From contig CACNYO010000004.1 of the NCBI GenBank assembly GCA_902624765.1, forward strand, positions 1 through 58,341: a stretch of DNA of 58,341 bases, written 5' to 3'. Source of the DNA: an uncultured SAR86 cluster bacterium (GTDB lineage: Bacteria > Pseudomonadota > Gammaproteobacteria > Magnimaribacterales > AG-339-G14). Every line of letters begins with the position of its first letter. Within the stretch, counting starts at the first letter, position 1. This document shows, piece by piece, positions 1-58,341 of the stretch. The notes beneath the pieces were generated by a model. That model was not told the origin of the DNA. It did not search any database and saw only the letters and a program-made list of their open reading frames with translations. Both the position numbers and the translations under genes were made by a program.

Positions 1-1217
1 CTAGCGCACCACGATCCATATGGTTGCTTGCTATAGCTTTGGCATTTGTGGGAGCTGGACAATCAACGATGTTTATCTTGATCCCTCCGGAAGTGAGGAA
101 TTTAGGTTTTAATGAATTTCAAGTTGGACTCATTTTTTCTATTTCAGCAGTTGCCTGGATGGTATCAAGTCCAGTTTGGGGAGACTTGAGTGATAAGTTT
201 GGAAGGCATTGGATTTTTCTTATTGGAATGATTGGCTTTGCAATTTCTCTCATTTTGATGACGACACTAATTGAATCTGCAAGACAATTACTCATCCCTC
301 TTTATCTTGTCTTGCCTTTGTTGATATTAACAAGATTGATTAATGGGCTTTTTGGAAGTGCAGTTAGACCTGCAGCAGGGGGACGTATTGCAGATATTAC
401 TACTCCTGATCTCAGAACGGCAGGATTTGCTCGTTTTGATGCTGGCTGGCAATTTGGAGTGATAGTGGGACCAATTTTTGTCGGACTAGTATTGTGGTTG
501 AGTGCTGGAGACTTTTCCCTCCCGTTTCTTATTATTGGATTAGCGGGTCTAATTGCCGGGTATTTGAACTTCAGGTTGATGAAAAATTCACATGTAGATT
601 CAGAAATAGATGTAAATGTTAAAAAGATTAATTACTTTGATGAAAGAATCTGGCCCTCTATGTTTGTAGCTGCTTTTATGGGAATGTCCAATGCGACAAT
701 GGTTTTAACAGCATCTTTATATTTTCAAGATCTTAGTCCAGAAATTGACAATATCTATCCATACGTAGCATTTGGGTTTTCTTTGATAGCTATCTCAGGT
801 CTTTTCACTCAATTATTTCTAGTCGATAGATTGAGACTTTCTCCCTATTTCCTGCTACGAGTAGGACCTCTAATAATGCTAATTTCTTTCTTGGGTATAG
901 CTTTTGCAGCAAATATCAACATTTTGTTTCTCTATTTAACTTTACACGGAGTGGGTTCAGCCTTAACTCGTTCTGGAAATGTTGCTCAACTATCATTATC
1001 AGTTAATAAAAATGAACAAGGTCTAATTAATGGATTATTAGGAGGTGTAATGCCACTAGGACATCTCCTTACTCCAATAATTACAATGCCTTTGTATATG
1101 ATAAAACCAAATTTTCCATTCATATTTATTGCCATTCTATCTGTACTCATTATTATGTTTATTAACTTATCTAAAAAGTTTACGAATAAGCTTCACACAG
1201 GAGAATTAAATGTTTGA
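1..1217 (+). CDS. MFS transporter, 5' partial (frame open to the window edge)
   Basis: Multi-TM protein with MFS motif 'GDLSDKFGRHW'. Reading frame continues upstream of the listed TTG (SAPRSIWLLAIAL...), so the true start is probably outside the window. Confidence 0.85.
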   Translation, partial: SAPRSIWLLAIALAFVGAGQSTMFILIPPEVRNLGFNEFQVGLIFSISAVAWMVSSPVWGDLSDKFGRHWIFLIGMIGFAISLILMTTLIESARQLLIPLYLVLPLLILTRLINGLFGSAVRPAAGGRIADITTPDLRTAGFARFDAGWQFGVIVGPIFVGLVLWLSAGDFSLPFLIIGLAGLIAGYLNFRLMKNSHVDSEIDVNVKKINYFDERIWPSMFVAAFMGMSNATMVLTASLYFQDLSPEIDNIYPYVAFGFSLIAISGLFTQLFLVDRLRLSPYFLLRVGPLIMLISFLGIAFAANINILFLYLTLHGVGSALTRSGNVAQLSLSVNKNEQGLINGLLGGVMPLGHLLTPIITMPLYMIKPNFPFIFIAILSVLIIMFINLSKKFTNKLHTGELNV

Positions 1218-2103
1218 TAAAAATGTATTAAAAGGAAAAAGAATCTTAGTTACCGGAGGAGGCTCAGGTTTAGGAAAAGAGATGTCTAGGCATTTTGTTA
1301 AACACGGGGCAGAAGTGTATATATGTGGAAGAAGAGAAAATGTTCTTAAGGAAGCTGCTGAAGAAATCATGTCTGAACACGGAGGAAAGGTTAATTACTT
1401 TCCATTAGATATCAGAGATTCTATGTCCATAGAGGAAAATATTGAAAATGTATTTAATGAGGGACCATTAGATGGTCTTATAAATAATGCTGCAGGAAAT
1501 TTTATATCTCGAACTAAAGATTTGTCTCCAAACGGTTTTAATGCCATAGCATCTATTGTTTTTCACGGAACTTTTTACATAACAAATGCTGTAGGTAAGA
1601 GATGGATAGAACTTGGACATAAAGGCAGTATTGTGTCGATTTTAGCTACTTGGGTTTGGACAGGATCTCCTTTTGTTGTTCCGTCTGCTATGTCGAAGTC
1701 GGGAATTAACGCAATGACAAAGTCATTAGCTGTCGAGTGGGGACCTCACGGAATTAGATTGAATTCTATTGCTCCAGGTCCGTTTCCAACAGAAGGAGCA
1801 TGGGCAAGATTAATGCCTCAAACAGGAGACAAGAAAACTGATATTTCTGAGGATGCTGAAAGAAGTAACGTTCCATTAGGAAGAGTTGGCAAAATGGATG
1901 AACTTGGGAATTTAGCAACATTTTTAATGGCTGATGGTTGTGAATATCTCACAGGTCAAACAATAGCTATTGATGGAGCGCAATACATTACTGGAGGAGG
2001 CACTTTCTCAATGATGAGTTCTTTTAAGGATGAGGATTGGGAAGCTATAAAAAATACAATTAAAGGTTCTAACGAGAAAGACAAGAAACAAAGAACTGTT
2101 TAG
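1210..2103 (+). CDS. SDR family oxidoreductase (2,4-dienoyl-CoA reductase-like)
   Basis: Rossmann 'VTGGGSGLGKEM', 'NNAAGNF', C-terminal 'LTGQTIAIDGAQYITGGG'. Confidence 0.88.
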   Translation: MFDKNVLKGKRILVTGGGSGLGKEMSRHFVKHGAEVYICGRRENVLKEAAEEIMSEHGGKVNYFPLDIRDSMSIEENIENVFNEGPLDGLINNAAGNFISRTKDLSPNGFNAIASIVFHGTFYITNAVGKRWIELGHKGSIVSILATWVWTGSPFVVPSAMSKSGINAMTKSLAVEWGPHGIRLNSIAPGPFPTEGAWARLMPQTGDKKTDISEDAERSNVPLGRVGKMDELGNLATFLMADGCEYLTGQTIAIDGAQYITGGGTFSMMSSFKDEDWEAIKNTIKGSNEKDKKQRTV

Positions 2104-2126
2104 AATTAGATTTTACGGGAGGAATA

Positions 2127-3578
2127 ATGACTGATTCAGTTTTCAATGAAATGAAAGAAGTTTTAGCTTTGCAAAAAAAAGCTCATATAGACGAAGGTCC
2201 AGCAAGCTATGAATTGCGTTTAGATAGATTGAATAGATTATCTGATATGTTAAAAAAATATTCAGATGAGATTGTCGATACTATCAGTGAAGATTACGGA
2301 ACAAGAGATAAAAATAGCACTTTCTTATCAGAAGTAATGTCTAGTTTAGGTAGCGTTGATTATTCAATTAAAAATCTAAAAAAATGGATGAAGTCAGAAA
2401 CTCGCCAATCAAATTCAAGCCAACCACTCGTTGCAAGATTAATGATGCGTCTATTAGGTGCAAAAACTGAAATTCAATATCAACCACTTGGAACGATCGG
2501 AATGATCAAGCCTTGGAATTTTCCAATAAATTTGATTATTTCTCCTATCGCACAAGCTTTTGCAGCAGGGAACAGAGTGATGATTAAACCCTCTGAAATA
2601 ACACCAAAAACATCTGAGCTTACAAAAAAAATGTTTAATGAGTTCTACGATAAAGCTGAGGTAGAAGTTTTTTTAGGCGGCCCCGATGTAGCTGAGGCTT
2701 TTGGAAACTTAGATTTTGATCATTTACTCTTTACTGGATCGACTAATAATGGAAGGAAAGTCATGCAGTCTGCAGCAGGAAACCTTGTGCCGGTAACTTT
2801 AGAGTTGGGCGGTAAATCTCCAGTTATTATGGATGAAACTGCAGATGTATCATTATCTGCTACAAGATTAATGCGAGGCAAAACAATGAACGCGGGTCAG
2901 ATCTGTATTGCTCCTGATTATATGATGATGCCAAAAGGAAAAGTCGATGAATTTATAGACGAGAGTACTAAAGCTGTTTCAGAAATGTTTCCTGATATGA
3001 AATATAACGAACACTACACGTCAATTGTAAATCAGAGACACTTTGAAAGGATTAATGGTCTCATTGAAGATGCTAAAGAAAAGGGTGCCGAGATAAAAAC
3101 AATCAACCCTGCTGGCGAAGATTTTGAGCAACAGGAAGGACATAAAATTCCGCCAACTTTTGTTTTAAATCCTACCGATGATATGAAAATTATGCAGGAA
3201 GAGATATTTGGACCTGTTATGCCGATAAAAGAGTATGAAGATATCGATGAAACAATAAGCTATGTTAATTCCAAACCCAGACCTCTAGCGCTTTACTATT
3301 TTGGTAAAAATAAAGATACGCAAAATAAAATTCTTAATAGAACTACATCAGGTGGAGCAACAATTAATGATGTTGTATGGCACTATGGTCAAGAGGATAT
3401 GCCATTTGGTGGAGTAGGAGATAGTGGAATTGGTTCGTATCATGGACACGAAGGATTTAAAAGATTCAGTCATCAAAAATCAGTTCTGACTCAGTTTAGT
3501 TCAGATTTATTAAAGAACATGATGCCTCCTTATAAAGGTAAGATGTTTGAATCAGCCAAAAAAAACGCTCTTAAATAA
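2127..3578 (+). CDS. Aldehyde dehydrogenase, coniferyl aldehyde dehydrogenase-like
   Basis: ALDH motifs 'PWNFPINL', 'LELGGKSPVI', 'NAGQICIAPDY'; RBS-like ggagg upstream. Confidence 0.88.
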   Translation: MTDSVFNEMKEVLALQKKAHIDEGPASYELRLDRLNRLSDMLKKYSDEIVDTISEDYGTRDKNSTFLSEVMSSLGSVDYSIKNLKKWMKSETRQSNSSQPLVARLMMRLLGAKTEIQYQPLGTIGMIKPWNFPINLIISPIAQAFAAGNRVMIKPSEITPKTSELTKKMFNEFYDKAEVEVFLGGPDVAEAFGNLDFDHLLFTGSTNNGRKVMQSAAGNLVPVTLELGGKSPVIMDETADVSLSATRLMRGKTMNAGQICIAPDYMMMPKGKVDEFIDESTKAVSEMFPDMKYNEHYTSIVNQRHFERINGLIEDAKEKGAEIKTINPAGEDFEQQEGHKIPPTFVLNPTDDMKIMQEEIFGPVMPIKEYEDIDETISYVNSKPRPLALYYFGKNKDTQNKILNRTTSGGATINDVVWHYGQEDMPFGGVGDSGIGSYHGHEGFKRFSHQKSVLTQFSSDLLKNMMPPYKGKMFESAKKNALK

Positions 3579-3584
3579 AATCTA

Positions 3585-4817
3585 TTGAGACAAAACCTTC
3601 CTTTTTTTATTGCTTTAAGATATTTCAATTCTAAAAAGGAAGGATTTCTATCCTTTGTATCTAAATTAACCCTAGGTTCTGTGTCTCTTGGAGTCGCAGT
3701 TCTTATAATAGTTTCTTCAGTTTTTAATGGGTTTGAAAAAGAATTAAAAGAGAAGATATTAAATTCCATTCCACATGGAAATCTTTATGGCTACTCTTCA
3801 ATTTCTAATCCATATGAAATTATTGATTCTCTTTCAGGTATGGATAGACTTGAAGGAGCTGCTCCTTACATTGAAACTCAGTCTCTTATTGGCTCAAAAT
3901 CAAAATTAAAAGGAACGCTTGTATTTGGAGTTAATCCTACTTACGAGTCAAAAGTATCTAATGTTCCAAATAATATGTTCGTAGGATCCTTTGATGATTT
4001 AAGGCAAGGTAGTTTTAATTTAATTCTTGGAGATTTATTAGCTAGACAATTATCTGTAACAGTTGGAGATAAAGTAACTTTACTCTTACCAAATCCTAGA
4101 GTCTCTTTAACAGGAATTTATCCAAAGATGAAAGTTTTTTCTATTTCTGGAATTTATAGTATGGGATCAAATGATTTAGATTCAAATTATGCTTTCATAA
4201 ATATTGATGATGCATCAATGCTTCTTTCATTGTCAGGAAATGTGACAGGCGTGAGATTGAAATTTGATAACCTTTTTGATGCTCCAGATTTAACCTATGA
4301 AGCTCTTATGGTGGCTCAAAATTATTCACAACAACCTCTTAGAGTAAATGATTGGAGCTCTCAGTTTGGAACCCTTTGGAGGGCCGTAGGTATGGAGAGA
4401 AGCCTAGTTTTTTTACTCACGAGCTTAATCATAGTTATTGCTGCCTTTAATGTAGTTGCAATGTTAATGATGATGCTAAATGAGAAAAAAGAACAAATAG
4501 CTATATTAAAAACAGTAGGTATGAGCGAAAGGAAAATTATTCAAATATTTTTGTATCTTGGCTTGATAATTTCATTTTGGGGAATATTTATTGGTACAGT
4601 TTTAGGACTGTTAGTATCTTTTTTTATTGCGTCATCATATTTCGATATTATTATTTCTGGATATTTGGAATGGTATTTCATAAGTTATCTTCCAACGGAC
4701 CTAAGAATTGAATGGATTCTATCAATCATTCTTGGATCATTATTCATCACATCATTTGCAAGTATTTATCCTGCTAGATCTGCTTCAAGAGTCATCCCTG
4801 CCAAAATATTAAGATAA
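3585..4817 (+). CDS. lolC: Lipoprotein-releasing ABC transporter permease, LolC/LolE family
   Basis: FtsX-type permease with N-terminal 'FIALRYFNSKKEGFLSFVSKLTLGSVSLGVAVLIIV' typical of LolC/E; TTG start; followed immediately by LolD. Confidence 0.9.
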   Translation: MRQNLPFFIALRYFNSKKEGFLSFVSKLTLGSVSLGVAVLIIVSSVFNGFEKELKEKILNSIPHGNLYGYSSISNPYEIIDSLSGMDRLEGAAPYIETQSLIGSKSKLKGTLVFGVNPTYESKVSNVPNNMFVGSFDDLRQGSFNLILGDLLARQLSVTVGDKVTLLLPNPRVSLTGIYPKMKVFSISGIYSMGSNDLDSNYAFINIDDASMLLSLSGNVTGVRLKFDNLFDAPDLTYEALMVAQNYSQQPLRVNDWSSQFGTLWRAVGMERSLVFLLTSLIIVIAAFNVVAMLMMMLNEKKEQIAILKTVGMSERKIIQIFLYLGLIISFWGIFIGTVLGLLVSFFIASSYFDIIISGYLEWYFISYLPTDLRIEWILSIILGSLFITSFASIYPARSASRVIPAKILR

Positions 4818-5488
4818 TGAGCTTAGTTATATTGAAAGAAATCGGAAAAGATTTTAATACTGGTGTTAATACAATCTCTCCTTTGAATAGTATTAATCTT
4901 GAGATTAAGAAGAATGATAAGTTAATTATTTATGGGAAATCAGGTTCAGGAAAAACAACACTTTTAAACATTTTAAGTACTTTAGAAATTCCTTCAAAGG
5001 GCTCAATGGTATTTTCAAACGAACCTATAGAATCTTTATCAGACAAAGATCTTTCAAATTTAAGATTAAATGATATTGGTGTAGTTTTTCAATCTCACCA
5101 TTTATTAGATGAATTTTCTCTATATGAAAATATCATTCTTCCAGGATCTATTAATCAAGATTTAGATAAAGACTTTGCGCACTTTCTAATTGAAAAATTA
5201 AAAATTTCAGATAGAAAAAATCACCTACCGGATCAACTTTCTGGAGGTGAAAGACAAAGATGCGCAATCGCAAGAGCATTAATCAATAAACCAAAATTAT
5301 TAGTAATGGATGAGCCTACTGGCGACTTAGATAGAAATACTTCAGATGAGGTTATGGAATTGATAGATAATGTGTTCAACGAGATTGATATTGCTGTCGT
5401 AATTGCAACTCATGATGAAAATTTAAAATTCATGCCAAAATCAAAATATTTGCTTGAACAGGGTAAGCTTAATTTAATACAAGGCTGA
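4817..5488 (+). CDS. lolD: Lipoprotein-releasing ABC transporter ATP-binding protein
   Basis: Walker A 'GKSGSGKTTLL', signature 'LSGGERQR', Walker B 'LLVMDEPTGDLD'; overlaps lolC stop. Confidence 0.92.
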   Translation: MSLVILKEIGKDFNTGVNTISPLNSINLEIKKNDKLIIYGKSGSGKTTLLNILSTLEIPSKGSMVFSNEPIESLSDKDLSNLRLNDIGVVFQSHHLLDEFSLYENIILPGSINQDLDKDFAHFLIEKLKISDRKNHLPDQLSGGERQRCAIARALINKPKLLVMDEPTGDLDRNTSDEVMELIDNVFNEIDIAVVIATHDENLKFMPKSKYLLEQGKLNLIQG

Positions 5489-5530
5489 GATAAAATTCTT
5501 CTAAGAAGGTAAAATAACCTCTTTTACGGC

Positions 5531-8302
5531 ATGAAAAGCAACACTTCATATCTTGCACGTCTTTTTGGTTATGTTTCCTCTAGCATTCCATATTTTTTGA
5601 TTAGTTTTTTTGGATTTATATTATTTGCAGCAGCTCAAGTTGGGGCAGCAGAATGGCTCAGAAGAATTGTTGATTTCATTGAAAACCCAAATGAGACTGT
5701 TCAATTAATATTACCTTTAGCTTTGATAGCTATTGCCTTAGTAAGAGGAATTGGTTTTTATCTCTCCAATTTCTTTATGGCATTCATTTCAAATAAATTA
5801 ATTCATAATTTAAGGGTAGATTTATTCAAGTCATTAATTTCAATGCCAGTGAGCTTTTATGATAAATCCTCAAGCGGACATTTATTATCAAGAATAACTT
5901 TCAACGTCATGCAGGTAAGCAGCGCGGTAACTGACGCAGTTAAAATTATTATCAGAGAAGGTCTTATAGTAATAGGTCTGCTAGGTTATTTAATTTATTT
6001 GAATTGGAAATTAACTTTAGTATTGATAATTGCAGCTCCTTTGATTGGATTCATTGTCTCCATTGCCGGAAAAAGATTAAGACGTCTTAGTAAAAAAATT
6101 CAATCTGCCATGGGAGACGTAACTCATGTTAGTTCTGAATCTATAAATGCTCATAAAGAATTAAAAATATTTGGCAACGAAAATCTTGAGATCGATAAAT
6201 TTAATGTAGCAAGTGATGCAAATAGAATTCAAAATTTAAAATTAGAATCAACAAATTCAATTGCTTCTCCACTAATTCAGCTAATTATTTCTTTAGCTTT
6301 AGCTTTGATTACATGGTTTGCTTTGGATCCATCTGTAATCACTTCAATGTCATCAGGAACTTTTATAGCTTTTTTTGGAAGCGCAGGAATGCTAGCAAAA
6401 CCTATCAGACAATTATCTTCTACAAACGTTATGTTCCAAAAAGGTATTGCAGCAGCAGAGGATATATTCAAGCAAATTGATGAGACACCCGAAATAGATG
6501 ATGGCTCAAAATCGATTAATGACTCAGAGGGAAGAATTAAATTTGATAATGTCTCTCTTAAATATCCAGGTTCAGGGGAATATTCACTTAAAAATATTAA
6601 TTTTGAGCTAGAAAAAGGATCAAATTTAGCCATTGTGGGAAGTTCAGGTGCAGGTAAAAGTAGCATAATCAACCTTATTCCTAGATTTTATGATGCTACG
6701 GAAGGAGGAATTTCTATAGATGGAATAAAGATTGAAGAACTTTCCTTAGAATCCTTAAGAGATCAAATCTCTTACGTAGGACAAGAGATCACTTTATTTA
6801 ACGATACAATTTTTAACAATATTTTTTATGGAGACATTGATACCAAGGAAGAAGAAGTCTATGAAGCTGCAAAAAAAGCTAATGCTCACCAATTCATTGA
6901 ATCTTTTCCTGATGGATATAAAACAGTCATTGGAGATAATGGAACATTGCTATCGGGAGGACAAAAACAAAGGATTGCCATCGCTAGAGCTATTTTAAAA
7001 AATTCTCCATTTTTAATACTAGATGAAGCGACTTCTGCTTTAGATTCTGAATCTGAAAGATTAATAACGGATGCCATAGCTAATTTAAAAGAAGGAAAAA
7101 CAACAATTACTATTGCCCATAGACTCTCTACCGTTGAACAAGCAGATGAAATTTTAGTTCTTCAAAATGGAGAGATCGTTGAAAGAGGTAAGCACAACCA
7201 ATTAATATTATCTGAGGGTCCTTATTTCCAACTATATAGGAATCAGTTTGACTTTGATGAGGAAACATTAAATATTGATTCTAAATCTAATACTGATCTC
7301 TTGGTAAACATAGAAACATCAAAATCCTACGTTTCTACTTTAGAAAGAGCATGGTACGAGAATAGCTTCTGGCCAAAACTTCTCATCCCTTTTTCTTGGA
7401 TATATCAATTTCTATTTAATAGGCAAAAAAGATATCAAATATCGAATTCATGGAAACCCAATCTTCTCACAATTGTTGTTGGCAACCTTACCGTCGGAGG
7501 AACTGGCAAAACTCCTATAATTATCTATCTTGCAAAATTGCTTAAAGAACAAGGTCTAAAACCAGGAATAATTTCTAGAGGTTATTTAAGTAAGTCTAAG
7601 TCCTATCCATTACTTCTTAAAACAGATACACCAATTGAAGATTCTGGAGATGAGCCAGCTATCATGTTTAGAAACTCACAATGTCCAGTAGTTATAGGGC
7701 CTAATAGAATTCAAGCTGCAAAATATCTTATGGAAAATACGGATAGTAATGTCATTTTAAGTGACGATGGTTTGCAGCATTTTTCGCTTGGACGAGATAT
7801 AGAAATATTAATGATTGATGGAAATAGAAAATTTGGAAATCAACTATTACTTCCTGCAGGACCACTTAGAGAACCAAAATCTAGGGTCAAAACAGTTGAT
7901 TTTATTATCAGCTCAAATAGAAAATGGTCATCTATTGCCAACTACGAAATGAAATATCGACCATTTAAATGGGTACATATGAAAAGCCAAAAAGAATATG
8001 ATATTTTTGATTGGCCTTTAAAAAAAGAAGTTAATGCAGTTGCAGGAATAGGCAACCCATCAAATTTTTTTAATTTATTAAAACAACTCGGATTCGAAAT
8101 CTCTGAATATGCTTTTCCTGATCATCATGACTTTCATAAAGTGGATTTTGAAATAATGGACAATCAACCAACAGTTATGACAGAAAAAGATGCAATTAAA
8201 TGTTCTTTTTTAGATCATACAAATTATTGGTACTTGAAGATAGAAGCCGACGTTTCTGATAATTTCAAAGAAGATTTCTTGGAAGAAATTAAATCAAAAT
8301 GA
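5531..8302 (+). CDS. msbA-lpxK: Fused lipid A export ABC transporter MsbA and tetraacyldisaccharide 4'-kinase LpxK
   Basis: Residues about 1-580: ABC exporter with 'GSSGAGKSSIINLIPRFYD', 'LSGGQKQRIAIARAIL'. Residues about 605-923: LpxK with 'LERAWYENSFWPKLLIPFSWIYQ', P-loop 'VVGNLTVGGTGKTP', 'LSDDGLQHFSLGRDIEI', 'LLPAGPLREP'. One uninterrupted 923-aa ORF. Confidence 0.93.
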   Translation: MKSNTSYLARLFGYVSSSIPYFLISFFGFILFAAAQVGAAEWLRRIVDFIENPNETVQLILPLALIAIALVRGIGFYLSNFFMAFISNKLIHNLRVDLFKSLISMPVSFYDKSSSGHLLSRITFNVMQVSSAVTDAVKIIIREGLIVIGLLGYLIYLNWKLTLVLIIAAPLIGFIVSIAGKRLRRLSKKIQSAMGDVTHVSSESINAHKELKIFGNENLEIDKFNVASDANRIQNLKLESTNSIASPLIQLIISLALALITWFALDPSVITSMSSGTFIAFFGSAGMLAKPIRQLSSTNVMFQKGIAAAEDIFKQIDETPEIDDGSKSINDSEGRIKFDNVSLKYPGSGEYSLKNINFELEKGSNLAIVGSSGAGKSSIINLIPRFYDATEGGISIDGIKIEELSLESLRDQISYVGQEITLFNDTIFNNIFYGDIDTKEEEVYEAAKKANAHQFIESFPDGYKTVIGDNGTLLSGGQKQRIAIARAILKNSPFLILDEATSALDSESERLITDAIANLKEGKTTITIAHRLSTVEQADEILVLQNGEIVERGKHNQLILSEGPYFQLYRNQFDFDEETLNIDSKSNTDLLVNIETSKSYVSTLERAWYENSFWPKLLIPFSWIYQFLFNRQKRYQISNSWKPNLLTIVVGNLTVGGTGKTPIIIYLAKLLKEQGLKPGIISRGYLSKSKSYPLLLKTDTPIEDSGDEPAIMFRNSQCPVVIGPNRIQAAKYLMENTDSNVILSDDGLQHFSLGRDIEILMIDGNRKFGNQLLLPAGPLREPKSRVKTVDFIISSNRKWSSIANYEMKYRPFKWVHMKSQKEYDIFDWPLKKEVNAVAGIGNPSNFFNLLKQLGFEISEYAFPDHHDFHKVDFEIMDNQPTVMTEKDAIKCSFLDHTNYWYLKIEADVSDNFKEDFLEEIKSK

Positions 8303-8994
8303 ATTATGTAGTTATCCCTGCTAGATGGTCCTCATCTAGACTACCTGGAAAACCGTTAATGAAAATTGGTAATAAACCAATGATTCAATGGGTTTATGAA
8401 TCTTGTGAAAAATCTAATGCAGATAAAATATTTGTAGCAACAGACTCTGAAAAGATAAGAGATCAGGTATTAGGATTCAAAGGTGAGGTGATTATGACTT
8501 CCTCTGACCACAATACTGGAACAGATAGAATTTCAGAGGCAATAACAAAAATTAATTGTCATGATGATGACTTAATAATAAATGTTCAAGGCGATGAACC
8601 ATTTATATCTTATAAAGATATCAATACATTGATTGAAAACTTTAAAGATGATTTCGAAATGGCAACTTTATACAAAACTCTCACAAAGGAAGATCAAAAA
8701 GACAAAAATACTGTGAAAATTAATGTTATTGACAATATTGCTACTTCCTTTTCAAGAGATTTTAAATCATCCAGTACCATTCATCATCATTTAGGAATAT
8801 ATGCTTACAGGTGTGACTTTTTAAAAAAATTCGTTAAATATTCTCAGACTGAAAACGAAATTCGTGAAAATTTAGAACAATTCAGAGCTTTAGATAATGG
8901 GCACCGAATAAAGGCATTTAAATCGTATTCTTTAAAAAGTTTTGGTATAGATACAGAAGAAGATTTAAACAGAGCTAATGAAATCGTTAAATAA
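8299..8994 (+). CDS. kdsB: 3-deoxy-manno-octulosonate cytidylyltransferase
   Basis: 'VIPARWSSSRLPGKPL', 'INVQGDEPFI'; overlaps msbA-lpxK end by 4 nt. Confidence 0.95.
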   Translation: MNYVVIPARWSSSRLPGKPLMKIGNKPMIQWVYESCEKSNADKIFVATDSEKIRDQVLGFKGEVIMTSSDHNTGTDRISEAITKINCHDDDLIINVQGDEPFISYKDINTLIENFKDDFEMATLYKTLTKEDQKDKNTVKINVIDNIATSFSRDFKSSSTIHHHLGIYAYRCDFLKKFVKYSQTENEIRENLEQFRALDNGHRIKAFKSYSLKSFGIDTEEDLNRANEIVK

Positions 8995-9970
8995 ATTTCA
9001 ACAATCCTTAAGTTTAAAAGAAAAAAATCTTTTAAAAATTAACTCTGTTGCCAGGTTTTTTATAGAAATATCAGATTTAGATGACTTAAATAGTATTCAA
9101 GATTTTGTCACAGAGAAAAAAATTAGTTTTTGCACTTTGGGAGAGGGGTCTAACGTAGTTCTGCCTAATTTGATTGATAAACTGGTAATTAGTATTTCGT
9201 ACGATGAAATAATAGTTGAAGAAAATTTGATTACAGTTGGAGCTGGAAAAAATTGGGATGATTTTGTTATTTGGTCTTTAAAAAATGGTTATTCAGGACT
9301 TGAAAATTTATCAGGAATACCTGGTAGCGTAGGGGCAGCTCCTATTCAGAATATTGGCGCATATGGAAGTGAAGTTTCACATTTTATTGAAGAAGTAATT
9401 TGTTTTGATGTGGAGCTCAATGAATTTATTAGTTTTACTAATTCCGAATGTAATTTTTCATATAGAAAAAGTATATTTCAAAAACAAAGCTCTTTAGTCA
9501 TCATAAAAGTAAAATTTAAATTAAGTAAAGATTTTATTCCAAATCTTGAATATGAGGATTTAAATTCTTTGAAGGAAGATAATATTTCTCCTAATACGAT
9601 TAGGGAGCATATATTAAAAGTAAGAAATGCCAAGATATCGGATCCAAGAATATGTCCAAATGTTGGGAGTTTTTTTAAAAATCCCATCATCTCACGAAAC
9701 GAATTAGATAAAATAAAACAAATTAATCCAAGCATCAAATATAATTCCTACTTAGACAATAAAGTAAAAATCTCAGCAGCATTTTTGATTGAATCATTGA
9801 ATTTAAAAGGTTTTACTTTAAAAAATGCAAAAGTATCTGACAAACACTCTTTGGTTTTAGAAAACAAATCAGAGAAACCAAAAGATATTCTTGATTTAGC
9901 TTCACATATTCAATCCTTGGTGTTGGATAACTACAATATTAATTTAGAAATCGAACCTCTGATATTTTGA
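8978..9970 (+). CDS. murB: UDP-N-acetylmuramate dehydrogenase
   Basis: 'GEGSNVVLPN', 'GLENLSGIPGSVGAAPIQNIGAYG', 'FSYRKSIFQ'; 17-nt overlap with kdsB. Confidence 0.93.
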   Translation: MKSLNKFQQSLSLKEKNLLKINSVARFFIEISDLDDLNSIQDFVTEKKISFCTLGEGSNVVLPNLIDKLVISISYDEIIVEENLITVGAGKNWDDFVIWSLKNGYSGLENLSGIPGSVGAAPIQNIGAYGSEVSHFIEEVICFDVELNEFISFTNSECNFSYRKSIFQKQSSLVIIKVKFKLSKDFIPNLEYEDLNSLKEDNISPNTIREHILKVRNAKISDPRICPNVGSFFKNPIISRNELDKIKQINPSIKYNSYLDNKVKISAAFLIESLNLKGFTLKNAKVSDKHSLVLENKSEKPKDILDLASHIQSLVLDNYNINLEIEPLIF

Positions 9971-10557
9971 CTGAATTTCTTTTAATTGCGTCTATCCATC
10001 TTGTTGCAGTTATAAGTCCCGGTCCTGATTTTGCAGTTGTACTGAGACAGTCTCTCTCTTCTACAAGAAAATCCTCAATTTATACAGCTTTAGGAATTGC
10101 AACCAGCGAGTTTATTCATTGTTTATATTCTATATTTGGAATGGAATTGATTATGAAATATCAAGAGAACGTTTTTCTTGTTCTTAAACCCATAGCAATT
10201 TTGTATTTATTTTATTTAGGGATATCCTCTTTTTTTACTAATCGTCCATCTGAAAAGTTGACTCAATCCAGTTCTAAAAATTTTTCTCTTGGATTTATGA
10301 CAAATCTTCTAAATTTTCAAGCAAGCACTTTTACCGTTACGTTATTTTTTGCAATTGTTAACATTAATACTCCTTTAAGTATTTTAATTTTTTATGCCAT
10401 ATTTATCGCAGTAAGTACGTTCGTATGGTTTGCATTTTTGTCTTTATTACTTACAAGTAAAGGATTTCTTTATAAATTCAATAATTTCATACCGTGGATT
10501 TACAAATTTACTGGTATTGTTTTTATAATTAGTTCTTTTTATTTAATAACTCTCTAA
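9967..10557 (+). CDS. LysE family translocator
   Basis: N-terminal 'AVISPGPDFAVVLRQSL' typical of LysE/RhtB; multi-TM; TTG start overlapping murB stop. Confidence 0.85.
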   Translation: MTEFLLIASIHLVAVISPGPDFAVVLRQSLSSTRKSSIYTALGIATSEFIHCLYSIFGMELIMKYQENVFLVLKPIAILYLFYLGISSFFTNRPSEKLTQSSSKNFSLGFMTNLLNFQASTFTVTLFFAIVNINTPLSILIFYAIFIAVSTFVWFAFLSLLLTSKGFLYKFNNFIPWIYKFTGIVFIISSFYLITL

Positions 10558-11120
10558 TGGATACAGAACCGAAAACATCTGCACAACTATTTAGCGATAT
10601 TTTAAAACTTCAAAATGAAGGTTCATTGCCTCCAGTTGATGACTGGAATCCACCTTTATGCGAAAACGTACAAATGAAAATCACAAGAGATGGAAAATGG
10701 TATTTCATGAATTCTCCAATAGGTCGCGAAAAAATGGTTAATTTATTTAGTACGGTTCTTAGATATGATGATGATGGTCATTATTATCTCGTTACTCCGG
10801 TAGAAAAAATAAAGATCGAAGTAGAAGATAAACCATTTGTAATCGTTACTTACCAAAAAGAAATTAAAAATGATAAGGAAGTATTTTTATTCAAGACTAA
10901 TGTCGGTGATATCGTTCTTTTAGACTCTAAGGATAAATTAAGAGTAGAAATCGACAAAGATACGCTTGAACCTTCTCCATACCTAAAAATAAGAAAGAAT
11001 TTAGAGGGACTTATAAGTAGAAATGTCTTTTATCAACTTGTAGATGAATCCTATGAAAAAGATAATGAGTTATTTATAAAAAGCAGTAATGAAGAGTTTT
11101 CGTTAGGAAAATTGGATTGA
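10557..11120 (+). CDS. DUF1285 domain-containing protein
   Basis: 'DGKWYFMNSPIGREKMVNLFSTVLRYDDDGHYYLVTPVEKIKIEVED' matches the DUF1285 pattern. Confidence 0.8.
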   Translation: MDTEPKTSAQLFSDILKLQNEGSLPPVDDWNPPLCENVQMKITRDGKWYFMNSPIGREKMVNLFSTVLRYDDDGHYYLVTPVEKIKIEVEDKPFVIVTYQKEIKNDKEVFLFKTNVGDIVLLDSKDKLRVEIDKDTLEPSPYLKIRKNLEGLISRNVFYQLVDESYEKDNELFIKSSNEEFSLGKLD

Positions 11121-11123
11121 TGA

Positions 11124-12797
11124 TCACATATTTGGATAGTTAGGTCCTCCCATTCCCTCTGGTGTTACCCAAACAATGTTTTGACTTGGATCTTTGATAT
11201 CGCAAGTTTTACAATGAACACAGTTTTGCGCATTGATTTGAAACTTTTGTTCTCCATCTTTTTCTACAACTTCATACACTCCAGCAGGACAGTATCTTTG
11301 AGCAGGTTCATCATATTCCGGAAGATTAACAGAAATAGGTATAGATGAATCTTTCAAAGTAAGATGGCAGGGCTGATCCTCTTCGTGGTTGGTATTGGAA
11401 AGGAATACAGAAGATAATTTATCAAAACTCACAACACCATCCGGTTTAGGATAATCAATAGGCTTACTTTCTGAAACTTTTTTCAAACAAGCATAGTCTG
11501 GAGTAGGGTGGTTAAGAGTAAAAGGAAGCTTACCGCGAAAAATTAATTGATCTATTGCAGCTAAAGCAACTCCAATTAAACCTTTAAAACCCCACTTCAA
11601 ACCGTTATGAAGAAAAGGACCCCAATTTCTAGCTTTGTGTAATTCTTTATTGGCCCAGGATTTTTCAAATTCTTTTTCATAATTTACTAAATCAGCATCA
11701 TTAACTTGATTTTTGATCGCTTCAAAAACTACCTCTGCGCCTATCATCCCAGATTTCATTGCTGTGTGAGTACCTTTAATTTTTGGAAAGTTTAAAGTAC
11801 CAGCATTATCTCCAACCAATAGACCTCCAGGAAATGACATTTTTGGTCTAGATTGATAACCGCCTTTAATTAGTGCTCTAGCACCATAGGCTACTCTTTT
11901 ACCTCTCTCTAAAATCTTTTTGATATCTTTTTGCTGTTTCCATTGTTGAAATTCATCAAAAGGACTTATGTGAGGATTTTCATAATCCAAAGGAACAACG
12001 TAGCCCAAATAAACTTGATTGTTTTCGCCATGATAAAAATAGGAACCAGATATAGTTCCATTACTAGGCCACCCCATTGTATGCATTACTGTTCCTTCCT
12101 CATGATCTTCAGGAGAAATATCCCAAATTTCTTTAAAACCTATTCCATAATGCTGAGGATCTCTATTGTCATCAAGGTTAAATTTATTTATGAGTTGTTT
12201 ACCTAGATGACCACGGCAACCTTCAGCGAAGATAGTGTACTTTCCTCTTAATTCCATTGAAGGCTGATAGGATGGCTTTTTTTCCCCTTCCTTGGTGATA
12301 CCCATTTCTCCGGTAAGGATGCCTTTAACGGTATCCCCTTCAAATATAACCTCTGAAGCTGTAAATCCTGGGAAGATTTCTACCCCCAAATTTTCAGCTT
12401 GAGAAGCAAGCCACCTGCAGAAATTAGCTAAACTCATGACATAGTTTCCGTGATTATTGAAAGTCGGAATTAAAAAACTAGGAAATGGTATGTTAAAGGA
12501 AAGATTTTCAGATATAACGAATTTCACGATATCTTTTGTTGCAGGAGAATTCAAAGGCGCTTCTTTTTCCTTCCAATCAGGAATAAGTTCATTAAGGGCA
12601 GTAGGCTCGAACACATTTCCAGATAGTATGTGTGCTCCTATTTCTGAACCTTTTTCAATGAGGCAAACGCTTAACTCTGTATTACTCTCAGATGCTAATT
12701 GTTTGAGTCTTATTGCCGTAGAGAGCCCTGATGGACCTCCACCTACAATAACGACGTCATATTCCATGACGTCTCTTTCTTGTTGTATTTCTTCCAT
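11124..12797 (-). CDS. Electron transfer flavoprotein-ubiquinone oxidoreductase
   Basis: FAD motif 'VVIVGGGPSGLSTAIRL'; C-terminal 4Fe-4S 'CPAGVYE...NCVHCKTCDIKDPSQNIVWVTPEGMGGPNY'. Confidence 0.95.
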   Translation of the reverse strand: MEEIQQERDVMEYDVVIVGGGPSGLSTAIRLKQLASESNTELSVCLIEKGSEIGAHILSGNVFEPTALNELIPDWKEKEAPLNSPATKDIVKFVISENLSFNIPFPSFLIPTFNNHGNYVMSLANFCRWLASQAENLGVEIFPGFTASEVIFEGDTVKGILTGEMGITKEGEKKPSYQPSMELRGKYTIFAEGCRGHLGKQLINKFNLDDNRDPQHYGIGFKEIWDISPEDHEEGTVMHTMGWPSNGTISGSYFYHGENNQVYLGYVVPLDYENPHISPFDEFQQWKQQKDIKKILERGKRVAYGARALIKGGYQSRPKMSFPGGLLVGDNAGTLNFPKIKGTHTAMKSGMIGAEVVFEAIKNQVNDADLVNYEKEFEKSWANKELHKARNWGPFLHNGLKWGFKGLIGVALAAIDQLIFRGKLPFTLNHPTPDYACLKKVSESKPIDYPKPDGVVSFDKLSSVFLSNTNHEEDQPCHLTLKDSSIPISVNLPEYDEPAQRYCPAGVYEVVEKDGEQKFQINAQNCVHCKTCDIKDPSQNIVWVTPEGMGGPNYPNM

Positions 12798-12910
12798 ACC
12801 TACTCTTATATGGGGAGTATTGTGCGTATTTTAAAGACTTACTTTAAACTAGCAAATCCTTTAGAATATGTAGTTCTTGTAATATTCCGCCTTAACACTA
12901 TATAAAAAGT

Positions 12911-13663
12911 ATGAAAATTTTAGTTCCAATAAAAAGAGTTGTTGATTACAACGTAAAAGTAAGGCCAAAAGCTGATGAATCAGGTGTAGATCTGAATAAC
13001 GTTAAAATGGCCATAAATCCCTTTTGTGAGATAGCTGTCGAAGAGGCTGTAAGATTAAAGGAAGCTGGTACAGCTACTGAAATTATTGCTGTAACAGTCG
13101 GCACTTCTGCTTCACAAGAGCAATTAAGAACAGCATTAGCATTAGGTGCAGACAGAGCTATTCTTGTAGAAACTGATATTGAGGTAGAGCCTTTAGGAAT
13201 TGCAAAGCTTCTCAAAGGAATCATTGATAAAGAGTCTCCTGACCTAATTCTTCTAGGGAAACAAGCAATTGATGGAGATAATAATCAGACATCTCAGATG
13301 TTAGCTGCTCTCAGCGGTTATGCTCAAGCAACTTTTGCTTCTGAGTTAAAAATTGAGGGAGAAAAGGCAGTTGTAACCAGAGAGGTTGATGGAGGGTTAC
13401 AAACAATATCTGTGAATCTTCCGTGTATTGTTTCATCAGATCTGAGGCTTAATGAGCCAAGATATGCTTCCCTACCTAACATAATGAAAGCAAAGCAGAA
13501 ACAACTTGATGTTGTTGAAGCCGGTTCTATGGGAGTAGATATTGAACCGAGAAATAAAACTATTAAAGTTTCTCCCCCTCCTGTAAGAGAAGCTGGGATA
13601 ATAGTGGAAACTGTTGATGATTTAGTCGATAAACTTAAAAACGAAGCAAAGGTAATAACATGA
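12911..13663 (+). CDS. etfB: Electron transfer flavoprotein subunit beta
   Basis: '[18 protein letters not shown]', '[23 protein letters not shown]'. Confidence 0.96.
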
Positions 13664-14586
13664 GTATACTTGTAATAGCTGAACACGATAATGAAGAAAT
13701 AAAAGCTTCAACGAACAACGTTGTAACTGCTGCCACTAATCTAGAAGGTGAAATTCACATTCTTGTAGCAGGATCAAATTGCACAGGAGCAAAAGATCAA
13801 GCATCTAAAATCTCAAATGTAACAAAAGTTCTAGTTGCCGATGCTCCAGAATATGAGCATTGTTTAGCAGAGAACATTGCAGATTTAATAGTTGCTATTT
13901 CTGCAGATTATTCTCATATATTAGCTCCAGCAACAACTAATGGTAAAAACTTTATGCCAAGAGTTTCTGCACTTCTTGATGTTTCTCAAGTCTCAGATAT
14001 TACTGCTATTGATGCACCTGATACTTTTCAAAGGCCAATTTACGCAGGTAATTGCATCGCTACTGTCCAAAATTCTGATTCAAAGAAAGTTATCACTGTA
14101 AGAACTACAGCTTTTGATGCTGCCCCTAACGATGGTAATGCTGAGATAGCTGACCTTCAGGAGAATCATAATCTTGGTGTGTCTGAATTTATAAAAGCTG
14201 AAATTGCTGAATCAGATAGACCAGAACTGACAGCCGCAGATGTGATTATTTCTGGTGGAAGAGGTATGCAAAACGGAGATAACTTTAAAATTCTTGAATC
14301 AGTTGCTGATAAATTAGGTGCAGCAATTGGTGCTTCTCGTGCAGCAGTTGATTCTGGTTTTGTTCCGAATGACTATCAAGTAGGTCAAACAGGTAAAATA
14401 GTTGCACCAAATTTATACATAGCTGTTGGGATATCAGGAGCTATTCAACATTTGGCTGGGATGAAGGACAGTAAAGTTATTGTTGCAATTAATAAAGATG
14501 AAGATGCCCCAATATTTCAAGTAGCTGATTACGGTTTAGTTGCAGATTTATTTACTGCTGTTCCAGAACTTGATGCAAAACTTTAA
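13660..14586 (+). CDS. etfA: Electron transfer flavoprotein subunit alpha
   Basis: '[45 protein letters not shown]' ETF-alpha signature. Confidence 0.96.
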
Positions 14587-15176
14587 TGTCAAACATAGTT
14601 GAAATAACAAAAGGAGCTGAAGAATACTTAGGTAATCTTCTTAGAGATTCTGAAGAGAAAGATACTAATATAAGAATCTTTGTTTCAGATCCTGGATCTA
14701 ATAAAGCTGAAACTTGCATTGTTTATTGTAAACTCGGTGAACAAGATCCAACTGATTTTTCTCAAAGCTACGAATCTTTCAATGTTTTTCTGGACGAAAA
14801 AAGCTTACCTTACTTAGAGGATGCAAAAGTTGATTATCATCCTGATAAATTTGGTGGCCAATTAACTATTAGAGCTCCAAAATCAAAAACTCCTTTTTTA
14901 TCTGATGGAAGTTCCATAGAGGATAAGATCAATTTCTATCTTCATAGTGAAATAAATCCAGCGCTTGCTTCACATGGAGGCGAGGTTAGCTTAGTAGAAA
15001 TTCTAGACAATAATAAAGCTGTTCTTCAATTCGGAGGAGGTTGTCAGGGATGCAGTATGATCGATGTCACTCTTAAAGAAGGAGTCGAAAAAACTCTTAT
15101 CGAGAATGTTCCAGAAATAACAGGAATTATAGACTCAACCGATCATACACTTACTGAGAACGCTTACTTTAAATAA
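14586..15176 (+). CDS. nfuA: Fe/S biogenesis protein NfuA
   Basis: A-type-like N-terminus plus Nfu domain with 'GGGCQGCSMIDVTLKEGVE'. Confidence 0.94.
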   Translation: MSNIVEITKGAEEYLGNLLRDSEEKDTNIRIFVSDPGSNKAETCIVYCKLGEQDPTDFSQSYESFNVFLDEKSLPYLEDAKVDYHPDKFGGQLTIRAPKSKTPFLSDGSSIEDKINFYLHSEINPALASHGGEVSLVEILDNNKAVLQFGGGCQGCSMIDVTLKEGVEKTLIENVPEITGIIDSTDHTLTENAYFK

Positions 15177-15178
15177 AA

Positions 15179-16585
15179 ATGCCTAATCAAAATGTCTCTT
15201 ATGTTTTTAACGACACAGAGACTACAGGCTTAAACTTAAATTTTTCTCAAATTATTCAAATAGGTTCAATACTAACTTCAGAGAATTTTGATCTTATTGA
15301 TAATATTGACCAAGAATGTCAAATCTTACCCTGGGTAGTTCCGGATCCAGGAGCTTATTTTACTCATAAAAAGATTTCTACTCTTAATTCAAACTGTAAC
15401 AAGAGCCACTACGATTTAATGAAGGAAATTCATTCTACTTGGCAGCAATGGTCGAATTCTTCAAATTTGGTTCATATAACTTATAACGGACATAAATTTG
15501 ATGAAGAACTTCTCAGAAGACAATTTTATTGGTATCTGTTAGATCCATATATTACAAACACTAATAATAATGGCAGAGCAGATATGTATGTGTTGTTTCA
15601 ATTATTAGCAAATTTTTTTTCAGAAGAAATAAAAACTGGAAAAAATGAAAACGGTGATTTAAGTCTTAAATTAAGCGATTTGGCAGAGGCCAACGGTATC
15701 TCAGCTGAAGGAGCTCATGATGCATTAGAAGATTGTGTTTTGATGGTAGAGCTAGGAAAAATTATTAAAGATAGAGCTCCTGAAGCTTGGAAAATTTTCA
15801 TTAAGGGATCATCTAAGAAAGGAAATTTAGATATTTTAAGGTCTGAAAAATTTTGCCTATTAGGTGAAGTAGTTCGAAGAAATAAATATGTTTATCCCAT
15901 TTATCCTTGTGGACAAAATAACGCGAATCAGAATCAAATAATTGTATGTGATTTGTATTTCAATCCAGACGAATTATTTATCCTAAAAGATCATGAACTT
16001 TTAGATCAATTAGGAACTCAAGGAGGAGCTTTTAAATTAGTTTCGATAAATAAAAGTATGCCTGTGATTCCATTAGAAAGTTTATCTAAACCCTCATCAT
16101 TTTTAGATTTAACAATTAAAGAGTTAACAAAAAGAGCAAATTTATTAAGAGAAAATTTTGAATTTTCAGAAAGAATCTCAGAGCTTTTACTTAAGAAACA
16201 AAAGACTTATCCTCCACCTAAGTACGTAGACCAAGCTATCTATGAAAGATTCCCTAGTGAATCTGACAGACTTTGGATGGAAAAATTTCACATTTCAACT
16301 TGGCAAGATAAAGCAAAATTAAAGGAAGGCTTTGAGGATGGCAGATATAGAGAGTTAGCCTCTAGAATCATTGCTTTAGAGAAACCCGACCTATTGACTG
16401 ATAAGGAAGATGAAGATTTTTCTCATTTTGTTAATGAGCGATTATTTTCTAAAGGTCCTTGGCTTAATTTAAGTCAAGCAATACAAAAATTAGAAAGATT
16501 TAATTCTGAAGATTCGGATCACTTGAAAATTAAAAATGCTCTTACAGAACATCTTAAGAATTTAGAAAAAACTAATCTGGCTTAG
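15179..16585 (+). CDS. sbcB: Exodeoxyribonuclease I
   Basis: DEDDh exonuclease 'FNDTETTGLNLNFSQIIQIG', 'ISAEGAHDALEDC'; C-terminal ExoI region 'YERFPSESDRLWMEKFH'. Confidence 0.9.
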   Translation: MPNQNVSYVFNDTETTGLNLNFSQIIQIGSILTSENFDLIDNIDQECQILPWVVPDPGAYFTHKKISTLNSNCNKSHYDLMKEIHSTWQQWSNSSNLVHITYNGHKFDEELLRRQFYWYLLDPYITNTNNNGRADMYVLFQLLANFFSEEIKTGKNENGDLSLKLSDLAEANGISAEGAHDALEDCVLMVELGKIIKDRAPEAWKIFIKGSSKKGNLDILRSEKFCLLGEVVRRNKYVYPIYPCGQNNANQNQIIVCDLYFNPDELFILKDHELLDQLGTQGGAFKLVSINKSMPVIPLESLSKPSSFLDLTIKELTKRANLLRENFEFSERISELLLKKQKTYPPPKYVDQAIYERFPSESDRLWMEKFHISTWQDKAKLKEGFEDGRYRELASRIIALEKPDLLTDKEDEDFSHFVNERLFSKGPWLNLSQAIQKLERFNSEDSDHLKIKNALTEHLKNLEKTNLA

Positions 16586-17408
16586 TTATTAAAAGAAGTA
16601 ATCCAAATTTTGGATGATCAAAATAATTAATTTCTCCTGATTTAAGTCTTCTTGATTCCTTTAACTGAAACATCGGGACTAAATCCTCCTCATGTAAATT
16701 AGGGAGAATTTTCTTTTGAAAAATTTGTTCCTTCTCGCTAAGTAGAAATCCCTCAGGAGTTAAAACATTTTCATCTAAATTTTTAACTATAGAGTTTTCA
16801 TTCTCCTTTATCTGCTCAGCCAAAAAAATTTCGACATCGCTATGCAAATATCTTCCTTTATAGGGTCTTATAAATCCATAAATTCTAGAACCTCTTTCTA
16901 TATTTGAATCTATAAAGATTTCAAATGAATTATCCTTTGTAGGAATTGGTTGATACCAGGATTGCTCACCAATAAATCTGAAGTATCTACTTCTTCTTAT
17001 TAAATCTTTAAATTCTTTCATTAAATTATCGTCTCTTTTATCTAATTGGAATATTTTTCTAGGAAATTCCCTTTCTCGAGTAATTATATTTTCTTGTATT
17101 ATTTTTCTTTGAGTTTCTTTCTTTATGAAAGGAATATCAATTGACTCATTTTCATCCAAAATCTTAAAATCTGTCGGAATAATATCTAAGTTTGGATATT
17201 GAAATTCATCTAGAACCAAGAAAAATTTCTCAAAATTCACTGAAGGTTCTTTAAATATTTCTTTCAAATTTTCATCTTTTAAATATTTAATAAAAATGAT
17301 GTCAATTCTATATTCATCATCATTTAGAAAATCAAAATCGATTTGTTTTTGCTCAACTGAAATTAGATTTAATGAAATTATAAGAAGAAAAAAATTAACT
17401 AGCTTCAT
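16572..17408 (-). CDS. csiV: CsiV family protein
   Basis: Signal peptide; 'YRIDIIFIKYL...EFQYPNLDI', 'WYQPIPTKDNSFEIFID', 'IYGFIRPYKGRYLHSDVEIFLAE'; csiV commonly neighbours mfd in gammaproteobacteria. Confidence 0.72.
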   Translation of the reverse strand: MKLVNFFLLIISLNLISVEQKQIDFDFLNDDEYRIDIIFIKYLKDENLKEIFKEPSVNFEKFFLVLDEFQYPNLDIIPTDFKILDENESIDIPFIKKETQRKIIQENIITREREFPRKIFQLDKRDDNLMKEFKDLIRRSRYFRFIGEQSWYQPIPTKDNSFEIFIDSNIERGSRIYGFIRPYKGRYLHSDVEIFLAEQIKENENSIVKNLDENVLTPEGFLLSEKEQIFQKKILPNLHEEDLVPMFQLKESRRLKSGEINYFDHPKFGLLLLITKPD

Positions 17409-20307
17409 CTAACTTTAGATTAGAAATTAATGATGAAAATGTATTTTGCAGAAACATAATTGAATTATCTTCTTGCGGATTAAACACTAATACGTTGTTT
17501 GATTTGTTATCTGTCAAAATCGGAGATTCAGAGTCAAATATGCATTCAATTTTTTTGCTTGATCCAACTATTTTCTTAATCATTAATGGTTTGGAAATAA
17601 TTTTTAGTTTAGTAAGTTCTATTAAATTTTGAAAAGATTTTGAAATAGGACCAAATCTATCGATGATTTCAAATTTTAAGCTTTTTAATTCATCAAGTGT
17701 TTTACATTCAGCCAACCTTTTATAAATTTCAAGCCTTAATTCTGCTTGAGGCAGATAATCATTTTCTATGTATGCTGATATGTTTAAATTAATCGACGTA
17801 TCAATTATTTTGTTCTCAGGCATTCCTTTAAGAAGGTATTTAGCTTTTTTTATCATTTCACTGAAAAGATTTAAACCAACATCATGCACTAAACCACTTT
17901 GCTTTTCTCCCAAGATTTCTCCAGCACCTCTAATTTCAAGATCTCTCATTGCTAGAGCCAAGCCCGCATTGAAAGAATCTGTGGATTGCAATGCTGTAAT
18001 TCGCTCTTTTGCTTTTCCTTTGATTTCTTTGTGTTCATTTGTAAAAAAATACGCATATGCTTGTGTAAATGATCTTCCAACTCTACCTCTTAATTGATGA
18101 AGCTGAGACAAGCCAAAATTATCTGCATCTTTAACTATGAGTGTATTGGCATTAGGAATATCTATCCCGCTCTCTATGATAGTTGTGCATACAAGGACAT
18201 CAATCCTTCCTTCCTTAAAATTATCTATTATTCTCTTTATCTTTAGTGGATCCATTTGGCCATGAACAATATCAATATTTTTATCAGGAAAAATTTGAGT
18301 TAATTTATATTTTTCGTCCTCTAGCATGTGGATTCTGTTACACACATAGAATGTTTGACCACCTCTTAATGTTTCTCGTCTTATTGCTTCTTTAATAAAA
18401 GATTTAGACTCTCTTGATACTATTGTCTCAACTGGCTTTCTTCCGTGCGGGGGAGAGGCAATGATAGAAAAATCTTTTAGGTCAGTTAGGGCTAAATTTA
18501 AAGTCCTAGGAATTGGAGTTGCCGATAAATACATTACATCAATTTGCGCTTTCAAAGATTTGATTTTTTCTTTTTGCCTGACTCCAAATTTATGTTCCTC
18601 ATCAATTATCAATAAACCAACATTGTTAAAGTCTAATTTATTGTTCATTAATGCATGCGTACCAATAACTATTAAATTAGGTTTGTCTGAAATCTTCGAA
18701 TAAACTTCTTTTCTTTCTTGGGCGGTAAGATTCCTTGTCAATAAAACAATATCTACATCATATTTGGAAAATCTTTTTTTAAATGTTTCGTAGTGCTGTT
18801 CAGCAAGAATTGTAGTAGGAACCATTAAACAAACTTGGAAGCCATTGATATAAGAAATAAATGAAGCCCTCAAAGCCATCTCTGTCTTTCCAAAACCAAC
18901 TTCTCCACAAATTAATCTATCCATCATTTTAGAGGTACTGAAGTCCTCTAATATAGAGCTAGAACATTTATGTTGGTCAGGAGTAAGTTCATAAGGAAAA
19001 TTTTCTATGAATTTTTGGAAACTTTTTTTATCTATATCTAGTGGAGATCTTTTAAAACTCGATCTTTTTGCTTCTGATTCTATTAATTCAGCAGCAAAAT
19101 CATAAGCTTTTTTAAATGTCTTTTGTTTTTTTTGATTCCATTTACTCTTTCTAATTGAGTCGAGTTTAATTTCATCTATTCCTACGTAAGCTGATAGAAG
19201 GTTCATGGAATGAACTGGCAAATAAATTAAATCTCCTTGATCAAATTCAATAATCAAACATTCAGTTTCATTCAATTTTTTTAGCCCCTTAAAGATCCCG
19301 ATACCATGATCTAAATGGACTACTTTTGAGTCAATTTCAAAAGCAATATTCTCGGTAATAGAAAATCTCTCATATGAGTAATCATCTTTAAGATTGAAAT
19401 CATCTTTTTTATTTTGAATATTTAAAGTCAGATTCTCAGAATTTAGTGAAGAAATTTCATCTATTGTATTAAATAAAATACTTGGAGGGAGGGGAGGTCT
19501 GTCTAAGTCTAACTTGAAGTCTTCATATCTTTCATTAATCAAATCCCAATAATCATGCAAATGTTTTTTTGCTTCATTAACGTAGATAATTTTGTATTTT
19601 TTGAAGTAGTCGCTAAAAAATGTTCTTTCATAAAAAAATAAAGGCAAATAATGTTCTAATCCCTCTAAATTTTTTCCCTCAAGGATTCCGTCAAATACGA
19701 GGCCATCGGATTGAAATGTACTTCTCCAGTTTTTCTTAAAAATATCAATGGATTCATTCGTTAACTCATAACCTTTAGCAGCAATACATTTATATGTATC
19801 AATTTCTTTAAAAGTAATTTGATCTTCAATCTTAAAATATTTTATAGAAATAACTTCCTCATCGAAAAGGTCAATTCTTATAGGAAGTTTAGAATTACTT
19901 GGAAATATATCTATCACAGATCCTCTAATAGCGTATTGCCCGTTTTTGACTATTAAATCTTCTCTTTCATATCCAGAATTAATTAGAAATTTAGTTAATT
20001 TACTTAAATCTATCTCTTGATTCTTTGATATTTGGAATGTCTTTTCAAAAATATATTTTTTATCAAATAAGGGTTGAATTATTGATGAAGCGGTACAGGC
20101 AAAGCTTTTTTCATTTTCAATTAACGATCTAAGTGTTTCTATACGTTTTCCAAGAAGAGCTGGATCTGGTGAAAAATTATCATAAGGTAGAATTTCCAAA
20201 TCGGTTAAAACTTCTAAATTTTCAAAAAAGGATGGGGTAGATGCTTTATGGCTATCTAATTGGTATTTACTTTCAAAAATAATTATATTTTTTTGATCTA
20301 AATTCAT
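17395..20307 (-). CDS. mfd: Transcription-repair coupling factor Mfd (shortened)
   Basis: 'VVHLDHGIGIFKGL' RNAP-interaction region, helicase 'CGEVGFGKTEMALRA', 'IIDEEHKFGVRQKEK', 'LHQLRGRVGRS', TRCF C-terminus. In-frame TAA upstream of the ATG, with no alternative start between. Confidence 0.95.
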   Translation of the reverse strand: MNLDQKNIIIFESKYQLDSHKASTPSFFENLEVLTDLEILPYDNFSPDPALLGKRIETLRSLIENEKSFACTASSIIQPLFDKKYIFEKTFQISKNQEIDLSKLTKFLINSGYEREDLIVKNGQYAIRGSVIDIFPSNSKLPIRIDLFDEEVISIKYFKIEDQITFKEIDTYKCIAAKGYELTNESIDIFKKNWRSTFQSDGLVFDGILEGKNLEGLEHYLPLFFYERTFFSDYFKKYKIIYVNEAKKHLHDYWDLINERYEDFKLDLDRPPLPPSILFNTIDEISSLNSENLTLNIQNKKDDFNLKDDYSYERFSITENIAFEIDSKVVHLDHGIGIFKGLKKLNETECLIIEFDQGDLIYLPVHSMNLLSAYVGIDEIKLDSIRKSKWNQKKQKTFKKAYDFAAELIESEAKRSSFKRSPLDIDKKSFQKFIENFPYELTPDQHKCSSSILEDFSTSKMMDRLICGEVGFGKTEMALRASFISYINGFQVCLMVPTTILAEQHYETFKKRFSKYDVDIVLLTRNLTAQERKEVYSKISDKPNLIVIGTHALMNNKLDFNNVGLLIIDEEHKFGVRQKEKIKSLKAQIDVMYLSATPIPRTLNLALTDLKDFSIIASPPHGRKPVETIVSRESKSFIKEAIRRETLRGGQTFYVCNRIHMLEDEKYKLTQIFPDKNIDIVHGQMDPLKIKRIIDNFKEGRIDVLVCTTIIESGIDIPNANTLIVKDADNFGLSQLHQLRGRVGRSFTQAYAYFFTNEHKEIKGKAKERITALQSTDSFNAGLALAMRDLEIRGAGEILGEKQSGLVHDVGLNLFSEMIKKAKYLLKGMPENKIIDTSINLNISAYIENDYLPQAELRLEIYKRLAECKTLDELKSLKFEIIDRFGPISKSFQNLIELTKLKIISKPLMIKKIVGSSKKIECIFDSESPILTDNKSNNVLVFNPQEDNSIMFLQNTFSSLISNLKLDEAS

Positions 20308-20341
20308 TAGTTTCTGCTTATTAAGATTTGATTACATTGTG

Positions 20342-20347
20342 TATAAT
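20342..20347 (+). promoter_or_regulatory. Putative -10 box (TATAAT) for the acyl-CoA dehydrogenase operon
   Basis: Perfect TATAAT 40 nt before the ATG at 20387. No convincing -35. Supports the downstream start over the ORF-track GTG at 20339. Confidence 0.4.
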
Positions 20348-20386
20348 GACGTCGTCTATTTTGCCCTAAACTATAGAGGAGTTTTA

Positions 20387-21580
20387 ATGAATTTATCATT
20401 TTCTAAAGAAGATCAAGAATTTCAACAAGAGGTTAGAACTTTTATTGAAAATAATTATCCGTCTGAAATTAAAGAGAAACAAGATCAAGGTATTCCTTTA
20501 AGCAAAGAAGATACTATTAAATGGCATAAGATTTTAAATGACAAAGGTTGGCTTGCAGTAAATTGGCCAGAAGAGCTTGGTGGTACTGGTTGGACAATTA
20601 CTCAAAAACATATTTTTCAAAATGAATTAGCCGCAGCTAATACTCCAACATTGATGCCCTTTGGCGTGAATATGTGTGGTCCAGTCATCTATACTTTTGG
20701 CTCAGATGAGCAAAAGGAATTTCATCTTCCAAAAATTCTCAATGGAGATATTTGGTGGTGCCAAGGATATTCTGAACCAGGATCAGGTTCTGATTTAGCG
20801 TCCTTAAAGACAAAAGCAGAGAAAAAAGGAGACGTTTATGTAGTTAATGGAGCAAAAACTTGGACTACTTTAGCCCAACACGCTGATTGGATTTTTTGTT
20901 TAGTAAGAACCGATGGCAGTGGAAAAAAACAAGAAGGTATAAGCTTTCTCTTGATCGATATGAAGACACCTGGTGTTGAAGTAAAGCCAATTATTACCAT
21001 TGATGGAACGCATGAAGTTAACATGGTTTACTTTGATAACGTTGAAGTTCCTGTCAGTAATTTAGTAGGCGAAGAGGGCTTCGGTTGGAGCATTGCAAAA
21101 TTTCTTCTAGCTCATGAAAGAACCGGTATTGCTGGAATTCCTTCTCTTAAAAGAGAATTAGACAGATTAAGAGATATCACAACTCAAATCCAAGTTGGAG
21201 AGGGTTCTCTAAAAGATGATGCAATGTTTATGTCTAAGCTTGATAAGTTAGAAATAAAATTAACTGCAGCTGAATACACTGAATTAAGAACTCTTGCTGC
21301 TATGTCTGCCGGAGGTCATCCTGGACCTGAATCATCTATCTTAAAAATTTTAGGAACAGATCTACAGCAAGAATTATCCGATCTATTTGTTGAAGCAGTA
21401 GGATATTATGCTCATCCGTTTATGACTGAGGAAGACCTTGCTTCGAATGAATCGAGAATTGGTCCTGATTTTGCAGCTCCAGTTATGCCTCACTATTTAA
21501 ATTACAGAAAAGTATCTATTTACGGTGGAAGTAATGAAATTCAGAGGAATGTAATTGCAAAAGCAGTATTAGGTTTATAA
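20387..21580 (+). CDS. Acyl-CoA dehydrogenase family protein
   Basis: 'FSKEDQEFQQEVRTFIENNYP', 'WWCQGYSEPGSGSDLASLKT', 'YGGSNEIQRNVIAKAVLGL'. Start moved to internal ATG preceded by agaggag. Confidence 0.92.
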   Translation: MNLSFSKEDQEFQQEVRTFIENNYPSEIKEKQDQGIPLSKEDTIKWHKILNDKGWLAVNWPEELGGTGWTITQKHIFQNELAAANTPTLMPFGVNMCGPVIYTFGSDEQKEFHLPKILNGDIWWCQGYSEPGSGSDLASLKTKAEKKGDVYVVNGAKTWTTLAQHADWIFCLVRTDGSGKKQEGISFLLIDMKTPGVEVKPIITIDGTHEVNMVYFDNVEVPVSNLVGEEGFGWSIAKFLLAHERTGIAGIPSLKRELDRLRDITTQIQVGEGSLKDDAMFMSKLDKLEIKLTAAEYTELRTLAAMSAGGHPGPESSILKILGTDLQQELSDLFVEAVGYYAHPFMTEEDLASNESRIGPDFAAPVMPHYLNYRKVSIYGGSNEIQRNVIAKAVLGL

Positions 21581-21598
21581 GGAAATCAAGGTACAGAT

Positions 21599-22726
21599 AT
21601 GGATTTTTCATTAACAGAAGAACAACAACTTCTTCAAGACAGTATCAATCAATTTGTTGAAAGAGAATATACTTTCGACGATAGAAAGAAGTTTCTAGAT
21701 TCTGAAAAAGGATTCAATGAAGAAAATTGGAAAACTTTTGGAAGTTTAGGTTGGCTGGGTATGCCATTTTCTGAAGAAGATGGGGGATATAACGGCGGCC
21801 CTGTCGATGTAATGGTGATTATGGAAAATCTTGGTAAAGGACTAATTGTAGAGCCTTACGTTCCATCAATTCTTCTTTCTGGAAAAATCCTAGCTGATTT
21901 GGGTTCTGATGAACAAAAGACAAATTATCTGCATCCCATGATAAGTGGAGAAAAAATAATTACCTTTGCCTATATCGAGCCTCAAAGCAGGTTTAATTTA
22001 TCTGATTGTTTAACGAAAGCTACAGCTTCAGATGATGGTTTTATTTTAGATGGTTACAAAGCTTTAGTTCATAATGCTTCTGCTTCTGACACCTTAATTG
22101 TCTCTGCAAGAACATCCGGCAATCAATGCGATGAGAAAGGTATTTCACTTTTTTTAGTTGATGCAAATACCAAAGGAGTATCACTTAGAAATTACTCTAC
22201 TATTGATGGCGGGAAAGCCTCAGAATTAACTTTAGAGAATGTATCAATTCCTAAAAATTCATTATTAGGTGCAATGGATGAAGGATTCTCTACCATTGAT
22301 AACGCCATTGATCTAGCAACTTTAGGTATATGTGCAGAGGCAGTTGGAATAATGGGCAAAATGAACGAGATGACTCTTGAATATACTAAGACTAGAGAGC
22401 AATTTGAGCAAAAACTGAGTCAGTTTCAGGCCTTACAACATCGAATGGTAGATAATTTTATGCACTATGAACAATCTAAATCTTTACTAGTTATGTGTGC
22501 TGCGAAAATGAATGATAATACTGAAGATAAAAAGAAAGCCTTAGCTTCACTAAAATATCAGATTGGGTTATCAGGCAAACACATAGGAGAAGAGTCAATT
22601 CAGCTTCATGGCGGAATGGGCGTTACCGACGAAATGCACATCGGCCACTATTTTAAAAGGCTGACCACTATAAGAACTTTATACGGAAATTCTGATTACC
22701 ACCTAAGCAACTACGCATCTTTATAA
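21599..22726 (+). CDS. Acyl-CoA dehydrogenase family protein (possible heteromeric partner)
   Basis: 'MDFSLTEEQQLLQDSINQFV', 'QLHGGMGVTDEMHIGHYFKRLTTIRTLYGNSDYH'. Confidence 0.9.
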   Translation: MDFSLTEEQQLLQDSINQFVEREYTFDDRKKFLDSEKGFNEENWKTFGSLGWLGMPFSEEDGGYNGGPVDVMVIMENLGKGLIVEPYVPSILLSGKILADLGSDEQKTNYLHPMISGEKIITFAYIEPQSRFNLSDCLTKATASDDGFILDGYKALVHNASASDTLIVSARTSGNQCDEKGISLFLVDANTKGVSLRNYSTIDGGKASELTLENVSIPKNSLLGAMDEGFSTIDNAIDLATLGICAEAVGIMGKMNEMTLEYTKTREQFEQKLSQFQALQHRMVDNFMHYEQSKSLLVMCAAKMNDNTEDKKKALASLKYQIGLSGKHIGEESIQLHGGMGVTDEMHIGHYFKRLTTIRTLYGNSDYHLSNYASL

Positions 22727-22738
22727 AATTAAATATAG

Positions 22739-24226
22739 ATGGCCTCAACAAAGTCTGATCAAAATCCAGATAAAAGAGATAGATCTAAACCAAAAGACTA
22801 TCTTTCCGATTGGATTAAAAGACAATCCTTAGTAGAAAAAATGATTCCTATGATTGGAAATCTTCATAGGGAAAAAAATGTAAGAATTCTTTTATATGGT
22901 AATCCCTTAATAACGTTATCGGTTTCTCAAATTATGCAGGAACATAGATTAGTTAGAGAAACTGAAAAAAATGAACTTAGTGAATTTGAATCTTACGAGG
23001 TAATAAACATACTTAATAATCTTGATCTGGGACCTAGTGAGATAGATGTGGGTATTATCGCCGCTGGCTATATGTTTGATTCAAAATCTTTATCTCTAGA
23101 GGAATTTGTTAAAGAGCAGGTTGCAGATGCCATTGGTAATAAAAATCCTGTCCTCCAAGAACCTCAAGATGTAGTTCTTTTTGGATTTGGAAGAATTGGA
23201 AGATTAATCACCAGACTTTTACTTGAAGATACTGGTTCAGGAGAAACTCTTTCATTAAAAGCTGTGGTTGTAAGAAAAAAAAGTGATGATGACTTATTTA
23301 AACGCGCAGAATTAATGAGAAGAGATTCTGTACATGGAAATTTTAAAGGGACTATAAGAGTTGATTTAGATGAATACGGATTAGTAATAAATGGAAATCT
23401 AATTAAATTTATTGACGGAGATCCTTCCAATATCGATTATGAAAAGTATGGAATTGATAACGCATTAATCATTGATAATTCAGGAGCTTGGAGAGATGAA
23501 AAAGGTTTATCAGAACATCTAAAATCTAAAGGAGCCAATAAGGTATTATTAACTGCTCCCACTAAATCACCTCTGAAGAATATTGTTTTTGGAGTTAATG
23601 AAAAAGAACTCAATGATGAAGATCAAATTGTAGGTGCAGCATCTTGTACCACGAATGCAATTGTTCCACTTTTAAAAGCATTGGATGATGATTACGGAAT
23701 TAAGAATGGACACGTTGAAACAATTCACTCTTATACAAATGATCAAAACCTTATAGATAATTATCATTCAAAATCAAGACGAGGCCGCAGTGCTGCGCTT
23801 AATATGGTTATAACTGAAACTGGAGCAGCTTCAGCAGTTAGTCAGATTCTTCCAAACCTGAAGGGTAAATTAACAGCAAATGCTATAAGAGTTCCCACTC
23901 CAAACGTTTCTCTGGCTATTTTAAAACTTTCCTTGAATAAATCTTTAAATAACAAAGAAACAGCAAATGAGTATTTTAGACAATTAGCTTTTCATTCAAT
24001 TTACAAAGACCAAATTGATTTTACGAATTCTTCAGAGATCGTTTCATCAGATTTAGTTGGCAGTAGATATGCTTGTGTTATTGATTCTGAAGCTACTATT
24101 TGTGATGAAAAACAAATAGTTATCTATGCATGGTACGACAATGAACTTGGTTATTGCGTGCAACTCTTAAGAGTAATCAAAAGCTTGGCAGGCATTAAAT
24201 ATAATCGTCTTCCTTACTTTTTGTAA
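22739..24226 (+). CDS. gap: Glyceraldehyde-3-phosphate dehydrogenase, long proteobacterial form
   Basis: 'VVLFGFGRIGRLITRLL', active site 'GAASCTTNAIVPLL', 'ANAIRVPTPNVSLAIL', 'AWYDNELGYC'; about 130-aa N-terminal extension. Confidence 0.93.
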   Translation: MASTKSDQNPDKRDRSKPKDYLSDWIKRQSLVEKMIPMIGNLHREKNVRILLYGNPLITLSVSQIMQEHRLVRETEKNELSEFESYEVINILNNLDLGPSEIDVGIIAAGYMFDSKSLSLEEFVKEQVADAIGNKNPVLQEPQDVVLFGFGRIGRLITRLLLEDTGSGETLSLKAVVVRKKSDDDLFKRAELMRRDSVHGNFKGTIRVDLDEYGLVINGNLIKFIDGDPSNIDYEKYGIDNALIIDNSGAWRDEKGLSEHLKSKGANKVLLTAPTKSPLKNIVFGVNEKELNDEDQIVGAASCTTNAIVPLLKALDDDYGIKNGHVETIHSYTNDQNLIDNYHSKSRRGRSAALNMVITETGAASAVSQILPNLKGKLTANAIRVPTPNVSLAILKLSLNKSLNNKETANEYFRQLAFHSIYKDQIDFTNSSEIVSSDLVGSRYACVIDSEATICDEKQIVIYAWYDNELGYCVQLLRVIKSLAGIKYNRLPYFL

Positions 24227-25578
24227 TGAGAAATATTACTATATCGAAAGGCTTAGATATTCCAATTTCCGGCCATGTTATCGATTTATCTATAACAAAA
24301 TATAACACCGAAAGGGCAGCTGTATTAGGTAAAGATTTTCATGATTTAAAGCCTACAATGTTCGTAAAAGTTGGTGATCAAGTCATAAAGGGGCAAAAGC
24401 TTCTAGAAGACAAAAAAATTCCTGGTCTATTTTTAGTTGCGCCTCTTTCAGGAGAAGTAATTGAGATTAATAGAGGAGAAAGAAGAGCTTTTGAGTCTTT
24501 AGTAATTGAAGGAAATAGCTCCAACGAAGAGAAAGTTTTTATAGAAAATCCTCAAAGCTTTGAAGCTGATAAAGAAAATGTAAGAGAGATACTAATAGAA
24601 AGTGGGCTTTGGGCTAATTTGAAGAAAAGACCTTTCTCCAAGGTACCTAATATTGATGAAAACTCGGATGAAATATTTATATCATGTCTAGATACTAGCC
24701 CTCTTTCTTTTGATCCAGAAATCTTCATCAAACAGAACTTAGATGATTTTAATAAAGGTATAGAAATACTGTCCTTAATAACCTCAAAGTATGTGCATAT
24801 TTCTTCGAAAATAGGTTCTAATTTGTTCGTAGAAAGCGAGAAAGTAAGGCTTTATGAGTTAAATAACCTTCATCCCGCTGGAAACGTAGGTACGCAGATT
24901 CATTTCATTTCGCCCTTAGGAAGAAATAAATCTGTTTGGACAATAAATTATCAACATGTTTGTCAAATTGGGCATATGTTTAATTTCGGTAGGTTATCAT
25001 TTAAGAAACTTGTGAGTGTTGCAGGGCCTCAATTAAAGGTTCCATTTCTAATGGAAACAATCAGTGGAGCCTATTTGCTGGATATTCTAAAAGATAAACT
25101 TCATGAGGGAACTAATAGAATCATTTCTGGCTCTATTTTATCCGGAAGAAATGCAGCAAAGAATGAGAGTTTTATCGGACATTTTCACAATCAAGTATCT
25201 GTTTTGAGGGAAGTTGAGGACGATGATAGAGAAATATTTAATTGGTTTAGACCTGATTTAAAAAAACACTCTTTTTTACCAGTTTTCTTTACTAAATTTT
25301 TTGAAAAAATTAATCCTTTAAATTTTACTACTTCCATGAATGGTGCAGACAGAGCCATCGTTCCGATTGGTGTATACGAGGACGTTTTGCCTTTCAATAT
25401 TATGGCTACTCAATTACTAAAAAGTATTATTCTCAAAGATACAGAAGAAGCTCAAGATCTGGGCGTTCTTGAATTAGATGAAGAAGATTTAAGTTTAGCC
25501 ACATACGTTTGCCCGAGTAAGTACGATTATGGATCTATTCTTAGAGAAAATTTAAAAATTATAGAAGAAGAGGGCTAG
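24226..25578 (+). CDS. nqrA: Na+-translocating NADH:quinone reductase subunit A
   Basis: 'KGLDIPISG', 'LFLVAPLSGEVIEINRGERRAFES', 'LHPAGNVGTQIHFI'; first gene of the nqr operon. Confidence 0.95.
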   Translation: MRNITISKGLDIPISGHVIDLSITKYNTERAAVLGKDFHDLKPTMFVKVGDQVIKGQKLLEDKKIPGLFLVAPLSGEVIEINRGERRAFESLVIEGNSSNEEKVFIENPQSFEADKENVREILIESGLWANLKKRPFSKVPNIDENSDEIFISCLDTSPLSFDPEIFIKQNLDDFNKGIEILSLITSKYVHISSKIGSNLFVESEKVRLYELNNLHPAGNVGTQIHFISPLGRNKSVWTINYQHVCQIGHMFNFGRLSFKKLVSVAGPQLKVPFLMETISGAYLLDILKDKLHEGTNRIISGSILSGRNAAKNESFIGHFHNQVSVLREVEDDDREIFNWFRPDLKKHSFLPVFFTKFFEKINPLNFTTSMNGADRAIVPIGVYEDVLPFNIMATQLLKSIILKDTEEAQDLGVLELDEEDLSLATYVCPSKYDYGSILRENLKIIEEEG

Positions 25579-25582
25579 ATAA

Positions 25583-26809
25583 ATGTCAGATCCACTTAGA
25601 AATCTCTTTGATAAAGCAAAACCTAATTTTCAAAAGGATGGGGCGTGGTCAAAATATTTTCCTCTTTTTGATGTATTTGAAAATTTATTTTATTCGTCTT
25701 CTAGAAGAACATCCGGTTTAACTCACGTTAGAGACGGATCTGATATACAAAGAGTAATGGCAATAGTTTGGATGGCAACTTTTCCAACTATGTTTTTTGG
25801 AATGTATAACTTAGGGTATCAATCCTTAATAGCTATTGAAACTTTGAATGCTGCTGGTCAAGAATTCACTAAAGACTGGCATTGGCCGATTATTGAAATT
25901 GTATCCGGATTAAATCCGAATAATATTTTTGATTGTATTTCATACGGTGCTGTCTTTTTTATGCCTATTTATTTAGTAACATTTATAGTCGGCATTTTTT
26001 GGGAAGCAGTATTTGCTGTAGTGAGAGGTCATGAAATTAGTGAAGGTGCTTTTGTAACTACAGTTTTATTTGCATTATCATGTCCTCCTGATGCACCTCT
26101 ATGGCAGGTTGCATTAGGCATCTCTGTAGGATTAGTTATCGGAAAAGAAATCTTTGGTGGAACAGGAAAGAATTTTTTAAATCCGGCTCTCACAGGGCGT
26201 GCTTTTCTGTATTTTGCTTATCCTGCTTCCTGGTCAGGTGATTTATCATGGGTTGCGGTTGATGGCTACTCAGCTGCTACCATTTTAGGTCTATCAGCTG
26301 AATCTGGTTATCAATTCCTTCCAGAAGCCTATAGTTGGTCGAATGCATTCCTTGGTTTCATACCAGGTTCCATTGGAGAGACTTCTACCCTTGCGATCCT
26401 CATTGGCTTAGCCGTGCTTCTCTTTACTAGGGTGGCATCCTGGAGAATTATTGCAGGAGTGTTACTGGGTACCATAGCGACATCTTATTTGTTTAATCTT
26501 ATTGGAAGTGAAAATAATCCCATGTTTTCTATGCCTTTTTGGTGGCATATGGTTATTGGTGGGTATGCATTTGGAATGGTTTTTATGGCAACTGAGCCAG
26601 TTTCCGGATCACATACAAATAAAGGACGATGGATCTACGGATTAATTATTGGTGTTCTAGTAGTCTTGATAAGGGTTGTAAATCCTGCTTTTCCAGAAGG
26701 AATGATGTTAGCTATTTTATTTGCGAATCTTACATCTCCATTGATTGATTATTTTGTTGTGAAGCAAAATATAAATAGAAGAAATAAAGTAATTTATGCA
26801 GAAAGATAG
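25583..26809 (+). CDS. nqrB: Na+-NQR subunit B
   Basis: 'LRNLFDKAKPNF', 'HVRDGSDIQRVM', FMN-attachment-like 'SGYSAATILGL' context, multi-TM. Confidence 0.95.
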   Translation: MSDPLRNLFDKAKPNFQKDGAWSKYFPLFDVFENLFYSSSRRTSGLTHVRDGSDIQRVMAIVWMATFPTMFFGMYNLGYQSLIAIETLNAAGQEFTKDWHWPIIEIVSGLNPNNIFDCISYGAVFFMPIYLVTFIVGIFWEAVFAVVRGHEISEGAFVTTVLFALSCPPDAPLWQVALGISVGLVIGKEIFGGTGKNFLNPALTGRAFLYFAYPASWSGDLSWVAVDGYSAATILGLSAESGYQFLPEAYSWSNAFLGFIPGSIGETSTLAILIGLAVLLFTRVASWRIIAGVLLGTIATSYLFNLIGSENNPMFSMPFWWHMVIGGYAFGMVFMATEPVSGSHTNKGRWIYGLIIGVLVVLIRVVNPAFPEGMMLAILFANLTSPLIDYFVVKQNINRRNKVIYAER

Positions 26810-27578
26810 TATCTTAAATATTATTCTTGTTGGTATTGGATTATGCACCATCTGTGGTGCTGTTATCTCTACTGTTGCGGTTTCGCTTAAAGATCAACAA
26901 GAGCAAAATGTTATTTTTGATCAACAAAGTAAAATTATTGATGCTGCTAGGTTACTCGAATTTTATCCATCATCCATTGAAGCTTTAGAATCTATTAAAG
27001 AAGTAATTGTTGATCTAAATGATGGCCAACCTTCAGATTATCCTTCTGATCAATACGACCTGGACACTATTCTAAGAGATTCATCTCAGCATAAAGTTCT
27101 TAATGGTGCTGATGATATTGCGATGATTAGCGTGAGAGAAAACATTTCAAAAGTATTTATTGAATATAGAAATAATGAATTCAAAACCTTAATTCTTCCT
27201 GTCAGAGGATATGGTTTATGGGGAACCTTATACGGTTACCTAGCCTTGGATTCAGATCTGAATACAATAGTTGGTTTAGAATTTTATAAGCATAAAGAAA
27301 CTCCTGGTTTAGGAGCCGAAGTTGATAATCCCAACTGGAAAAAATTATGGAATGGCAAAAAAGTTTATGATGAGAATGGATTAGTTCAAATTGAAGTAAT
27401 TAAAGGTTTTTCTAATCCTGGGAGCGAAGAATATTCATACGAGGTTGACGGTTTATCCGGTGCAACAATCACAAGCAAAGGAGTTTCAAATCTCTTAGCA
27501 TTCTGGCTCGGCGATGAGGGATTTGGTCCATTTATTAATAATTTAAAGAATAAAGAAATTAAATTGAGCGATGTCTAA
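26796..27578 (+). CDS. nqrC: Na+-NQR subunit C
   Basis: '[16 protein letters not shown]', '[11 protein letters not shown]', FMN attachment '[13 protein letters not shown]'. Confidence 0.95.
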
Positions 27579-28242
27579 ATTTAAAGAAATACTTTTAACT
27601 CCTATCTTTAAAGATAATCCAATCGCATTACAAATACTTGGGATTTGTTCCGCTTTAGCGGTTACTAGCAAGCTTTATCCAACATTAATTATGTGTGTTG
27701 CTTTGACTGTGACAGTAAGTCTTTCTAACTTCTTCATTTCACTAATTAGAAATATTATCCCCACAAACATCAGAATCATTGTTCAAATGACAATCATTGC
27801 TTCGTTAGTTATTTTGGTGGATCAATTCCTTAAGGCTTATGATTATGAGACAAGCAAAACTTTGTCTGTTTTCGTAGGACTTATCATTACAAATTGTATT
27901 GTAATGGGAAGAGCAGAAGCATTTGCGATGCAAAATCCTCCTGGAATTAGCTTCTTAGATGGGCTAGGAAATGGATTGGGATATAGTCTAATTTTAATAG
28001 TTGTTGGAACTATAAGAGAATTATTAGGTTCAGGCCAACTTCTAGGGATAGATATATTTACCACCACTCAAAATGGTGGATGGTATGTTGGTAATAATTT
28101 CTTTCTATTAGCTCCAAGCTCATTTCTTATAATTGGCTTATTTATATGGGCATTAAGATCATGGAAAACTGAACAAGTTGAGGAAAAAGAATTTTTAATG
28201 AGTAAAAATGCTCCTAAAGAGGTAGAAACTCATCATGCTTGA
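27571..28242 (+). CDS. nqrD: Na+-NQR subunit D
   Basis: '[22 protein letters not shown]', '[14 protein letters not shown]'. Confidence 0.95.
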
Positions 28243-28846
28243 ACATTACCTCTCAATTTTTATTTCATCTATTTTTATAGAGAATTTAGCTTTGTCAGTA
28301 TTTCTTGGAATGTGCACTTTTTTAGCAATTTCAAAAAAAATTGAGGCTGCTATTGGATTAGGAATTGCTGTTGTCGTTGTTTTAGCAATTACAGTTCCTC
28401 TGAATAACATTATCTATAACTTTCTTCTTAGAGATGGAGCTTTATCGTGGCTTGGGTACCCTGATGTTTCACTGGAATTTGTTGGTTTAATAAGCTACAT
28501 AGGAGTGATTGCTGCTTGCGTTCAAATTCTTGAAATGTTTTTAGATAAATACGTGCCTAAACTTTATACTGCTTTAGGGATTTTTCTTCCTTTAATCACA
28601 GTAAATTGTGCAATTCTTGGTGCTTCTTTATTCATGGTTGAGAAGAATTTAGATTTTGGAGAAAGCGTTGTTTATGGTCTTGGTGGTGGAGTTGGTTGGG
28701 CTTTAGCGATAGTTTTACTCGCAGGAATTAGAGAAAAATTAAAATATAGTGATATTCCAGATGGCCTTGAAGGATTAGGAATTACCTTTATAACTGTTGG
28801 TTTGATGACCTTTGGTTTTATGTCTTTTGGAGGAATAATACTCTAA
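28235..28846 (+). CDS. nqrE: Na+-NQR subunit E
   Basis: '[22 protein letters not shown]', '[13 protein letters not shown]'. Confidence 0.95.
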
Positions 28847-30076
28847 ATGATTAACTTAGATCTTATATTTGGGATAGCGACGTTTACATTGATAGTAAAT
28901 CTAATGATATTTGTCATTCTTTTTGCTCGATCAAAACTGGTTTCCACAGGTGACGTTACTATCGAAATAAATGGTGATCAAGACAAAGCAATCAAAGTCC
29001 CTGCCGGAGGTAAGTTACTACAGACTCTAGCATCAGAAAATTTATTTCTTTCTTCTGCATGCGGAGGTGGCGGTACTTGTTCTCAATGTAGATGCCAAGT
29101 ATTCGAAGGTGGAGGCTCAATACTTTCAACAGAAGAAGCTCATTTCAATAATAAAGAAAAAAGAGAAGGCTGGAGATTGTCATGTCAAGTCCCTGTTAAA
29201 GCAGATATGAAAATAACAGTACCGGATGAAGTTTTTGGTGTTAAAAAATGGGAAACAACTGTTGTATCTAACGATAACGTGGCCACTTTTATAAAAGAAT
29301 TAGTACTTAAATTACCTGAGGGTGAGAACGTAGGATTTGAAGCCGGTGGCTACGTTCAAATGGAAATACCCCCGTATGAGGCTGATTATAAGTCATTTGA
29401 TATTAAAGATATCTATAAAGGTGATTGGGAAAAATTTAAAGTTTTTGAAAATGTTGCCACTGTAGGAGTCCCAGTTATAAGAGCATATTCAATGGCTAAT
29501 TATCCTGAAGAAAAGGGGATAATGAAATTTAATATAAGGATTGCAAGTCCTCCTCCAGGAACAAATTTTCCTCCAGGAGAAGCATCATCATATCTATTTA
29601 ATCTAAAACCAGGAGATAATCTAACAATCTTTGGACCATTTGGAGAATTTATGGCGAAAGATACTCCGAACGAAATGGTATTTATAGGTGGAGGTGCAGG
29701 AATGGCACCAATGAGATCTCATATATTCGATCAATTGCTTAGACTAGATTCTTCAAGAAAAATTACCTTTTGGTATGGCGCTCGAAGTTTAAAGGAAATG
29801 TTTTATGTAGAAGATTTTGATAGGCTGCAAGATAAATATGAGAATTTCACATGGCATGCTGCTTTATCTGATCCTTTACCTGAAGACGATTGGAATGGTA
29901 TGACCGGATTTATTCATCAAGTATTATTTGATAATTACTTGAAAGATCATCCAGCTCCTGAAGATTGTGAATATTATATGTGTGGTCCACCTATGATGAT
30001 GGATGCATGTTTTACGATGCTCGATAGTCTTGGAGTAGAGCCTGAGAACATTATGTTTGATGACTTTGGTGGTTAG
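28847..30076 (+). CDS. nqrF: Na+-NQR subunit F
   Basis: 2Fe-2S '[17 protein letters not shown]'; FAD/NAD domains '[11 protein letters not shown]', '[15 protein letters not shown]', 'YYMCGPPMM'. Confidence 0.96.
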
Positions 30077-31028
30077 GTATCTCTTCGTCTTTCTATTCCT
30101 CTTAACAGGTTGTGTTCCAAATGAAAAGTATTATCAAGGTTTTATATTTGGAACTTACTACAATATAAAAATATCTGATTCTTCAATATTGAATGATCTT
30201 CATTCTTCTATTGATTCAAAGCTTGAAGAAATAGATATGTTATTTTCTAATTACAAAAGTGATTCCTATTTAATGAAATTTAATAGAAAAGAAATTCAAA
30301 TCATTAATACTGAATTTAATGATTTACTTAATCATTCAATTGAAATCTGTAAATTTGTGAATCAAAACTTCAATGTTTTCGCAGGAAGTCTTGTAAATCT
30401 TTGGGGTTTTGGGCCGTCTAAAAGATCAGATATTCCTAAAATTGAAGAAATAGAGAAAGTTATTCCTAATGGATGCAACTATGAATTGAACAATCATTTA
30501 GAAATAGATTTTTCTGCGATTGCTAAAGGTTATGCAGTAGATGAAATTTCAAAATTATTAGATGATCGAAATTTACAAAACTATTTTATAGATATTGGCG
30601 GAGAAATTCTTATCAAAGGTAGCAAGAAAAAATCTCCTTGGATCGTATGTATTGAAAATCCTGATGTGAATACTAGTAAACCTATTGAATGCTTATCGAA
30701 AAAAGACAATGAAAGTTATATGGCTATTGCAACATCTGGTGATTACAGAAATTTTTTTACTTTTGAAAATAAACGTTATTCTCATACCCTTGATCCAAAG
30801 TCAGGTTTTCCAATATCGAATAATATATCTTCTGTTTCAGTAGCTCTTCCTGGTCAATTTAGACATACTGTCGATGCAGATGCTTTAGCTACCTCGTTAA
30901 ACGTTATGGGCTTAGATAAAGGCTATGATTTTGCAGTGAAAAATTCCATTGCAGCATTATTTATTTTTAAGTCAGAAAATCAATTTTCCGTTAAAATGAC
31001 ACCTTCATTTAAAGATATAATTAATTAG
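30060..31028 (+). CDS. apbE: FAD:protein FMN transferase ApbE, lipoprotein
   Basis: Lipobox 'LLTGC'; '[16 protein letters not shown]', 'YIDIGGEIL'-like, '[13 protein letters not shown]', '[14 protein letters not shown]'. Start set at the ATG at 30060. Confidence 0.92.
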
Positions 31029-31030
31029 AA

Positions 31031-31204
31031 ATGGCTACTTTTATATTTGCGCTTATTATTGTGGTTTTATCCATACTTGGTTTGAGTTTAGGGTTAATCC
31101 TCAATAACAAGCCTCTTCAAGGATCTTGTGGAGGCATGAACAATCTTGATAGCGATATAGAATGCGGAATTTGCGGCGGCAATCCAAACAAATGTTCTAA
31201 GTAG
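31031..31204 (+). CDS. nqrM: NqrM, (Na+)-NQR maturation protein (57 aa; absent from the ORF track)
   Basis: Manual translation: MATFIFALIIVVLSILGLSLGLILNNKPLQGSCGGMNNLDSDIECGICGGNPNKCSK*. One TM plus the Cys-rich CGGM...CGICGGNPNKC pattern; position directly after apbE. Confidence 0.92.
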   Translation: MATFIFALIIVVLSILGLSLGLILNNKPLQGSCGGMNNLDSDIECGICGGNPNKCSK

Positions 31205-32809
31205 CTAGAACTGATTCATCGTATTATCTTTTCCGCCTGCTTTAAGTGCTTTGTCTCCAGAGAAATATTCTTTGTGTGTGTCGCCAATTGTAGATCCTGC
31301 TAAATCTTGATGTTTAACAGACGACATATCTCTTCTTATTTCTTGTCTTTGAATACCTTTCACGTAAGCAAGCATTCCTTCATCGCCAAAATATCCTTCA
31401 GTCAAAGTAGCTGTGCCAAGCGCTGTCTCATGATAAGTTGGTAGAGTAATTAAATGATGAAAAATACCTGCTTCTCTGGATGCATCTTTCTGGAATGTTT
31501 GAATAAGTTTGTCAGCCTCTAAAGCGAGCTCAGAATCGTCAAACTTAACATCCATAAGCCCTTTAGGCTCAGTAGTAGGATCAGGATAAGATGATACATC
31601 CTTTCCTGAATCGACCCATTCGTTATAAACTTGTTCTCTGAAAGATAAAGTCCAATTAAATGATGGAGAATTGTTGTATACAAGTTTAGCTTTAGGTTCA
31701 ACTTTTCTTATTGCATTTACCATTTCAGCAATTTGTTGCACATTTGGCTTTTCAGTTTCAATCCATAAAAGGTCAGCGCCGTTTTGTAAGCTAGTTACAC
31801 AGTCAAGAACAACTCTATCGAAGCCAGTACCATCCTTGAATCTGTATAATCCATTAGGTAAACGCACAGGCTTAACTAGGACACCGTTTTGGTGAATTGT
31901 TATATCATTTTCATCCAATTCATCGAGATTTGTTATTTCTTCCGTTTCAAGAAAAGAATTATATTGATCTGCTAAGTCACCTTGTTCCTGCATGACTGGA
32001 ACTTTCTGAGTAAGTCCTGCTCCTAAGGAATCAGTTCTAGCAACTATTAATCCATTTTCAACTCCAAGTTCCAAAAATGCATATCTCACAGCATTTATTT
32101 TGTGTAAAAAATCTTCGTGAGGGACGGTTACTTTTCCGTCTTGATGACCACATTGCTTTTCATCAGAAACTTGATTTTCAATTTGTATGCAACAAGCTCC
32201 TGCTTGAATCATTTTTTTAGCTAGTAAATATGTTGCTTCTTCATTTCCAAATCCAGCATCAATATCCGCAATTATAGGGACTACATGAGTTTCAAAATTA
32301 TTAATTTTAGATATTACTTCTGACTCATCTCCGCCGCTCTCTCTAACTTCGTCTAATTCGTTAAATAAGTGCTGTAATTCAACTGCATCTGCTCTCTTTA
32401 AAAATGTATATATTTCTTTTATTAGGTTCGGAACAGCTAACTTTTCATGCATACTTTGATCGGGAAGGGGTCCAAAATCTGATCTTAATGCGGCAACCAT
32501 CCATCCGCTTAGGTATACATATCTTTTATTAGTGGTTTCTCTAGATTTTTTAATCTCCATCATCATTTGTTGAGCTGTGAATCCATGCCAACATCCTAGA
32601 GACTGGGTATAGACTGATGAATCTCCATCATATTCAGACATATCTTTATGCATGATGTCGGCAGTATATTTAGCAATATCCAAGCCAGTTTTGAACCTAT
32701 TTTGTAAATCCATTCTTGCAGCATTTTCAGCAGAAATATTTTTGTATAAATCTCCACCTTTTGCTATCAATTGCTCAAAATGTTCCACAGTCTTTTTATA
32801 ATCAAGCAT
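31205..32809 (-). CDS. aceA: Isocitrate lyase
   Basis: 'PIIADIDAGFGNEEATYLLAKKMIQAGACCIQIENQVSDEKQCGHQDGKVTVP' (KKCGH-type motif here KQCGH), 534 aa. Confidence 0.95.
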   Translation of the reverse strand: MLDYKKTVEHFEQLIAKGGDLYKNISAENAARMDLQNRFKTGLDIAKYTADIMHKDMSEYDGDSSVYTQSLGCWHGFTAQQMMMEIKKSRETTNKRYVYLSGWMVAALRSDFGPLPDQSMHEKLAVPNLIKEIYTFLKRADAVELQHLFNELDEVRESGGDESEVISKINNFETHVVPIIADIDAGFGNEEATYLLAKKMIQAGACCIQIENQVSDEKQCGHQDGKVTVPHEDFLHKINAVRYAFLELGVENGLIVARTDSLGAGLTQKVPVMQEQGDLADQYNSFLETEEITNLDELDENDITIHQNGVLVKPVRLPNGLYRFKDGTGFDRVVLDCVTSLQNGADLLWIETEKPNVQQIAEMVNAIRKVEPKAKLVYNNSPSFNWTLSFREQVYNEWVDSGKDVSSYPDPTTEPKGLMDVKFDDSELALEADKLIQTFQKDASREAGIFHHLITLPTYHETALGTATLTEGYFGDEGMLAYVKGIQRQEIRRDMSSVKHQDLAGSTIGDTHKEYFSGDKALKAGGKDNTMNQF

Positions 32810-32833
32810 TTACAAACCTCTTTTAATGAATAC

Positions 32834-34198
32834 TTATTTTAATTTTGCTAGATAGCTAGCAAGGCCGATGTATTTTATAGGAGTTAGCTTAAGAAGTTTA
32901 GTTTTATCTTCTTCAGTAATAGGAAGATTTTCTATCAGAGAAAGATAACTATCTTCACTTAATTCATTTCCTCTTGTTAATTTTTTTATGATGTCATAGC
33001 TATTAGAAATTTTATTTTTTCTCATAATTGTTTGTATTGCTTCTGCTAAAACTTCCCAACTTTCTAATAATTCCTCTTTAATTTTAGACTTATTTGGCTC
33101 TAGTTTTTGTAGACCTTTACTTAACGAGTTAAGAGAAATTTCTAAATAAGCAAAACAAAGACCAATATTTCTACTTACTGTTGAATCCGATAAGTCTCTT
33201 TGTAATCTAGATATTTGCATCTTATTTCTGATAGACGGGATAAGACTATTTGATAAAGATAAATTTCCTTCCGCATTTTCAAAATCGATAGGATTTACCT
33301 TATGCGGCATCGTCGAAGAGCCAACTTCATTTGATGAGATTTTTTGTTTTAAATAATCTTTAGATATATAAAGCCAAATATCCTTTGATAAATCTAATAA
33401 AACATTATTTAAATTTTCAATGTTTGATAAAAGGAATACTAGATTATCTTTAGTTTCTATTTGAGATGAAACTAGAGAATATTCAAGATTGAATGAAGAT
33501 ATGAATTTATTCGTTACTTTTGGCCAATTAATTGAAGGGTCCAGAACATGATGCGCGTTAAAATTTCCTACGGCTCCATTAAATTTAGCTGCTTGCTTTG
33601 ATTCACTAATTTTATTTTTATGAAAGTTGATTCTATGTACGAAATTTCTAAATTCTTTTCCCAAAGATGTTGGACTTGCTTTTTGACCATGAGTAAAAGA
33701 AAGCATAGAAATATTAGCCCATTTAACTGCTAATTTATTTAGCACTTTATTGAAGTCTTTTAGGATAGGTATTAAATATTCAGTTCTATATCTCTCTATC
33801 ATCAATGCATAAGAAAGATTATTAATATCCTCAGATGTACAACAGATATGCACAAATTCACTAAGTTTCGATAATCTTAGAGATTTAAGCTGTTTGACTA
33901 TATATATTTCAATGGCTTTTACATCGTGATTAGTTATTTTTTCTATAGATTTAACTTTAGAAGCTTCTTTTAAATCAAAATTAATAAAAATATTCTCAAT
34001 TTTTTTTTGTTGATTATTATTAATTACAGGAAGAAATTTAACGTCTTTTGAATTTAATAAAAATAGTAACCATTTTATTTCAACTTCTACTCTAGTTTTG
34101 ATTAATGCAAATTCAGAAAAATAATTTTCTAGTTTTTTTGTCTTATTTTTATATCTTCCATCAATTGGAGATATTGATAAAAGTGATTCTTTTGTCAT
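32834..34198 (-). CDS. purB: Adenylosuccinate lyase
   Basis: 'LLSISPIDGRYKNKTKKL', 'CCTSEDINNLSYALM', signature 'SSTMPHKVNPIDFENAEGNL'. Start set at MTKESLL, which overlaps the mnmA stop. Confidence 0.95.
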   Translation of the reverse strand: MTKESLLSISPIDGRYKNKTKKLENYFSEFALIKTRVEVEIKWLLFLLNSKDVKFLPVINNNQQKKIENIFINFDLKEASKVKSIEKITNHDVKAIEIYIVKQLKSLRLSKLSEFVHICCTSEDINNLSYALMIERYRTEYLIPILKDFNKVLNKLAVKWANISMLSFTHGQKASPTSLGKEFRNFVHRINFHKNKISESKQAAKFNGAVGNFNAHHVLDPSINWPKVTNKFISSFNLEYSLVSSQIETKDNLVFLLSNIENLNNVLLDLSKDIWLYISKDYLKQKISSNEVGSSTMPHKVNPIDFENAEGNLSLSNSLIPSIRNKMQISRLQRDLSDSTVSRNIGLCFAYLEISLNSLSKGLQKLEPNKSKIKEELLESWEVLAEAIQTIMRKNKISNSYDIIKKLTRGNELSEDSYLSLIENLPITEEDKTKLLKLTPIKYIGLASYLAKLK

Positions 34199-35265
34199 GA
34201 TTTGTAAATTTCTCCACCGCCTAAACAAAGATCATTTTGATAGAAGACAATAGATTGACCTGGAGTTATGGCTCTTTGAGGTTTTTTAAATTCTACACTA
34301 TAGCAATTATCTTTTTTTGAAAGGATACATTCTTGATCATCTTGCCTGTATCTAATTTTAGCTTTTAATTTTATAGATTTTGATAGGTCAGGTTTAAAAA
34401 TCCAATTAATTGAATTAACAGATAATTTTGTTTCAAATAAATTATCATTATCATTTCCTTGTGCAACGATAAGAGTATTTTTTGATAAATTTTTATCTAT
34501 TACATACCATGGTCTTTCATCATAATTCTTTAGACCTCCAATTCCTAAGCCCTGTCTTTGACCTAAAGTATAAAAGGAAAGGCCTCTATGCAACCCAACT
34601 TCCTTACCTTCATCGCAGATAATTTTTCCAGGTTGATCCTTGATATAATTTTCTAAAAAACTTGGAAAAGGTCTCTCTCCTATGAAACAAATTCCAGTAC
34701 TATCTTTTTTTTCAAAAGTAGATAATTCTTTGGATTTTGCAATTTCTCTAACTTCTTTTTTTGTAAGTTCTGAAAGTGGAAACATAGTTTTTTCTAAAAC
34801 TTCTTGATTGATATTGCATAAAAAATAAGTCTGATCTTTAGTTTGATCTTTTGCTTTTGCAAGATAATTCAATCCAGAAATATTTTTTATTTTTGCGTAA
34901 TGACCGGTAGCAATGAAATCAAATTTATTAGCAATTGCATAATTATAGAATTCATTAAATTTAATAAATTGATTACATAAAATATCTGGATTAGGAGTTT
35001 TTCCTTTTTCTAAATCTTTTAAAAATTTTTCAAAAACTTTACTTTTATATTCTTTTGAAAAATTAACATGATGCAATTTGATATTTAATTGATCTGCAAC
35101 TTTTGCAGCATCCATAAAATCTTCTTTAGCAGTGCAAAGAGGAGTACCGTCATCATCTTCCCAATTCTTCATAAATGCACCCTCTACTTGATACCCTTTA
35201 TCTAATAGAAGGGCTGCAGAAACAGAGGAATCTACACCGCCAGACATACCAACAAGCACTTTCAT
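34195..35265 (-). CDS. mnmA: tRNA-specific 2-thiouridylase
   Basis: 'VGMSGGVDSSVSAALLLDKGYQVEGAFMKNWEDD', 'KTPNPDILCNQFIKF', 'STGICFIGERPF'. Confidence 0.96.
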   Translation of the reverse strand: MKVLVGMSGGVDSSVSAALLLDKGYQVEGAFMKNWEDDDGTPLCTAKEDFMDAAKVADQLNIKLHHVNFSKEYKSKVFEKFLKDLEKGKTPNPDILCNQFIKFNEFYNYAIANKFDFIATGHYAKIKNISGLNYLAKAKDQTKDQTYFLCNINQEVLEKTMFPLSELTKKEVREIAKSKELSTFEKKDSTGICFIGERPFPSFLENYIKDQPGKIICDEGKEVGLHRGLSFYTLGQRQGLGIGGLKNYDERPWYVIDKNLSKNTLIVAQGNDNDNLFETKLSVNSINWIFKPDLSKSIKLKAKIRYRQDDQECILSKKDNCYSVEFKKPQRAITPGQSIVFYQNDLCLGGGEIYKS

Positions 35266-35361
35266 TAAGCTATTTTATTAAAAAAATGCAAAAGTCTTAA
35301 ACCTTTATTTTAATGGTACAATCACAATCTAAATTTTTCCCTACCTATAAAAAGATAAGTT

Positions 35362-36633
35362 ATGAGTTTTGAAAAAATAGTAATTCCTTCAGAGGGTGAA
35401 CCTATATCCGTAAATGAAATGGGCAAGTTAAACGTGCCTAATAATCCGATAATTCCTTTTATTGAAGGAGATGGTATTGGTACCGATATTACCCCTGCGA
35501 TGATAAAAGTTATCGATAAGGCTGTAGAAACAGCCTACGGAGACGAAAAAAAGATTTCTTGGATGGAAATCTACTGTGGTGAAAAATCAGTTGAAACTTA
35601 TGGAAACGATACTTGGTTACCCGAAGAGACGATTGACGCCATTAAAGAATATATTGTCGCAATAAAGGGTCCCTTAACCACACCTATTGGAGGAGGAATT
35701 CGATCATTGAATGTTGCTTTGAGGCAAAAATTAGATCTTTACTCTTGTGAAAGACCTATTACTTATTTTGAAGGAGTTCCCAGCCCGGTTATCTATCCAG
35801 AATCTACAGATATGGTAGTTTTTAGAGAAAATTCCGAAGATATCTATGCCGGTATTGAATTTAAAGCCGATTCCGATGAAGCAAAGAAAGTCATAAAGTT
35901 TTTTCAAGAAGAAATGGGAGTTGGTAATATAAGATTTGAAGAGTTTTGTGGTATCGGTGTCAAACCAATTTCCAAGCCCGGTACCGAGAGATTAGTTAGA
36001 AAAGCTATTCAATTCGCTGTAGATAATGATAGATCTTCTGTAACTTTGGTTCATAAAGGCAACATCATGAAATTTACTGAAGGTGCTTTTAAGGAATGGG
36101 GATACGGTGTTGCTAAATCTGAATACGGAGCAGTTTCGCTTGATGGTGGAGAGTGGATGAGTTTTATAAATCCTAAAACCGGAAGGACTATTGTCATTAA
36201 AGACGTTATAGCTGATTCTTTTTTACAACAAATTCTGACAAGACCTGCTGATTACGATGTTATTGCAACAATGAATTTAAATGGAGATTATATTTCTGAT
36301 GCATTAGCAGCAAAAGTGGGTGGGCTTGGTTTGGCTCCTGGAGCTAATGTTGGAGATCACATAGCCTTATTTGAAGCAACTCATGGTACTGCACCAAAAT
36401 ATGCTGGAGAAGATAAAGTTAATCCTTCCTCTTTGATATTGTCAGCAGGGATGATGCTCAATCATATAGGTTGGAAAGAAGCCTCAGATAACGTCATCAA
36501 AGGAATTAGTTGGGCTATAAAAAATAAACTTGTTACATATGATTTAGCTAGATTAATGCAAAATGCTACCAAACTAAAATGTTCTGAATTTGCAGAAGAA
36601 GTATGCAAAGGAATGAAAATGGGGTCTTCTTAA
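35362..36633 (+). CDS. icd: NADP-dependent isocitrate dehydrogenase
   Basis: '[16 protein letters not shown]', '[16 protein letters not shown]', '[23 protein letters not shown]', '[13 protein letters not shown]'. Confidence 0.96.
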
Positions 36634-36646
36634 TAGCATAGATTTA

Positions 36647-37006
36647 ATGTTTTTTGATTTTAGATTAGAGAACAAAAATCCAGAGGAAGAATTTGAAGGC
36701 GACTTGTCAGTCGCCGTTAGACCTTCTGATCCAATAGTAAAAAAACCTTCTTTATATAGAATTCTTTTGTTGAATGACGACTATACGCCCATGGAATTTG
36801 TAGTATATGTGTTACAAAAGTTTTTTAATTATGATCAGGAAAGAGCAACACAAATTATGTTAGCAGTTCACACTCATGGAAAAGGAGTTTGTGGTATCTT
36901 TACGAAAGAAATAGCTGAAACAAAATCAACTCAGATCAATGATTTTGCTCAACAAAATGAACATCCTTTGTTAAGTGAAATTGAACCAGTGGATGACGAA
37001 GATTGA
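36647..37006 (+). CDS. clpS: ATP-dependent Clp protease adaptor
   Basis: '[24 protein letters not shown]', '[21 protein letters not shown]'. Confidence 0.95.
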
Positions 37007-39267
37007 TGTTAGAAAAGAATTTAGAAAATTGTCTTAACAATGCATTTAAGAAAGCGCATAGTTCCAATCATGAATTTGTTACAACAGAGCACTTATTATT
37101 TTGTCTTTTAGATAATAATGAAGCTCTTAAATTACTATCTGCTTGTAATGTTGATATCGAAAAATTAACTTTAGAATTAGATAAATTTTTAAAGGACTCT
37201 ATTCCTGAAAACACAGATTCAAATAAAGATGTTCAAGCTACCCTGAGCTTTCAAAGGGTAATACAAAGAGCAGTGTTTCATGTTCAAAGCACAAAAGGTG
37301 CAGAAGTTACAGGAGCTAACATAATTGTAGCCTTGTTCAGTGAAAAGGAGTCTTACAGCGTTTATTTGTTAAAACAACAAGGTATGACGAGGTTAGATGC
37401 CGTTTCCTACCTCAGTCATGGAGAGGATGAAGAGACTGAAGATTTAGAGCTAGACTATCAGAGTGAGGATGGAGAGGAATCTGAACAAAATGCATTAATC
37501 AAATATGCTACAAATTTAAATCAGGAAGCAGCTGATGGAAACATAGATCCACTGATTGGCAGGTCTAATGAGCTAGAGAGAATTACTCAAATAATTTCAA
37601 GAAGAAGCAAAAATAATCCGCTTTTAGTCGGAGAATCCGGTGTTGGAAAAACAGCTGTTGTGGAGGGCCTTGCAAAAAATATTGTTGAAGGAAATGTCCC
37701 TGAAGTGCTTAAAGACCGTCAGATTTTTTCTCTAGATATGGGAACACTTCTTGCAGGGACAAAATACAGAGGAGACTTTGAAAAAAGATTAAAGTCTATT
37801 CTTAAAGAACTTAAAAAAATTGATGGTTCAATCTTATTCATAGATGAGATACATACTGTTATTGGAGCGGGTGCAACATCTGGAGGCGTAATGGATGCTT
37901 CGAATTTGTTAAAACCTACCTTGGGTAAAGGAAGTTTTACTTTGGTTGGATCAACTACTTATACTGAATATAGAAATATTTTTGAGAAGGATAGAGCATT
38001 ATCAAGAAGATTTCAGAAAGTGGATATTGAAGAGCCATCGCAGGAAGAAACTTTAAAAATTCTTGAGGGTTTAAAATCAAAATTTGAAGATCATCATGAC
38101 CTTAAGTATTCAAAAGAAGCTTTAAAATCGGCAGTTGAATTATCCTCAAAACACATAAATGACAAGTTCCTCCCTGACAAAGCTATAGATGTAGTCGATG
38201 AAGCTGGTGCAAGGTTAAGACTTTTAAAAAATAATAGAAGGAAAACTGTTTCTGAGCTGGATATTCAAAAAGTTATTTCATTGATGGCTAGAATACCGGA
38301 GAAGAGCGTCTCTAAAGATGACAAGGTTTCTTTAGGTAAACTCGAAGAAAACCTTAAGAGAGTCATTTTTGGCCAAGATGATGCTATAGAAAAATTAGTC
38401 AGCTCAATAGTCATGTCTAGGGCAGGGTTAGGTAACGATGAAAAGCCAATCGGAAGTTTTCTATTTGCAGGGCCAACAGGCGTTGGAAAAACAGAATTAT
38501 CAAGACAATTATCTTTGTCTATGGGCGTAGAACTAATTAGATTCGATATGTCTGAATATATGGAGCGACACACTGTTTCAAGATTAATTGGAGCACCTCC
38601 AGGTTATGTTGGTTATGATCAAGGCGGTTTATTGACTGAAGCAGCTGTAAAAAATCCGCATTCAGTAATTTTGCTAGATGAGATTGAAAAAGCACATCCT
38701 GAAGTTTTTAATGTCTTGCTTCAAGTGATGGATCACGGCACATTGACAGACAATAACGGTAGGGTGGCTAGCTTTAAAAATGTTGTTCTTATTATGACAA
38801 CTAATTCGGGTGCACAAGAAATGGCTAGAAATTCTATGGGATTTCAAAAACAAGATAATTCATCAGATGGTGCTGAAGTTATTAAAAAAGCTTTCTCTCC
38901 AGAATTCAGAAATAGACTAGATGCAATAGTTCAATTTGATTCTTTACCTGCAGAAGTAATTCTTACTATTGTGGATAAATTTTTAACTGAAGTGCAGGCA
39001 CAACTTGATGAAAAACAAGTTACTTTAGAAGTGGATGACGAAGCTAGATCTTGGCTTTCAAAAGAGGGATATGATGAAAAAATGGGTGCAAGACCTATGT
39101 ATAGGATAATTCAAGATAAAATCAAGAAACCTTTAGCTGAGGAATTAATTTTCGGTGAACTTTCAAAAAATGGCGGTAGCGTGATCGTTACAGTTGAAGA
39201 AGATGAACTAAAAATAAATCTTAAATCTAGTCCAGAAAAAGAAGAAAAGAAAAAAGAGAAGGTCTAA
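37006..39267 (+). CDS. clpA: ATP-dependent Clp protease ATP-binding subunit ClpA
   Basis: Two AAA modules: '[15 protein letters not shown]', '[14 protein letters not shown]'; '[25 protein letters not shown]'. Start set at ATG 37006. Confidence 0.96.
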
Positions 39268-39486
39268 TTATTTTCCTCTGTATGTAATCCTGCCTTTACT
39301 TAAATCATAAGGCGTCATTTCAACTTTAACCTTATCCCCAGTAAGAATTCTGATGTAGTTTTTTCTCATTTTTCCTGAAATATGAGCTGTTATCACATGA
39401 TCATTTTCAAGCTTTACTTTAAATGTGGTATTTGGCATGGTGTCAATAACTTCACCTTCCATTTCAATTAAATCTTCTTTTGCCAT
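39268..39486 (-). CDS. infA: Translation initiation factor IF-1
   Basis: '[70 protein letters not shown]'. Confidence 0.97.
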
Positions 39487-39517
39487 AAAATAAGTCTGTG
39501 TATGACTATTATGCCAG

Positions 39518-39625
39518 ATGAAAAAGGAAGATAAAAAGTTTCATCTTTGGACGTTACTCTCTTCGCTAGGTGTGATTATTATTCTCTTAGCAGTAGTTAG
39601 TTACTATATTGATCTAATTTACTGA
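39518..39625 (+). CDS. Putative 35-aa single-TM small protein
   Basis: Manual translation [35 protein letters not shown]; charged N-terminus then one TM helix; ends 1 nt before the next ATG. Confidence 0.4.
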
Positions 39626-39626
39626 A

Positions 39627-39881
39627 ATGAAAAATCTTAGTGACTCAGACATTTCTAGGGTTATTGAAATGGCCTGGGAGGATAGAACACCTTTTGATGC
39701 AATTGAAGCTCAGTTTTCTCTAAAAGAACAAGAAGTTATAGAGATTATGAGACGAGAAATGAAAGAAAGCAGTTTCAAGATGTGGAGAAAAAGAGTCAAC
39801 GGTAAAAATACGAAGCATTTATCAAAACGTTCTTTTTCTGTAGGAAGGCACAGAGCAAAAATCCAAGGCAAGCCAAGGTAG
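39627..39881 (+). CDS. TIGR03643/DUF2805 family protein
   Basis: 'DISRVIEMAWEDRTPFDAIEAQFSLKEQEVIEIMRREMKESSFKMWRKRV'. Confidence 0.85.
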   Translation: MKNLSDSDISRVIEMAWEDRTPFDAIEAQFSLKEQEVIEIMRREMKESSFKMWRKRVNGKNTKHLSKRSFSVGRHRAKIQGKPR

Positions 39882-40469
39882 TTAAAAATAATTTTTTAAA
39901 TTTTTAAATAAAATAATCTTAATTTCTTTATTTGTTCTTTTAGATATCCCAACAAGTCTTTGCCAAAAAGGAAATGAGAGAGTGTTCAATATAAATTCTT
40001 TTTCTTCCCACTTTTGATTTTTTATTTCAGGAAGAAATTCAAATATATAATTGCTACTTCTTTTATTCCACTCAACGATATTCATCCTTACATCCTTTGA
40101 ATACCATAAATTTTTAACAGTCCAATGATTTACATACTGATATTTTTCATATGTATTGCATGTAAATTCAATAAGTAATTTCAACCTTGAAATAACATCA
40201 ATACTCAAATTAATTTTTGGTTTGGATGATTCAAAGTCCTTCAAAAGCTTATTATGCATTCCGATAATTAAAGAATTCTTATCTTTAAAATGACGGAATA
40301 TAGTACGAGTTCCGATTTTTGCTTCCTTGGCAATTAATTCGTGAGTGATGTTTAAAATACCCTCATTAAGAAGAGAAAATGCGGTGTCTATGATTAATTC
40401 AGACGTTTCTTTGCTTCTTTTTTTTCTACCGTCTATAGATATAACTTCCATATAATTATCTTTTGACAT
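39882..40469 (-). CDS. TetR/AcrR family transcriptional regulator
   Basis: N-terminal HTH 'ELIIDTAFSLLNEGILNITHELIAKEAKIGTRTIFRHFKDKNSLI'. True start may be the internal Met at 40451. Confidence 0.85.
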   Translation of the reverse strand: MSKDNYMEVISIDGRKKRSKETSELIIDTAFSLLNEGILNITHELIAKEAKIGTRTIFRHFKDKNSLIIGMHNKLLKDFESSKPKINLSIDVISRLKLLIEFTCNTYEKYQYVNHWTVKNLWYSKDVRMNIVEWNKRSSNYIFEFLPEIKNQKWEEKEFILNTLSFPFWQRLVGISKRTNKEIKIILFKNLKNYF

Positions 40470-40489
40470 GATCTATGACATATTATAAA
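40463..40489 (+). promoter_or_regulatory. Candidate promoter TTGACA-N15-TATAAA upstream of the GST-led operon
   Basis: TTGACA 40463-40468 and TATAAA 40484-40489; next ATG at 40511; overlaps the annotated tetR start codon. Confidence 0.4.
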
Positions 40490-40510
40490 TTTTTAGAAAG
40501 ATTAACTCAA

Positions 40511-41548
40511 ATGACCGAATCATCCATTAAATTAATAGGTAATCCAGCATCGCCTTACACAAGGAAGATGATTGCATATTTACGATATAAAAGGATTCCA
40601 CATCAGGTTATTTGGGGAGAGGTACCCAGTGTACTAAAAACAATGAATATTGATCCACCAAAACCGATTTTATTACCTGTTTTTCTTCTTCCTAGAGATG
40701 GTCAATTAACTGCGGTAACTGATTCAACACCACTTATTGAAGAATTTGAAATTTCTTATCCAGATAGATCTGTATACCCTCAAGATCCATCTTTAAGATT
40801 TATTAATTATGTCCTCGAAGACTTTGGAGATGAATGGTGTACAAAATATATGTTTCACTATCGATGGCATTACACTGAGGATGCTGACAATGCGGGAACA
40901 CTCTTACCTTTGGGGATTATGAATAATATTTCCGATGATGAGCTTGCATTTTTCAAAGACCATTTTGCAAAAAGACAAATAGATAGATTATGGGTTGTTG
41001 GATCTAATGATGAAACCGCTCCCTTTATTGATCAAAGTTATAAATCGTTTCTTGAGATTTTAGAAAATCATTTAAAAATTCAACCTTATTTATTGGGTCC
41101 AACTCCATCGTCATGTGATTTCGCTGTATACGGACAACTTACTCAACTTGTGGGATTTGATCCAACGCCTCGTAAAATCGCTCATGAATTAGCTCCTAGG
41201 GTAATTGGATGGGTTAGATCACTTGAAGATAGAAGCGGTCTTGAAGTTAAAGAAAGTAAGTTAACACTTTCAGATCTTCCTCAGACAATTCATGACTTAT
41301 TCAAAGAGATGAGTACTTCCTATGTGCCAACGATGATAGCAAATAAAAAAGCAATTGAAGAGGGTGATGATGAATGGGAAATTGATTTAGATAAAGGTAA
41401 ATGGAAACAAAAATCTTTTCCGTATCAAGCAAAATGCTTAACATGGATTAAAGAAGAATATGAGAAACTAGATACTGATAAAAAAGATGAAGTTTTTTCT
41501 TTTTTACAATTAAATCATTGCGAATCATTGGTGGCATCAAATGAATAG
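40511..41548 (+). CDS. Glutathione S-transferase family protein
   Basis: Thioredoxin-like N-terminus 'IKLIGNPASPYTRKMIAYLRYKRIPHQVIWGEVP', 'TPLIEEFE', C-terminal helical domain 'PYLLGPTPSSCDFAVYGQL'. Start set at the internal ATG. Confidence 0.8.
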   Translation: MTESSIKLIGNPASPYTRKMIAYLRYKRIPHQVIWGEVPSVLKTMNIDPPKPILLPVFLLPRDGQLTAVTDSTPLIEEFEISYPDRSVYPQDPSLRFINYVLEDFGDEWCTKYMFHYRWHYTEDADNAGTLLPLGIMNNISDDELAFFKDHFAKRQIDRLWVVGSNDETAPFIDQSYKSFLEILENHLKIQPYLLGPTPSSCDFAVYGQLTQLVGFDPTPRKIAHELAPRVIGWVRSLEDRSGLEVKESKLTLSDLPQTIHDLFKEMSTSYVPTMIANKKAIEEGDDEWEIDLDKGKWKQKSFPYQAKCLTWIKEEYEKLDTDKKDEVFSFLQLNHCESLVASNE

Positions 41549-42464
41549 AATTACAGAAATGTTGGGTTGTAAATATCCAATAATACAAGCTCCTATGGGA
41601 TGGATAGCAAGAAGCAACCTCGCATCAGCTGTATCTAATGCTGGTGCATTTGGCATTATTGAAACTTCATCTGGAGAAGTAGATCAATGCAAGGAAGAAA
41701 TTAAAAAAATGGCTACATTAACCAACAGTCCCTTTGGGGTTAATTTGCCTATTTTATTTTTATCTGACGAGAGCATGCTAGATGTTGTTATAGGTGAAAA
41801 TGTTAAATTTGTTACTACCTCTGCTGGAGATCCAGCTAAATATATACATAAATTGAAAGAGGCAGATATCAAGGTTTTTCATGCTGTACCAAGCCTTGCA
41901 GGAGCCATGAAAGCGGTTGATGCAGGAGTTGATGGTTTGGTTGTAGAGGGGACAGAAGGGGGCGGTTTTAAAAATCCCGAGGAAGTTGGACTTCATGTAT
42001 TAATTCAATCAATCAAGAAGCATACTGATCTACCTATTGTTGCAGCTGGAGGCATTGTAGACGGTAGAGGAATGGCAGCTGCTTTTGCTGCCGGTGCAGA
42101 AGGCATTCAAATGGGTACAAGATTTGTATCATCCTTAGAAAGCCCAGTTCATGATAATTATAAAAACGCGATCATAAATGGTAATGAACAAGGCACATAT
42201 ATTCTTAATAAAAAAGCTAAACCCTGCATAAGAGCATTGAAAACTGATTTTACAGATAAAATTTACGACGATGGTCTAATGGACATGAGTGCGATGTCTG
42301 GAATTAAGAATCTATACTTTGATGGCGATATGAATGCTGCACCTGCATTGGCAGGTCAATCTATAGGATTAATAGAAGAAATAAAACCAGTAGAAACAAT
42401 TATTAATGAGACGATTACAGAGTTTAATGAAATTTGTGATTCTATGGCTTCTATAAAGTTCTAA
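41541..42464 (+). CDS. Nitronate monooxygenase family protein (NMO/FabK-like)
   Basis: 'YPIIQAPMGWIARSNLASAVSNAGAFGIIE', 'PIVAAGGIVDGRGMAAAFAAGAEGIQMGTRFV'. Confidence 0.88.
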   Translation: MNRITEMLGCKYPIIQAPMGWIARSNLASAVSNAGAFGIIETSSGEVDQCKEEIKKMATLTNSPFGVNLPILFLSDESMLDVVIGENVKFVTTSAGDPAKYIHKLKEADIKVFHAVPSLAGAMKAVDAGVDGLVVEGTEGGGFKNPEEVGLHVLIQSIKKHTDLPIVAAGGIVDGRGMAAAFAAGAEGIQMGTRFVSSLESPVHDNYKNAIINGNEQGTYILNKKAKPCIRALKTDFTDKIYDDGLMDMSAMSGIKNLYFDGDMNAAPALAGQSIGLIEEIKPVETIINETITEFNEICDSMASIKF

Positions 42465-42467
42465 AAG

Positions 42468-43550
42468 ATGAAAATTTTAAGGACTCCGGATAGTAGATTT
42501 AAAAACATAAAAGACTTTCCATATGAACCTAATTACACCGTCATAAAGACTCATGACGATTCTGATCTGAGAATACATCATTTAGATGAGGGTCCAAAGG
42601 ATGGTCCAATTCTTTTAGTGATGCACGGTCAGCCTGTATGGAGTTATTTGTACTCAAGGATGATTCCCTATCTTACTAACGCTGGAATTAGAGTCATTGC
42701 TCCTGATTTACCTGGCTATGGTAAATCAGATAAACCTGCATCAAGAGAAGACTATTCTTATCAACGACAAGTAGATTGGATGACTGATTGGATAAAAGCT
42801 AATAATTTAAATAATCTCACTTTTTTTGGCCAGGATTGGGGAGGACTTATCGGATTAAGGGTAGTTGCTAACCAACCAAATAGATTTCTTAAAGTAGCCA
42901 TGGGGAATACAGGTTTACCGTATAACCCTGATGTACCTCAAGACGTCATAGATAAAATCAAGGATTTTAGAAATAGTGATATAAAACTTAATCCAATATC
43001 TATGCAAAGAGAAATTAGAAAAATGGATGGTAAAAATATTTCAGGTAGCGATTCATCACATCATCCAGCTTTAAGTTTTATGTATTGGCAGAAACTATGC
43101 TGGGATACCAAAGATCTCCCTATTGGATTTATGATGTCGAGCATGATGGAAAAAAATTCACGCATTAAATTTTTAATTTATTTTATATTTCTTAGACTTG
43201 GCTTAAGAAAACTATTTCCCTTTAAATCAAATCTTGATGAAGCCTATGAAGCACCTTTCCCTGATCCATCCTATAAAATGGGTCCTAGAGCTATGCCTAG
43301 TCATGTACCGATGATTCCTGATCAATCATTAGAAGCGCAAAAGAAAGCAAGAGAATTTTATAAAAGTTGGCAGAAACCTTTTTTAAGTGTCTTTGCTGGC
43401 GATGATCCAGTTACTAATGGAGCTGAAAAAGATGTTTTAAAAATGTGTCCTAATGCAAAAAGTGCACCGAATATAGGAGGAGGGCATTTTTTTCAGTGGA
43501 CTAAAGCAAAAAAACTATCAAATATTCTCATTGATTTCATAAAAGAGTAA
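42468..43550 (+). CDS. Alpha/beta hydrolase, haloalkane dehalogenase subfamily I-like
   Basis: 'HGQPVWSYLYSRMIPYLTNAGIRVIAPDLPGYGKSDKP', nucleophile context 'FFGQDWGGLIGL', C-terminal 'GGGHFFQW'. Resembles DhlA-type enzymes. Confidence 0.8.
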   Translation: MKILRTPDSRFKNIKDFPYEPNYTVIKTHDDSDLRIHHLDEGPKDGPILLVMHGQPVWSYLYSRMIPYLTNAGIRVIAPDLPGYGKSDKPASREDYSYQRQVDWMTDWIKANNLNNLTFFGQDWGGLIGLRVVANQPNRFLKVAMGNTGLPYNPDVPQDVIDKIKDFRNSDIKLNPISMQREIRKMDGKNISGSDSSHHPALSFMYWQKLCWDTKDLPIGFMMSSMMEKNSRIKFLIYFIFLRLGLRKLFPFKSNLDEAYEAPFPDPSYKMGPRAMPSHVPMIPDQSLEAQKKAREFYKSWQKPFLSVFAGDDPVTNGAEKDVLKMCPNAKSAPNIGGGHFFQWTKAKKLSNILIDFIKE

Positions 43551-43556
43551 TAACTC

Positions 43557-44018
43557 ATGTTTGCTATGTTGTTTCCCAAGATTGCTGATAATAATTATCT
43601 TGGTTCTAGATTGGTGGTTTATATTTTTACTCCATTTCTTTTATTGATGACCTGGAGATCGATTATTCATCTCTTCTATGTAGAATTTGGTCTGCACAAC
43701 ATAGCAAATATTATTGTGATAGAGGGCTCTCCTGATCCAATGCCAGTTATCTATGCATTTTCTTCGCTATGGGGATTAATTCAATTATTATTTTGTGCTT
43801 TTTCTTGGGTGATTCTTTTCAGATATAAATCTCTCTTACCTTTAACTATTTTAGTTTTTTTAATTGAATGGTCAGTAAGAGTTATAAATGCTCCAAATTC
43901 TCCTCTTAATTTAGCTGAATATAAAACCGGAACAACTCTGGGAATTGAATCCGCTCCTTTTGTTACTGCTTTCTTATTAATTTTATTTATTGCTTCACTT
44001 TTAAAAGGGAAATCTTGA
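43557..44018 (+). CDS. Uncharacterised multi-TM membrane protein
   Basis: 153 aa, about 4 hydrophobic segments; co-directional in the cluster. Confidence 0.6.
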   Translation: MFAMLFPKIADNNYLGSRLVVYIFTPFLLLMTWRSIIHLFYVEFGLHNIANIIVIEGSPDPMPVIYAFSSLWGLIQLLFCAFSWVILFRYKSLLPLTILVFLIEWSVRVINAPNSPLNLAEYKTGTTLGIESAPFVTAFLLILFIASLLKGKS

Positions 44019-44019
44019 T

Positions 44020-45081
44020 ATGAAAAAAATTATTACCTATCTAATTTTGGTTATTTTTATAATCGCTGGAATATTATTTTTCCTAACTAGAGTACCGGCC
44101 GTACAAGATGCATTATTTCAACGACTTGCTCAAAGCTTAATAAACACCGCACCAAATATTTTTCCAGAAGAAGATTCTTTAAGTGCTTTGGTGTGCGGTT
44201 CAAAGTCTCCTCTACCACATCCAACTAGAGCAGAGACTTGTGTAATGATAAAAGCTGGAGAGGAAACTTTCATTTTTGATGTTGGAAATAAAAGTATAGA
44301 TAATTTAAGAAATTGGCGTGTTCCTTTGACCCAATTAAATGGTATTTTCATTTCTCATCTTCACTCTGATCATATTGCTGAACTTCCTGAAATACATATG
44401 TGGAATTGGGTAGGAACAGATCGACAGTCTAAATTGAAAGTGTACGGTCCTGAGGGGATAAATCAGGTTCTTAACGGATTCACTGAAGCTTATTCCTTAG
44501 ATTGGAAATATCGTAATGACCATCATGGCGATAAATTTGCTCCTTTAAAAGTAGCAGGTTTTGATGGATACGAAATAACTGACTTTAGCGAGCCTGTTTA
44601 CGAATCTAATGGAATTGTAATTACAGCTTTCTTGGTTGACCACAAACCGATCGATCCTTCATTGTCTTTTAAGATTGAATACAAAGGAAGATCTATCGTT
44701 TTAAGCGGAGATACTGTTTATTCAGAAGCAATCTTAAATAATTCAAAAAATGTTGATGTCTTATTCCACGAGGCCTTTCATAAAGGGACTTTGGATATGA
44801 TGTATAACGCTCTTCCTATGAATTCCTCCTCTAGGATTGCGCTTATAGATATACAAAATTACCATACCAATACTATTGAAGTTGCTAATCTAGCGAAAGA
44901 AGCTAACGTTGGCCATCTTGTTTATTACCATTTGATTCCCGCTCCGAGAACAAATTTAGTTGCAGATATTTTTACTAGAGGAATAGATGATATTCTTTCA
45001 AATTGGACTTTATCTGACGACGGAACAATGGTTATATTACCTGTAGATTCGAAAGAAATTATTATTTCGTCAATTAACTAG
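44020..45081 (+). CDS. Membrane-anchored MBL-fold metallo-hydrolase (RNase Z/arylsulfatase-like)
   Basis: N-terminal TM, then 'FISHLHSDHIAELPEI', 'VLSGDTVYSEAI', 'HLVYYHLIPAP'. Confidence 0.87.
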   Translation: MKKIITYLILVIFIIAGILFFLTRVPAVQDALFQRLAQSLINTAPNIFPEEDSLSALVCGSKSPLPHPTRAETCVMIKAGEETFIFDVGNKSIDNLRNWRVPLTQLNGIFISHLHSDHIAELPEIHMWNWVGTDRQSKLKVYGPEGINQVLNGFTEAYSLDWKYRNDHHGDKFAPLKVAGFDGYEITDFSEPVYESNGIVITAFLVDHKPIDPSLSFKIEYKGRSIVLSGDTVYSEAILNNSKNVDVLFHEAFHKGTLDMMYNALPMNSSSRIALIDIQNYHTNTIEVANLAKEANVGHLVYYHLIPAPRTNLVADIFTRGIDDILSNWTLSDDGTMVILPVDSKEIIISSIN

Positions 45082-45088
45082 GAGAGTT

Positions 45089-46060
45089 ATGAAAACAAAA
45101 ATTACTGAACTTTTTGATATAGAGCATCCAATTATTCAAGGTGGCATGCACTATGTTGGATTTGCTGAATTGGCAGCTGCTGTATCAAATGCTGGTGGCT
45201 TAGGAATAATCACTGGTCTTACTCAAGGTACTCCAGAAAAGTTAGCAAATGAAATAGCTAAATGTAAGGATATGACCGATAAACCTTTTGGTGTGAATTT
45301 AACTTTCTTACCTTCGTTAACTCCACCAGATTATCCAGGCCTTATTAAAGTTATTGTAGAAGGCGGAGTTAAAATAGTAGAAACAGCTGGAAGAAGTCCT
45401 GCCGAATATATGCCTGCCTTAAAAGATGCTGGAATTAAAGTTATTCATAAGTGTACATCTGTAAGACACTCATTGAAGGCTCAAAGCGTTGGATGCGATG
45501 CTATATCTGTTGATGGATTTGAATGTGGAGGTCATCCAGGTGAGGATGATATTCCTAACTTTATTTTGTTACCAAGAGCAGCAGATGAATTAGAAATTCC
45601 TTTTGTTGCCTCTGGGGGAATGGCTGATGCCCGAAGTTTAGTCGCGGCTATGGCTCTAGGGGCTGAGGGTATGAATATGGGAACAAGATTCATAGCAACT
45701 GAAGAAGCTCCAGTTCATGAAAACGTCAAAAAAGCTATTGTAAATGCCTCTGAATTAGATACAAGATTAATTATGCGATCTCTTACAAATACTGAGAGGG
45801 TATTGGCAAATCCTGCGGTTGATAGATTAATGGAAAAAGAAAAAGCCCTTGGAGAAAAGCTTACATTCTCTGATATTGTTGACGAAGTTGCAGGTGTCTA
45901 TCCTACGATTATGTTGGATGGTGATATGGATGCTGGAGCTTGGTCTTGCGGTATGGTTGCAGGTCTGGTTTATGATATTCCAAGTGTAAAAGAACTTATC
46001 GATAGGATAGTGAATGAAGCTGAAAAAATCATTCAATCAAAACTAAAACAAGCTGTTTGA
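45089..46060 (+). CDS. Nitronate monooxygenase family protein
   Basis: 'HPIIQGGMHYVGFAELAAAVSNAGGLGIITG', 'GFECGGHPGEDD', 'VASGGMADARSLVAAMALGAEGMNMGTRFIAT'. Confidence 0.9.
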   Translation: MKTKITELFDIEHPIIQGGMHYVGFAELAAAVSNAGGLGIITGLTQGTPEKLANEIAKCKDMTDKPFGVNLTFLPSLTPPDYPGLIKVIVEGGVKIVETAGRSPAEYMPALKDAGIKVIHKCTSVRHSLKAQSVGCDAISVDGFECGGHPGEDDIPNFILLPRAADELEIPFVASGGMADARSLVAAMALGAEGMNMGTRFIATEEAPVHENVKKAIVNASELDTRLIMRSLTNTERVLANPAVDRLMEKEKALGEKLTFSDIVDEVAGVYPTIMLDGDMDAGAWSCGMVAGLVYDIPSVKELIDRIVNEAEKIIQSKLKQAV

Positions 46061-46476
46061 TGAAGTTTGAAAATAAAGTGATGCCAAATGATGAACAAAT
46101 GGCAGAATTTCTCAATCCTGGAAATGATGAACCAATTTATATGGTGAATCTTCTCAAGTTTAAAGATAAAGCTGAATATCCTGATAAGAGAGAGACAGAT
46201 TTATCAGGAAGAGAAGCGTATGCTATATATTCAGAGGAAGTGCAACATCATCTAGCTAAAGTTGGGGCAACAGCTATATTTGGTGCTAATGTTAAGAGAT
46301 TAATGTTGGGCGAAGTAGAAGAACTTTGGGATTCTGTTGCGATAGCTTCTTATCCAAACAGAAAAGCAATGTTAGATATGATTTCTGATCCAGATTATAT
46401 AAAAAGCGCACAACATAGAGTTGCTGGATTGAAGGGTCAGTTAAACATTGAAACAGTAATTCCCTTGGAGAAATGA
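46057..46476 (+). CDS. DUF1330-like protein
   Basis: 'YMVNLLKFKDKAEYP...GREAYAIYSEEVQHHLAKVGATAIFGANVKRLMLG.EELWDSVAIASYPNRKAMLDMISDPDY'. Confidence 0.78.
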   Translation: MMKFENKVMPNDEQMAEFLNPGNDEPIYMVNLLKFKDKAEYPDKRETDLSGREAYAIYSEEVQHHLAKVGATAIFGANVKRLMLGEVEELWDSVAIASYPNRKAMLDMISDPDYIKSAQHRVAGLKGQLNIETVIPLEK

Positions 46477-46612
46477 CTAAATTAAAAGATGCTTATCTAT
46501 TTTCCTTAGTAGCACTTTTTCTATTCTCATGCATTGTATGAAAAACGGTAAAAGATATTTTGAAAAATCCTAGTTTAGAATTTTTGCTTAATTTATTTCC
46601 AAGATCTTAAAT

Positions 46613-47101
46613 TTGGAGTTAATCAACTTAAAAATTATTAAAGATGAAAAAATCTTTTCTTCTTTTCATGAAATCAATAAACAGCAAGTTCCTAAAGTTG
46701 GTTCTGTATCTCTACAAGAATTTATAAATTTAATAAAAATATCAGATATTTCTTATGGAATTATAAAGAAGGGTATATGTTTGGGTTTTGTTATCTGTCT
46801 TAGAGAAAACACTAATTATCAATCTATCAATTATAAATTTTTCCAAAAAAGACATAAAAAATTTTTCTATATTGATCGAATTGCAATAGCAACCAAATAC
46901 CAGTCTTCAGGTATTGGGAGTAATCTCTATAACAAATTATTATTTATTAAAGAAAAATTTAATATACCTTTATGTGCAGAGGTGAATATTGATCCACCTA
47001 ATGAGTTATCTATTAATTTTCACAGAAAGCATGGATTTTCTGAAATCATTGAAAGCACTATAAAAGAAGGGTATTCGGTTGTTTATATGGAAGTTTGTTA
47101 A
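46613..47101 (+). CDS. GNAT family N-acetyltransferase
   Basis: 'FYIDRIAIATKYQSSGIGSNLYNKLLFIKEK', 'INFHRKHGFSEI'; TTG start uncertain. Confidence 0.75.
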   Translation: MELINLKIIKDEKIFSSFHEINKQQVPKVGSVSLQEFINLIKISDISYGIIKKGICLGFVICLRENTNYQSINYKFFQKRHKKFFYIDRIAIATKYQSSGIGSNLYNKLLFIKEKFNIPLCAEVNIDPPNELSINFHRKHGFSEIIESTIKEGYSVVYMEVC

Positions 47102-47144
47102 TTTATCTTACTTTACATAATATATATTATACGAATATGTAATA

Positions 47145-48146
47145 CTAATTAATTTCTACGTTTAAAGAATCTACTACTTTTCCTTTATTAGACATTAGTT
47201 CCAAAACTACTTCATCTTTAAATATACGAACAATTCCAAAATTAGCTTTCCTGTAGGTTGAACCTATTCTTAGAGGACCTTTCTCTTCTGTATTAAATGG
47301 AATTGGTAGATTTAATGAACTAGATGTGAATTCATAAATAATATTATTATCATCAGTCTCAAAGCGATAAAAACCACCTCTATGCCTGTCTCCAGAAAGT
47401 ATAAAAAGATTAGATACATCAGATTCATCAATGAGTTTAAAGAGTCTTTCTCTCTCTAAAGGAAACTTATCCCATGATTCCCATCCATGCCCTAAGCTCA
47501 AAATCTGCAAACTAGATAAGATAAATTTGATATCACTATCTTCATTCAGTTTTTCCTTAAGCCATTGCCACTGTTTTTTCCCCAATAATGTCTTTTCAGG
47601 ATCGAAATCTTCAACGTACCTCTCTTTTCCTTCTTTATTAAATTCATCTGTTAATTTCCATTGCGATTTAAAGAATCTGTTATCTAAAAATAATAAATGA
47701 ACCTTCAGGCCATCTTTTTGGATCATTTTATCGAAATAAAGACCATCTCTTAGTCTGCGGGGATCATTAGAGGAGATTTGCCAAGTCTCTAAAAAAAGTT
47801 CTTTTGCTCTGTCTTTGTAGCGATAATTGGAACCACCATCGTTTAATCCAAAATCATGATCATCCCAAATAAACTCTGTACTTACATTTTTTAAAAAGTC
47901 TTCTAGATTATCGAGCTGTTGTTTATAGGTTCTGATAAGTTTATCTAATTCTCCATCTTTTTGATCTCCGTAGACGTTATCTCCAATAAACATAAATAGA
48001 TCCAACTCTTTCTTCTCTATGGTCTTTAGAATAGCCATGCTTCTGTCTTGATGAAGACAGGAGCCAAAACCTAAGGTAATTATCTCTTGTGTTGAATATA
48101 AATTAACTGAGATAAGAAAAAGGAAAAGAAAATGAATAATTTTCAT
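47145..48146 (-). CDS. Exported PhoD-like alkaline phosphatase family protein
   Basis: Signal peptide; 'LGFGSCLHQD', 'MFIGDNVYGDQ', 'EFIWDDHDFGLNDG', 'LSGDRHRGGFYR'. Confidence 0.85.
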   Translation of the reverse strand: MKIIHFLFLFLISVNLYSTQEIITLGFGSCLHQDRSMAILKTIEKKELDLFMFIGDNVYGDQKDGELDKLIRTYKQQLDNLEDFLKNVSTEFIWDDHDFGLNDGGSNYRYKDRAKELFLETWQISSNDPRRLRDGLYFDKMIQKDGLKVHLLFLDNRFFKSQWKLTDEFNKEGKERYVEDFDPEKTLLGKKQWQWLKEKLNEDSDIKFILSSLQILSLGHGWESWDKFPLERERLFKLIDESDVSNLFILSGDRHRGGFYRFETDDNNIIYEFTSSSLNLPIPFNTEEKGPLRIGSTYRKANFGIVRIFKDEVVLELMSNKGKVVDSLNVEIN

Positions 48147-48243
48147 TAAATGATCATAGACGATAAGGAAAAATAGTAAATTGAAAACTGCTTTAAATTA
48201 TCAAAAAAAATAACTTATACTTAAAGAATTAAAGGAGAAAATT

Positions 48244-48615
48244 ATGGAAATGATAATAGGATACACCTTACTGTTAGCCTTGTTTCAAATTTGGCTTATC
48301 CCGATGATGTTGAATTCTAAAAATTTGAATTGGCAACTTTCTAACAGAGATAATGAGCCTGAACACCCGCCCTCTTTAATGCTTTCTAGAGCTACGAAGG
48401 CGAAAGATAATTTGAAAGAAACTCTCCCAATTTTTCTTGCTTTAGCTGTTTGGTCTATTGCTGTAGGAGAAGATATTAGCGTTTTAGCAATGTGGTGGCT
48501 AATCTTGAGAGTAGCTCATGGAGCTTTATACATGGCTGGCATAGGTATCGTAAGAACGCTGGTTTGGCTTCCGTCAACAATTATTCTTATTATGATGGCA
48601 TTAGCGTTAATTTAA
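48244..48615 (+). CDS. MAPEG family membrane protein
   Basis: 'NRDNEPEHPPSLMLSRATKAKDNLKETLPIFLALAVW', 4-TM size. Confidence 0.82.
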   Translation: MEMIIGYTLLLALFQIWLIPMMLNSKNLNWQLSNRDNEPEHPPSLMLSRATKAKDNLKETLPIFLALAVWSIAVGEDISVLAMWWLILRVAHGALYMAGIGIVRTLVWLPSTIILIMMALALI

Positions 48616-48618
48616 AAA

Positions 48619-49479
48619 ATGTACTCAAAAAAACATATCAAAATTAAAGGGAAAGAAATGGCCTATGTTGACAAAGGTCAAGGAGATCCAATCGTTTTTT
48701 TGCATGGAAATCCAACCTCATCTTATTTGTGGAGAAATATAGCTCCTCATGTAGAAGGGTTAGGACGAATAATAATGCCTGATCTTATTGGTATGGGAGA
48801 CTCAGAAAAACTAAACAATGTTGATGATCCAGGATACAAATATCATGGGCAATATGATTATTTAACTTCATTTTTAGAGGAAATGAATCTTGGAAACAAT
48901 GTTCATCTAGTTATTCATGATTGGGGTTCTGCTATGGGTTTTCAATTTGCAAGAGAAAATTCTGAGAGAATAAAATCCATAACATTCATGGAAGCAATAG
49001 TAATGCCTATGGTTTGGGATCAATGGCCTGAAATGGCAAGAAAGATCTTTGGTCTCTATAGATCTGAGGCTGGTGAAGAATTAATTCTTGAAAAGAATTA
49101 TTTTGTAGAAAAGATTTTATTTTTGGATGCACCTAATCTTTCTGAAGATGATAAAAATGAATATAGGAGACCCTTTGTTGATAGTGGAGAAAGTAGACGC
49201 CCTACTCTAACTTGGCCAAGACAAATTCCTCTTGAAGGTGAACCTCCTGAGGTTGTAGATGAAGTACAAAAAAATGCTGATTTTCATAAAGATTCTGATA
49301 TTCCTAAACTTTTTATTAATGCTGATCCAGGATCAATTCTTATCGGTGATCAGAGGGAATTTGTACGAAGTTGGAAAAATCTTTCAGAAGTAACAGTAAA
49401 AGGAAATCACTTTATTCAGGAAACATCTCCAGAACAGATAGGAAAAAATTTAGCTAACTTTTTAGAGTCAATTGCTTAA
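48619..49479 (+). CDS. Haloalkane dehalogenase, subfamily II (LinB/DhaA-like)
   Basis: 'FLHGNPTSSYLWRNIAPHVEGLGRIIMPDLIGMGDSEKL', nucleophile 'IHDWGSAMGFQFA', 'FMEAIVMPMVWDQWPE', 'ESRRPTLTWPRQIPLEGEP', catalytic His 'GNHFIQE'. Very close pattern match to recalled LinB sequence. Confidence 0.92.
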   Translation: MYSKKHIKIKGKEMAYVDKGQGDPIVFLHGNPTSSYLWRNIAPHVEGLGRIIMPDLIGMGDSEKLNNVDDPGYKYHGQYDYLTSFLEEMNLGNNVHLVIHDWGSAMGFQFARENSERIKSITFMEAIVMPMVWDQWPEMARKIFGLYRSEAGEELILEKNYFVEKILFLDAPNLSEDDKNEYRRPFVDSGESRRPTLTWPRQIPLEGEPPEVVDEVQKNADFHKDSDIPKLFINADPGSILIGDQREFVRSWKNLSEVTVKGNHFIQETSPEQIGKNLANFLESIA

Positions 49480-49531
49480 AACTTTAGGTTTTCATTTTGT
49501 CTTCAAGCTATAAGAAGTTCTCTCTACCTAA

Positions 49532-49560
49532 AAAAATACCCGAATAAATCGGGTATTTTT
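49532..49560. terminator. Bidirectional Rho-independent terminator
   Basis: AAAAATACCCGA-ATAAA-TCGGGTATTTTT: 12-bp stem with flanking A/T tracts between convergent genes. Confidence 0.9.
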
Positions 49561-49574
49561 ATATAAAGCTGTCT

Positions 49575-50300
49575 TTATCTTTCGTTAGGATATGCTTTTA
49601 CAAATTGAGCCATTCTCGTTTGAACATTTGTTCTAATATCTTCAACTTTATTTAGATAAGTTTGATAGTCCCTCGAACTAAATGCAGTTTTCATAGAGTT
49701 TGTAAGTTCACTTAAAGAATTAGAGCCCAAGAATATCATATGGGAGTAGTATTTATTTCCAAATAGAATTCGATTGATTCCAAAAGAACCTACGCTTTCT
49801 TGTGATTCCATAAAATCTTTCCAAGCTTTCAAATATTTTGCTTCTTCTCCAGATTCAACTTTAATGTCAACGTTTGCAAAAACTGTATCCGTTCTCCAAT
49901 CACCAGATTCAAGAACTAATTCAGTAACAAAATTGTAATACTTATGTGAATTAGAATGATTATCCATTGCCTTAATCATCTGAGCTGATTCTTGACAAGC
50001 TCCAAAGATAGATCTACCAGCTAACATTTGATCGAAATCATCATACACTACAAGTATTAGATGAGAGTGACCTCCTCCACCTAGTGCGTAAAGACCAATA
50101 TTAACTCCTGATTTCTCTCTCCAATCTTGCGCACAAGAGGAACTATCGAATTTATCAACTGTTGCTACAAATGATATTGGATCAGTGACATCAAAATAAT
50201 GGAATTCAGCCACTACATTGCCTGGTCTGATTTCATGATCATTTGAAAATATGTTCAATGAAAAAATAGTAATTAACATTGATAATAAAATTTTTCTCAT
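49575..50300 (-). CDS. Exported protein of unknown function, paralog A of a three-member local family
   Basis: Signal peptide; 'FHYFDVTDPISFVATVDKFDSSSC' and second module 'ANVDIKVESGEEAKYLKAWKDFMES'; similar to 53039..53746. Confidence 0.85.
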   Translation of the reverse strand: MRKILLSMLITIFSLNIFSNDHEIRPGNVVAEFHYFDVTDPISFVATVDKFDSSSCAQDWREKSGVNIGLYALGGGGHSHLILVVYDDFDQMLAGRSIFGACQESAQMIKAMDNHSNSHKYYNFVTELVLESGDWRTDTVFANVDIKVESGEEAKYLKAWKDFMESQESVGSFGINRILFGNKYYSHMIFLGSNSLSELTNSMKTAFSSRDYQTYLNKVEDIRTNVQTRMAQFVKAYPNER

Positions 50301-50385
50301 ATTTATTCTCCTTTAAAAAAATTAATTATGAACTATTTAATCCATCCATTGAAAACATTATTAAAATTAATTTATGAAAGTTAAA

Positions 50386-51192
50386 TTATTCTATATCTCT
50401 AAAATTTGGTTTTCTTTTCTGAATAAATGCCGTGACTCCTTCTTTGAAAACATCACCATCACAAAGAACTCGTTGAGTATCTCTTTCATAATCAAGTTGC
50501 TCGTTAAGAGTATTTTTAAGAGCATTATCATGTGCCCTTACAATAGCTTTTAATCCAGTAATAGCTCCATTAGCTAATTGAATTGCATACTCTATTGCCT
50601 TTTGTTTTAACTCATCATCAGGAATTACTTCATAAACTAATCCCCAATTTAATGCTTTATTTGAATCTATGTCCTCTCCTAAAAGAGCCATCCCATTTGC
50701 CCTTGCTCTTCCAAGCAAATTGGGAATAAGCCACGATGCACCCACATCAGAAATAATTCCTAATTGAGGTCCAAAGACAAGTTTGAATTTAGCAGACTCA
50801 GATGCAATTATTAAATCTCCGCAAAGAGCTAAACCAACTCCTCCTCCAGCAGATATACCGTTAATTGCATTTACTACTGGTTTTGGACAATCAACAATCT
50901 TTCTAACCAAAGGATTAAATCCTATCTCCATTGCATTAGCAGTAGACTCTCCTGGTGACCATTTCGGATCGCTAGGCCAACCTCCTCCAGCTAAATCAGC
51001 CCCGCTGCAGAACCCTCTACCTTCTCCAGTAATAATTACAGATCTTATTGAATTATCTTCATAAATTTCATTGAAAGCATCTAACAAAGAATCTACGAGT
51101 TCTTTATTTAAACTATTTAAAACCTCCGGTCTATTAAGGGTAAGTACTGATACGCCCTCTTTTAATTTATCTTTTTTTAGTACATCACTCAT
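50386..51192 (-). CDS. Enoyl-CoA hydratase/isomerase family protein
   Basis: 'GEGRGFCSGADLAGG', 'INGISAGGGVGLALCGDLIIASESAKFKLVFGPQLGIISDVGASWLIPNLLGRARA'. Confidence 0.92.
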   Translation of the reverse strand: MSDVLKKDKLKEGVSVLTLNRPEVLNSLNKELVDSLLDAFNEIYEDNSIRSVIITGEGRGFCSGADLAGGGWPSDPKWSPGESTANAMEIGFNPLVRKIVDCPKPVVNAINGISAGGGVGLALCGDLIIASESAKFKLVFGPQLGIISDVGASWLIPNLLGRARANGMALLGEDIDSNKALNWGLVYEVIPDDELKQKAIEYAIQLANGAITGLKAIVRAHDNALKNTLNEQLDYERDTQRVLCDGDVFKEGVTAFIQKRKPNFRDIE

Positions 51193-52213
51193 TTGCTACT
51201 CCTTTGACGTTAATAATATGATTATAAATCTCAGAAGCAATAAATTCATATTGTTCTTTTACAAACTCATGACCAACTCCCTCAAGAGCTATGAACTTAG
51301 AGTCATTTATCAATGAGTGAGTTTTTTTGCCGTGGTCGAAAGGTATCAAGGGATCTTCAGTTCCATGAATTACAAGTGAAGATATATTTATGTTTGGTAA
51401 TGTGTTTAGTCTATTCTCTGAAGCTCCCACTGCCAGCATGTGTCCAGAGTTAGAATTCTCTCCATGAATTAAAATCCTGTTCACTCTTTCAAGATACTTA
51501 GATTGGTTAAAATCATATTTAGATCCAGTTTGTTTTTCGTAAATATGCAAAATAGACTCGCGCTGCTTATTTTGAAAGTTTAAGAGAGCAGATTGCTTTA
51601 TAGCTTCTACAAAAAAAGGTTCCGGTCCTTTTAGACCCTCAACATTGAAACCTGGCGATGACATCCAAGAGGTCAAGGAAAGAATATTATCTGGATAATC
51701 TATTGCAGTTTGTTGAGCAATCATACCGCCCATTGATACACCAAGAATATGAAATTTATCTATACCTAAATTATTCATGAGACTTATAGCGTCAGCAGAC
51801 ATATCTTTAATATTATAAGAAGATGGCAAACCTTCAATATTGAATCTACCCTCTTCATCTAACATTGATCCAAAGATTAAATTTACAAACCAATTTTTTA
51901 TAAAATTTGGGGAAATTTTTATTAATTTTATTAAAAAATTTTCATTATTTATCCAAGTTGATCTTCCTGTATCTCTGTTGTCATAAATAACAACATATAG
52001 ACCTTTATCTACTAATTCATTTATAAAATCTTCTGGCCAGTGCTGACTATTAGCATTTAATCCCATGATCATAAGTAACGGTGGGTCAGATTCTTTTCCA
52101 AATGAATCCCACCAAATATCAATATCATTAGCCTTTGATATTTGTCCTGAATTTAAAGAAAGGGAAATAGAGAATAAAAAATATAAAGGAAATAAATAAG
52201 ATAAATTTTTCAT
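51185..52213 (-). CDS. Exported alpha/beta hydrolase
   Basis: Signal peptide; 'MIMGLNANSQHWP', 'VVIYDNRDTGRST', nucleophile elbow 'GVSMGGMIAQ', 'VIHGTEDPLIPFDHGKKTH'. Confidence 0.87.
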   Translation of the reverse strand: MKNLSYLFPLYFLFSISLSLNSGQISKANDIDIWWDSFGKESDPPLLMIMGLNANSQHWPEDFINELVDKGLYVVIYDNRDTGRSTWINNENFLIKLIKISPNFIKNWFVNLIFGSMLDEEGRFNIEGLPSSYNIKDMSADAISLMNNLGIDKFHILGVSMGGMIAQQTAIDYPDNILSLTSWMSSPGFNVEGLKGPEPFFVEAIKQSALLNFQNKQRESILHIYEKQTGSKYDFNQSKYLERVNRILIHGENSNSGHMLAVGASENRLNTLPNINISSLVIHGTEDPLIPFDHGKKTHSLINDSKFIALEGVGHEFVKEQYEFIASEIYNHIINVKGVANE

Positions 52214-52321
52214 TAGATTTCTAACTTATACATTAATCAATTTGCCATATTTTTGGAGTTTTTTTTCGTTACATTAGTGTTATTAATGATATATATTAAA
52301 AGTTCTAATATAGGAGATATT

Positions 52322-53017
52322 ATGAAAAAATTATTATGTTTTACACTTTTTTTTAGCCTATCCAATGTTTGGGCTGCGGATGGTCCTTTCTTTGGTTTTT
52401 TTGGTATAGAAACAGATAATCCTTTAGGAGTTTTATCAGCTACGGATAAACTTTCACAAGATTGTCCAGGAGGATCAGCTGTAGTTAGGTTAATGGCAGA
52501 AAACTTCAATGCAGATGAAGTCACAACTCACTCTTATGCAGTTTTATTCGAAAATAATGATTCATATTTACAGTGGAGTGGACAATGGGCTTCTTGTCCT
52601 GGCTGGACAAAATACTTTCAAACTATGTCTGAAATATCTAATTCAACATATGAAATGTTGGCCTTTCCGGTTGTTTCTGGTGGTGATACTTTGAAAGATA
52701 AAGTTTTTGTTTCATGGATTATGGATGTATCTGATCCTTCTTCATATGCAAAGGCTTATTCTGAACTTATGAATAGTGATGATAGTCGCTGTCCAGGTTC
52801 TTGGGGATTAGCAGCTTGGGGCCCAGGATCAAGAGTTGAAAGTTATGGGACTCATATGGCCTTTTGTGGTTATCCAGATATGGCTTCAGCTATGGAAGTA
52901 TTTCAAGAAAGAGTACCTACAAAATCTATGCAGAAATTTTATTCGAAAGCAGGAAATGTCAGGCAGCTTATTGGAACTAATTTAGTATCAATTATAAAAG
53001 ACTATATGCCTAACTAA
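52322..53017 (+). CDS. Exported protein of unknown function, paralog B
   Basis: Start moved to 'MKKLLCFTLFFSLSNVWAADG' (signal peptide) with ggagat upstream; 'GIETDNPLGVLSATDKLSQDC' and 'WIMDVSDPSSYAKAYSELMNSDD' parallel the other paralogs. Confidence 0.83.
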   Translation: MKKLLCFTLFFSLSNVWAADGPFFGFFGIETDNPLGVLSATDKLSQDCPGGSAVVRLMAENFNADEVTTHSYAVLFENNDSYLQWSGQWASCPGWTKYFQTMSEISNSTYEMLAFPVVSGGDTLKDKVFVSWIMDVSDPSSYAKAYSELMNSDDSRCPGSWGLAAWGPGSRVESYGTHMAFCGYPDMASAMEVFQERVPTKSMQKFYSKAGNVRQLIGTNLVSIIKDYMPN

Positions 53018-53038
53018 ATAAAAATTAAAGGAGAGAAT

Positions 53039-53746
53039 ATGAAAAAATTATTATTATTAATTTTTATTACATCTGGATTTATCTTTGCACAAACTGAAAG
53101 GCATGTGATGCATGTTTTCTATCATATGAATGTAACAAATCCTGCTGGTGTAATTTCAGCTTTGGATAAGTTTCATGCTTCTGATTGCGGTAAGAAATTT
53201 CCAGGCGACTTAGGATTAATGTCAGAAACACTTAATGGAGCAAGTGACTCTACGCACTTTATTATTGCTTCTTACATGACTAGAGAAGATTTTCAAAACG
53301 CAGGTGCACTAACCCAAAGTTGTCCAGAAGCAGCCACAATGCTTGGATCATTGATGAATTCGGCTAGTCCAGTATCAGACCTTGCAATTGTTCCTATCAT
53401 AGAAGCCAATGATTGGACTGTTGATGGTGCATTCACTAAATATGACATGAGAATGAACTTAGAAAACGAAGAAGAGTACGCCGAAGCTTGGTCAGAACTA
53501 ATGGAATCCAATGTTGAATCAGGATCTGTTACAAGCTCTTATGGGTTAAACAGAGTTCTATATGGCAACGATGAATTTACTCATTTTGTTTATATCGGAG
53601 CATCTGATTTTGTAACTTTGACTGATGGAGCCACGGAACTGACATCTTCGAAAGCATTTGAAAAGTTTTCAAGAAAAGTAAAAGGGATGAGAGAAGTATT
53701 AAATACCTCTTTGGTAATTCCTGTTAAAGCTTGGCCGAGAAGATAA
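53039..53746 (+). CDS. Exported protein of unknown function, paralog C
   Basis: Signal peptide 'MKKLLLLIFITSGFIFAQ'; 'VFYHMNVTNPAGVISALDKFHASDC', 'YDMRMNLENEEEYAEAWSELMES'; RBS ggagag. Confidence 0.87.
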   Translation: MKKLLLLIFITSGFIFAQTERHVMHVFYHMNVTNPAGVISALDKFHASDCGKKFPGDLGLMSETLNGASDSTHFIIASYMTREDFQNAGALTQSCPEAATMLGSLMNSASPVSDLAIVPIIEANDWTVDGAFTKYDMRMNLENEEEYAEAWSELMESNVESGSVTSSYGLNRVLYGNDEFTHFVYIGASDFVTLTDGATELTSSKAFEKFSRKVKGMREVLNTSLVIPVKAWPRR

Positions 53747-53753
53747 TTTCATT

Positions 53754-53787
53754 AAAAAAAAGAGAGGTCTATGCCTCTCTTTTTTTT
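53754..53787. terminator. Bidirectional Rho-independent terminator
   Basis: AAAAAAAAGAGAGG-TCTATG-CCTCTCTTTTTTTT between convergent genes. Confidence 0.9.
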
Positions 53788-54710
53788 ATTTGTTCTGTTC
53801 TTAAAAAGATAAAGAAACTCAGCGTGGCTAAAGAACATAATATGTGCCATATTCCGTGAGGTTGGATTAAAGAATCTGGATTACAAAGAGGTTGATTTGG
53901 ATAGCCTTGTAACCAGATTATAAAAGCTGAAATATATAAAAACATTCCAACGAAAAACCAAGGGAAATGCTTTCGTTCGTAGTCAGGTTGTGAGTTACAA
54001 ACTAGCCCAGGTAGCCAGAAAAATACAATCCACCAATATTGATCAAGATTATTAAAGATTTCTTGTGGAAATATTCCAAATATTGCAGCAACTAGAAAAC
54101 CTAAAAAACCAGATAAAAATCTCATTCTTTGGCTCCAGTATCTAAATAAGAATTCAGAAACTATCCATACACCGATAGAAACACCATAGACACTAAAACC
54201 TATTCCCATTCCATCCCCTAAAAACCACCTACCTAGTCCATATGCAACAATAATACTCAGATAAACTTTAAGGAATGTATTGACACTCCATCTAGCCATA
54301 ACTTTAAAGTTATATAGCCATGGGATAACAATATACATAACCATACTTAAATTATCTGCCCACCCTCCCCACTCAGTATGGGTACCGTGCATTAAAAAGG
54401 ATCCTGGACCTAAAAAGATAGCTGCGGACGCATATAGAATTGCTATTGGTGTTAGGGTATGAAAGGTATTTATGTTTTCATCATCTCTATTTAGAACGTG
54501 AAACATTATCAAGCCAGTTACCATAAACGATAAATTTGTAAGGGTATTTACAGGCTCTCTGAATATACTATCGCTAACTCTTTCACACCATCTGGAAACA
54601 CCGCCAATCTCCATTCCAGGTTCAAGAGAAATACTCACACCAAGAAATGCAAAGATTGCATAGAAAAAAAGAAATAAGAAACTTAAAAGATAAGCAAGAC
54701 GTATGGCCAT
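53769..54710 (-). CDS. Ceramidase-like (CREST superfamily) integral membrane protein
   Basis: Multi-TM; 'EPVNTLTNLSFMVTGL', 'GPGSFLMHGTHTEWGGWADNLSMVMYI', C-terminal 'HGIWHILCS' give the S/H/D and HxxxH pattern of ceramidase-like hydrolases. Confidence 0.72.
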   Translation of the reverse strand: MAIRLAYLLSFLFLFFYAIFAFLGVSISLEPGMEIGGVSRWCERVSDSIFREPVNTLTNLSFMVTGLIMFHVLNRDDENINTFHTLTPIAILYASAAIFLGPGSFLMHGTHTEWGGWADNLSMVMYIVIPWLYNFKVMARWSVNTFLKVYLSIIVAYGLGRWFLGDGMGIGFSVYGVSIGVWIVSEFLFRYWSQRMRFLSGFLGFLVAAIFGIFPQEIFNNLDQYWWIVFFWLPGLVCNSQPDYERKHFPWFFVGMFLYISAFIIWLQGYPNQPLCNPDSLIQPHGIWHILCSLATLSFFIFLRTEQIKKREA

Positions 54711-54750
54711 AATTAATTATATAGCCATAAAGTCTTGAAAATTAAAATAT

Positions 54751-55227
54751 TTACGGAGTTCTCATAACCTCAGGTGGAGTACACTTGAGGATAGAAGTTG
54801 TATTGAGTTCTTCTAATACTAATTTGAGTTTTCTGTATTCTGTGACTTCAGGATTTAAACCTACAGAGCTTATACCTATAAAACTAGTTCCAATTAAAGG
54901 ATCATGTTTTGTAAGACCATAAGTTGAATAACTGGTACTTCTATTTGCATTTTCTACAACTTTTTCAGACAAATTATTGATTAAATTAGAGATCCTAATT
55001 CTATTAGCTTGCATCTCAGAACAAGACAAAGTTTGAATATCTAAAGGATAGTGCAATGTTTCATCGTTAACTTCACCTTTACCACCGTTTTGCTCAATAA
55101 AGTCGTCAAGCATAATTGATGCAGATGAATAAGTTGTGACATTTGTTCCAGCGCAGTTTGCTAGAGCAAATACTAACAAAGGAAGGATCAATACTTTGTT
55201 AAATTTTTTCATGTTTATTATCTTCAT
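54751..55227 (-). CDS. Uncharacterised lipoprotein
   Basis: Lipobox 'FALANC'; no recognised domain; possible alternative start at 55212. Confidence 0.65.
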   Translation of the reverse strand: MKIINMKKFNKVLILPLLVFALANCAGTNVTTYSSASIMLDDFIEQNGGKGEVNDETLHYPLDIQTLSCSEMQANRIRISNLINNLSEKVVENANRSTSYSTYGLTKHDPLIGTSFIGISSVGLNPEVTEYRKLKLVLEELNTTSILKCTPPEVMRTP

Positions 55228-55457
55228 AAACCCACTCCATGAAGTTTTTCCCCTTTATTTTTTCTCATTATTAAGAAAAAGAAGAATTTTATTGTCAAAA
55301 TGACACATAGTCAAACTAACAAAAACTTATTTTATAAATAAATTTTACTATATTTAGTGCTAAAAAGCCTTAATTTATAGCTGATCAAAGAGATTTTAAT
55401 TTAATTTAATTGTTTCATGATATCGGATTAAACTTAATGTAAAGTAACTATTCTTTT

Positions 55458-57230
55458 ATGGATACCAATCAAATCATACTTTCAATCATACTTTTAGTAA
55501 TGGTGGTGATGTTTATATGGGGAAGATATCGCTATGATGCTGTTGCGCTGACAAGTTTAGCTATTTTAGTGGTGCTTGGCTTTGTGCCAGCAAAAGAAGC
55601 ATTTGTTGGATTTGGCCATCCTGCTGTGATTACTGTCGCACTTGTTTTATTAATAAGTAAGGGCTTAGAAGCTTCAGGATTGATAGGTAAGATCGGTAAT
55701 TTACTTCAAAAAATTGCCAACAGTGAATTCCAATTTCTTGTCATCTTGATGGGAATTGCGGTTGTACTGTCTTCATTTATGAACAATATTGGTGCTATGG
55801 CAATGCTTTTACCAGTAACTTTAGGAATATGCCAAAAAATGAACTGGTCCCCTTCCAAATTTTTGATGCCGCTCGCATTTGCATCAATTTTAGGTGGAAT
55901 GAATACTAAAATAGGAACTCCTCCAAATATTATTATCTCTGAATTTAGAGATCAATATTCAGATCAAGGCTTTGAATTCTTCGATTTTGCCTATGCTGGT
56001 TTACCTGTAAGTATTGGCGGTTTGGTTTTCATAGCTTTATTAGGATTCATTCTTGTAAAAAATAGATCTGGGGAAAGTGACTCTTCCTCTTTAGTGGATA
56101 TCAATGAATATTTAGTGGAGTTGGTAATTGAGAAAGATAGTGAACTTATAGGTAAAAGAACTCAAGAGTTTAGGAAAGAGTTAGGATCTGACATTGTACT
56201 TATTGGTTCTGTCAATGAATCCTCAGATGCTAGAGAAATTTTAAGTAATTTTGATGAATTAAAAGAATCACAAATATTGCTTTTAAAAATTAATCCAGAA
56301 GAAGTATCTGGCATTCAAGAAAAATATGGACTATCCCTTAGAACAGAAATTAAAGATCTAGATTCAGGAAGTTTTGGTGAAATTGAAACTATGATTTCTC
56401 CTGGTTCTAGATTGATAGGTAGAACTATAGACTATTTTTCTACAATGGCTGGAAGGCAAATGGCTATTTTAGGACTTTGGAGAAAAGGAACAAATTTTCA
56501 AGGAAGTCTATCAAACGAGCACTTTAAATCTGGAGATGTATTATTAATTGCAACGAGGGAAGAACAAAAAGATACGAGCGAAAAAATGCAAGATCTTGGC
56601 TTGATGCCTTTGTGGCAAAGAGAGCTTGATGTAATAAAAGATGACTCTAAAATTTTTTTATCGTTAGGTTTATTTTCATTTAGCTTACTCCTTGTTATCA
56701 CTAATTTTTTAAATGTTGTCATAGCCTTTTTGCTATGCGTTCTCGCTTTTGTTGCTTCTAAATTACTAAAGCCAAATATGCTATATAGACATATTGAGTG
56801 GCCAGTCATTGTATTACTTGGAGCTATGATCCCAATTGGTGATGCATTGTATGAAAGTGGCCTTACCAATATTCTTGCAACTGCTATAGCTACTCAGTCA
56901 ATTCAATTTGGATTAGTAGGCACTTTAGTTATTTTAATGGTTGCAACCATGTGTTTATCAGATGTCATTAATAATGCAGCTACAGCAGTTATCATGGGGC
57001 CAATATCAGTCACTATAGCAAATCAGTTGGGTCATCCTACTGAACCTTTCTTGATGTGTGTTGCTATAGGTGCCAGCTGTGCATTTTTGTCTCCAATTGG
57101 GCATCAATGCAATACTTTAGTCATGGGACCGGGTAATTATAAATTTGGAGATTATTGGAAATTAGGATTACCTTTGGAATTGCTCATAATAGCAATTTCA
57201 ACCCCATTACTTCTAATTTTTTGGTTCTAG
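55458..57230 (+). CDS. SLC13/DASS-type anion permease with TrkA-C (RCK_C) domains
   Basis: 'GFGHPAVITVALVLLISKGLE', 'SSFMNNIGAMAMLLPVTLGI', 'ILGGMNTKIGTPPNIIIS', central soluble region with two RCK_C-like modules. Confidence 0.9.
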   Translation: MDTNQIILSIILLVMVVMFIWGRYRYDAVALTSLAILVVLGFVPAKEAFVGFGHPAVITVALVLLISKGLEASGLIGKIGNLLQKIANSEFQFLVILMGIAVVLSSFMNNIGAMAMLLPVTLGICQKMNWSPSKFLMPLAFASILGGMNTKIGTPPNIIISEFRDQYSDQGFEFFDFAYAGLPVSIGGLVFIALLGFILVKNRSGESDSSSLVDINEYLVELVIEKDSELIGKRTQEFRKELGSDIVLIGSVNESSDAREILSNFDELKESQILLLKINPEEVSGIQEKYGLSLRTEIKDLDSGSFGEIETMISPGSRLIGRTIDYFSTMAGRQMAILGLWRKGTNFQGSLSNEHFKSGDVLLIATREEQKDTSEKMQDLGLMPLWQRELDVIKDDSKIFLSLGLFSFSLLLVITNFLNVVIAFLLCVLAFVASKLLKPNMLYRHIEWPVIVLLGAMIPIGDALYESGLTNILATAIATQSIQFGLVGTLVILMVATMCLSDVINNAATAVIMGPISVTIANQLGHPTEPFLMCVAIGASCAFLSPIGHQCNTLVMGPGNYKFGDYWKLGLPLELLIIAISTPLLLIFWF

Positions 57231-57469
57231 TAACCCTGTATTATTGTTCCCCGAACAAAAAGTTCATAATAACGTGAGCAATTATAATTTCTTATTTCTA
57301 TCAACAAATCTAGATATTTTTGCTTGTCGGATTCCAATGAAGATTTATGATCTAAATAGCATGCATCAAACTCATCTAAATCATACATAGAGTTCTTTAC
57401 TACTTTTTGATAAGTGCAGGAAGATAAAAATAAAAATAAATAAAGTAACAGATAGTTATTGATTCTCAT
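57227..57469 (-). CDS. Small Cys-containing lipoprotein
   Basis: Lipobox 'FLSSC' after a hydrophobic leader; 80 aa; overlaps the channel gene start by 14 nt. Confidence 0.6.
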   Translation of the reverse strand: MRINNYLLLYLFLFLSSCTYQKVVKNSMYDLDEFDACYLDHKSSLESDKQKYLDLLIEIRNYNCSRYYELFVRGTIIQGY

Positions 57470-58181
57470 CTGCTCTAAGTTGACCGCTACTTGATTTCTT
57501 TGACATTACATCAACGATAATCCCAATTACCATATTCAACATAATGACTGCATTGAGCAGTATGAAACTTATAAAGTAAATCCAAACCCAAGGAAAGACC
57601 TCAATTATATCTTTCATGACGGCAGCCCAATCGTCGTAGGTGGCAACTTGCGCAAGAGTAAGCATAGCTAAACCAATGTTACCCCAATGTTCAGGATCTG
57701 TTGTTCCAAAAACTAATGTTCCTATTGCAGCCCAAATATAGATGAAAATGAACATCAGCAGAGCTACAAAACCAACTCTTGGAAGGGTTTCAAATAATGC
57801 ATCTACAATTTTCTTCAAAGCAGGAACGACAGTAATAATTCTTAATACTCTTACTATTCTAAGTAACCTTGCTACAAATGCTGTCTCCCCTCCCGTGATA
57901 GGAATTAGGCTAACTGTAACAATAATAAAATCGAAGACGTTCCAGCCCCCTTTGAAGAATTTAATCAACGACCTTTCTGCAACTATTCTGATAATAATCT
58001 CTATCAGAAAGAAGATAGTGATAGCAGTATCAAGGAAATTTAGTAATCCAACGTAATCATCTGGAAGATCATAAGAGCTTACACCTGCATAAATGGCTGA
58101 GCCAATTATTACGAAAATTACTATTCCATTAAAAAAACGGCTGTTTCTAATTTTTAAAAAGAATTGAACAATCTGATTCAT
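57456..58181 (-). CDS. Voltage-gated ion channel (single 6-TM subunit, bacterial Nav-like)
   Basis: S4 'VARLLRIVRVLRIITVVPALKKIVDAL'; pore 'WGNIGLAMLTLAQVATYDDWAAVMKDI'; S6 'ILLNAVIMLNMVIGIIVDVM', aligning with recalled NaChBac order. Confidence 0.9.
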   Translation of the reverse strand: MNQIVQFFLKIRNSRFFNGIVIFVIIGSAIYAGVSSYDLPDDYVGLLNFLDTAITIFFLIEIIIRIVAERSLIKFFKGGWNVFDFIIVTVSLIPITGGETAFVARLLRIVRVLRIITVVPALKKIVDALFETLPRVGFVALLMFIFIYIWAAIGTLVFGTTDPEHWGNIGLAMLTLAQVATYDDWAAVMKDIIEVFPWVWIYFISFILLNAVIMLNMVIGIIVDVMSKKSSSGQLRADENQ

Positions 58182-58341
58182 GTGCGGATTATATACTCAA
58201 GTAAAATTTAAGGTTAGTTATTTAAACAGAGATAAGAAAGATTTACACCTACATCTGTATTACTTCTAGAGAAAATATCTATACTGCTTCGATTATCAAA
58301 CGGTTTAACAAAAATATTCATAGATAAACAATTTATATAAA

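Follow-up and report, generated by a model that had tools for sequence, protein, structure and literature searches.

An MsbA-LpxK gene fusion is conserved in the marine SAR86 order

MsbA and LpxK are essential proteins of lipopolysaccharide (LPS) synthesis and antibiotic targets, and they are normally separate. The window analyzed here, a 58,341-nucleotide stretch of DNA from an uncultured SAR86 cluster bacterium, raises the question of whether the two can be made as one protein, and what such a union would do. SAR86 ranks among the most abundant bacteria of ocean surface waters. At positions 5531–8302 on the forward (+) strand the window carries a single open reading frame of 923 aa, with an ATG start, a TGA stop and zero internal stops, which is kept across SAR86. 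The first-pass annotation had described this frame as a fusion of msbA with lpxK, and both its coordinates and its description were right, as the frame is open throughout and both domains score above their cut-offs. The ORF is a genuine fusion of a full MsbA, a linker and a full LpxK; the claim that both halves are complete was borne out by matches to TIGR02203 (residues 9–574) and PF02606 (residues 616–919).

The MsbA half (residues 1–573, positions 5531–7249, + strand) comprises a transmembrane domain and a nucleotide-binding domain (NBD). It scores 672 bits against the MsbA equivalog model TIGR02203 (cut-off 602), is also matched by PF00664 and PF00005, and shares 43% identity with E. coli MsbA over residues 10–573. 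The Walker A motif GSSGAGKSS (residues 370–378, positions 6638–6664, +), the lysine of which aligns with E. coli K382, is followed by the ABC signature LSGGQ (474–478) and Walker B LILDE (495–499), which together span positions 6950–7027 (+). Alignment of 51 SAR86 fusions showed that the Walker A lysine, signature serine, Walker B glutamate and H-loop histidine were invariant (51/51), and that the Q-loop glutamine was present in 50/51, the remaining one being an X. Arginine or lysine occupied the positions aligned with E. coli R78, R148, R296 and K299, which we take to be the basic LPS-binding positions of the pocket, with one X at R78. The SAR86 MsbA half thus resembles E. coli MsbA in being a full-length ABC exporter with the same ATPase motifs and the basic LPS-pocket positions kept, but the E. 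coli chain stops just past the NBD, whereas the SAR86 chain continues into a linker and a kinase.

The LpxK half (residues 605–923, positions 7343–8299, +) begins with an N-terminal hydrophobic segment. It scores 321 bits against PF02606 (cut-off 27) and 257 bits against TIGR00682 (cut-off 92), and the Aquifex aeolicus LpxK structure 4ehx matches it with an E value of 1.4e-34. The P-loop GNLTVGGTGKTP (residues 651–662, positions 7481–7516, +) has G651, N652, G659, K660 and T661 invariant in 51/51 fusions. Equally invariant (51/51) were D707 (positions 7649–7651, +) and H865 (positions 8123–8125, +), which in the 4ehx alignment occupy the positions of A. aeolicus D99 and H261, both catalytic residues. 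The likeness to the A. aeolicus enzyme therefore extends to the whole domain, the hydrophobic segment, the P-loop and both of these equivalents. The catalytic residues that we checked are intact in both halves, which are probably both active. In nearly all other sampled genomes LpxK is a stand-alone protein (frames mostly 330–400 aa), whereas in SAR86 it forms the C-terminal domain of the flippase.

We then asked how widely the fused frame is distributed. The nearest named records were SAR86 cluster genomes, and six named SAR86 records had the fused frame. The two-domain architecture that the first-pass annotation had proposed to look for in relatives was found, as a stop-free MsbA-LpxK frame, in 36/36 locus-bearing genomes (of 41, the window's genome and 40 relatives), in four SAR86 families. 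The SAR86 fusions examined were 44–94% identical to that of the window. When genomes of the order, 0.7–1.8 Mb in size, were surveyed with the LpxK model, LpxK was found in 158/203, and of the matches listed only four did not lie in frames of 892–966 aa. As non-fused exceptions, G134, G152 and G050 were rejected, as contig ends cut their frames, and so was G098, in which a frameshift lies inside MsbA and the junction is continuous. In the order's four sampled families no architecture other than the fused frame was found, with all inspected exceptions being contig edges or a frameshift elsewhere. LpxK was not matched in the other 45/203 genomes, but LpxC was still present in 15 of 18 of these that were checked, including all four checked with completeness of at least 90%; since LpxC is mostly retained, assembly gaps fit better than loss of LPS. 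The single-contig genome G009 had one LpxK and nothing else that scored as a comparable MsbA, so that this genome has no MsbA and no LpxK other than the fusion. No second comparable MsbA was found in the window's genome, a 72%-complete draft.

Across four SAR86 families the gene order was aldehyde dehydrogenase, lolC/E, lolD, msbA-lpxK, kdsB and murB, some genomes having about 1 kb of additional sequence ahead of the fusion. In the window, the LolC/E-type permease and lolD lie upstream (3585–5488, +), whilst kdsB, the ATG of which overlaps the stop of the fusion, and murB lie downstream (8299–9970, +). A single LolC/E-type permease gene adjoins lolD both in the window and in G009 (375277–377170), and in G009 one ORF was matched by both the E. 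coli LolC and LolE queries; this suggests a LolDF-like homodimeric lipoprotein releaser. The E. coli operon has msbA and lpxK in the same order with kdsB nearby, but there they are translated separately, from different frames with a 4-base overlap, whereas in SAR86 they are covalently joined. The SAR86 fusion also sits between lolD and kdsB-murB, in contrast to the co-transcribed ycaI-msbA-lpxK-ycaQ of E. coli (PMC10328246).

The complete genome G009 encodes LpxA, LpxB, LpxC, LpxD, LpxH, one LpxL-type acyltransferase, WaaA, KdsA, KdsB and KdsD. LpxL/M-type acyltransferases were present in all 16 sampled SAR86 genomes. In the pathway WaaA and LpxL come between LpxK and MsbA (PMC12444477), so the fusion joins two steps that are not consecutive. 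When the whole G009 contig was searched by tblastn, E. coli KdsC, LptA and LptC gave zero matches, which may reflect divergence or replacement; KdsA, KdsB, KdsD and LptB queries did match. Glyco_transf_9 heptosyltransferases were not found in 11/16 SAR86 genomes (G009, G010, G011, G026, G029, G094, G103, G155, G027, G030 and G033); the f2 genomes had three each and the g1 genomes one. Most SAR86 may therefore have a heptose-less LPS.

The linker DFDEETLNIDSKSNTDLLVNIETSKSYVSTL (residues 574–604, 31 aa, positions 7250–7342, +) is acidic and polar and has no ATG. Among the 51 aligned SAR86 fusions its length stayed at 25–35 aa, and its sequence was replaced almost completely between genera. Within four genera linker dN/dS was 0.11–0.28, against 0.02–0.08 for the domains, and the linker is therefore translated and under mild purifying selection. 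Judged from known structures, the C-terminus of MsbA lies where the NBD faces the cytosol, tens of angstroms away from the membrane, and LpxK is membrane-associated. A linker of 25–35 residues, roughly 90–120 angstroms when extended, could bridge this distance, which would explain why its length was kept while its sequence was not.

We consider that these observations as a whole are best explained, with good probability, by a single bifunctional MsbA-LpxK protein which arose once and tethers kinase to flippase. The fusion would have arisen before the diversification of the SAR86 order, when neighboring msbA and lpxK genes lost the stop that separated them, and been retained since. MsbA, the flippase of Kdo2-lipid A, is known as a homodimer, so each flippase would carry two LpxK kinases, as the first-pass annotation had reasoned, each hanging from the C-terminus of an NBD by a flexible linker that may let the membrane-binding N-terminal segment of LpxK reach the inner leaflet. 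LpxK would then make lipid IVA next to the pump, the molecule would be completed by WaaA and LpxL-type enzymes, and the tethered MsbA would flip it. Such a tether would fix a 1:1 ratio and hold together an enzyme at the entry and the pump at the exit of the late pathway, with no direct hand-off, and the joining of non-consecutive steps argues for co-location of this kind. Judged from the sequences, a covalent tether for fixed stoichiometry and membrane co-location is the most likely role, and the tether may bring a benefit. An AlphaFold model built from seven sequences only had a mean pLDDT of 30.1 and a pTM of 0.23.

In the wider class LpxK was mostly stand-alone, in agreement with the statement of the first-pass annotation that the genes are separate in most Gammaproteobacteria, and its gene often followed msbA immediately and in frame, separated from it by one stop, so few mutations would be needed for a fusion. 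Outside SAR86, 7/365 genomes of the class sample (G266, G287, G560, G465, G247, G380 and G395) gave stop-free full-length matches; of these, G266 was set aside owing to an ambiguous base in its linker. The stop-free frames L041, L050, L051, L052, L053 and L054 belong to other gammaproteobacterial families (f89, f157, f49, f166 and f63) and have linkers of 25–50 aa. G566, G495 and G409 also have LpxK in long frames, but these were rejected as fusions: they are open frames of high GC content, and MsbA lies either in a different frame or more than 1 kb away. A phylum-wide sample gave no new stop-free case beyond G287.

A tree built from both domains, with the linker left out, placed the SAR86 fusions in one clade (SH-aLRT 99). 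The fusions of family f157 (G560 and G465, two species) resemble those of SAR86 in being stop-free, full-length MsbA-LpxK frames with a linker of 26–27 aa, but they grouped with the unfused homolog of their own family (L178; SH-aLRT 100), and a single clade of f157 and SAR86 fusions was rejected (AU p 1e-53). The most parsimonious reading of the tree had four changes of state. Phylogenetically, at least two origins of the MsbA-LpxK fusion are secure, and the fusions seen in single genomes outside SAR86 may be further origins, which need confirmation.

The strongest challenge to a beneficial tether is that the stop was simply lost in the SAR86 ancestor, through neutral or streamlining fixation, and that the fused protein is equally good, with nothing gained from tethering; re-splitting would need a new stop, a new start and a ribosome site together. 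We give this a substantial chance, somewhat short of even. It is favored by the same-frame arrangement with a single stop in many other Gammaproteobacteria, one or a few mutations away from fusion, by the small size of SAR86 genomes, by the free drift of the linker sequence and by the scattered and rare occurrence of fusions elsewhere. Against it stand the absence of any reversion in a deep, order-wide clade, a linker length that is held despite replacement of the sequence, and the recurrence of the fusion in other lineages. This challenge concerns benefit and is compatible with a single bifunctional protein, so the likelihoods that we give to the two are not exclusive.

A more elaborate function would be control, in which the NBD of MsbA, through its nucleotide state, governs the attached LpxK and throttles lipid A synthesis when export stalls, replacing LapB/LapC-FtsH control of LpxC. 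LapB and LapC are controllers of LpxC in E. coli. The LapB Zn-ribbon was above cut-off in none of 16 SAR86 genomes, G000 and G009 included (there was one weak, sub-threshold match), and neither LapB nor LapC had a match in the complete G009, suggesting that control of the E. coli type may be missing from SAR86. The non-SAR86 fusion genomes searched retained LapB-model Zn-ribbon matches, some of them probably RadA, which makes the link between fusion and loss of LapB weak, and we think that a regulatory role of this kind is unlikely.

It could also be that two proteins are made after all, either by cutting of a polyprotein in the exposed linker or by making LpxK from an internal start as well. 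A hydrophilic and variable linker is what a cut site might look like, and the window's fusion does have an in-frame TTG at codon 591 (positions 7301–7303, +). This is the only in-frame ATG, GTG or TTG in residues 540–665, it was judged not to be a start, as its match to the Shine-Dalgarno consensus is at most 3 nt, and the codon is not kept even within the genus; the first-pass annotation had likewise seen no linker ATG, one TTG without a Shine-Dalgarno sequence and no obvious separate start for LpxK. No conserved in-frame start was found near the junction in the 51 SAR86 loci. Between residues 574 and 650, 41/51 loci had no ATG, and five (L009, L010, L011, L013 and L139) had zero ATG, GTG or TTG codons in residues 540–665. 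LpxK is therefore not generally made alone by internal initiation, and a separate LpxK from an internal start was rejected. Nor was a conserved cleavage motif visible in the 51 aligned linkers, and the fusion protein probably stays uncut after translation. Production of two proteins is, in our judgement, distinctly improbable.

The first-pass annotation had also proposed substrate channeling. In its direct form, lipid IVA would pass straight from the tethered LpxK into MsbA, and this we hold to be very unlikely. The two sites are covalently linked, and the 11 SAR86 genomes without heptosyltransferases would leave few steps between them. WaaA in G009 and the acyltransferases found throughout the sampled genomes nevertheless intervene, as these enzymes modify lipid IVA, or its Kdo form, ahead of export (PMC12444477), and the position of the joined steps argues against direct hand-off. 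What probably stands of the proposal is co-location by a covalent tether.

That the fusion is an artifact of assembly or binning joining two genes, a chance read-through or a sequencing error can be dismissed even for a window from a 37-contig, 72%-complete draft, because the fused frame recurs in 36 genomes and six named records and the same junction is found in many independent SAR86 assemblies, including the single-contig genomes G009, G028, G029, G030 and G033.

MsbA and LpxK are each well known, but their covalent fusion is not described in the literature that we found. The first-pass annotation had allowed for the fusion being already documented as common. Common it is, being found throughout SAR86 and again in other lineages, yet our literature search found no paper describing it; it may show in domain databases. 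A paper on the cultured SAR86 isolate HIMB1674, which reports a closed genome, does not discuss it in the passages found (PMC11582366). For annotation pipelines that assign one name to such an ORF the case calls for caution, and for structural work it offers a natural 1:1 kinase-flippase construct. It also makes physical coordination between lipid A synthesis and export testable, where the usual approach is through LpxC degradation. The occurrence of the covalent fusion throughout an order dominant in the ocean, and of at least one that arose independently elsewhere, provides natural evidence that LpxK is able to function next to MsbA.
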